Source: Alistipes sp. | Lineage (GTDB): Bacteria; Bacteroidota; Bacteroidia; Bacteroidales; Rikenellaceae | Assembly (NCBI GenBank): GCA_017629985.1 | Contig: JAGBWD010000007.1 | Span: 1 to 33,722 of the forward strand | Length of the DNA: 33,722 bases | Direction of reading: 5' to 3' | In this document: positions 1-33,722 of the stretch, in pieces | How the letters are laid out: each line of letters starts with the position of its first letter | How positions within the stretch are numbered: the stretch's first letter is position 1 | Notes under the pieces: model-generated | The model's database searches: none | Told to the model about the DNA's origin: nothing | What the model saw: the letters and a program-made list of their open reading frames with translations, nothing else | Position numbers and translations under genes: made by a program

Positions 1-1
1 C

Positions 2-1699
2 GCAGCAAAGAACTATCAGAACGATAACGACTCTGTATATCGTCTCTTCTACGATACTATCAAGGGTGGTGACTACCGCGCACGTGAGGCTAACGTATAC
101 CGCCTTGCAGAGGTCTCTAACCTCATCATTGACCAGTGTGTAGCACAGGGTGTACCTTTCGCACGTGAGTACGGTGGTTTGTTGGCTAACCGTTCATTCG
201 GTGGTGCGCAGGTATCTCGTACCTTCTATGCTCGTGGTCAGACCGGTCAGCAGCTTCTTTTGGGTGCTTATGCAGCTCTTAACAAGGAGATTGCAGCAGG
301 CTCTGTAAAGTCATACCCACGTCACGAGATGTTGGATGTTGTTGTTGAGAATGGCGAGGCTTGCGGTATCATCGCTCGTAACCTCGTAACAGGTGAGATT
401 GAGCGTCACGGTGCTCACGCTGTAGTTATCGCTACAGGTGGTTACGGTAACGTATTCTTCCTCTCAACTAACGCTATGGCATCTAACGGTTCTGCAGCGT
501 TCCAGTGCTACCGTAAGGGTGCAGGTTTTGCAAACCCTTGCTTTACACAGATTCACCCTACATGTATCCCTGTTCACGGCACACAGCAGTCTAAATTGAC
601 TCTTATGTCGGAGTCTTTGCGTAACGATGGCCGTATCTGGGTTCCAAAGAAGATGGAGGATGTTGAGGCTATCCGCAAGGGTACCAAGAAGCCATCAGAT
701 ATCGCCGAGGCAGATCGCGACTACTACTTGGAGCGCCGCTACCCAGCATTCGGTAACCTCGTGCCACGTGACGTTGCATCACGTGCTGCAAAGGAGCGTT
801 GCGATGCAGGTTATGGTGTAAACGAGACAGGTTTGGCAGTATTCCTCGACTTCAAGACCGCTATCGAGCGTCTTGGTAAGGAGACTATCAAGCAGCGTTA
901 TGGTAACTTGTTTGATATGTACGAGGAGATTACTGACGTAAATCCATACGAGCAGCCAATGCAGATTTTCCCTGCCGTACACTACACTATGGGTGGTATC
1001 TGGGTTGATTACAACCTTATGACTACAATCCCTGGTTTGTACGCTATTGGTGAGGCTAACTTCTCTGACCATGGTGCTAACCGTCTTGGTGCATCAGCTC
1101 TTATGCAGGGCTTGGCAGATGGTTACTTCGTATTGCCTTACACTATCGGTGACTACCTCGCAAAGAAGATTCAGGCTCCAAAGGTATCTACAGATACTCC
1201 TGCTTTCGATGAGGCAGAGAAGGGTGTTCGCGCACGTATCGAGCGTCTGTTCGCTATCAAGGGTAACCAGTCTGTTGATGATATCCACAAGCGCCTAGGT
1301 CTTATCATGTGGGACAACGTAGGTATGGCACGTACCAAGGAGTCTTTGGAGAAGGCTATCGTTGAGATTCAGGCACTTCGCAAGGAGTTCTACAGCGACT
1401 TGAAGCTTGTTGGTGACAACGAGTCATTCAACGTAGAGCTTGAGAAGGCACTCCGCTTGGAGGACTTCTTGGAGCTTGGTGAGCTTATGGCACGTGACGC
1501 CTTGAACCGTGAGGAGTCTTGCGGTGGTCACTTCCGTTCGGAGCATCAGACCGAGGATGGTGAGGCTTTGCGTCACGATGACAAGTTCGCATACGCTGCA
1601 GTTTGGGAGTACAAGGGTATCGACAACGTACCAGAGATGACTATCGAGCAGCTCGACTACGAGTTCGTACACCGCGCACAGCGTAACTACAAAGACTAA
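2..1699 (+). CDS. sdhA: Succinate dehydrogenase/fumarate reductase flavoprotein subunit, 5' truncated by window edge
   Basis: Catalytic FAD subunit of complex II, interconverting fumarate and succinate at the inner membrane. The frame is open from base 2, so the gene starts outside the window. The TTG at 179 is an internal leucine codon and not a start. About 565 residues are visible; long Bacteroidetes members run to roughly 650, so the N-terminal GxGxxG FAD motif is missing. Visible family motifs are [10 protein letters not shown], the FAD-binding segment [21 protein letters not shown] read at about 1050-1110, and the C-terminal [17 protein letters not shown] stretch containing the substrate-site His and Arg. 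sdhB follows after 33 bp, giving the usual A-B order; the cytochrome b subunit is expected upstream. Codon use is strongly biased (GGT, CGT, GAG, AAG), as in highly expressed genes. The direction of the reaction in the cell cannot be told from sequence, so frdA is an equally good name. Confidence 0.96.
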
Positions 1700-1732
1700 T
1701 TTTTGACGTTCAACCTTTAATAAAGAGAGATT

Positions 1733-2476
1733 ATGAATTTTACATTAAAGATATGGCGTCAAAGAGACGCCAAGTCACAGGGTGCTTTCGAGACCTATAA
1801 GGTTGAGAATATCTCTGCGGATACATCATTCCTTGAGATGATGGATATCCTTAACAACGATCTTATCCACGCAGGTAAGGAGCCAGTAGCCTTCGACCAC
1901 GACTGTCGTGAGGGTATCTGTGGTATGTGCTCTATGCACATCAACGGTCATGCACACGGCCCATCACAGGCTGTTACTACATGCCAGATGTATATGCGTA
2001 AGTTCGAGGATGGCTCAACCATCACTATCGAGCCATGGCGCTCTGCAGCCTTCCCAGTAATCCGCGACCTTGTTGTAGATCGTGGTGCTTACGATAAGAT
2101 TCTTCAGGCTGGAGGTTTCGTTTCAGTACGTACTAACTCTGTACCTGATGGTAACGCTATTCCTATTCCAAAGGCTGACGCTGATGAGTCTATGGATGCT
2201 GCTGCTTGCGTAGGTTGTGGTGCTTGTGCTGCTACATGTAAGAATGGTTCTGCAATGTTGTTCGTTGCAGCACGTGTATCATCACTTGCAAAGTTGCCAC
2301 AGGGTCGCGTTGAGGGCGCTCGCCGTGCAAAGGCTATGGTTGCAAAGATGGATGAGCTTGGTTTTGGTAACTGTACTAACACTGGTGCTTGCCAGGCACA
2401 GTGTCCAAAGTCTATCTCTATCGCGCACATCGCTCGTCTTAACCGCGAGTTCCTTGCTGCGAAGCTTCAGGACTAA
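1733..2476 (+). CDS. sdhB: Succinate dehydrogenase/fumarate reductase iron-sulfur subunit
   Basis: Electron-transfer subunit linking the flavoprotein to the membrane cytochrome b; 247 residues, the normal length. Three cysteine clusters are visible. The N-terminal one, [19 protein letters not shown] followed by a further Cys in AVTTC, fits the [2Fe-2S] centre. [14 protein letters not shown] and [14 protein letters not shown] fit the two C-terminal clusters. The protein has no signal peptide, as expected for a subunit on the cytoplasmic face. It is cotranscribed with the flavoprotein gene (33-bp gap) and ends before a strong hairpin with a T tract. It shares the highly biased codon use of sdhA. 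Confidence 0.97.
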
Positions 2477-2492
2477 TAACATCTTGTTATAA

Positions 2493-2508
2493 GAGACCTC
2501 TATGGTCT
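2493..2508. other. Small hairpin after sdhB
   Basis: GAGACC and GGTCTC form a perfect 6-bp stem with a 4-nt loop just before the main terminator. It could stabilise the 3' end of the sdhAB message. It has no T tract of its own, so I do not call it a terminator. Confidence 0.4.
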
Positions 2509-2514
2509 CACGAT

Positions 2515-2551
2515 AAAAACCACCGATGGGTATTCCCATTGGTGGTTTTTT
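2515..2551. terminator. Bidirectional intrinsic terminator between convergent sdhB and HAD genes
   Basis: A stem of about 16 bp (AAAAACCACCGATGGG, loop TATT, then the complementary arm with one G-T pair) is flanked by an A run on the left and a T run on the right. It can therefore stop transcription from both sdhAB and the minus-strand operon that ends at 2604. Confidence 0.88.
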
Positions 2552-2603
2552 CATGTCGTGGTTACGTCTAACCGCTCTAATATCTAATAAGTGTAGACTC
2601 TCT

Positions 2604-2996
2604 CTAATCGCTAATCACTCCATGTCGCTTCAGGAGCTTGTCTACCTTTGCCCAGTCTACAACATGGTGGCGTACGCCATCGAGAAACATTATGGGACAC
2701 CCCAGCGCGGCATCGTCTATGTAGTAGTCGGCATATACCTTTGGAGACTCTGTCCATGCCCTCTGCTCGGGGTTTCGGTTTACTCCCCATAGCTTTATGT
2801 CGTGGCGCTCAAACCAGCGACAGGCATCCTCCAGCAGCTCGCCACTACGCATGGTGTGGAGTATCAATCTATGTCCCTGTGACTGCATCCTTCGGAGTGT
2901 CTGCGCGGCACCCTCAACATCCATACCCACCGTGGGGTAGTCATGCTCTACACATGTGCCGTCAAAGTCTACGGCAATAATAAGTGACCTTTTCAT
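2604..2996 (-). CDS. Small HAD-superfamily hydrolase
   Basis: Predicted cytoplasmic phosphatase-like enzyme of 130 residues. The HAD motif I reads VDFDGT (nucleophile Asp10, acid/base Asp12). LILHTMRSGE fits motif II, and a late YYIDDAALG fits the metal-binding acidic motif IV. The frame runs open further upstream, but that part lies inside the tyrosine kinase gene and reads as low-complexity shadow. The ATG at 2996, 5 bp after the kinase stop, is the sensible start. It is the last gene of the kinase/export operon, so a role in undoing or tuning phosphorylation linked to polysaccharide export is possible. That role is inference; the substrate is unknown and small HAD proteins usually act on small phosphorylated metabolites. 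Confidence 0.85.
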   Translation of the reverse strand: MKRSLIIAVDFDGTCVEHDYPTVGMDVEGAAQTLRRMQSQGHRLILHTMRSGELLEDACRWFERHDIKLWGVNRNPEQRAWTESPKVYADYYIDDAALGCPIMFLDGVRHHVVDWAKVDKLLKRHGVISD

Positions 2997-3001
2997 AACT
3001 A

Positions 3002-5401
3002 TTAACCTTTTCCTCTTATTAGCTTCGTTATCCTCTCCTTTAGTGACGGCTTCTCGGTGTCGTTGAGGTAGCCGTAGCCGTAACCATAGCCATAGCCATA
3101 TGAACGCTTTGTGGCAGTAACGCCATTGAGAACTACGCACATGTTGTGGAACTTCTTGTCGCGGTATAGCTGCTCTATATCGGGGAGATGTCGGCGGTCA
3201 AGATTTCCCTGACGAATGACATATATCGTAAGGTCTACCAGACGGTCAATAATCATAGCATCGGCAACAGCCATGGCAGGTACGCTGTCGAGGATTATAT
3301 AGTCGTATCGTGGGCGTAGCTCTGCGATAAGCTCATCCATGCGTTGCGAGAGAAGCATCTCCGCGGGGTTTGGGGGCTGTGGCCCCGAGAATATAAAGTC
3401 GAGGTTGGGGCCTATGTCGCTTGCGATGATTATCTCATCGAGGGTGGCGATGCCTCCTGTGAGGTAGCTTGTCAAACCTCGGCGGTCGTTGCCATGTCCC
3501 TGGCTCTTGGATAGTGTGCGGCGGCGTAGGTCTATGTCGATAACCAATACGTGCTGCCCCGAGGCGGCGAGCGTAGCTGCAAGATTTGTAGATACGAAGG
3601 TTTTGCCGCTGTGTGGTATTGACGAGGTGGTCATGATAACCTTTATCCTACCATCTATAGACATGAAACCGATATTGGTGCGCATCATGCGGAAGGCCTC
3701 CGATATGGCGCTACGGCTATCATCTTGTACCACAATGCCATCTCCTTTATGCCCCTTATGTTGTGGAATATCACCTATGAAGGGCATCGAGAGAGCCTCC
3801 TCTATGTCGTGACGAGAGCGTACCTTGGTGTCGAGAATCTCACGAAGGTATAGCAGTGCCATGGGTATCAACAACCCCAATATAAAGGCTACGGCAATCA
3901 CAGCCATAGGGCTAGGAGTTATCTGCTTATCGCTACCGTAGGCAGGGTCTATTATTCGGGCGTTGCTCTCTGCCGTGGCCCCCATCAAGGCGTTCTCCTC
4001 GAGCTTCGTGAGCAGGTAGATATATAGCTCCTCCTTTACCTTCTGCTGTCGCGCCTTGGAGAGTAGCTCCTTCTCCTTTGTTGGGGAGCTGTATATTCGT
4101 CTGTCGGCTACGCTCTGCTGCTTTGCAAGTTGCGATATCTGGAGCTTAAGACCCTCGATATGTGATTGTAACGATGATAGTATTGCGGTATGTAGGTTGT
4201 TGATGCGGTTTGCTAGCTCTATTATCGTGGGGTTTCTGTCGCTTGCAGAGCCACATAAGCGTTGGTACGTGAGTAGTGCGGTGTTATACTGCTCCACTTG
4301 CGTTGCAAGGGGTGTCGATGCACCACTCATGGAGATTGTCGAGGCGGGGATTAGCGAGTGCTGGTTGTTGGGGTCACGGAGCAAGTTAAGGATATACTCC
4401 GCCATCTCTAGGTTCCCCTGTAGCGATAGTCTGCTCTCCTTCAGCTGCTTTATCTCCTCGGCACTCAACGATGCCTCTATCTCGGGGCTGTAGATGAGGT
4501 TCTGTTGCTTGAATGTCGCTATGTCGCCATCGGCAATGTTAAGCTCGTTGCCTAGGGTCGCCAGACGCTCGCTGATAAACCTCTCGGTGAGGTTGGATAT
4601 GCTCTGCTTATCCTCTATGGCATCTACGTTATATGCCTCGATGATGCCATTTATGATATTCTCGGCACGTAGCGGCACGGGGTCTATCATCTTGAGGGTT
4701 ATGATGGATGATTGCTTATCTGCAATCTCACATGTTAGCCTCTTGCGATACTCCTCCACGCTCTCGTTTAGCGACATCTTGAGAACCTCCACGCTTATCT
4801 CCTTACCCTTGTGGTAGTGGGGTGTTGCTATGGTGGTAATCTCGCCAATGGGTGTTGCTATGGTGTCGCCTATATTTGCTGTAGCCTCGTAGTCGTAGCT
4901 CTGGCCACCTTGTGTAAAGTGTGTGAGGTATATCTTGTCGCCATGTGTGGTATACCTAAATGTGACACTCTCGGTGGGTGTGCCATCTATAATCTCCACC
5001 ATGATTGGGGTGCGCCCATATAGGTCTACGTTGCGTAGTCCCTGCTTTGTGGTGTAGCGCGATGTGAGGTCGTACCTCATAGCCACCTGCTCCATGATAT
5101 GTCGCGATTTGAAGATGTGTAGCTCGTTATCTACCGAGCGATGACCCATATTGCCAACAAGGTCGCTGAAGGCCGTTAAATCGCTGCTGGAACCCTTCTT
5201 GGAGTCCTTTACAAGCACTGTTGCTGTGCGCTGATATAGTGGAGCCTTATAGCCTAGGTAGATGAGTGCTATGCAGAGGCACACCACAGCAGATATTAAA
5301 AACCAATACCAGTTGCTACGAACTATATATAGGATATCTGCTAGTGTGAGGCTGTAGATTGTTGCCTCGCCACTACCTCTTTGCTGGTTGGACTCTATCA
5401 T
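3002..5401 (-). CDS. Wzc-like polysaccharide co-polymerase with C-terminal tyrosine kinase (BY-kinase)
   Basis: Inner-membrane protein (799 aa) that controls chain length and export of surface polysaccharide and autophosphorylates on tyrosine. After a short cytoplasmic N-terminus there is a membrane segment (about 25-50), a periplasmic Wzz-type region with long coiled coils (about 60-480), a second membrane segment (about 500-525) and a cytoplasmic ATPase. The ATPase shows Walker A SSIPHSGKTF (Lys600), Walker A' VLVIDIDLRRR (about 620) and Walker B YDYIILDSVPA (about 704). Near the C-terminus is a YGYGYGYGYGY tract, the expected autophosphorylation cluster. The ATG at 5401, 8 bp after the export lipoprotein stop, is chosen. 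The longer frame to 5578 would overlap that gene by 169 bp and adds unlikely sequence. No glycosyltransferases, flippase or polymerase are nearby. Confidence 0.92.
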   Translation of the reverse strand: MIESNQQRGSGEATIYSLTLADILYIVRSNWYWFLISAVVCLCIALIYLGYKAPLYQRTATVLVKDSKKGSSSDLTAFSDLVGNMGHRSVDNELHIFKSRHIMEQVAMRYDLTSRYTTKQGLRNVDLYGRTPIMVEIIDGTPTESVTFRYTTHGDKIYLTHFTQGGQSYDYEATANIGDTIATPIGEITTIATPHYHKGKEISVEVLKMSLNESVEEYRKRLTCEIADKQSSIITLKMIDPVPLRAENIINGIIEAYNVDAIEDKQSISNLTERFISERLATLGNELNIADGDIATFKQQNLIYSPEIEASLSAEEIKQLKESRLSLQGNLEMAEYILNLLRDPNNQHSLIPASTISMSGASTPLATQVEQYNTALLTYQRLCGSASDRNPTIIELANRINNLHTAILSSLQSHIEGLKLQISQLAKQQSVADRRIYSSPTKEKELLSKARQQKVKEELYIYLLTKLEENALMGATAESNARIIDPAYGSDKQITPSPMAVIAVAFILGLLIPMALLYLREILDTKVRSRHDIEEALSMPFIGDIPQHKGHKGDGIVVQDDSRSAISEAFRMMRTNIGFMSIDGRIKVIMTTSSIPHSGKTFVSTNLAATLAASGQHVLVIDIDLRRRTLSKSQGHGNDRRGLTSYLTGGIATLDEIIIASDIGPNLDFIFSGPQPPNPAEMLLSQRMDELIAELRPRYDYIILDSVPAMAVADAMIIDRLVDLTIYVIRQGNLDRRHLPDIEQLYRDKKFHNMCVVLNGVTATKRSYGYGYGYGYGYLNDTEKPSLKERITKLIRGKG
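3069..3098 (-). repeat. Hexanucleotide tandem repeat coding the Gly-Tyr tail of the kinase
   Basis: Five consecutive 6-bp units (TAGCCG/TAGCCA/TAACCA on the plus strand) encode five Gly-Tyr pairs after an initial Tyr. The units differ only slightly. Gain or loss of a unit by slippage would keep the frame and change the number of phosphorylatable tyrosines. Confidence 0.8.
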
Positions 5402-5409
5402 AGGAATTA

Positions 5410-6201
5410 TTATTTGACTAGGGTGATGACAAGTGTCGCAAGAGATATTGATGTGGAGGCTAGGGATATCCAAAATGAGCGATTTTGGTCTACCTCGGCT
5501 GTGGCAGCCTTGAACCTGTTGGGGCTTACGATGACTATGTCGTTTGGTTGAAGGTAGTAGCAGGGCGATGAAAAGCACTCCGCACTACGTAGGTCTACTC
5601 TTGTGATAAGGTTTTTGCCATCCCTTTCGCGTATCACGGCAACACTCTTGCGATTGCCAAAGATGGTCATGTCGCCAGCTAGTGCAAGTGCCTCAAAAAT
5701 AGTTAGTTGGTCGCGGTTGATATTGTAGCGACCTGGCCTACTAACCTCTCCCACGATAGATATGGTGAGGTCTGCAAAGCGCACATTGACCGAAGGGTCA
5801 TCTATATATCCAGCAGTGCGAATTCTCTCCTCTATGGCGCTCTCTAGTTGCTGCCGCGTGAGGTTGTTACACTCCACCCTGCCAATTATGGGTAGGGTGA
5901 TAAAACCCTCCTTGTCGATGGTCAGTACCTGAAGGTTGTTCTGCGATATTGTAGCTGATGAGCCTGTGGTAGATAGGGCGTTATAGCCTGTGGATGAGTT
6001 AAATGGCGCTGCAAGCTCGGGGTTTTTGCTGTTTACCACCACGGTAATCTGGTCGAAGGGCTTTAGGCGTATGAGGTAGTCCTCGGGTATGGCCACCTCG
6101 GCCCCCGTTGCTGCATCCTGAATGTAGAGTACGTTGCGCTGCGCGTCACATCCACATAGGATGATTATCAAAGGTAGTATGATACGGCTTATGAGTCTCA
6201 T
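5410..6201 (-). CDS. Wza-like polysaccharide export outer-membrane lipoprotein
   Basis: Outer-membrane or periplasmic partner of the Wzc-like kinase in polysaccharide export; 263 aa, shorter than enterobacterial Wza (about 360 aa) but typical for Bacteroidetes. A lipoprotein signal ends in LCGC with Cys18 as the lipidated residue. Residues about 40-140 form the Poly_export region (RLKPFDQITVVV, then GFITLPIIGRVE). An SLBB-like domain follows (SIVGEVSRPGRYNI). A hydrophobic stretch near the C-terminus (SLASTSISLATLVITLV) could span the membrane as an amphipathic or transmembrane helix. It is followed after 8 bp by the kinase gene and lies 96 bp downstream of the response regulator gene; no convincing promoter is visible in that gap. 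Confidence 0.92.
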   Translation of the reverse strand: MRLISRIILPLIIILCGCDAQRNVLYIQDAATGAEVAIPEDYLIRLKPFDQITVVVNSKNPELAAPFNSSTGYNALSTTGSSATISQNNLQVLTIDKEGFITLPIIGRVECNNLTRQQLESAIEERIRTAGYIDDPSVNVRFADLTISIVGEVSRPGRYNINRDQLTIFEALALAGDMTIFGNRKSVAVIRERDGKNLITRVDLRSAECFSSPCYYLQPNDIVIVSPNRFKAATAEVDQNRSFWISLASTSISLATLVITLVK

Positions 6202-6297
6202 CTGTTTGCAATCTTTTGATGCTTCCAGTAAGCAAAAAGAGTGCCATGTGATTGCAACAAGATGGAGCGTAACCTATGTGGTTTGGTGGGTGTAGGG

Positions 6298-7074
6298 TTA
6301 GTTATTGTCGAGCCACTCTAGGAAGTCGGAGGTGCGGCTGCGGCTCACGATAACATCCTCCTCGGTGTGGGGTGTTAGGTGTAGCTTGAGGCGTGTTCCT
6401 AGGTGTTTAGATATGTTCTCTATGTAGTTGATGGATACTATGTAGCTGCGCGACACGCGAAAGAAGATTTTTGGGTCGAGCATCTCCTGTACGGTGTCCA
6501 ACGAGTAGTCCAAAAGACGTCTAGAGCCGTTGCGAATTACGGCATAGGTACTCTTATCCTCCGAGTAGCAGTATGCAATCTCCTCCACGGGGATTATGAG
6601 AATCTTCTCGCCCATCTTCACTATGAAACGCCTCTTATACTCCCTATCTTTTGGCGCACCCGCCTTGGTGACCATATCCACAAGGGTCTCAATGTTTGGC
6701 GTAGATTGCTGCGATATACGCTCCTTGCAACGCTCCCAGGCGCGGCGCATGTCGCTCTCGGTTATCGGCTTTAGGAGGTAGTCGAGGGTATTGACCCTGA
6801 AGGCGTTGATGGCATAGTTGTCGTATGCGGTGGTTATTATCACCTGCGCCTTTACCTCCACCTTGTCGAAGATGTCGAAGCATACTCCGTCCGATAGCTC
6901 AACATCAAGAAATATGACATCGGCACCCTGTGGATTCTCCTCGAGCCACTTTACTGTTGAACGTACCGAGGTGAGAGTCATGACAATACGACTATCGTCA
7001 CAACACTTCTCAATGAGTTTCTTGATGTTTACCTGTGCAGGTATCTCGTCCTCTACAATAAGTACCTTTATCAT
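6298..7074 (-). CDS. LytTR-family response regulator
   Basis: DNA-binding response regulator, 258 aa. The receiver domain (about 1-120) has the acidic pocket EDE at 8-10, phosphoacceptor Asp57 in VIFLDVEL and the conserved Lys102 in LLKP. A C-terminal LytTR DNA-binding domain follows (about 150-255), with RRFIVKMGEKILIIPVEEIAY and the FFRVSRSYIVSINYI segment typical of the fold. Its start overlaps the kinase stop by 4 bp (ATGA), so the two are translationally coupled. Direct targets are unknown. The downstream export genes and the divergent sugar-utilisation operon are the nearest candidates. Confidence 0.95.
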   Translation of the reverse strand: MIKVLIVEDEIPAQVNIKKLIEKCCDDSRIVMTLTSVRSTVKWLEENPQGADVIFLDVELSDGVCFDIFDKVEVKAQVIITTAYDNYAINAFRVNTLDYLLKPITESDMRRAWERCKERISQQSTPNIETLVDMVTKAGAPKDREYKRRFIVKMGEKILIIPVEEIAYCYSEDKSTYAVIRNGSRRLLDYSLDTVQEMLDPKIFFRVSRSYIVSINYIENISKHLGTRLKLHLTPHTEEDVIVSRSRTSDFLEWLDNN

Positions 7075-8462
7075 ACTATCGGAAGTTTTACTATAAATTC
7101 ACTCTTGCTCTTTTCTACGATTATGTCGCGTCCTGCAACATCGAGATATTGCTGACGTATGTTCGCCAAACCTAGGTGTGTGGATGGTTGTCCATGGCTG
7201 CGCAACTGTAGGTTGTTGCGTGTTTCGATATATCCATCCTTGCTCGTTATAGTCACACGTAGGGGCATCTCCGCGCTTACAATATTATGCTTTGCGGCAT
7301 TCTCCACAAGTAGCTGCAGCGAGCATGGCACTACATAGTTGTTTAGCTGCTCGTGGTCGATATCTATCTCAAATAGCATACCTTCTGTGAATCGCTCCTT
7401 CAGCAAATCTATATATTTCATCGTAAACTCCAGCTCCTCGCTCACCTTTACAAGGCTCTTTTGGTCGTTATTGAGCATGTAGCGATATATGTCAGCAAAT
7501 TTGTGAATAAAGGCGCTGGCACGCTCCGTCTCCTGCTCCTGAACAAGGTAGTCGAGGATGCCGAGAGAGTTGAAGAGGAAGTGGGGTGTTATCTGCTGCT
7601 TAAGACGCTCGTAGCTATACTCCGAGCGGTGCTTTAGCTCACGCTCCTCGCGAAGCTCACGCTGCGAGGCTATGTATATCATCGCAAAGTAGCATAACGT
7701 CATGACTATAAGGTCGATAAGTAGCGAAGCGGAGAGTATGCGAATGAACTCCTTGAAGCCTGTTGAGGAGTTGTTGAAGGTGGGAATATCGAAGTATATT
7801 ATGGCGGTAATGGCGAGGGATATCATCAGCGTAGAGGCGAATATCACCACCCACAATTTGTAGTCGCCCTTGTGTCGTAGTATGTCGCGTTTGGGGGTGG
7901 TGCGCATGGTAAGGGCGATGTTTCCCGCAAGGAGTGTCAATAGTGCCCAGCTGTTGCCAAGAATCTCTAAAATATTCTCCAAAACAGCACCCTCGGGGAA
8001 TATCTCTGCGCGGTCCATTACTATATACCCCATGCGGAGTATCAAAATGGAGAGCGCTATGCCCACTATGTTAGAGGTGGAAAAGGCAAAGTTTTGGTCT
8101 CTATTTCTAAAGCGCTTTGCGCGCTTTGTAAGCAAGTCTGTGGTCAGTCCCAGCAACATTGTCACGATGAACGTGGAGAGCGCTGGGGCGAGGTAGGAGT
8201 TGGGGATGATGCTGCTCATAGGCTCCTGTAGCCATGTTCCGAAGACATATCCTAACAGCGTGGTAACCATGGTCATAATGGTCATCAGCTCCACACGTAC
8301 ATTGTTCCTCATCGACACCACAATTACCATGGTTATTGTGAGTATCGTGAGCAGGATGTCATCGTAATACTCTAGCGCACGGCTGATGATTGCAACGCCA
8401 AAGTGAAGCGTAGCAAAAAGTATAATTATGACAAAATTATGTATGTTGCGGAGGTTTACCAT
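7071..8462 (-). CDS. LytS/YehU-type sensor histidine kinase
   Basis: Integral-membrane sensor kinase, 463 aa. The N-terminal half has about six to eight hydrophobic segments. It is followed by a charged linker and a His_kinase (PF06580-like) domain with QQITPHFLFNSLG, where His294 is the expected phosphorylation site, then LQLLVENAAKHN (N box) and THLGLANIRQQYL (G box). The frame opens at 8498, but codons before 8462 overlap the promoter: the TTG at 8498 is the -33 box itself. The ATG at 8462 is therefore chosen, which makes the transcript nearly leaderless. The partner regulator overlaps by 4 bp. No periplasmic sensor domain of recognisable type is visible, so the signal is unknown and may be sensed within the membrane. 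Confidence 0.93.
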   Translation of the reverse strand: MVNLRNIHNFVIIILFATLHFGVAIISRALEYYDDILLTILTITMVIVVSMRNNVRVELMTIMTMVTTLLGYVFGTWLQEPMSSIIPNSYLAPALSTFIVTMLLGLTTDLLTKRAKRFRNRDQNFAFSTSNIVGIALSILILRMGYIVMDRAEIFPEGAVLENILEILGNSWALLTLLAGNIALTMRTTPKRDILRHKGDYKLWVVIFASTLMISLAITAIIYFDIPTFNNSSTGFKEFIRILSASLLIDLIVMTLCYFAMIYIASQRELREERELKHRSEYSYERLKQQITPHFLFNSLGILDYLVQEQETERASAFIHKFADIYRYMLNNDQKSLVKVSEELEFTMKYIDLLKERFTEGMLFEIDIDHEQLNNYVVPCSLQLLVENAAKHNIVSAEMPLRVTITSKDGYIETRNNLQLRSHGQPSTHLGLANIRQQYLDVAGRDIIVEKSKSEFIVKLPIV

Positions 8463-8468
8463 ATTTTG

Positions 8469-8498
8469 CAAATTTAGCGATAAAAATGGAAAAATCAA
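8469..8498 (-). promoter_or_regulatory. Promoter of the kinase/regulator operon
   Basis: On the minus strand TTG (8498-8496), a 19-bp spacer and TAAATTTG (8476-8469) match the Bacteroidetes sigma consensus TTG-N19-21-TAnnTTTG. Only 6 nt separate the -7 box from the ATG at 8462, so transcription should begin at or within a base or two of the start codon. Confidence 0.75.
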
Positions 8499-8538
8499 AA
8501 TTTATGTGTTTGTGTTAGCCATGGCCAAAGTTGAGGTA

Positions 8539-8553
8539 GATGACATAGTCATC
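8539..8553. promoter_or_regulatory. Perfect inverted repeat in the divergent intergenic region
   Basis: GATGAC-ATA-GTCATC is a perfect 6+3+6 palindrome about 40 bp upstream of the kinase promoter and about 90 bp upstream of the sugar-operon promoter. It has the size of a dimeric activator or repressor site. It is unlike the direct-repeat sites usually bound by LytTR regulators. The rest of 8554-8639 shows nothing but a 22-codon minus-strand reading frame of doubtful reality. Confidence 0.35.
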
Positions 8554-8639
8554 ACTCTGCGATTGATGAAGCATATCTCCCATTCGGTAGTAGAATAGTG
8601 CAACTCGTCAAAGTAAATCTACATTTTGTCTTCGAATGT

Positions 8640-8670
8640 TTGGCTGTATGGTAAATTTTTGCAATATTTG
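8640..8670 (+). promoter_or_regulatory. Promoter of the Sus-like starch operon
   Basis: TTG (8640-8642), a 20-bp spacer and AATATTTG (8663-8670) match the Bacteroidetes promoter with one deviation in the -7 box. The message would start near 8676, giving a leader of about 90 nt before the transporter gene. No comparable promoter is seen before susC, so the transporter gene is probably first in the operon. Confidence 0.6.
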
Positions 8671-8677
8671 TAGTGTT

Positions 8678-8693
8678 ATAACTGTATAGTTAT
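8678..8693 (+). promoter_or_regulatory. Inverted repeat at the start of the starch-operon leader
   Basis: ATAACT-GTAT-AGTTAT is a perfect palindrome at the predicted transcript start. It could be an operator overlapping the start site or a 5' hairpin protecting the message. Confidence 0.35.
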
Positions 8694-8764
8694 GCAAAAA
8701 GTTAATGGCTGAATATTTCAGAAGAGGTAACTCTCGATAACAAACGGAACAAACAATAAATTTT

Positions 8765-10093
8765 ATGCAAAAACCTTCACTTTCATTTTGGCAGATGTGG
8801 AATTTGAGCTTCGGATTCTTCGGCGTGCAGATTGCCTATGCACTGCAGAGCGCGAACATCAGCCGTATCTTTGCAACGTTGGGTGCTGATCCCCACACGT
8901 TGAGCTTCTTTTGGGTGTTGCCTCCATTGATGGGTATGATTGTTCAGCCTATCGTTGGTGCTATGAGCGACAAGACATGGTGCAAATGGGGCCGCCGTAA
9001 GCCTTACCTCTACATCGGTGCCTTGGTGGCTATTATCGTCATGGCGCTGTTGCCAAACTCGGGAAGCTTCGAGATGACCGTTAAGGCTGCTTTGGCATTT
9101 GGTGCCATAATGTTGATGTTGCTCGACACCTCAATCAATATGGCAATGCAGCCATTCAAGATGATGGTGGGTGATATGGTGAACGAGGAGCAGAAGACAA
9201 AGGCATACTCTATCCAGAGTTTGTTGTGTAACGCTGGCTCGTTGGTGGGTTACCTCTTCCCATACTTCTTCACATGGATTGGTGTGCGTAATGTCGCTCC
9301 CGAGGGTGTTGTGCCAGACTCTGTAACATGGTCGTTCTATATTGGCGCTGCCATCCTTATCATCTGCGTACTCTACACAGGTGCAAAGGTTAAGGAGTGG
9401 AACCCCGAGGATTATGCAAAGTATAATGGCATCAAGCAGGAGGATAACAACGAGAAGAGTAACATCGTGAAGCTCTTGGTGGATGCTCCAAAGACCTTCT
9501 GGCAGATTGGCCTTGTGCAGTTCTTCTCATGGTTTGCGTTCCTCTACATGTGGACATACACCACAGGAGGTATCGCCGAGACTGTGTGGAACACCACAAA
9601 TCCTGCTACCGAGGGTTATCAGGCTGCTGGTGACTGGACAGGTGTTCTCTTTGCTGTGCAGGCCGTAGGCTCTATCTTGTGGGCTATGGTGTTGCCTATG
9701 TTCAAGAGTGCAAAGGTGGGCTACTCTGTGAGCTTGGTTTTGGGTGCTATAGGTTTCATCTCAACCTACTTTATCCACGACCAGTATATGCTCTTTGTGT
9801 CGTTCTTGCTCGTAGGATGCGCCTGGGCAGCTATGTTGGCAATGCCATTTGCGCTCCTCACAAACTCACTCTCTGGCAAGGCTATGGGAACATACCTCGG
9901 TCTGTTCAACTGCACCATCTGCTTGCCACAGATTGTAGCTTCGTTGGTGGGCGGTCTGATACTTGGTGTTGTAGGTGGCGAGGTTGTCGATGGCGTGCAG
10001 ACAGGTCAGGTGGCGATGCTTGTTGTTGCTGGTGTGGCGCTGTTGCTAGGTGCTGTAGCCGTATTTGGCATCTCTACCAAGCGCGAAGCGTAG
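8765..10093 (+). CDS. SLC45/GPH-type MFS sugar transporter, probable maltose/maltodextrin importer
   Basis: Inner-membrane symporter expected to bring maltose or short maltodextrins from periplasm to cytoplasm; 442 aa with about 12 membrane segments. MFS signatures are the N-terminal PIVGAMSDKTWCKWGRRKPYL loop (about 67-87, the loop 2-3 motif) and the first helix FWQMWNLSFGFFGVQIAYAL, typical of the SLC45-like transporters that accompany Bacteroidetes maltodextrin loci. It opens the operon and is followed after 60 bp by susC without a visible promoter. The context of starch-binding proteins and GH13 enzymes makes an alpha-glucan product its likely substrate; the exact sugar is inference. Confidence 0.9.
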   Translation: MQKPSLSFWQMWNLSFGFFGVQIAYALQSANISRIFATLGADPHTLSFFWVLPPLMGMIVQPIVGAMSDKTWCKWGRRKPYLYIGALVAIIVMALLPNSGSFEMTVKAALAFGAIMLMLLDTSINMAMQPFKMMVGDMVNEEQKTKAYSIQSLLCNAGSLVGYLFPYFFTWIGVRNVAPEGVVPDSVTWSFYIGAAILIICVLYTGAKVKEWNPEDYAKYNGIKQEDNNEKSNIVKLLVDAPKTFWQIGLVQFFSWFAFLYMWTYTTGGIAETVWNTTNPATEGYQAAGDWTGVLFAVQAVGSILWAMVLPMFKSAKVGYSVSLVLGAIGFISTYFIHDQYMLFVSFLLVGCAWAAMLAMPFALLTNSLSGKAMGTYLGLFNCTICLPQIVASLVGGLILGVVGGEVVDGVQTGQVAMLVVAGVALLLGAVAVFGISTKREA

Positions 10094-10153
10094 TAGAAAA
10101 CATAAAATACACATATAAATCATTATTAATTATTAACTAACACTAAAACACTT

Positions 10154-13100
10154 ATGAGAAAATTCTTAACTATGTGTTTGGGTATGGCCATTCTCGCAAT
10201 GGCTATTCCTGCCCAAGTGTTTGCCCAGTCGGGTAAATATGAGGTCAAAGGTGTGGTGGTTGATTCTACCGGAACACCGGTTATCGGAGCCTCTGTTGTA
10301 GAGCAGGGTACGACAAACGGTGTTATCACCGATGTTGGCGGTCAGTATGCACTGAAGGTTAGCAGTAGCGAGTCAGTAGTCGTTATTAGCTTTATCGGCT
10401 ACGAGACACAGACTCTTGTAGCTAGTTCAGAGCTACTCAAGAATGTGGTCCTCAATGAGGATGCAACTATGATTGATGACGTTGTTGTCATCGGTTATGG
10501 TACCGTTAAGAAGGATGACCTTACAGGTTCTGTTGTGGCTATCAAGGCTGATGATTTGAACCGTGGTGCTGTGGTATCTACACAGGATATGATGCAGGGT
10601 AAGGTTCCTGGTTTGCAGATTATCCCTGGTGATGGTGGCCCTAACTCTGGCTCTACTATCCGTATCCGTGGTGCTGCATCTCTTAACGCCTCTAACGACC
10701 CACTTATCGTTATCGATGGTGTGCCTGTAGCTAGCGATGCTGGTTCGGGTATGTCAAACCCATTGTCACTCGTAAACCCTAACGATATCGAGTCTTTCAC
10801 AGTGTTGAAGGATGCGTCAGCAACAGCTATCTACGGTTCGCGAGCTTCTAATGGTGTCATCATCATCACAACAAAGAAGGGTAAGGGTAAGAAGCTTAAC
10901 GTATCTTACAACGGCTCTTTCAGTGTCTCTACAAACACCAAGACTATGCAGGTTATGACTCCACAGGAGTTCCGTAACCACATCGATACCTACTTCCCTG
11001 CAGGTACCTCTGCTGGTGACAACGCTCGTAGTTACATGGGTACAAAGAATACCGATTGGCAGAGCCTAGTATTCCGCACAGGTCTCTCTCACGACCACAA
11101 TGTTAGCGTATATGGTAACTACAAGACCGAGGATGAGTCATTCGAGCTTCCATACCGTGCCTCTGTAGGTTATACAGGTCAGCAGGGTACTATCGAGACC
11201 TCAAAGTTCGATCGTGCTACTATCGACTTGAGCCTCTCACCAAAGTTCCTTAATGATCACCTCACAATATCGCTCAATGCCAAGGGTGTTTACACTCACC
11301 AGAACTATGCTGATGGTGGTGTTGTAGGTGCTGCAGCATTCTTCAACCCAACTGTTGATCCATACTGGAGAAATGAGGATGGCTCTATCGACTACACAAC
11401 TACTAATGGTTACTTCAACATTGGTGAGGATCGTGGTGAGCAGTTCCACCCTAACAACCTTGCAGGTATCAACCCACTCTCTATGCTTTATGATGTAGAG
11501 AAGTATGCCGATACATACCGTACATTGGGTAATGTTGCTATCGACTATAAGGTTCATGGCCTTGAGGCGTTGCGCTTCAACCTTAACCTCGGTTTGGACT
11601 GGTCGAAGACCAATGAGTTTGATGGTGTTAAGCCAGGCTCTATTCAGGCATACCGTGATTCAGATGCAGTAGGTTGGGGTAAGCACACCGACAAGATGTG
11701 GCTTCGCCGCAACCACGTTTTCGACTTCTATGGTAACTACAACGAGACATGGGGTAAGCACAACCTCGATGCAATGCTTGGTTACTCATGGCAGCACTTC
11801 TACGGTGGTAACCGCGATATAACCTACTACAACGAGACAGGTAAGCAGTTTGAGAAGAGCCTTGGTCGCTTGAGTCAGGAGGAGAGCTACCTTGTATCAT
11901 TCTACGGTCGTATCAACTACTCTTACGACTCACGCTATTTGTTCACATTCACTCTTCGTGCCGATGGTTCTTCGAAGTTTGCAAAGGATAACCGTTGGGG
12001 TTACTTCCCATCAGCAGCCTTCGCATGGAACATCCTCAACGAGCCATTTATGCGTGGTCAGGATGTAGTTTCAGCGTTGAAGCTCCGTTTGGGTTATGGT
12101 CAGACTGGTCAGCAGGAGATTGGTAACTACATGTATCTTGCAAAGTACTCTGTATCGTCTGGCGACCTCGATCACATGGCAAACATGGGTAGCGATGGTA
12201 TGAGCCACATGCTCACTCCAGGCGCTTATGACCCAAATATCCGTTGGGAGACAACAACTACATATAATATTGGTGTAGACTTTGGCTTCCTCGATGGCTT
12301 GGTAAATGCTAGCGTTGATGTATATCGCCGCGACACAAAGGATCTTCTAAACTGGGTTACAACACCTATGGGTGCTAACTTCGGTACTAACCTTCTCACA
12401 AACGTTGGTTCTATGCGCAACGAGGGTGTTGAGTTCTCTATCGATGTAAACCCTGTACGTACTGCAAACTGGAACTTGCGTATCGGTTTCAATGGTACTT
12501 ACCAGAAGACATACTTCACAAAGCTTAACACCAACAATGACGATAGCTATGCTATCTTCATGAACTCTCCAGGTACAGGTACTGGTGGTAACGACCTCCA
12601 GGCTCATAAGGTAGGTTGCACCCCATATACCTTCTATGTATATGAGCAGGGTTATGATGCAAATGGTAAGCCAATCCAGGATGGTTTTGTTGATCGTAAT
12701 GGCGATGGTAAGATTAGCGAGGCTGACCGTTACTTCTCTGATAAGACCCCATCACCAGACTTCTTCTTTGGTGTAAACCTTAAGTTGAGCTACAAGAATT
12801 GGGACTTCGGCTTTAATGGTCACGGTTCTATTGGCAACTACGTCTTCAACAGCTTCTATGCGCAGCACTCATCATCGACTATCGACACACGTGGTGGTTT
12901 GTCGAACTTCGCAACTACAGTTCTTCGCACAGGTTGGACCAAGACCACCTCTCCACAGCAGGATCGTTCAGACCTCTACTTGGAGGATGCTTCATTCTTC
13001 CGTTTGGATGATATCACCCTTGGTTACACCTTCGAGAACATTCGCAAGAGTGGTGTAAGCCTTCGTGTTGCTGCAGGTGTTCAGAACGTATTTGTAATCA

Positions 13101-13207
13101 CCAAGTATAGCGGTGTAGATCCAGAGGTTACAAGCGTATCGGGTATTGACGGTACCATCTGGCCACGTCCACGTATCTACTCATTGCGTGTAAACCTTAA
13201 TTTCTAA
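10154..13207 (+). CDS. susC: SusC-like TonB-dependent outer-membrane transporter
   Basis: Outer-membrane beta-barrel that imports oligosaccharides, energised by TonB; 1017 aa, usual SusC length. A signal peptide ends near AQVFAQ (25). It is followed by a carboxypeptidase-D-like regulatory domain (about 28-105, KYEVKGVVVDSTGTPVIGAS), the region preceding the plug with VVVIGYGTVKKDDLTGSV, the plug (RIRGAASLNASNDPLIVIDG), and a barrel ending in the aromatic terminus LRVNLNF. The partner susD starts 13 bp downstream. The protein belongs to the starch/maltodextrin locus and is therefore expected to carry malto-oligosaccharides. Confidence 0.97.
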   Translation: MRKFLTMCLGMAILAMAIPAQVFAQSGKYEVKGVVVDSTGTPVIGASVVEQGTTNGVITDVGGQYALKVSSSESVVVISFIGYETQTLVASSELLKNVVLNEDATMIDDVVVIGYGTVKKDDLTGSVVAIKADDLNRGAVVSTQDMMQGKVPGLQIIPGDGGPNSGSTIRIRGAASLNASNDPLIVIDGVPVASDAGSGMSNPLSLVNPNDIESFTVLKDASATAIYGSRASNGVIIITTKKGKGKKLNVSYNGSFSVSTNTKTMQVMTPQEFRNHIDTYFPAGTSAGDNARSYMGTKNTDWQSLVFRTGLSHDHNVSVYGNYKTEDESFELPYRASVGYTGQQGTIETSKFDRATIDLSLSPKFLNDHLTISLNAKGVYTHQNYADGGVVGAAAFFNPTVDPYWRNEDGSIDYTTTNGYFNIGEDRGEQFHPNNLAGINPLSMLYDVEKYADTYRTLGNVAIDYKVHGLEALRFNLNLGLDWSKTNEFDGVKPGSIQAYRDSDAVGWGKHTDKMWLRRNHVFDFYGNYNETWGKHNLDAMLGYSWQHFYGGNRDITYYNETGKQFEKSLGRLSQEESYLVSFYGRINYSYDSRYLFTFTLRADGSSKFAKDNRWGYFPSAAFAWNILNEPFMRGQDVVSALKLRLGYGQTGQQEIGNYMYLAKYSVSSGDLDHMANMGSDGMSHMLTPGAYDPNIRWETTTTYNIGVDFGFLDGLVNASVDVYRRDTKDLLNWVTTPMGANFGTNLLTNVGSMRNEGVEFSIDVNPVRTANWNLRIGFNGTYQKTYFTKLNTNNDDSYAIFMNSPGTGTGGNDLQAHKVGCTPYTFYVYEQGYDANGKPIQDGFVDRNGDGKISEADRYFSDKTPSPDFFFGVNLKLSYKNWDFGFNGHGSIGNYVFNSFYAQHSSSTIDTRGGLSNFATTVLRTGWTKTTSPQQDRSDLYLEDASFFRLDDITLGYTFENIRKSGVSLRVAAGVQNVFVITKYSGVDPEVTSVSGIDGTIWPRPRIYSLRVNLNF

Positions 13208-13220
13208 TTAATTAAAAACT

Positions 13221-14984
13221 ATGACAACAATGAAAACAAAATATTTTGTTGCAGCTGTTGCAGGTGCGTTGTTGGCTCTCACATCGTGTGTTAAGGATCT
13301 TGAGACTCTTCCATTGAACGATTGGGATGTAACATCGGAGACTGCATATGGTACTGACCGTACAGCTTATATTCAGGGTCTAGCAAAGATTTATTTTAAC
13401 TTCACGTCAAACGACACTACCGACTTGTTGGTTAGTGATGCTGGTGCTTCGGAGCTTATCCGTGCATTCTGGAGCTGCCAGGAGGTATCTACCGATGAGG
13501 TTAAGTGTGCGTGGGGTGATGCTTGGGCCGAGGCTATCAACCGCAACATGTATGACGATTCGGAGAACGACATGGTATATGGCGTCTTCGTGCGTACGTT
13601 GCAGGGTATCTCATACGTAAATGAGTATTTGCGTCAGACAACATCTGGCAAACTCGAGGAGCGTGGCGTAGATAGCTATCTAGCAAACGACATCGCAGGC
13701 TTCCGTGCCGAGGCTCGTTTCTTGCGTGCATACTTCTACTGGATGGCTATGGATATCTTTGGTGATGTGCCTTTCACTACCGAGGACTCTCCATTTGGCG
13801 CTGTAAATCCAAAGCAGAAGTCTCGTAAGGAGGTTTATGAGTTTATAGTATCGGAGTTGGAGGCGTTGGCAGCTGATGATTCAGCTATGCCTGCTGCGCA
13901 GTCTAACCGTCCACGTGCCGACAAGGGTTCTGTACTTGGTCTTTTGGCTCGTGTATACCTCAATGCCGAGGTTTATTGCGGTACTCCAGCTTATGACAAG
14001 GCAAAGCAGACTTGTGAGAAGATTTTCACACTTGGCTATATGCTTTGTCCCGAGTATGAGCCTCTTTTCCGCGGTGATAATGGCGAGAATCCACAGGCTT
14101 ACAACGAGTTCTTGTTCTCGGCATACTACGATGAGAATAATGCCAAGTCTTGGGGTGGTGGTACCTTCCTCACTTGTGCAGCAATAAACTCTAACGAGAC
14201 TCTTGCCGATACCGATATCGAGTATCAGGTTAAGGATGAGAATGGAAATCCTAAAGTAGATGCTGACGGCAATCCTGTAATGGCAACAAAGAAGATCTCT
14301 CGTCTTGGTGTTGGTGGCGGCTGGTTGGGCTTGCATATCCACGAGCATTTCGTGAATACACACTTCGCTCCAACCGATGTAGTCTTCAACGCAGAGGGTG
14401 ACGGTAGCTACACTATCGCCGATAAGCGTGGTGCAAACATCTTTGTTACTTCACGCCGCGAGAAGGGTGACTTCAGCGAGCTTCAGAACACATTTACACA
14501 GGGCTGGGGTTGCTGGAAGTATAACAATATCCCTCACGATGAGACAGGTCTTGCGTTCTGGGAGCGTACTGGTAGCCCTGACAAGCAGACAAACATCGAC
14601 TACCCATTGATTCGTTTGGGTGAGATCTACTTGATCTATGCCGAGTCTTGCGTACGTTTGGGTCAGGATGTAGCTTTGGCACAGACAAAGATGAATGAGT
14701 TGGCAGAGCGTACAGGTGTTGCACCTATCTCATTGCCTGGTGCATGGGACGATGCAGCTATGAAGTTGTTCCGCGAGGAGCGTGGTCGTGAGCTTTTGTG
14801 GGAGGGTCACCGCCGTACCGACCTCATCCGCTACAAGTCATACTGCGAGGGTACTTACGTATGGCCTTTCAAGGGTGGTAGCGTAGCTGGTCAGGAGTTC
14901 CCAAAGTATAAGGAGCTATTTGCAATTCCTGTGTCACAGCTTCTTGCTAACCCAGAGTTGCATAACCCAGAAGGATATAATTAA
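13221..14984 (+). CDS. susD: SusD-like surface glycan-binding lipoprotein
   Basis: Lid and binding protein of the SusCD pair; 587 aa from the first ATG. The ATG three codons later (13230) gives a more usual signal start, MKTKYFVAAVAGALLALTSC, with lipidated Cys at residue 23 of the long form. Residues after Cys (VKDLE) are charged as in surface-exposed lipoproteins. The body shows SusD/RagB features: the TPR-rich RFLRAYFYWMAMDIFGDVPF segment (about 165-190), the middle KGSVLGLLARVYLNAEVY, and the C-terminal ERGRELLWEGHRRTDLIRY motif. It is coupled to susC by a 13-bp gap. Confidence 0.96.
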   Translation: MTTMKTKYFVAAVAGALLALTSCVKDLETLPLNDWDVTSETAYGTDRTAYIQGLAKIYFNFTSNDTTDLLVSDAGASELIRAFWSCQEVSTDEVKCAWGDAWAEAINRNMYDDSENDMVYGVFVRTLQGISYVNEYLRQTTSGKLEERGVDSYLANDIAGFRAEARFLRAYFYWMAMDIFGDVPFTTEDSPFGAVNPKQKSRKEVYEFIVSELEALAADDSAMPAAQSNRPRADKGSVLGLLARVYLNAEVYCGTPAYDKAKQTCEKIFTLGYMLCPEYEPLFRGDNGENPQAYNEFLFSAYYDENNAKSWGGGTFLTCAAINSNETLADTDIEYQVKDENGNPKVDADGNPVMATKKISRLGVGGGWLGLHIHEHFVNTHFAPTDVVFNAEGDGSYTIADKRGANIFVTSRREKGDFSELQNTFTQGWGCWKYNNIPHDETGLAFWERTGSPDKQTNIDYPLIRLGEIYLIYAESCVRLGQDVALAQTKMNELAERTGVAPISLPGAWDDAAMKLFREERGRELLWEGHRRTDLIRYKSYCEGTYVWPFKGGSVAGQEFPKYKELFAIPVSQLLANPELHNPEGYN

Positions 14985-15037
14985 TATCATACAAAACTTT
15001 TTATTAACCATTTATTAACTAATTAATTCAAAAAACT

Positions 15038-15856
15038 ATGAAATTCGTAAAGTATTTTTGCGTTGCAGTAGCTGCTCTTTCAATGTTGGCAGCTTGCGAG
15101 AAGGAGGAGAAGACATCTGGTAGCGGTAACGTTATCACAAAGGAGACCGTTAAGGTTTACTCTGATGTATCTGCTACAGGTTGGACTGCTGTAGGTGTAT
15201 GGGCATGGAGCCTTGAGGATGAGTCAAACTACACTGGTGGCACATGGCCAGGTCAGGCTCTTACAGCAACAGAGACTATTGATGGTAAGACTTACCACGT
15301 ATGGGAGGCTCCAGCAGAGCTAGTTGGTCAGACTATCGGCTTCATCGTTAATGACTTCGGTACAAATGGTGAGCAGACTGTAGACCTTAAGAATCTTGAG
15401 ATTAAGAGCGAGGGTTCTTTCGTAGTTCTTACAGAGAAGGGTGCTGATGGCAAGTGGTTGGCAACTGTAAACGGTGAGCAGACAGAGGCTCCAGAGCCAA
15501 CTCCAGAGCCAGTAGTTGTTCTTGGTGACCACACTTGGGGTCTTATCGGTTCATTCAACAGCTGGGGTGCTGATGTAGCTATGACACTTGTTGATGGTTG
15601 GATGGTAGGTACTATCGAGATCTCTGCAGAGGATGCTGATAAGAAGTTCAAGATCCGTGCTAACGGTTCATGGGACGATCCTAACCCTAACTATGGTTTC
15701 AACACTTCAGAGGAGTATCCTACACTTCCAGTTGATGGTACACAGGTTCCTGCTACTTTCAAGGGTGGTGATATCGTAGTTGCAGAGGCTGGTACTTACG
15801 AGGTATCATTCACTATCGATGGTGAGAACGAGTACTTGAAGGTTTTGAAGAAGTAA
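15038..15856 (+). CDS. SusE/SusF-type starch-binding surface lipoprotein
   Basis: Accessory surface lipoprotein that binds starch; 272 aa, shorter than SusE (about 390) or SusF (about 490). The lipobox LAAC gives Cys20. The following EKEE is the acidic pattern of a Bacteroidetes surface-export signal. Residues about 38-135 form a CBM26-like starch-binding module (VKVYSDVSATGW, then GGTWPGQAL). After a Pro/Glu linker (TEAPEPTPEP) residues about 165-272 form a second module starting GLIGSFNSWG, the SusE/F C-terminal type. Trp residues at WAWSL, WPG and FNSWG are the likely sugar-stacking residues. It lies 53 bp after susD and is followed by two stem-loops before the first amylase. Confidence 0.88.
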   Translation: MKFVKYFCVAVAALSMLAACEKEEKTSGSGNVITKETVKVYSDVSATGWTAVGVWAWSLEDESNYTGGTWPGQALTATETIDGKTYHVWEAPAELVGQTIGFIVNDFGTNGEQTVDLKNLEIKSEGSFVVLTEKGADGKWLATVNGEQTEAPEPTPEPVVVLGDHTWGLIGSFNSWGADVAMTLVDGWMVGTIEISAEDADKKFKIRANGSWDDPNPNYGFNTSEEYPTLPVDGTQVPATFKGGDIVVAEAGTYEVSFTIDGENEYLKVLKK

Positions 15857-15874
15857 TTTCGTCACTCCATTATT

Positions 15875-15904
15875 AATACCGCGTGCGTGCGCGTGCGCGG
15901 TATT
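15875..15904 (+). other. GC-rich hairpin after the SusE-like gene
   Basis: AATACCGCG pairs with CGCGGTATT (9 bp) around a GC-rich 12-nt loop. It is followed by TTTCCCTTT and not by a clean T run. It may protect the 3' end of the susCDE part of the message or partly attenuate transcription into the amylase genes. Confidence 0.55.
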
Positions 15905-15911
15905 TCCCTTT

Positions 15912-15941
15912 GGTCGGGCGACTCTGATCGGTCTCCCGACC
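15912..15941 (+). other. Second hairpin before the first GH13 gene
   Basis: GGTCGGG pairs with CCCGACC (7 bp), with a smaller CGA/TCG stem inside. It lies 8 bp after the previous hairpin and 28 bp before the amylase start. Without a T tract it looks like an RNA-processing or stability element, not a full terminator. Confidence 0.5.
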
Positions 15942-15969
15942 CCAAAAACAACTAACAAACACAAACATT

Positions 15970-18090
15970 ATGAAACTTAAATCATTTATCGGTGTAGTTG
16001 TAGCTGCGATGCTCTCCTTTGTGATGGTGTCGTGTGCCACAAACGAGGCCAAGTTTGAGCTTGGCGACAACTCCCCTGTAGTGCCATTGGGCGTTACAAA
16101 GGGCGAGACAACACACTACCTTACGGACTACTATCCACAGTGGGTAGGTGCCGACAAGGTGACAAGCTCCGATGAGCGTCTTACACTTACTAACCTCGCG
16201 GAGGATTGGTCGGAGTTTGCCATAACCACAGATGCCGATGCCTTTGTGTCGAGCGTGGAGGTGTGGCACGATGGTAAGGCTCTCTCTATCGTGGTTCTTG
16301 GTGGCAAGCGCGATACCGAGGGTAGCTACATGTCTTCAGTAGGTGTTGAGGGTGGTGTAGTAAAGGTGGAGGCTACGCAGCCTGTTAAGGAGGCTGTTGC
16401 CGTGTGGCAGAATAACATCATTGAGGATGTAGTTGTTGAGGGTAATAGCATCGCTGTAGCTATTCCTGCCATCGCCAAGGATTATGCTCGCTCTGTGGTG
16501 CGCATCTTTGCAGCATCGGAGGGTGGCCGCTTCAACGACATTCTTCTTCCTTTGGAGTATGGCAAGGTGGTTACCGAGGCCAAGGATATCCGCCGCCAGG
16601 ATCATCAGTCGCAGGTTCTCTACTCGTTGATGATAGACCGTTTCAACAATGGCAATAGCGCCAACGACTGGAAGATTAACTCTCCCGAGGTGTTGGACAA
16701 GGTAGATTATCAGGGTGGTGACCTTGCCGGTATCACCGCAAAGATTAAGGATGGTTTCTTCGCAGATTTGGGTATCACAACAATCTGGATATCTCCTATC
16801 ACGCAGAACCCTTACGATGCGTGGGGTCAGAATGTAAATCCAGATACCAAGTTCTCGGGCTACCATGGCTATTGGCCTATCTATAGCACCGTTGTAGATA
16901 AGCGTTTCGGTACCGAGGAGGAGCTTCGCGAGATGCTCTCTACGGCTCACAACGACAATATGAACGTAATCCTCGACTATGTCGCTAACCACTTGCATAT
17001 CAACTCTCCAGTGCTTCAGGAGCATCCAGACTGGACAACAGAGCTAATCCTGCCTGATGGTCGCGAGAATATAGCATTGTGGGACGAGCAGCGTCTTACA
17101 ACATGGTTCGACAAGCATATCCCTACCCTCGACCTCGAGCGTAACGAGGTGTGTGAGCCTATGACCGACTCGGCGCTTCACTGGGTTAAGAATTTCGACT
17201 TTGATGGCTATCGCCACGATGCTTGTAAGCATATTCCATTGAACTATTGGCGTATGCTAACTCATAAGATGAAGTCTGCGATGCCCGAGCGCAATATGTG
17301 GCAGATTGGTGAGACCTATGGCTCTGTGGAGCTTATCGGCTCTTATGTGAAGAGCGGTATGATTGACTCGCAGTTTGACTTTAACCTCTATCACACCTCA
17401 CGTGATGTTATCGTAGATGCTAACCGCTCTATGCGCGACATCGCAGCCGTTGTTGAGGAGTCGGAGGCTGCCTATGGCTCGCACCATACAATGGGTAACA
17501 TCACCGGAAACCACGACAAGCCACGCTTCATCTCATTGGCTGGTGGTGATATGCCTCTTTGGGGTATTGACGACAAGGCCGAGGGCTGGCATCGTGAGGT
17601 TGTAGTGGGTGATATGGATAAGGGTCACGCAGGCTTGCAGCTGCTCAAGGCTATCATCGCCACAGTACCTGGTGTTCCTTGTATCTATCAGGGTGATGAG
17701 TATGGTGTTCCTGGTGCTAACGACCCTGACAACCGCGACATGATGAGCTTCGAGGGTTATAACGACTACCAGATGAAGGAGTATGCCCAGACCCAGGCCT
17801 TGATGAAGTATCGCCGTGCCTCTATGCCACTTATGTATGGCGATATCCGCACACTTTATGTTGATGATGCTGCGTGGGTGTTCTTGCGTCACTACATGGG
17901 TGAGTGGGTTTTGGTAGGTATGAATGTTCGTGATGCGGCAAAGAGCCTTCGTGTGGAGCTACCATCGTTTGCACAGTGTGGAGCGTTGGAGGTTGCTGTA
18001 GCTACGGAGGGTGCTTCGGCATCGTGCCTTGGTGGTGGTAACATCGAGGTAGTACTCCCTCCATACGGCTATGCTGTTATCAGCAAGTAG
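15970..18090 (+). CDS. GH13 alpha-amylase-family lipoprotein (SusG-like role)
   Basis: Alpha-glucan hydrolase, 706 aa, anchored in a membrane. The signal MKLKSFIGVV... ends in the lipobox VMVSC (Cys22). Residues about 35-200 form Ig-like N-terminal domains, the first resembling the N-domain of cyclomaltodextrinases. The (beta/alpha)8 barrel starts near VLYSLMIDRFNNG. Conserved regions are VILDYVANHLH, DGYRHDACKH with nucleophile Asp417, WQIGETYGS with acid/base Glu448 and TGNHDKPRF with the transition-state Asp516. A beta-sandwich C domain closes the protein (about 625-706). Being the largest GH13 of the locus, a lipoprotein, and downstream of susCDE, it is the likely surface starch-cutting enzyme, although its post-cysteine residues (ATNEA) are less acidic than those of its neighbours. 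Endo-action versus cyclodextrin preference cannot be read from the sequence. Confidence 0.92.
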   Translation: MKLKSFIGVVVAAMLSFVMVSCATNEAKFELGDNSPVVPLGVTKGETTHYLTDYYPQWVGADKVTSSDERLTLTNLAEDWSEFAITTDADAFVSSVEVWHDGKALSIVVLGGKRDTEGSYMSSVGVEGGVVKVEATQPVKEAVAVWQNNIIEDVVVEGNSIAVAIPAIAKDYARSVVRIFAASEGGRFNDILLPLEYGKVVTEAKDIRRQDHQSQVLYSLMIDRFNNGNSANDWKINSPEVLDKVDYQGGDLAGITAKIKDGFFADLGITTIWISPITQNPYDAWGQNVNPDTKFSGYHGYWPIYSTVVDKRFGTEEELREMLSTAHNDNMNVILDYVANHLHINSPVLQEHPDWTTELILPDGRENIALWDEQRLTTWFDKHIPTLDLERNEVCEPMTDSALHWVKNFDFDGYRHDACKHIPLNYWRMLTHKMKSAMPERNMWQIGETYGSVELIGSYVKSGMIDSQFDFNLYHTSRDVIVDANRSMRDIAAVVEESEAAYGSHHTMGNITGNHDKPRFISLAGGDMPLWGIDDKAEGWHREVVVGDMDKGHAGLQLLKAIIATVPGVPCIYQGDEYGVPGANDPDNRDMMSFEGYNDYQMKEYAQTQALMKYRRASMPLMYGDIRTLYVDDAAWVFLRHYMGEWVLVGMNVRDAAKSLRVELPSFAQCGALEVAVATEGASASCLGGGNIEVVLPPYGYAVISK

Positions 18091-18148
18091 TGTGGCAAGC
18101 ACAAATACCGCTTTGAGAAAGTATCTTAATCATTAAAACACAAATAAT

Positions 18149-19546
18149 ATGAAGAAGTTATTACTATTTATCGTTGCTGTTGTGGCGTTTGTAAGTTGCT
18201 GCAACTGTGGTAATAAGGAGGTAGCACGTGAGTTTGATAAGTTTAACTCTGTTGTTTATGAGCTAAACATCCGTCAGGCTACCGAGGAGGGTACCTTTGC
18301 TGCTGCCGAGAAGTATCTTCCCGAGTTGAAGAGCATGGGCGTAGATATCGTATGGCTTATGCCTATTAGCCCTATTGGCGTTGAGGAGCGTAAGGGTTCT
18401 CTTGGCTCATACTACTCAATTATCGACTATAAGGCTATCAACCCCGAGTTTGGTACTATGGAGGATTTCGATAAGTTCCTCGCTACGGCGCACGACCTTG
18501 GTCTGAAGGTTATCATCGACTGGGTTGCTAACCACACCTCACGTGATGCTAACTGGTGGAACGAGGGTAAGAGCGAGTGGTATGTTATGGATAACAACAC
18601 CGGCAAACCTATCGTGGAGTACGACTGGACAGATATCGCAAAGCTTAACTACGAGAACCAGGATATGCGTGCTGCGATGATTGATGCTCTTAAGTTCTGG
18701 ATTGAGAAGGGCGTTGATGGCTACCGTTGCGATGTAGCTATGAATGTTCCTGGTGACTTCTGGAAGAGCGCTTGGGAGGAGGTTCGCAAGATTAACCCTG
18801 ATGTATATCTCTTGGCCGAGGGCGAGGAGCAGTGGTTGCACGAGAGTGGCTTTGAGGCTACCTATGCGTGGGAGCTTCACCACATCTTCAACGCTATGGC
18901 AAAGGGTGGTAGCGAGACCAAGAATGTTGCTGGTGATGGCACCATCAAGACCGATGCCAAGAGCGTTAAGGATTTGAAGGAGTATTTGGTGCGTGACGAT
19001 GTTAAGTATCCTGCGCCAGCTATGCGTCTTATGTTCACCTCTAACCACGATGAGAACTCTTGGGCTGGTACCGAGATGGAGCGTATGGGTGATGCTCACA
19101 AGACCTTCGCAGCTCTTACATTTGTATTGCCAAAGTCACAGCCACTCATCTACACAGGTCAGGAGATAGGTCTTAACCGCCGTTTGGCATTCTTCGAGAA
19201 GGACTCTGTGAAGGAGCTTGTAGATTTGGAGTATGGCAAGGAGTATCGCGACTTCTATAAGAACCTTTGTGCCTTCCGTCACAACAACTCTGCATTGGCT
19301 GCTGGTGCAAATGTAGCTCCTATGGTTATCGTGGAGGATACCGCAGATGAGGTTCTTGCCTTCACACGCCAGAACGAGGAGAATAGCGTATTCTGCCTCT
19401 TCAACTTCTCTGCCGAGCCACAGACATTCACAGTTACAGAGGCTGTAGCTGGTGATTATCTCTGCGTATGTGGCGATGCAAAGAGCTTGGTAGCTGGCGA
19501 GGTTGTCGAGTTGGCACCATGGCAGTTCTTCCTTTTGTCAAAGTAA
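18149..19546 (+). CDS. GH13 alpha-glucosidase/amylase-like lipoprotein
   Basis: Compact GH13 hydrolase, 465 aa, with a lipoprotein signal ending in AFVSC (Cys17) followed by CNCGNKEV. There are no acidic residues in the first five positions, so it may face the periplasm. The barrel starts at once (VVYELNIRQATEEGTF). Catalytic regions are VIIDWVANHT, DGYRCDVAMN (nucleophile Asp195), LLAEGEEQ (acid/base Glu224) and TSNHDENSW (Asp301). There is no N-terminal carbohydrate-binding domain; a short C domain ends the protein. The downstream gene is a close paralogue without signal, so this pair is a duplicated enzyme with two cell addresses. A compact GH13 of this kind would act on short oligosaccharides; specificity is inferred only. 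Confidence 0.92.
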   Translation: MKKLLLFIVAVVAFVSCCNCGNKEVAREFDKFNSVVYELNIRQATEEGTFAAAEKYLPELKSMGVDIVWLMPISPIGVEERKGSLGSYYSIIDYKAINPEFGTMEDFDKFLATAHDLGLKVIIDWVANHTSRDANWWNEGKSEWYVMDNNTGKPIVEYDWTDIAKLNYENQDMRAAMIDALKFWIEKGVDGYRCDVAMNVPGDFWKSAWEEVRKINPDVYLLAEGEEQWLHESGFEATYAWELHHIFNAMAKGGSETKNVAGDGTIKTDAKSVKDLKEYLVRDDVKYPAPAMRLMFTSNHDENSWAGTEMERMGDAHKTFAALTFVLPKSQPLIYTGQEIGLNRRLAFFEKDSVKELVDLEYGKEYRDFYKNLCAFRHNNSALAAGANVAPMVIVEDTADEVLAFTRQNEENSVFCLFNFSAEPQTFTVTEAVAGDYLCVCGDAKSLVAGEVVELAPWQFFLLSK

Positions 19547-19561
19547 AACTTTATCTTATAC

Positions 19562-19596
19562 AACATCTGGTGGGGTAGTCCCTACCAGATGTTTTT
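19562..19596 (+). terminator. Intrinsic terminator or attenuator inside the starch operon
   Basis: AACATCTGGTGGGG pairs over 14 bp (one G-T) with CCCTACCAGATGTT around the loop TAGT, followed directly by a T run to 19596. This is a textbook terminator, yet the next GH13 gene starts only 12 bp later on the same strand. It probably lowers transcription of the distal genes. Confidence 0.8.
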
Positions 19597-19608
19597 ATAT
19601 CTATCTCT

Positions 19609-20895
19609 ATGTATAAAAATCCCGAGTGGAGCTACTCTGCAGTACTCTACGAGATGAATATCCGTCAGCTTACCCCCGAGGGTACGCTACGAGCAGCTAT
19701 GGAGCGTCTTCCGTTTTTGCGCTCCTTGGGTGTAGATGCTATATGGCTTATGCCAATATACCCTATAGGCGTTGAGGGGCGTAAGGGTTCTCTAGGCTCC
19801 TACTACTCTATCCGCGACTATCAGGCCATAAACGAGGAGTTTGGCACCGAGGATGATTTCCGTGCCTTTATCTCTGCGGCACACGCTATGGGTATGCGCG
19901 TGCTACTAGATTGGGTGGCAAACCATACAGCCCGTGATGCTCGCTGGATTACCGAGAAGCCCCAAGAGTGGTATGAGCGTGATGAGCAGGGTGTGGCAAA
20001 GGTACCTTGGGATTGGACAGATACGGCAAAGCTCAACTATGCTAACCACGATGTGTGGCGCGGACATATAGAGGCTATGCGCTATTGGGTGGAGAGGTTC
20101 GATGTTGATGGTTTTCGCTGCGATATGGCTATGCTGGTGCCTATAGAGTTTTGGCAGGAGGCAGCAGCAGAGCTTCATGACGTTAAGCACGATATATTCA
20201 TGTTGGCCGAGGCCGAGGAGGATAACCTCTTCGACAGAGCCTTTAACATGAGCTATCAGTGGAATATCCATCACATAATGGTCGATATCGCCAAGGGTGC
20301 GCGTAGGGTGTGGGATTTGCGTAATGCCATACATGCCGAGTATGGACGATATCCACGTGAGGCTATGCGCATGAGCTTCACCTCTAACCACGATGAGAAC
20401 TCGTGGAGTGGCTCGGAGCAGTCGCGCTTTGGTCATGCCTTGGAGGTTATGACCGCTATGACCTTCCTGATGCCCTCTACCATGCCTCTTATCTATACAG
20501 GCCAGGAGGTAGGCTATGACCACTCGTTTGAGTTTTTCGAGCGTGACGCTATCCCCGTAGAGAGATATCGCGAGGGCCATGCAACAAGACTATATAGAAG
20601 CCTCTGCGCCCTGAAGCACCGTGAGCGTGCCTTGGATGCTGGAGAGCGTGGCGGCGCAATGATAGAGATTGAGAATAACGCCAAGGATTGTATGATGACC
20701 TTCGTGCGTGAGGTCGATGGTAGTCGTGTTGTCGCAATTATGAACCTATCACCATACACCATACATGCCGATTTTAACACAGGAATATACGCTGGAGAGT
20801 ATAAAAATGGCATTACAGGGGAGCGTGTGATACTCGATGAGCATGTCGAGAGAGATATCGAGCCATGGGCATATCAAATTCTTGTAAAGAAATAA
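19609..20895 (+). CDS. Cytoplasmic GH13 alpha-glucan hydrolase, paralogue of the preceding lipoprotein
   Basis: GH13 hydrolase of 428 aa with no signal peptide; it starts MYKNPEWSYSAVLYEMNIRQ, so it should act in the cytoplasm. It aligns along its whole length with the preceding lipoprotein: shared blocks are WLMPI..PIGVE.RKGSLGSYYSI, WVANHT.RDA, AKLNY, FTSNHDENSW and PLIYTGQE. Catalytic residues are Asp172 (DGFRCDMAM), Glu201 (MLAEAEE) and Asp262 (SNHDENSW). It would degrade maltodextrins brought in by the MFS transporter. The sequence uses more ATA and TAT codons than the lipoprotein copy, which suggests lower expression and agrees with the terminator just upstream. Confidence 0.92.
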   Translation: MYKNPEWSYSAVLYEMNIRQLTPEGTLRAAMERLPFLRSLGVDAIWLMPIYPIGVEGRKGSLGSYYSIRDYQAINEEFGTEDDFRAFISAAHAMGMRVLLDWVANHTARDARWITEKPQEWYERDEQGVAKVPWDWTDTAKLNYANHDVWRGHIEAMRYWVERFDVDGFRCDMAMLVPIEFWQEAAAELHDVKHDIFMLAEAEEDNLFDRAFNMSYQWNIHHIMVDIAKGARRVWDLRNAIHAEYGRYPREAMRMSFTSNHDENSWSGSEQSRFGHALEVMTAMTFLMPSTMPLIYTGQEVGYDHSFEFFERDAIPVERYREGHATRLYRSLCALKHRERALDAGERGGAMIEIENNAKDCMMTFVREVDGSRVVAIMNLSPYTIHADFNTGIYAGEYKNGITGERVILDEHVERDIEPWAYQILVKK

Positions 20896-20914
20896 CAAAT
20901 ATATATTTAGGGAT

Positions 20915-22780
20915 ATGAGAAGAGTAATTTCTATAGTGATGATGCTTGCTGTAGCGCTATCTGCCACAGCGGCAAAACCAACATTCGAGATTAAGCATGT
21001 TGAGCCACTATCTTGGTGGGTGGGCATGAATACCCCCTTGCAGATTATGGTAAATGGAGAGGGTATCTCGGATTATGACGTTACGATAATGCCCGAAGAT
21101 AGGGGTGTTGTGGTAACTGCCGTGCATAAGGCCGATAGCCCTAACTATCTCTTTGTGGATGTAGCTATAGCTGCTGATGCCGAGGCAGGAAGCTATAACC
21201 TCTGCTTCACTAATGGCAAACGTAAGTATGAATATCCCTACCTTATCGCCTCGCGCGAAGAGGGTTCTAGGGAGCGTGGCAGCTTCACAACTGCCGATTG
21301 GGTATATCTCATAATGCCTGACCGCTTTGCTAATGGTAACCCCGATAATGACTCTACCTCTGACACCGCAGAGAAGGCGCAACGCTCCGCACCATGGCGC
21401 CGTCATGGTGGCGACTTGCAGGGTATGATGGAGCATCTCGATTATATCGCCGACCTTGGTGCTACGGCAATATGGTCTACGCCACTGCTTCTCGACAATG
21501 AGGATGGTACATCCTACCATGGATACTCTTGTAGCGACTACTACCTCATAGACCCACGTTTTGGTACTAACGAGATGTTTAAGGAGTATGTCGATGAGTG
21601 CCATAAGCGCAATTTGAAGGTGATAATGGATATAGTCCCCAACCATAGCTCAACAACGCATTGGTGGTATGACGACCAGCCATTTAAGGATTGGACGCAC
21701 CAGTGGGATAAGTATACACAGTCTAACTGGACATTCTCAACAAATATGGATTTTAACGCCTCGAAGTCCGATTTGTACCAGATGGAGAGTGGATGGTTTG
21801 ACCGTTCTATGGCAGATATGAATCTCGATAACCCCTATCTGTTGCACTACTTTAAGCAGTGGGCAGTGTGGTGGATAGAGTTCTCGGGTTTGGATGGCTT
21901 GCGTGTAGATACATATCCTTATAACGAGAAGATGCCTATGAGTGAGTGGTGTAAGGCTGTCATGGCGGAGTACCCAAATATGAATATCGTAGGCGAGGTG
22001 TGGACATCCTCAATACCACAGCTAGCATATTGGCAGGGTGACAACTACAATAAGGATGGCTTCAACTCTCATCTAAAGTCTATTATGGACTTCCCGTTGC
22101 ACGATGCTATACGTAGCGCTATGACCGAGTCGGGTTCTCATGTAGGCTGGGGTCAGGGTATGACACGTATCTATGATATCCTCTCTCACGACTTTGTATA
22201 CCACGATTTGCAGAATATGATGATTATGGCTGCTAATCACGACACTGACCGCATCGGCGATGTCTGCGAGGGTGATAGCCGTAAGATGAAGATTGCACAT
22301 ACCCTTTTGGCTACGCTTCGTGGTATGCCCCAGATTCTCTATGGCGATGAGCTTATGTTCCGCTCTACAGATCGCTCGAAGGGCCATCCAACCTTGCGTA
22401 TCGACTTCCCAGGAGGCTGGAAGGGGGATAAGCGCAACCTCTTTGATGCCTCGCAGCATGTAGGCGCCGAGAAGGATGTGTACGACTATACACGCCACAT
22501 TATGAATTGGCGCAAAGAGAAGGAGGTTATCCACAGCGGTAAGACCCTCCACTTTATAGACCGCAATAATACCTATGCCTACTTCCGCTATAACGACAGC
22601 GATGTTGTCTTTGTATTTATAAACAACACCGATGCTGCGCAGCTTGTGCCTTGGAGCCGCTACGCAGAGATAGCTGCCGATCTCACCGTAGGACGTGATG
22701 TCATGACTGGCGAGAGTGTCACCATGAGTGGCGTTAAGGTGGAGCCTATGTCGGCTCTCGTTGTTGAGTTTAAACGATAG
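20915..22780 (+). CDS. susA: SusA-like periplasmic neopullulanase/cyclomaltodextrinase (GH13)
   Basis: Periplasmic GH13 enzyme of 621 aa, near the length of Bacteroides SusA (about 617). A signal peptidase I-type signal, MRRVISIVMMLAVALSATAA, has no lipobox cysteine. Residues about 22-112 are a cyclomaltodextrinase-type N domain (EPLSWWVGMNTPLQIMV). The barrel follows with VYLIMPDRFANGN, DIVPNHSS, GLDGLRVDTYPY (nucleophile Asp332), IVGEVWTS (acid/base Glu361) and MAANHDTDR (Asp443). A C domain occupies about 535-621. It starts 19 bp after the cytoplasmic enzyme and ends 9 bp before the aldolase gene. Its expected role is cutting oligosaccharides delivered by SusC before transport by the MFS protein. 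Confidence 0.93.
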   Translation: MRRVISIVMMLAVALSATAAKPTFEIKHVEPLSWWVGMNTPLQIMVNGEGISDYDVTIMPEDRGVVVTAVHKADSPNYLFVDVAIAADAEAGSYNLCFTNGKRKYEYPYLIASREEGSRERGSFTTADWVYLIMPDRFANGNPDNDSTSDTAEKAQRSAPWRRHGGDLQGMMEHLDYIADLGATAIWSTPLLLDNEDGTSYHGYSCSDYYLIDPRFGTNEMFKEYVDECHKRNLKVIMDIVPNHSSTTHWWYDDQPFKDWTHQWDKYTQSNWTFSTNMDFNASKSDLYQMESGWFDRSMADMNLDNPYLLHYFKQWAVWWIEFSGLDGLRVDTYPYNEKMPMSEWCKAVMAEYPNMNIVGEVWTSSIPQLAYWQGDNYNKDGFNSHLKSIMDFPLHDAIRSAMTESGSHVGWGQGMTRIYDILSHDFVYHDLQNMMIMAANHDTDRIGDVCEGDSRKMKIAHTLLATLRGMPQILYGDELMFRSTDRSKGHPTLRIDFPGGWKGDKRNLFDASQHVGAEKDVYDYTRHIMNWRKEKEVIHSGKTLHFIDRNNTYAYFRYNDSDVVFVFINNTDAAQLVPWSRYAEIAADLTVGRDVMTGESVTMSGVKVEPMSALVVEFKR

Positions 22781-22789
22781 TAGGGTGGT

Positions 22790-23818
22790 ATGATATATTT
22801 TAATTCCGATTATACTTCGGGCGCTCATCACGAGGTCCTTGATGCTCTGTTACGTACAAATATGGAGCATACGGTGGGCTATGGCCTCGATGAGTATTGC
22901 ACAGAGGCCCGTAACCTTATCCGTGAAGCTGTAGGCTGTGCCGATGCCGAGGTTATGTTCCTCGTTGGTGGCACGCAGACCAATGCCACAGCCATAGATG
23001 GGCTTCTCCGCCGCCATGAGGGCGTGCTAGCGGCGCAAAGTGGACATATCGCAGTCCATGAGTCGGGAGCTATAGAGGCCTCGGGACATAAGGTGCTTAC
23101 CCTCCCAGAGTATGATGGTAAGGTGCTGGCAGAGGATGTGGATAGCTATATTAAGATGTTCTATGCCGATGATACCTATCAGCATATGGTCGCCCCAGGT
23201 ATGTTGTATATCTCGCAGCCTACGGAGTATGGCACGCTCTATTCACTTGCCGAGCTTAAGGCGTTGAGTGATGTCTGCCATAGCCATAATATCCCCCTCT
23301 ATATCGATGGCGCACGTATGGCCTATGGCCTTGCTGCCGAGGGTGCAGATTTCACGTTGAGAGATGTCGCACACCTCGCAGATGTATTCTATATCGGAGG
23401 TACCAAGTGCGGCGCTCTCTTTGGTGAGGCGCTGGTAGTTACTAATAAAACGCTTCTAGCCCATCTCTTCCCTCTTGTCAAGCAACATGGCGCCCTTCTG
23501 GCCAAGGGACGATTGCTGGGTCTGCAGTTTGCTACACTCTTTCGCGATGAGCTATATAGACGTATTGGAGAGCATGCTGTGCAGCTAGCAATCCGCATCC
23601 GTGAGATTATGCGTAAAGCAGGATATGAGGTGGTCATAGAGTCACCTACCAACCAGCAGTTCTTCCGCCTTCCAAATATGACTATCGATAAGCTTCGTGA
23701 GGATGTCTCGTTCGACTATTGGGGACCACGTGGCGAGAGTGAGAGCGTGGTGCGCTTTGTTACAAGCTGGTCTACAACCCCAGAGGATGTAGATGCTTTG
23801 GAGCGCCTTGTGGGCTAA
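22790..23818 (+). CDS. PLP-dependent threonine aldolase-like enzyme
   Basis: Fold-type I PLP enzyme of 342 aa, resembling low-specificity L-threonine aldolase (threonine or allo-threonine to glycine plus acetaldehyde) in the cytoplasm. Visible features are the N-terminal FNSDYTSGAHHEVLDAL, GGTQTNATAI phosphate-binding region, His90 in the HIAVHESGAIE segment for ring stacking, Asp173 in YIDGARMAYG binding the pyridine nitrogen and Lys206 in YIGGTKCGALFG as Schiff-base lysine. The related beta-eliminating lyases share this fold, so the exact substrate is not certain. It starts 9 bp after the susA-like gene and so is transcribed as the tail of the starch operon, with no obvious metabolic link. 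Confidence 0.9.
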   Translation: MIYFNSDYTSGAHHEVLDALLRTNMEHTVGYGLDEYCTEARNLIREAVGCADAEVMFLVGGTQTNATAIDGLLRRHEGVLAAQSGHIAVHESGAIEASGHKVLTLPEYDGKVLAEDVDSYIKMFYADDTYQHMVAPGMLYISQPTEYGTLYSLAELKALSDVCHSHNIPLYIDGARMAYGLAAEGADFTLRDVAHLADVFYIGGTKCGALFGEALVVTNKTLLAHLFPLVKQHGALLAKGRLLGLQFATLFRDELYRRIGEHAVQLAIRIREIMRKAGYEVVIESPTNQQFFRLPNMTIDKLREDVSFDYWGPRGESESVVRFVTSWSTTPEDVDALERLVG

Positions 23819-23972
23819 TGTGTGAAATTATGCCTTTGCGATGAAGATGTATGACTGTGATGTTGAAAATAGTGGGAAAAATGTTTCTGGTGTAAGATGG
23901 TGATTTACATCAAGTTAATAGATGTGGTTAAGATAAGGCGAAAAAAAAGTATAAAAAAATATCAAAAAATAT

Positions 23973-24003
23973 TTGGTAGATTAAAAAAAGTGTTTTATCT
24001 TTG
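23973..24003 (+). promoter_or_regulatory. tRNA-Lys promoter
   Basis: TTG (23973-23975), a 20-bp spacer and TATCTTTG (23996-24003) match the Bacteroidetes consensus exactly, with an A-rich upstream stretch of the UP-element kind. The remaining sequence from 23819 to here shows no gene and no clear terminator for the starch operon. Confidence 0.85.
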
Positions 24004-24029
24004 CACTCGCAATCGAAAAGATAGCAAAT

Positions 24030-24102
24030 GCCTCTTTAGCTCAGTTGGTAGAGCACGACACTCTTAATGTTGGGGTCCAGGGTTCGAGCCCCTGAGGGGG
24101 TA
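24030..24102 (+). tRNA. tRNA-Lys, anticodon CTT
   Basis: A 73-nt cloverleaf without encoded CCA. The acceptor GCCTCTT pairs with AGGGGGT (three G-T pairs). D arm AGCTCAGTTGGTAGAGC, anticodon stem CGACA/TGTTG with loop CTCTTAA (anticodon CTT) and T arm CAGGG-TTCGAGC-CCCTG are all present. No other tRNA follows. Its last 14 bases are repeated at 26745-26758, so the 3' end has served as an integration target. Confidence 0.96.
24089..24102 (+). repeat. Left attachment-site copy (attL-like) in the tRNA 3' end
   Basis: CCCCTGAGGGGGTA, the end of the T arm and acceptor stem, is identical to 26745-26758. It restores a functional tRNA 3' end. Confidence 0.75.
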
Positions 24103-24105
24103 CAG

Positions 24106-24137
24106 AGAAGACAATCGAAAGGTTGTCTTCTTTTTTT
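24106..24137 (+). terminator. Terminator of tRNA-Lys
   Basis: AGAAGACAA and TTGTCTTCT form a 9-bp stem with an 8-nt loop, followed by a T run. By the island model it was brought in with the element. Confidence 0.9.
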
Positions 24138-24206
24138 GTATAAATACGCTTGGTTTGGCAGTGTTCCGTGGTGTAATTAGGGAAAATCAAACCTCTCCAC
24201 AACATT

Positions 24207-24247
24207 TGTTGAACCTATGCTGAACCAAAAGAAAATTTGCGTGAACC
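24207..24247 (+). repeat. Phased TGAACC repeats inside the left end of the island
   Basis: TGAACC occurs at 24210, 24221 and 24242, steps of 11 and 21 bp, so all three lie on about the same DNA face. The first sits in the 12-mer TGTTGAACCTAT, which recurs exactly at 26678-26689 near the right end. The pattern fits arm-type recombinase binding sites; no protein evidence exists. Confidence 0.5.
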
Positions 24248-24279
24248 AAAATTTGTATGTTTGGCAGATGTTCGTATTT

Positions 24280-24299
24280 ATATTTTTTGTAACTTTACA
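24280..24299 (+). promoter_or_regulatory. Probable promoter of the R-M genes
   Basis: The 20-mer ATATTTTTTGTAACTTTACA contains TAACTTTA, a one-base variant of the TAnnTTTG -7 box. It ends 21 bp before the methyltransferase ATG. The identical 20-mer occurs at 28395-28414 before the 34-codon ORF. No TTG is at the correct -33 distance. Confidence 0.45.
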
Positions 24300-24320
24300 A
24301 CAGAAAATTGCGAATTGGCG

Positions 24321-25868
24321 ATGTCAAAAGCGAAAAATAAATATGGTCAATATTTCACCATAAAATCAATTGCGGATTTTATGGTGAAACTTATTGATAA
24401 AAGTACACAAGCAAAAATCCTTGAACCCTCCTGTGGAGAAGGTGTATTCTTAAGCAGTTTAGAGGAAGCTGGATATAGTAATTTATCGGCTTACGAAATT
24501 GATTCTACATTAAAGAATCCATACAAGTATGTAAAGTATGAAAGTTTTGTATCATCACCTACAAATGAGAAATTTGATGTCGTGATTGGTAATCCCCCAT
24601 ACATACGATGGAAGAATTTAGAAGAGGAGCTAAAAAAAGAATTGAAGACATCCCCTATTTGGCAACGATATTTCAATAGTTTATGCGATTATCTTTTTAT
24701 CTTTATACTCAAAAGTATCGAACAACTTAATGAAGGTGGCGAGCTGATATTTATTTGCCCGGAATATTGGATGAATACGACACATTCTCGAACATTGCGA
24801 GATTATATGCTTGAGAATGGTTCTATTACGGATATGTACATATTTAAAGAAGTTCCCTTATTTGAAGGTGTCACATCTTCATATGTCATATTTAAGTATG
24901 TGAAATCTCTTAAATCAGAACAAATTTCGCTGTATAAGTATACAAAAAAGGGGAAGCCCACAAAAGATGATTTAGAGCATGGAACTTGCTTTAAAAAGCA
25001 AATCATCCAGCAATTTAAAATAGGAGAAAGATGGATTCTTGCAGGAGCAGAAGAAAGAAGTTCTATTGTCTCCTTGGAAAAGGCCTGTAAAAAACCAACA
25101 TCGTTATTGTTTGATTTGGGTGCCAATATGTATAGAATTGGAGATTTCTGCGATATTGGCAATGGTATGGTTTCTGGGTTAGATAGAGCATTTTGCGTAG
25201 ATGATACATGTAATCTAACCGAGGATGAAAGATCTGCACTTATACATGTATATAAAGCTAAAGATTTACAGCAATATTACAATATCTCTGATAGCTATTA
25301 TTTTTTTCTGCAAGATAATATTAGTGAATGTGTATTTAGAGAACGATACCCTAATATATACGCAAAGTTGCAACCATTTAGAGAAGAATTATCGAAGAGA
25401 TATAGTTACGGAAAAAACTTACCAATATGGGAGTTCGCATTTCCACGCAATGAGGCTCTGTTTAGAAGAAAGCAGGAGAGAATTTTTGTGCCTTGCAAAG
25501 AGCGCATTTCTCACAAACAATATTTTAGATTTGCAATAGCAGGTTCTACAACTTTTCCTTTGCAAGATGTAACAGCTATCTTAAAAAAACAGTGTTGTAA
25601 AGAGAACATCTACTACATATTGGCATATTTGAATAGTAGCCGAGTTTTTGATTGGCTTAAATATAACGGCATTGTAAAGGGTGAAATAGTAGAATTTTCA
25701 GAAACCCCTCTTGCGAGTATTCCGTATAGGTGCATAAATTGGGATGATGAGCATGAGGTTAGATGCCATGACAATATAGTTAAGTATACACAGCAATATG
25801 TTAATACAAAAGATATTCAAAATCTTTATTCAATAGAAGCAAACCTTAACACATTATTTTATGAGTAA
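24321..25868 (+). CDS. hincIIM: Type II N6-adenine DNA methyltransferase, HincII-type partner
   Basis: Protects host DNA by methylating adenine in the target site of the neighbouring nuclease; 515 aa from the ATG at 24321. The order of motifs is that of gamma-class enzymes: motif X YGQYFT (8-13), motif I ILEPSCGEGVFL (33-44) for AdoMet, motif IV GNPPYIRW (90-97) for catalysis, then a target-recognition domain over the C-terminal half. The frame is open to a TTG at 24237, but that part contains the promoter-like box, so the ATG is preferred. The length is close to that of M.HincII (about 500 aa). The stop overlaps the nuclease start by 8 bp. The methyltransferase comes first, and there is no controller gene. 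Confidence 0.9.
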   Translation: MSKAKNKYGQYFTIKSIADFMVKLIDKSTQAKILEPSCGEGVFLSSLEEAGYSNLSAYEIDSTLKNPYKYVKYESFVSSPTNEKFDVVIGNPPYIRWKNLEEELKKELKTSPIWQRYFNSLCDYLFIFILKSIEQLNEGGELIFICPEYWMNTTHSRTLRDYMLENGSITDMYIFKEVPLFEGVTSSYVIFKYVKSLKSEQISLYKYTKKGKPTKDDLEHGTCFKKQIIQQFKIGERWILAGAEERSSIVSLEKACKKPTSLLFDLGANMYRIGDFCDIGNGMVSGLDRAFCVDDTCNLTEDERSALIHVYKAKDLQQYYNISDSYYFFLQDNISECVFRERYPNIYAKLQPFREELSKRYSYGKNLPIWEFAFPRNEALFRRKQERIFVPCKERISHKQYFRFAIAGSTTFPLQDVTAILKKQCCKENIYYILAYLNSSRVFDWLKYNGIVKGEIVEFSETPLASIPYRCINWDDEHEVRCHDNIVKYTQQYVNTKDIQNLYSIEANLNTLFYE

Positions 25869-26643
25869 TATCAATTATACTAACCTATTAACCTGGTTAA
25901 AAGATAAAGAGGTCGATCGCCCAAATGCAGCAGACAAAGGAACTTTATCAGGCCATGCTGCGGGAGAACCGTTTGAGAAACTAGTGTATCATCATTTAAA
26001 AGAGCTATTTCCGAACAATGTATATAAGCAGTATGAATTTTTAAATGATTTATACCGTCGAAACCCTGCTAGTATTACTATTAAAGACAGGCAATTGCTT
26101 TTTGACTCCCCCGTTGCTTTATTCTTGCTGAGTAGAGGTGATACAGCAACAAGAGATTGGGATCTTCAGAATGTTTTTGAGGAAAAGCAGAATGATACTG
26201 CGGATATATTGTTTCATAAAGATGGATACTTCGAGTTAATTGATGTAAAGACAAGAAATATGTCAAAGTCAGCTCAAGCTCCTAATATTATATCTGCTTA
26301 TAAAGTAGCTCAAATGTGTGCTATTATTCTTGATAATGAAGATTTTGACACTGTTAGCATCAACTATATAGAAGTGGATTGGAATCCATCTGGCGATAAG
26401 TTGATTTGCGCGCAGGCTCATTATGGAGATTTGTTTAAAGCAACCCCTAGTAAATTGTATATCAATTGGGCTGCGGCTATGCAAATACAGTTTCATGTAT
26501 CCGAATTAGACCAGACATATTCTGGAACCTTGCAGGAATGGGCAAAAGCATATTTAAAAATGTTTGTTGCTAGTGCTGAACATAGATGCAAGATCATGTA
26601 CACAAAGTATGTGGAGCCATTCAAGAAATATGTAGTAGAATGA
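25861..26643 (+). CDS. hincIIR: HincII-like type II restriction endonuclease
   Basis: Cleaves unmodified DNA, probably at GTYRAC; 260 aa against 258 for HincII. From memory of HincII the match is strong and collinear: GTLSGHAAGEPFEKLVY (27-43), FEEKQNDTADILF (106-118), ELIDVKTRN (125-133), SKSAQAPNIISAYK (135-148) and LYINWAAAMQIQFHV are the same or nearly so. The catalytic triad of HincII (Asp114, Asp127, Lys129) maps to Asp115, Asp128 and Lys130, all present, so the enzyme should be active. Translation is coupled to the methyltransferase by an 8-bp overlap. The gene is AT-rich relative to the chromosome around it. Cut-site identity is inferred from similarity and should hold unless the DNA-contact residues differ. 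Confidence 0.93.
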   Translation: MSNINYTNLLTWLKDKEVDRPNAADKGTLSGHAAGEPFEKLVYHHLKELFPNNVYKQYEFLNDLYRRNPASITIKDRQLLFDSPVALFLLSRGDTATRDWDLQNVFEEKQNDTADILFHKDGYFELIDVKTRNMSKSAQAPNIISAYKVAQMCAIILDNEDFDTVSINYIEVDWNPSGDKLICAQAHYGDLFKATPSKLYINWAAAMQIQFHVSELDQTYSGTLQEWAKAYLKMFVASAEHRCKIMYTKYVEPFKKYVVE

Positions 26644-26677
26644 CCTATCCGCCTATTGCGACAAAATGCGACAAAAG

Positions 26678-26689
26678 TGTTGAACCTAT
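26678..26689 (+). repeat. Right-end copy of TGTTGAACCTAT
   Basis: Exact copy of the 12-mer at 24207-24218, lying 56 bp inside the right attachment repeat. It has one TGAACC core against three at the left end. Confidence 0.5.
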
Positions 26690-26744
26690 AAAAACCAAAG
26701 TTGCGAAATAGGCGTTACAGGTGCATAATACCAAATATGTTATA

Positions 26745-26758
26745 CCCCTGAGGGGGTA
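26745..26758 (+). repeat. Right attachment-site copy (attR-like)
   Basis: CCCCTGAGGGGGTA is identical to the tRNA-Lys 3' end. It is not part of a tRNA: nothing upstream forms the other arms. Confidence 0.75.
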
Positions 26759-26763
26759 TAGAA

Positions 26764-26792
26764 GAGAAGAACGAGAGTTCTTCTCTTTTTTT
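26764..26792 (+). terminator. Terminator after the right attachment site
   Basis: GAGAAGAAC and GTTCTTCTC form a 9-bp stem with loop GAGA, then a T run. By the island model it was the original tRNA-Lys terminator; it now ends the R-M transcript. Confidence 0.88.
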
Positions 26793-26850
26793 GTGCCTAC
26801 TCGGCTCGAACCCTGGGTGCGCCTCCCTTCTAGGGAGGATGGGAGTGTGT
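26791..26850. repeat. 60-bp intergenic repeat, copy 1
   Basis: It matches 28255-28314 at 51 of 60 positions. Its core is CTCGGC...GGGTGCGCCTCCC-N4-AGGGAGGATGGGAG with a CCTCCC/GGGAGG stem. It begins in the T tract of a terminator. The rest of 26851-27028 shows no gene and no structure I can name. Confidence 0.7.
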
Positions 26851-27028
26851 AAACAAACGAGCACAGATACTGCACCCCAAGGGTAATTACCGCTTGCGCC
26901 CCATAGAAACCTATCGCGAATATAATATGTAGTGTTGAATAAGCGGACGATGGCTGCTCCAAACGGGGTGGCTAATTTTGTGTGATTTGAATAAATACTC
27001 TATTCGCATCAAAATATGATTAGAATAG

Positions 27029-27059
27029 TTGCATTTTTCACATCATTGCACTATCTTTG
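27029..27059 (+). promoter_or_regulatory. Promoter of the Fic gene
   Basis: TTG (27029-27031), a 20-bp spacer and TATCTTTG (27052-27059) give an exact consensus. The ATG lies 18 nt downstream. Confidence 0.85.
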
Positions 27060-27077
27060 CAATAAAATCTGAGGAAT

Positions 27078-28193
27078 ATGAGACCTTTGTATATATGGCA
27101 GCAGCCCACTTGGGCAGAGTTTACTTGGGACAACGAGAAGCTGATAACGCTCCTTTCTGATGTGCGCAACCTAGAAGGTCGTGTGCTTGGTTTGATGAGC
27201 GGTCTAGGCTTCAGCGTGCAGAACACCACCTCGCTCGATGTGATGGTGGAGGATGTGTTGCGCTCTTCAGAGATCGAGGGCGAGTTGCTCAATGCCGATC
27301 GTGTGCGCTCATCGATTGCTCGTCATCTTGGAATACCAACCGAGGGTCTGCCAGAGCCTGACCACTACACTGAAGGCGTGGTGCAGGTAATGCTCGATGC
27401 TGTTAGAAACAGCAATGAGCCACTGACTCACAAGCGACTCTTCAATTGGCACGCTGCACTCTTCCCAACGGGTCGCAGTGGAATGTATCCTATAACCGTA
27501 GCCGCCTATCGCAAGGGCGCAGAGCCTATGCAGGTTGTGTCGGGCGCAATGGGTCGTGAGAAGGTACACTACGAGGCTCCCGCTTCGGAGGCTGTACCTG
27601 CAATGATGGATGAGTTCTTGGCCTGGATAAATGGCAAGCAGGAGATAGACCCGATATTGAAGGCGGGAGTTGCGCACCTTTGGTTTGTCGCTATCCACCC
27701 ATTTGACGATGGCAATGGTCGTTTGACTCGCACCATAACCGATATGCTCCTGGCAAAGGCTGATGGTATGCCACACCGCTTTTATAGTATGTCGGCCGAG
27801 ATACTGCGTGAGCGCAAGGGATATTATGCTGCCCTCGAAAAGACAACAACGGGAACGATGAATATAACCCTCTGGCTCGAATGGTTTTTGCAGACTCTTC
27901 GCAGTGCAATACTCCGTTCCGAGACAACAGTGCAGCGTGTGGTTAAGAAGTCGTTGTTTTGGCAGCAACATCGTGAGGTGGCGATGAACGAGCGACAAGC
28001 GAAGGTTGTCAATATGCTATGGGATGGTTTCGAGGGAAAGCTAACATCTTCGAAATGGGCAAAGATAACCAAGACATCGCAGCCTACAGCACAGCGCGAT
28101 ATAGCTGACCTCGTTCAGAAAGGAGTATTGGTTGTGTCGGGCGAAGGCGGTAGAAGTACAAACTATCTCCTCAAGGAGGATCTCGGTAACTAA
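27078..28193 (+). CDS. Class II Fic-domain AMP transferase
   Basis: Predicted cytoplasmic enzyme that adds AMP (or another nucleotide moiety) to protein hydroxyls; 371 aa. The N-terminal domain is of the Fic-associated DUF4172 type (WQQPTWAEFTW). The inhibitory helix motif SSEIEG (63-68) fits the [S/T]xxxE[G/N] consensus, so the activity is self-inhibited through Glu67. The catalytic motif HPFDDGNGRLTR (207-218) is complete, with His207 as base. A winged-helix domain at the C-terminus (about 300-371, SKWAKITKTSQPTAQRDIADL) could bind DNA and autoregulate. The promoter is of full consensus and a strong terminator follows. No small antitoxin gene is next to it, as expected for class II. Codon use is like that of the chromosome, so it need not have come with the R-M island. 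Confidence 0.93.
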   Translation: MRPLYIWQQPTWAEFTWDNEKLITLLSDVRNLEGRVLGLMSGLGFSVQNTTSLDVMVEDVLRSSEIEGELLNADRVRSSIARHLGIPTEGLPEPDHYTEGVVQVMLDAVRNSNEPLTHKRLFNWHAALFPTGRSGMYPITVAAYRKGAEPMQVVSGAMGREKVHYEAPASEAVPAMMDEFLAWINGKQEIDPILKAGVAHLWFVAIHPFDDGNGRLTRTITDMLLAKADGMPHRFYSMSAEILRERKGYYAALEKTTTGTMNITLWLEWFLQTLRSAILRSETTVQRVVKKSLFWQQHREVAMNERQAKVVNMLWDGFEGKLTSSKWAKITKTSQPTAQRDIADLVQKGVLVVSGEGGRSTNYLLKEDLGN

Positions 28194-28216
28194 AAATTGA
28201 TGTAACAAGCAAGAAT

Positions 28217-28256
28217 GAGACCGACAAAAAATTACTTTTTAGTCGGTCTCTTTTTT
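28217..28256 (+). terminator. Terminator of the Fic gene
   Basis: GAGACCGAC pairs with GTCGGTCTC (9 bp); the loop contains AAAAA/TTTTT that extends the stem. A T run follows. Confidence 0.93.
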
Positions 28257-28314
28257 GTGTCTACTCGGCGGGAGCCCCGGGTGCGCCTCCCAACCAGGGA
28301 GGATGGGAGGGTGT
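28255..28314. repeat. 60-bp intergenic repeat, copy 2
   Basis: Second copy of the element at 26791-26850, 51 of 60 positions the same, same orientation, again starting in the T tract of a terminator. The differences fall mainly in the loop between the CCTCCC and GGGAGG arms and in a short stretch before GGGTGCGCC. Confidence 0.7.
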
Positions 28315-28357
28315 TGCATTTTTGAGAATGATCCCGATTGGGAGTGCATAGAGTGTC

Positions 28358-28386
28358 ATACCAAGTTATAAAAGATTGATACCAAG
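28358..28386 (+). promoter_or_regulatory. Direct repeat upstream of the 34-codon ORF
   Basis: ATACCAAG occurs at 28358 and 28379, exactly 21 bp apart (two helical turns), just upstream of the promoter-like box. It has the geometry of a regulator binding site; no regulator is known. Confidence 0.4.
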
Positions 28387-28394
28387 GTTTTGTA

Positions 28395-28414
28395 ATATTT
28401 TTTGTAACTTTACA
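28395..28414 (+). promoter_or_regulatory. Probable promoter of the 34-codon ORF
   Basis: The 20-mer ATATTTTTTGTAACTTTACA with the -7-like TAACTTTA (28405-28412), identical to the sequence before the R-M genes. The ATG is 18 nt past its end. Confidence 0.5.
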
Positions 28415-28431
28415 CCATAATACTAGAACTG

Positions 28432-28536
28432 ATGTTGGGACACATTTTAGGTATACTTGTAGCAATAGGCCTTGTGGCGTTGCTCTATAACGAGTTAATC
28501 AAGCCTATGATTCGCTCGTGGCGCAAAAATAGATAA
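28432..28536 (+). CDS. 34-aa single-span membrane micro-protein
   Basis: Not a family I recognise. The reading frame of 34 codons encodes MLGHILGILVAIGLVALL as a membrane helix (about 3-19), then YNELIKPMIRSWRKNR, a basic cytoplasmic-type tail with net positive charge. It is preceded by a promoter-like box and an upstream direct repeat, and followed within 30 bp by a hairpin with T tract, so it looks like a self-contained gene. Hydrophobic span plus basic tail is the build of type I toxins and of small membrane regulators; neither can be decided. No antisense RNA promoter was identified. It sits between the Fic gene and the B12-linked operon, which converges on it. It could still be chance, since short frames arise easily. 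Confidence 0.5.
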   Translation: MLGHILGILVAIGLVALLYNELIKPMIRSWRKNR

Positions 28537-28542
28537 ATAGGG

Positions 28543-28564
28543 AAAAGGCTCTACGAAGCTTTTT
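28543..28564 (+). terminator. Terminator-like hairpin after the 34-codon ORF
   Basis: AAAAGGCT pairs with AGCTTTTT (8 bp, one G-T) around a 6-nt loop, with T residues following. It is AT-rich and moderate in strength. The stretch 28565-28659 shows nothing else. Confidence 0.5.
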
Positions 28565-28659
28565 GTTTACATGCTTTCTGGGCGAGAACCATGATGAGCA
28601 TCCATGCTAGGAGGTTGTAAGCCATAGAGCAATGTCTAGATAATAGAGCCGTTAGGCAT

Positions 28660-30426
28660 CTATCTTTTCAGGTTATAATCATAAAAGCCGCAGACCTCTG
28701 TAGAGAGTTCTCCCAGCCATCCGCTTTTGGCATTTACGCCTACCTGCACCTTTACGAAGTCGATGTAGTCCAGGTGGATTGGCTGACATTCAAAGTCTAT
28801 GGCATTAGAGATTTTGAAGTGGTTTGCATTGGCATCAGCGGTAGCATTCTCATCTCCCGTAAGACGATCTATCGAACTAAAGTTATCGACATAGCCCCAA
28901 TCGTATTCGGCATTAACCCAATACGACCCATTGCCCGAAGCATCATAATTGCGAGGAGCAAGGCAAGTCCCCGTAAGGGTGTAGCTATCGGACTCAATCC
29001 ATAGCGGATAGTAATACTCCTGTCTGTGGAACTGCGTGAGGTAGTCAATCTCGCCGCTATTACCAAGATTGTCTATCCACAGCACTGGCATCATTGTTCC
29101 CGATGGGCGGTAGTATGTTACAGTGTAGTTTTGTATTGTCTCCGCTTTACCCGTTTCGGAGCCTGCAAGTTCATACCACGTATCATCAGGTAATCCGTTA
29201 CCATTCTCATCCTGCATGACCCATACAATGCCTGGCTCGGATGAACCACTGAATGAGTTGCCAAGAATACCGATATCGTAGTCGCCCGAATTATCTATGC
29301 TATGGTCGAAGCCAACGACAATATAGCCACCAAAACCTCCCAGTGACACCCAATTTGGATATGGGTTACCATCTCTATCAACCTCCGACATTCGATTCTC
29401 TGCATAGGCGATAGCGGCTTCGGGTGTTGTTTGCGAGCCATCGAAGCCTCCTGTTTTTGTTTCGTTGATAAACTGTCCCGGTGCAGGGGTATATTCGTAG
29501 ACCTTATTCCAGTCAGCCTTTGATGCTCCGCTCTTTGGACGATAGAAAACTCCCTCCTCATAAACGGTTATGGCGAACTCGTGGGTAATGGTAATCATCT
29601 CGCACTCTTTTTCGGTGGTTGCGGTTGCCGTGATTATATATTCACCAGCCGACTCTGCGGTAAATATCAACCGAGAGTCATTACCAATAGGCTCTTCCCT
29701 GCCAACCTGCATCCAACGATATGTAACGCTATCCTCGGAACTGGTTTCCGAAGGGGTAATGAGCAACTTACGACCAGCAACAATATGGTAATTCTCGCTT
29801 GCGAACTCCCACACGAAGGGCATATCCTCGGCATTAAGCACCCTGATCTCCACGCTATCGCTATGCGTTCCATCATCATTTGTTGCTGTAGCTGTGATAG
29901 TGTAGTTGCCAACAGCGTCAGCGGAGAATGTATAGGAGCTGTCGCCACTCACCATCTCACCATTTATACTCCATGCAAGCGATGTTTCTAGCGAAGAGTT
30001 ACGTACCGATGCGTTAAGATTGATATTTGTTCCAATGGCAACGGTCTGCTGTTTGCTTCCCGCAATGGTTACAATAGGGATTTCGAGAGCTATCACATCC
30101 ACACGAATCTCCTCTTCATCCGAGCCAGCATCTGTGGTTACTGCAATAGTAATAAAGTATGAGCCTATCTCCTCCGACAGAAAACGCAACGATGGAGAGG
30201 TACTCAATACTTCTCCATTCATTGTCCAGGAGTATGCTGCACCCTCTGCCAACTCGTAGTTGGGTGCGATAATAATCTCTCTTCCCTCTTTGACGGTGTA
30301 GATCCCCGTTTCGCTGTCGAGGAGTATCTTCGGGGGCAACGATGTTGTGATTACATCATCTATATTACAAGAGGATGCAACCACAACAATCACACTTAAA
30401 AACAAAAACTCTAAAACTTTTCTCAT
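28660..30426 (-). CDS. Surface lipoprotein with three PKD/Ig-like domains and a conserved C-terminal domain
   Basis: Secreted lipoprotein of 588 aa. The signal ends in ASSC (Cys20); the next residues NIDD are acidic, as in surface-exported Bacteroidetes lipoproteins. Three repeats of about 85-95 residues follow (about 30-112, 113-196, 200-295). They carry the PKD-like pattern of YSWTMNGE, LAWSINGE and YRWMQVGRE near the start and GSYFITI, GNYTITATATN and GEYIITATATT near the end. The last 290 residues form a separate domain (GGFGGYIVVGFDHSIDN, DENGNGLPDDTWYEL) that I connect with Bacteroidetes cell-surface proteins near cobalamin loci, from memory only. It starts 3 bp after the DUF4465 lipoprotein stop, so it is cotranscribed and probably under the same riboswitch. 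Binding of cobalamin or of a carrier protein is inference. Confidence 0.85.
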   Translation of the reverse strand: MRKVLEFLFLSVIVVVASSCNIDDVITTSLPPKILLDSETGIYTVKEGREIIIAPNYELAEGAAYSWTMNGEVLSTSPSLRFLSEEIGSYFITIAVTTDAGSDEEEIRVDVIALEIPIVTIAGSKQQTVAIGTNINLNASVRNSSLETSLAWSINGEMVSGDSSYTFSADAVGNYTITATATNDDGTHSDSVEIRVLNAEDMPFVWEFASENYHIVAGRKLLITPSETSSEDSVTYRWMQVGREEPIGNDSRLIFTAESAGEYIITATATTEKECEMITITHEFAITVYEEGVFYRPKSGASKADWNKVYEYTPAPGQFINETKTGGFDGSQTTPEAAIAYAENRMSEVDRDGNPYPNWVSLGGFGGYIVVGFDHSIDNSGDYDIGILGNSFSGSSEPGIVWVMQDENGNGLPDDTWYELAGSETGKAETIQNYTVTYYRPSGTMMPVLWIDNLGNSGEIDYLTQFHRQEYYYPLWIESDSYTLTGTCLAPRNYDASGNGSYWVNAEYDWGYVDNFSSIDRLTGDENATADANANHFKISNAIDFECQPIHLDYIDFVKVQVGVNAKSGWLGELSTEVCGFYDYNLKR

Positions 30427-30429
30427 ATC

Positions 30430-32292
30430 TTATTTCTCAAATCTCACTGCCACATCATCATAGGCAAAATAACCAGGGATTGTGAAACCATATCGTCCCC
30501 CCATCTCCTCCGAGTATAGGAAGTTTAGGCGCACCTTTGCCACCTTGCCGAGTCCCGACAAATCCCACTTCTGCCAATCGGTTACTACATTCATACCCTG
30601 TACAAGGTAGAGCTCCACCTCGCTAATTGGCTCGGCGTAAGCATCAGCATCTACATCATCAAAGCCTTGTGCAACGAGTTTCATCCAAGCATTCTCGGTT
30701 AGTCCCTCCCAGTTGCCACCAAAGCTGTTGCCGGCCTCACTCTTTACTCCATTGTATAACTGATTGAGCGTGTAGCTTGTATTAGTAACCCACATATGGT
30801 CTATAACACGAGCCTCGCCATCTGCGAAAGATAGTTCGGGCAGATTCTCTACATACGAGAAGAAATCTTTGTAGCCGTAGTGTACGCAGAAGTTTTCGCC
30901 CGAATGAGCCTGCACAGGGATCATCATCTGAAGGTTAAACCAACCAAGCATCTGGTCGTTGCCAGCATTTTCTATGACGTAATCCTCTCCGTAATATTTG
31001 GCAATGTGTCTATCTCTATCCTCGTCCGAATAGCCCTCGCCCCAATAGTTTGAGATGGCGTGACCTCCACCCCAGAAGCAATAGGCGTAGTTGTCGGGGA
31101 ACATATGATATAGCTCGGTGTTACCCCCATCATGCCAAGTGTACATTGTGGACATATAATCGCCATAAGTTAGCGGACCACCATACTGCGGTGAGTCAAT
31201 CAAGTCGCTCCAAGTGTTAATCTCAGCACCAGCATAATCCAAGGAGTAAGGCTCAAACTTTGCATCGGCATCCTCGAAGGTGAGAATACGAAGTTCATAA
31301 CCAAGCTCCTCTGCGCCACGTTCTACTGCCATTACGTTAATCTTGACGATAGCGCTCCTTCCCTCTGCCGAGACAACGGTGATGGCGACAACGCCCTCTG
31401 TGTCGTAGTGACATAACTCTTTTGCTGGGGCAGTGATGCTCAACATGCCCTCGGCATACGATGCCCTCCAACCCTCGGGAGTGTTGATTACATAGTCGGC
31501 AATGTTCTTTGCGGTTACAACTAGCTCTATGCTCTTGCCGTACTCTACTTCTATAACCTCTGAAACCTCGGTAATAACAAACATCGGTGCGCTCTCGTCA
31601 TAACGTGCAAGGCGGAACTCGGTGCCATCGGCCAATGTGATAACCACATAGTCGGGATTTGAGATATCTACCTTTTTAAATATCGAGTCCCCAGCCACGC
31701 CATTGCTACCATTCGAGCCTGCTGCGCCATCCTTACCCTCGGCAACCACACCTGTAGAGCTCCATGTTAGGCCACCATCTACCGAGATTTCCCACTCCTT
31801 GGTCGAATCATTTATACGTACTTGAGGTGCAATGGCATCCTTGCCATTGGTGCCGTTATCACCATTTTCTCCATTTTCACCATCCTTGCCGTTTGCGCGT
31901 ACTCTCTCGCCATCTACGAGTAACCACTCGCCATCCAAAGTCCAGTAGTAGTTGCCATCACTATCTTGTTTTACAGAAATTAGTGGGGCATTGGTGCCAT
32001 TTGCACCATCCTTACCATTGGCTATGGTTGCTGTGGTGCCATCCGAGAAGGTGATGGTGTAGCCGTTGGCGTTGTTTTCCACCTTGGTTACATAGACGCT
32101 CTCCTGCAAAGCATTTACAATGCTCTGTAGTGCTACGATCTCCTCGTTGGCCTTTACAACAGCCTCCTCGAGAGTCTCCACACGCTCCTTTACATTCTCA
32201 ATCTCGCTCCAAAGTTTCGAGTCGTCATACTCACAGCTGACCAACGAAATGCTGACTAGAGCTGCCGCCAAAATAGTAAAAAATCTTTTCAT
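30430..32292 (-). CDS. Surface lipoprotein with coiled coil, collagen-like repeats and C-terminal DUF4465-like domain
   Basis: Secreted lipoprotein of 620 aa. The lipobox LVSC gives Cys20, followed by EYDD, the acidic surface-export pattern. Residues about 24-65 form a heptad coiled coil (LWSEIENVKERVETLEE). A DUF4988-like part then alternates with two collagen-like runs of Gly-x-Asn/Asp (GKDGENGENGDNGTNGKD and GKDGAAGSNGSNGVAGD). A BACON/Ig-like domain follows (about 240-330). From about 340 to the end comes a beta-rich domain of DUF4465 type (ILTFEDADAKFEP, NSFGGNWEG, VKVRLNFLYSEEMGGRYGFTIPGYFAYDDVAVRF; written with gaps in mind). DUF4465 proteins are often encoded at cobalamin-riboswitch loci, and the riboswitch upstream agrees with that. 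A B12-binding surface role like that of BtuG/BtuH proteins is plausible and unproven. Confidence 0.87.
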   Translation of the reverse strand: MKRFFTILAAALVSISLVSCEYDDSKLWSEIENVKERVETLEEAVVKANEEIVALQSIVNALQESVYVTKVENNANGYTITFSDGTTATIANGKDGANGTNAPLISVKQDSDGNYYWTLDGEWLLVDGERVRANGKDGENGENGDNGTNGKDAIAPQVRINDSTKEWEISVDGGLTWSSTGVVAEGKDGAAGSNGSNGVAGDSIFKKVDISNPDYVVITLADGTEFRLARYDESAPMFVITEVSEVIEVEYGKSIELVVTAKNIADYVINTPEGWRASYAEGMLSITAPAKELCHYDTEGVVAITVVSAEGRSAIVKINVMAVERGAEELGYELRILTFEDADAKFEPYSLDYAGAEINTWSDLIDSPQYGGPLTYGDYMSTMYTWHDGGNTELYHMFPDNYAYCFWGGGHAISNYWGEGYSDEDRDRHIAKYYGEDYVIENAGNDQMLGWFNLQMMIPVQAHSGENFCVHYGYKDFFSYVENLPELSFADGEARVIDHMWVTNTSYTLNQLYNGVKSEAGNSFGGNWEGLTENAWMKLVAQGFDDVDADAYAEPISEVELYLVQGMNVVTDWQKWDLSGLGKVAKVRLNFLYSEEMGGRYGFTIPGYFAYDDVAVRFEK

Positions 32293-32313
32293 GGTTTTTT
32301 AATGATTATTGAA

Positions 32314-32820
32314 TTAGTTGTTTAATAGTTTGTTGCATTGCTCGACAATGGCTCGCACCTCATCGACATAACGAGCCTTAAATTTATAGTGTTGGATGAT
32401 TTGTGTTGTCAGCTCATAACATTCACCCCTGTTGTGAGCCTCGATGCAGAGCAAGGCTATGATGCCTGGCAGCAACTGCGATATCATCTCTAATGATAAT
32501 TCGTGTAGCTGCGAGGCCTCGAAGAGCTGCCTCTGGCCACTTTCTATATGATAGGTATAGATGTTCAGACGATAGTATTTGCCTGTAGATGGCATCTTTT
32601 TCAAAGAATGGACAAATTGAGCAATAGATACGCGCTTTTGAATCGTCGAATCCGACTTGTCGATTATGGTTATCCACGCATGCACAATGGGACTCGCCAC
32701 AAGCAAACAGAAGATAGGGTGTGCTTGTGAACGTAGTGCCTTAAAAAACTTCCATAGATTACTCTTGAGGATATAATTCTTCGGCATGTAACTACTTGTC
32801 TGGATACTATCCATACTCAT
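32314..32820 (-). CDS. Uncharacterised 168-aa protein, first gene after the cobalamin riboswitch
   Basis: I do not recognise this family. It is a mainly alpha-helical, mildly basic soluble protein with no signal peptide and no lipobox. One moderately hydrophobic stretch (HPIFCLLVASPIVHAWITII, about 34-53) might be a buried helix. The C-terminal half (EMISQLLPGIIALLCIEAH...YVDEVRAIVEQCNKLLNN) looks like a helical bundle. Alternative starts are Met3 and Met12. It lies 21 bp before the DUF4465 lipoprotein gene and about 225 bp after the riboswitch, so it should be B12-controlled. Codon use is more AT-rich than in the downstream genes. Its cytoplasmic location sets it apart from its two exported neighbours. 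Confidence 0.75.
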   Translation of the reverse strand: MSMDSIQTSSYMPKNYILKSNLWKFFKALRSQAHPIFCLLVASPIVHAWITIIDKSDSTIQKRVSIAQFVHSLKKMPSTGKYYRLNIYTYHIESGQRQLFEASQLHELSLEMISQLLPGIIALLCIEAHNRGECYELTTQIIQHYKFKARYVDEVRAIVEQCNKLLNN

Positions 32821-32883
32821 AATTGGTTATATTACAACTAATTAAATAGATTTTAATTGCATATACCCATAGCCGACCACCTA

Positions 32884-32900
32884 ATACACCACGAGTGTAT
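32884..32900 (-). other. Hairpin in the leader between riboswitch and first gene
   Basis: ATACAC and GTGTAT form a 6-bp stem with loop CACGA. A nearby ACAC...GTGT (32915-32929) could form another. Together with an unused AAGGAGG at 32978-32972 this marks a structured leader of about 220 nt. Confidence 0.35.
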
Positions 32901-32980
32901 AGCGAAGTAATCCGCACACCAAACTGTGTAGCGTCACGAAGAACAAGATGCAATATGCCCTTGCTTCTAAACCTCCTTGA

Positions 32981-33043
32981 CTAAAAAATAATAGCAATTA
33001 AAAAAGTTGATTTCAACCCATATCCCAGTAGGTAGATATCCAT
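32981..33043 (-). CDS. Possible 20-codon leader peptide just after the riboswitch
   Basis: ATG at 33043, 5 nt after the aptamer end, opens a 20-codon frame encoding MDIYLLGYGLKSTFLIAIIF, a hydrophobic peptide. A strong AAGGAGG follows its stop but has no ATG at a useful distance. The frame may be translated as a leader or may be chance; the short length gives little support. Confidence 0.2.
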   Translation of the reverse strand: MDIYLLGYGLKSTFLIAIIF

Positions 33044-33047
33044 TAAA

Positions 33048-33229
33048 ACATAGGGCAGGTCTTCTGACTTATCCCCTTTATCGCGCCTTCCCGATTTTAA
33101 TCAGTGGCAAAGAGTGCGATAAACAAACTCTCGATGGAGTGGGATTTACAGCAACTGGTATTGTCCCGGATTTGCACCGGATTCCCTTTTCACCCTTCGT
33201 AACGCTTGGTTCGTAAGGGCTCCTTATGT
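33048..33229 (-). promoter_or_regulatory. Cobalamin (adenosylcobalamin-type) riboswitch
   Basis: On the minus strand the 3' part has the B12 box AGTCAGAAGACCTGCC (33069-33054), which fits the consensus AGYCMGnAGnCCKGCC. The 5' part has the conserved core GAATCCGGTGCAAATCCGG, followed by GCTGTAAATCCC. ACATAAG and CTATGT can close P1 around the whole. The arrangement is complete, so ligand binding is expected. Transcription of the three downstream genes should fall when cobalamin is plentiful. Confidence 0.95.
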
Positions 33230-33233
33230 GTTG

Positions 33234-33241
33234 CAAATATA
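33234..33241 (-). promoter_or_regulatory. -7 box of the riboswitch operon promoter
   Basis: TATATTTG on the minus strand matches TAnnTTTG and lies 4 bp before the aptamer. No TTG is found at the usual -33 distance, so the promoter may be weak or need an activator. From 33242 to 33412 the sequence is AT-rich with no gene. Confidence 0.6.
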
Positions 33242-33412
33242 CAAATTATTTTTATTCGGTGTTCTTCTATTTACATTTTTTTGCACCCCTGATTATATTT
33301 CGAGGTTATGCTAGCCACCTAAAGAGTGCCTCTGTCTTATATATATAAATATAGGTATAGGTTATGATATTTAAAAAATTATAAAAATTTTCAAAAATAA
33401 TTTCAAAATTAG

Positions 33413-33442
33413 TTGTAAAGTAGGAAATAATTGGTATCTTTG
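33413..33442 (+). promoter_or_regulatory. Tandem promoter 1 facing the right edge
   Basis: TTG (33413-33415), a 19-bp spacer and TATCTTTG (33435-33442): exact Bacteroidetes consensus, with A-rich sequence upstream. Confidence 0.8.
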
Positions 33443-33524
33443 CAGCCGCAAATGAGGGATATATGATGTCTCTCGTGAGCAGGAAGGTTCTTGGATGGTT
33501 TTTTGAAAAAAGTTTCCAAAATAT

Positions 33525-33555
33525 TTGGATGTTTCAGAAATATGGTTTATCTTTG
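33525..33555 (+). promoter_or_regulatory. Tandem promoter 2
   Basis: TTG (33525-33527), a 20-bp spacer and TATCTTTG (33548-33555), with TTTTGAAAAAAGTTTCC upstream as a probable UP element. Confidence 0.85.
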
Positions 33556-33634
33556 CACCGCTTTTCCGCTTTTTAGAAATGCGGCGATAACGAAAGAGGT
33601 TCTCAAATATTTTTGAAAAAAGTTTCCAAAAAAT

Positions 33635-33665
33635 TTGGTAGTTTCAAAAATATGAATTATCTTTG
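33635..33665 (+). promoter_or_regulatory. Tandem promoter 3
   Basis: TTG (33635-33637), a 20-bp spacer and TATCTTTG (33658-33665), same upstream block as promoter 2. The transcribed gene lies outside the window; an rRNA operon is the most likely reason for three strong promoters in series. Confidence 0.85.
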
Positions 33666-33722
33666 CACCGCTTTTCCGCTTTAAAAAAGTGGGTAAGTAA
33701 AAAAGTGAAGTTCTGATGCAAA

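Follow-up and report, generated by a model that had tools for sequence, protein, structure and literature searches.

It has long been asked how small type II restriction-modification (R-M) systems that carry no mobility gene pass from one species to another. The question is raised by a locus of Alistipes sp. (GCA_017629985.1, contig JAGBWD010000007.1, positions 1 to 33,722, forward strand; these 33,722 nt are referred to as the window), at which an earlier note had described a HincII-like R-M system as a lone, integrase-less unit inserted at the 3' end of a tRNA gene. The description of the unit was confirmed; it does not stand alone, however, but belongs to a family of cassettes whose ends are conserved. 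The features of the locus are listed in Table 1.

Table 1. Features of the R-M cassette of the window and of its borders.
Feature	Position	Strand	Evidence
tRNA-Lys(CTT), intact, attachment target	24030..24103	+	ARAGORN
Left core (attL), 14 bp CCCCTGAGGGGGTA, identical to the tRNA-Lys 3' end	24089..24102	+	repeat search
Terminator hairpin after tRNA-Lys, cassette left end	24104..24140	+	terminator scan lists 24104-24133
Conserved left end LE-B	24138..24300	+	genus genome matches; nhmmer profile
Three GAACC(T/A)A-type direct repeats, putative integrase arm sites: 24207-24218 (TGTTGAACCTAT), 24222-24230, 24243-24251	24207..24251	+	sequence (function predicted)
N6-adenine DNA methyltransferase (Eco57I/N6_Mtase)	24321..25868	+	Pfam Eco57I 78.9 bits; PADLOC PDLC03248 594 bits
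HincII-family type II restriction endonuclease	25861..26643	+	PF09226 377 bits; PADLOC PDLC03489 350 bits
Conserved right end RE-B: two TGCGACAAAA repeats (26657-26666, 26667-26676) and TGTTGAACCTAT (26678-26689)	26644..26758	+	genus genome matches; nhmmer profile
Right core (attR), second CCCCTGAGGGGGTA copy	26745..26758	+	repeat search
Right-hand hairpin with T run	about 26760..26792	+	seen by eye; absent from terminator scan
60-bp repeat, start of a 155-bp mini-unit outside the R-M cassette	26808..26865	+	repeat/locus comparison

The tRNA-Lys(CTT) gene is the sole tRNA detected by ARAGORN in the window. A search for its 14-bp 3' end with one mismatch allowed returned two copies, both exact, one at each border of the element as the note had claimed. 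The two copies and the hairpins downstream of them align with one another (75% over 48 nt). A terminator had been assigned to each border: the left one was retrieved by the terminator scan, but the right one was recognized by eye alone. The right-hand hairpin is also found directly 3' of tRNA-Lys in some relatives (e.g. L010 and L020), and in many relatives the conserved left end extends back through the left terminator as far as the core. Only two genes, overlapping by 8 bp, are present between the repeats. The adjacency of a methyltransferase and an endonuclease gene is the order expected of a type II R-M system, and the PF09226 match of the endonuclease is full-length (profile 5-247 of 247) and above the curated cut-off. 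HincII itself targets GTYRAC. Their base and codon usage deviates as reported from that of the surroundings: GC between the repeats is 0.345, whereas it reaches 0.484 in the left-hand 24 kb and 0.457 in the right-hand 6.6 kb, and GC3 is 0.28 and 0.31 in the two R-M genes compared to 0.41-0.64 in 17 other genes of the window. The claim that the element lacks a recombinase also stood, the four Phage_integrase matches of this genome all being located on other contigs.

Among 180 genomes of the genus (one per species), HincII was found in two, and in both the gene pair is located 3' of tRNA-Lys(CTT). The second locus (L046, on a 453-kb contig) is 76% identical to the window from the tRNA through the HincII stop; its left end matches the nhmmer profile weakly (13.7 bits), and neither a right-end match nor an exact second core was detected there. 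A general location of HincII systems near tRNAs was rejected, as a tRNA lies at most 4 kb from HincII in 8 of 80 loci.

Across the same 180 genomes, the segments that recur are the ends, of about 165 bp on the left and 115 bp on the right. With the window genome included, LE-B was matched in 19 genomes (four of these matches being short and weak, 21-37 nt with E about 5e-4) and RE-B in 17. The 12-bp TGTTGAACCTAT is common to the left end (24207) and the right end (26678). A spaced motif, AACCTAT-N4-AACCAA, is also present in other type-B ends and in integrase-bearing elements with a left end termed LE-A, and it was absent from the 80 HincII loci L046-L125. Its count (56 places compared to an average of 0.0 in 5 mononucleotide shuffles) is circular because the motif was read off from these same ends, and overlapping loci were counted repeatedly; its presence in elements encoding the integrase INT-A is the sole informative part of this result.

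Fourteen cassettes of about 0.7-3.4 kb with both ends delimited were identified in 13 genomes of two genera (L223 retains parts of both ends; L146 and L222 each have one diverged end). R-M cargo, recognized by Pfam or by DNA identity to a scanned cassette, is present in 12 of them and is of eight kinds (HincII, HaeIII, DpnII, MjaI, MvaI/BcnI, ICEA, type IIG and other); the remaining two carry DUF488/DuOB genes and a gene for a 134-aa protein without Pfam match. Cassettes with unrelated cargo align to one another solely at the tRNA and the ends. Compared to the window, identity is 89% over 279 bp and 82% over 181 bp for a HaeIII cassette, 88% over 267 bp and 82% over 147 bp for a cassette of the 766-aa type, and 92% over 123 bp and 86% over 102 bp for a DpnII cassette located away from tRNA-Lys.

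Combined, these sequence comparisons reveal conserved ends around unrelated cargo, no recombinase detected inside, near-identical cassettes at other sites and in another genus, and integrase elements at the same tRNA. The cassettes probably constitute a non-autonomous integrative family moved in trans by the tyrosine recombinase of another element. In the process that we infer, including the class of the recombinase, its supply in trans, the circle and the route of transfer from cell to cell, a cassette would comprise a core, a conserved left end with the terminator and putative arm-type sites, exchangeable R-M cargo, a conserved right end and a second core. The foreign tyrosine recombinase would recognize the ends and excise the cassette as a circle, in which attP would consist of the right end, the core and the left end, and the circle would then insert into the tRNA-Lys(CTT) 3' end or into another site that resembles the core. 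As the core repeats the last 14 bp of tRNA-Lys, the gene would stay whole.

An empty site had been predicted to join tRNA-Lys and its core to the right-hand terminator and the 60-bp repeat. This junction was indeed retrieved as a continuous alignment in 19 of 101 loci (15 genomes, 79-90% identity), 80 of the 101 containing a complete tRNA-Lys. The 60-bp repeat, a second copy of which is present at 28272 (86% over 43 nt), turned out to belong not to the R-M cassette but to separate mini-units of 155 bp; such units, and others of 280 bp, accrete at tRNA-Lys in relatives. Partial tRNA copies sit at the mini-unit ends, and two full tRNAs were found in L025 alone among the mini-unit loci. An insertion between tandem tRNA-Lys genes about 155 bp apart was rejected, since nearly all second copies correspond to the last 20-22 nt of the tRNA.

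Candidate helpers are present at the same tRNA. INT-A, a tyrosine recombinase with Phage_integrase, SAM_5 and Arm-DNA-bind_5 matches (Pfam), starts about 440 bp past the tRNA-Lys core in eight genomes (four truncated by contig ends) and is carried by elements with the LE-A end. INT-A might belong to a prophage. For two ORFs behind it, the only matches are to PHROGs of unknown function, and the contigs end before any right end is seen. No INT-A match at E <= 1e-20 was obtained in the window genome, and no element with both LE-B and RE-B plus an integrase was found in the genomes examined. Three end patterns gave no exact match in viral contigs, nor did the left end match phage records or the right end plasmid records. 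INT-A was confirmed in none of the viral contigs, and its relatives in phage and plasmid records are all below 60% identity. The LE-A end also delimits an ICEA unit without an integrase in G071; the cargo of this unit shares 84-88% identity with that of a type-B cassette.

The occurrence of LE-A with and without an integrase would also fit decayed elements (CIMEs) that have lost their integrase and transfer genes and now move only in cis beside a newly integrated element. As defined in excerpts of PMC5704250 and PMC7563491, CIMEs still have att cores on their flanks but neither integrase nor transfer genes, and they form tandem accretions at a single site. The window element has this anatomy: it has cores on both sides, and the ORFs of 80 aa or more between them include no recombination or transfer gene (translations and Pfam). 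The mini-units that accrete at tRNA-Lys are microCIME-like. Nevertheless, we consider such decay unlikely: ten kinds of cargo are enclosed by the same ends, phmmer (two seeds), a motif pattern and ORF lists revealed no recombinase or integrase remnant within any of the 14 cassettes, and single cassettes located away from tRNA-Lys and in another genus also argue against movement in cis only. No parent element with the same ends was found.

Four of the 14 cassettes are located mid-contig, away from tRNA-Lys. In G170, an ICEA cassette abuts the end of a different gene; it is 94% identical over 1680 bp to the ICEA cassette at the tRNA-Lys array of G136. The MjaI cassettes of G230, from another genus, and G164 are 96% identical over 1418 bp and 91% over 798 bp; this identity stops at the core, the cores in G230 match that host's own tRNA end, and identity between the two genomes at a purA-like gene (named by eye) is 71% over 927 of 1284 bp. 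Joined-flank tests of the non-tRNA insertions in G092 and G170 gave no continuous empty site among the matches listed (180 genomes each), the genes of these flanks being conserved and their intergenic parts diverged. The MvaI/BcnI cassette of G059 (L212), near a contig end and without a tRNA, was dropped as a second chromosomal site because the tRNA-Lys contig of this genome (L141) also ends just past the tRNA; the two may be a single locus. The case for different insertion sites is carried by the ICEA cassettes. To reach core-like sequence at the end of some other gene, or a genus with a different tRNA core, a cassette must be newly inserted; replacement would not suffice. Both observations render it quite improbable that the tRNA and the conserved ends are mere homology arms by which imported DNA is swapped, with no site-specific step taking place now. 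The ICEA system nevertheless occurs with left ends of either type, A or B, and in L220 a left end of type A (50-nt match) is paired with a right end of type B; exchange inside the ends therefore seems to occur.

At the G230 tRNA and the G092 terminator, the cores on both sides agree with the target, a result that a single crossover with a fixed attP does not predict. These cores resemble target duplications of 13-15 bp and could point to a self-mobile R-M unit, an idea put forward for certain R-M systems in other bacteria; R-M units whose insertion duplicates the target were described by Furuta and Kobayashi (as cited in an excerpt of PMC3874152). We give this little credence, as the G170 junction is the expected hybrid and the main target is one tRNA. 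Moreover, a mobilizing role of the R-M enzymes is improbable because the ends are shared by unrelated R-M families and non-R-M cargo. Finally, although contigs of many relatives break just past tRNA-Lys, a chance repeat or an assembly artefact in a metagenome-assembled genome can practically be dismissed, the repeat being expected 0.01 times (mean count in 100 shuffled windows 0.01, two copies in none) and the same architecture recurring in independent assemblies, with the gene pair after tRNA-Lys also in L046.

The comparisons say that units such as the window cassette move, with mobilization in trans by the recombinase of another element as the favoured route. More tentatively, the ends might constitute a dedicated R-M vehicle of Alistipes-like gut bacteria, integron-like but independent of integrons, which would be repeatedly reloaded with type II R-M systems, mobilized in trans by the integrases of resident phages or islands that use the same tRNA-Lys site, and would adopt the core of each target. 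The question of spread becomes testable, with ends defined, many natural cargos and candidate helper integrases at the same tRNA. It is suggested that prophages or their kin may spread genes restricting other phages. Further defence genes could also be sought by means of the cassette ends; one candidate is the DUF488/DuOB cargo.

MITEs have terminal inverted repeats. The window element, of 2.6 kb and with two genes, is not of this kind, and no end-to-end inverted-repeat pair was found in it among the matches listed (25 of 52 inverted repeats). According to excerpts of PMC11389934, MITEs and CALINs share with the proposed cassettes an enzyme supplied in trans; however, MITEs are moved by a transposase and lack protein genes, and CALINs are cassette arrays moved by the integron integrase, whereas the ends described here resemble phage-type attachment sites. 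Tycheposons and phage satellites are, like the cassettes, tRNA-bounded cargo elements, and satellites need helpers (excerpts of PMC11389934 and PMC10872708), but tycheposon islands include a tyrosine recombinase gene. A recombinase of its own, which characterizes IMEs, genomic islands and tycheposons, is lacking in the window element and was not found in the other 13 cassettes. The units of Furuta and Kobayashi (via the excerpt of PMC3874152) are lone mobile R-M units, as here, yet the conserved parts of the cassettes are the ends and not the R-M genes. The literature covered, with subscription papers mostly outside its full-text scope, yielded no family of R-M cassettes that lack an integrase and share conserved ends. 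The closest likeness is to CIMEs, which in Streptococcus agalactiae accrete at tRNA-Lys CTT (excerpt of PMC7563491), and the microCIMEs of 130-220 bp resemble the 155-bp mini-units. CIMEs are described as decayed ICEs or IMEs transferred only in cis (excerpts of PMC5704250 and PMC7563491), whereas here one pair of ends encloses many unrelated, mostly R-M cargos, also beyond the tRNA and across genera. The kind of element is already known from CIMEs; what is new is the conserved ends with swapped restriction cargo.

The bases CCCCTGAGGGGGTA, the last of tRNA-Lys(CTT), have one further copy in the window, where 0.01 copies are expected by chance (shuffled window), and an R-M gene pair lies between the two copies, which form the core of the element. 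An earlier note, made from the sequence alone, had claimed a copy of the tRNA 3' end at each border of the pair, and this was confirmed. Two more of its claims on the island also held: base composition is unlike the surroundings (34.5% GC between the cores, 48.4% on the left side) and integrase is absent, as the four Phage_integrase matches of the draft genome (1.76 Mb in 38 contigs, the window being C38, 33,722 bp) all sit on other contigs.

Coordinates of features in the window
Feature	Position	Remark
tRNA-Lys(CTT)	24030-24103	ARAGORN
Core, left copy (attL)	24089-24102	
Left-end query	24138-24300	
Methyltransferase	24321-25868	between core copies
HincII-family endonuclease	25861-26643	between core copies
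Right-end query	26644-26764	
Core, right copy (attR)	26745-26758	
14-nt stretch complementary to tRNA T-arm region	26803-26816	complementary to 24077-24090
60-bp repeat	26808-26865	just behind start of the 14-nt stretch
60-bp repeat, further copy	28272-28314	follows a hairpin with T run located after the Fic gene
GCTCCAAACGGGG hairpin	26951-26974	terminator-like

The left and right ends were used as queries against 180 genomes of the genus. The left end had a match in 19/180 genomes and the right end in 17/180, the window genome being counted in each case; four of the left-end matches are 21-37 nt long with E about 5e-4 and may be due to chance. With the ends joined, 30 of 268 family genomes matched, weak matches included, in 2 of 22 genera. 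Reading through the loci gave 14 cassettes with both ends, spread over 13 genomes, among which L223 (L-numbers are loci, G-numbers genomes of relatives) carries only parts of both ends, L209 is without the outermost left end, and one end has diverged in L146 and in L222. The count leaves out loci where a single end adjoins a contig break (e.g. L144, L215-L218, L225) or the right end occurs alone (L219-L221, L156, L224).

Cargo of the 14 cassettes
Cargo	Locus	Assignment
HincII	window	Pfam
HaeIII + C5 methyltransferase	L207	Pfam
ICEA + two methyltransferases	L209	Pfam; L211 DNA 92% identical
N6/N4 methyltransferase + MjaI	L210	Pfam; L291 DNA 91-96% identical
Methyltransferase + MvaI/BcnI	L212	Pfam; L146 DNA 91% identical
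DpnII	L214	Pfam
766-aa N6_Mtase protein, weak HSDR_N match	L213	Pfam
996-aa Eco57I/MmeI-like protein	L222	Pfam; L223 DNA 86-92% identical in parts
Two DUF488 proteins + DuOB protein	L208	Pfam
134-aa protein, no Pfam match	L145	Pfam

R-M genes are present in 12 of the 14 cassettes (by Pfam or DNA identity), the cargo of L211, L291, L146 and L223 being assigned from DNA identity to Pfam-scanned cassettes. In four pairs of cassettes with unrelated cargo, the alignment was confined to the tRNA and the ends. Comparison of the loci supports a family in which the ends are conserved and the cargo is exchanged. The L208 operon, where the right end is present, is a candidate defence operon; at L217, the left end of the family is likewise followed by a DUF488 gene.

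Comparison also supports the view that cassettes change site and genus. In G230, a genome from another genus, the MjaI cassette shares 96% identity over 1418 bp and 91% over 798 bp with the G164 cassette, and the identity ends at the core. One housekeeping gene, judged by eye to be purA-like, reaches 71% identity between these genomes, with 927 of 1284 bp aligned. The tRNA-Lys 3' end of G230 differs (CCCCAGAGGGAGCAC) and this version is present in both cassette cores. Four of the 14 cassettes (L209, L211, L214, L222) are located mid-contig, and the stretch retrieved around each of them contains no match to tRNA-Lys. ICEA cassettes are found at a tRNA-Lys array in G136 and behind other genes in G105 and G170 (94% over 1680 bp between G170 and G136), and the DpnII cassette of G092 lies inside the hairpin 3' of a rubredoxin-like gene (named by eye). 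HincII is patchy, occurring in 2/180 genus genomes and behind tRNA-Lys(CTT) in both; the two loci, the window and L046, are 76% identical over 2644 bp from the tRNA through the HincII stop. Since its left-end match is weak, and neither a right-end match nor an exact second core was found when looked for, L046 is only partly like the other cassette loci.

At the same core, left ends of types A, C and D (typed by eye) accrete beside the window's type B, as do two kinds of mini-unit, about 155 and 280 bp long, that contain no genes. Most mini-units end with the last 20-22 nt of tRNA-Lys, and they are stacked one to two deep 3' of the gene at L127, L140, L149, L215 and L137. In eight genomes (L134, L135, L158, L232-L235, L250), type A carries a tyrosine recombinase about 440 bp past the core (Phage_integrase, SAM_5 and Arm-DNA-bind_5 in the one of eight examined with Pfam); three relatives of this recombinase, at 54-56% identity, adjoin tRNA-Lys(TTT) (two) or tRNA-Arg (one). 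Type A also has an integrase-less ICEA R-M unit (L128), with cargo 84-88% identical to that of a type-B cassette. The pattern AACCTAT-N4-AACCAA, picked after inspecting the ends concerned, is common to type-B ends and the left ends of integrase-bearing type-A elements. L220 (G031:C148) is mixed: its left-end match (50 nt) is of type A, its right end is of type B, and a DUF2442/HTH gene lies between them. L212 has a gene like this one ahead of its MvaI/BcnI cassette. The window's GCTCCAAACGGGG hairpin resembles one that directly follows the L233 integrase gene; it is possibly the scar of an earlier integrase-bearing element. At L126, a contig end of G104 (C13), tRNA-Lys precedes a C-type end together with a 46-aa frame that matches the integrase C-terminus; part of the window's right flank is found at 96% on another contig of this genome.

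The earlier note had predicted that, in an empty site, tRNA-Lys would run directly into the right-hand terminator and then the 60-bp repeat. This junction was joined by script and compared with 101 loci, 80 of them with a complete tRNA-Lys; the whole arrangement was unbroken in 19 loci from 15 genomes, at 79-90% identity. As these loci belong to other species, and the 60-bp repeat is often part of a 155-bp mini-unit there, the comparison shows the predicted junction rather than a same-strain allele. Joined-flank tests of two non-tRNA insertion sites gave no empty site among the matches listed.

A search of all 14 cassettes for a recombinase (two-seed phmmer and motif pattern except for L291; ORF lists) found none. 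Integrases occur at the same site, as the comparison of loci supports. We infer that a tyrosine recombinase provided in trans would recognise the core and arm repeats and move the cassette in a circular form. In G230 (L291) and G092 (L214), the cores on both sides are target-derived, which fits either a duplication of the target or an attP already carrying that core. In G170 (L211), the left core comes from the target but the right one from the cassette, the hybrid expected from one crossover. The difference between these configurations bears on the recombination mechanism.

R-M systems are already known from mobile elements (PMC3874152), and known helper-dependent elements include CIMEs and microCIMEs (PMC5704250, PMC7563491) as well as MITEs and CALINs (PMC11389934). 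As no integrase-less R-M cassette family with conserved ends was met in the literature searched, the family is counted as new within these helper-dependent elements; the gene-free mini-units of both lengths resemble published microCIMEs.
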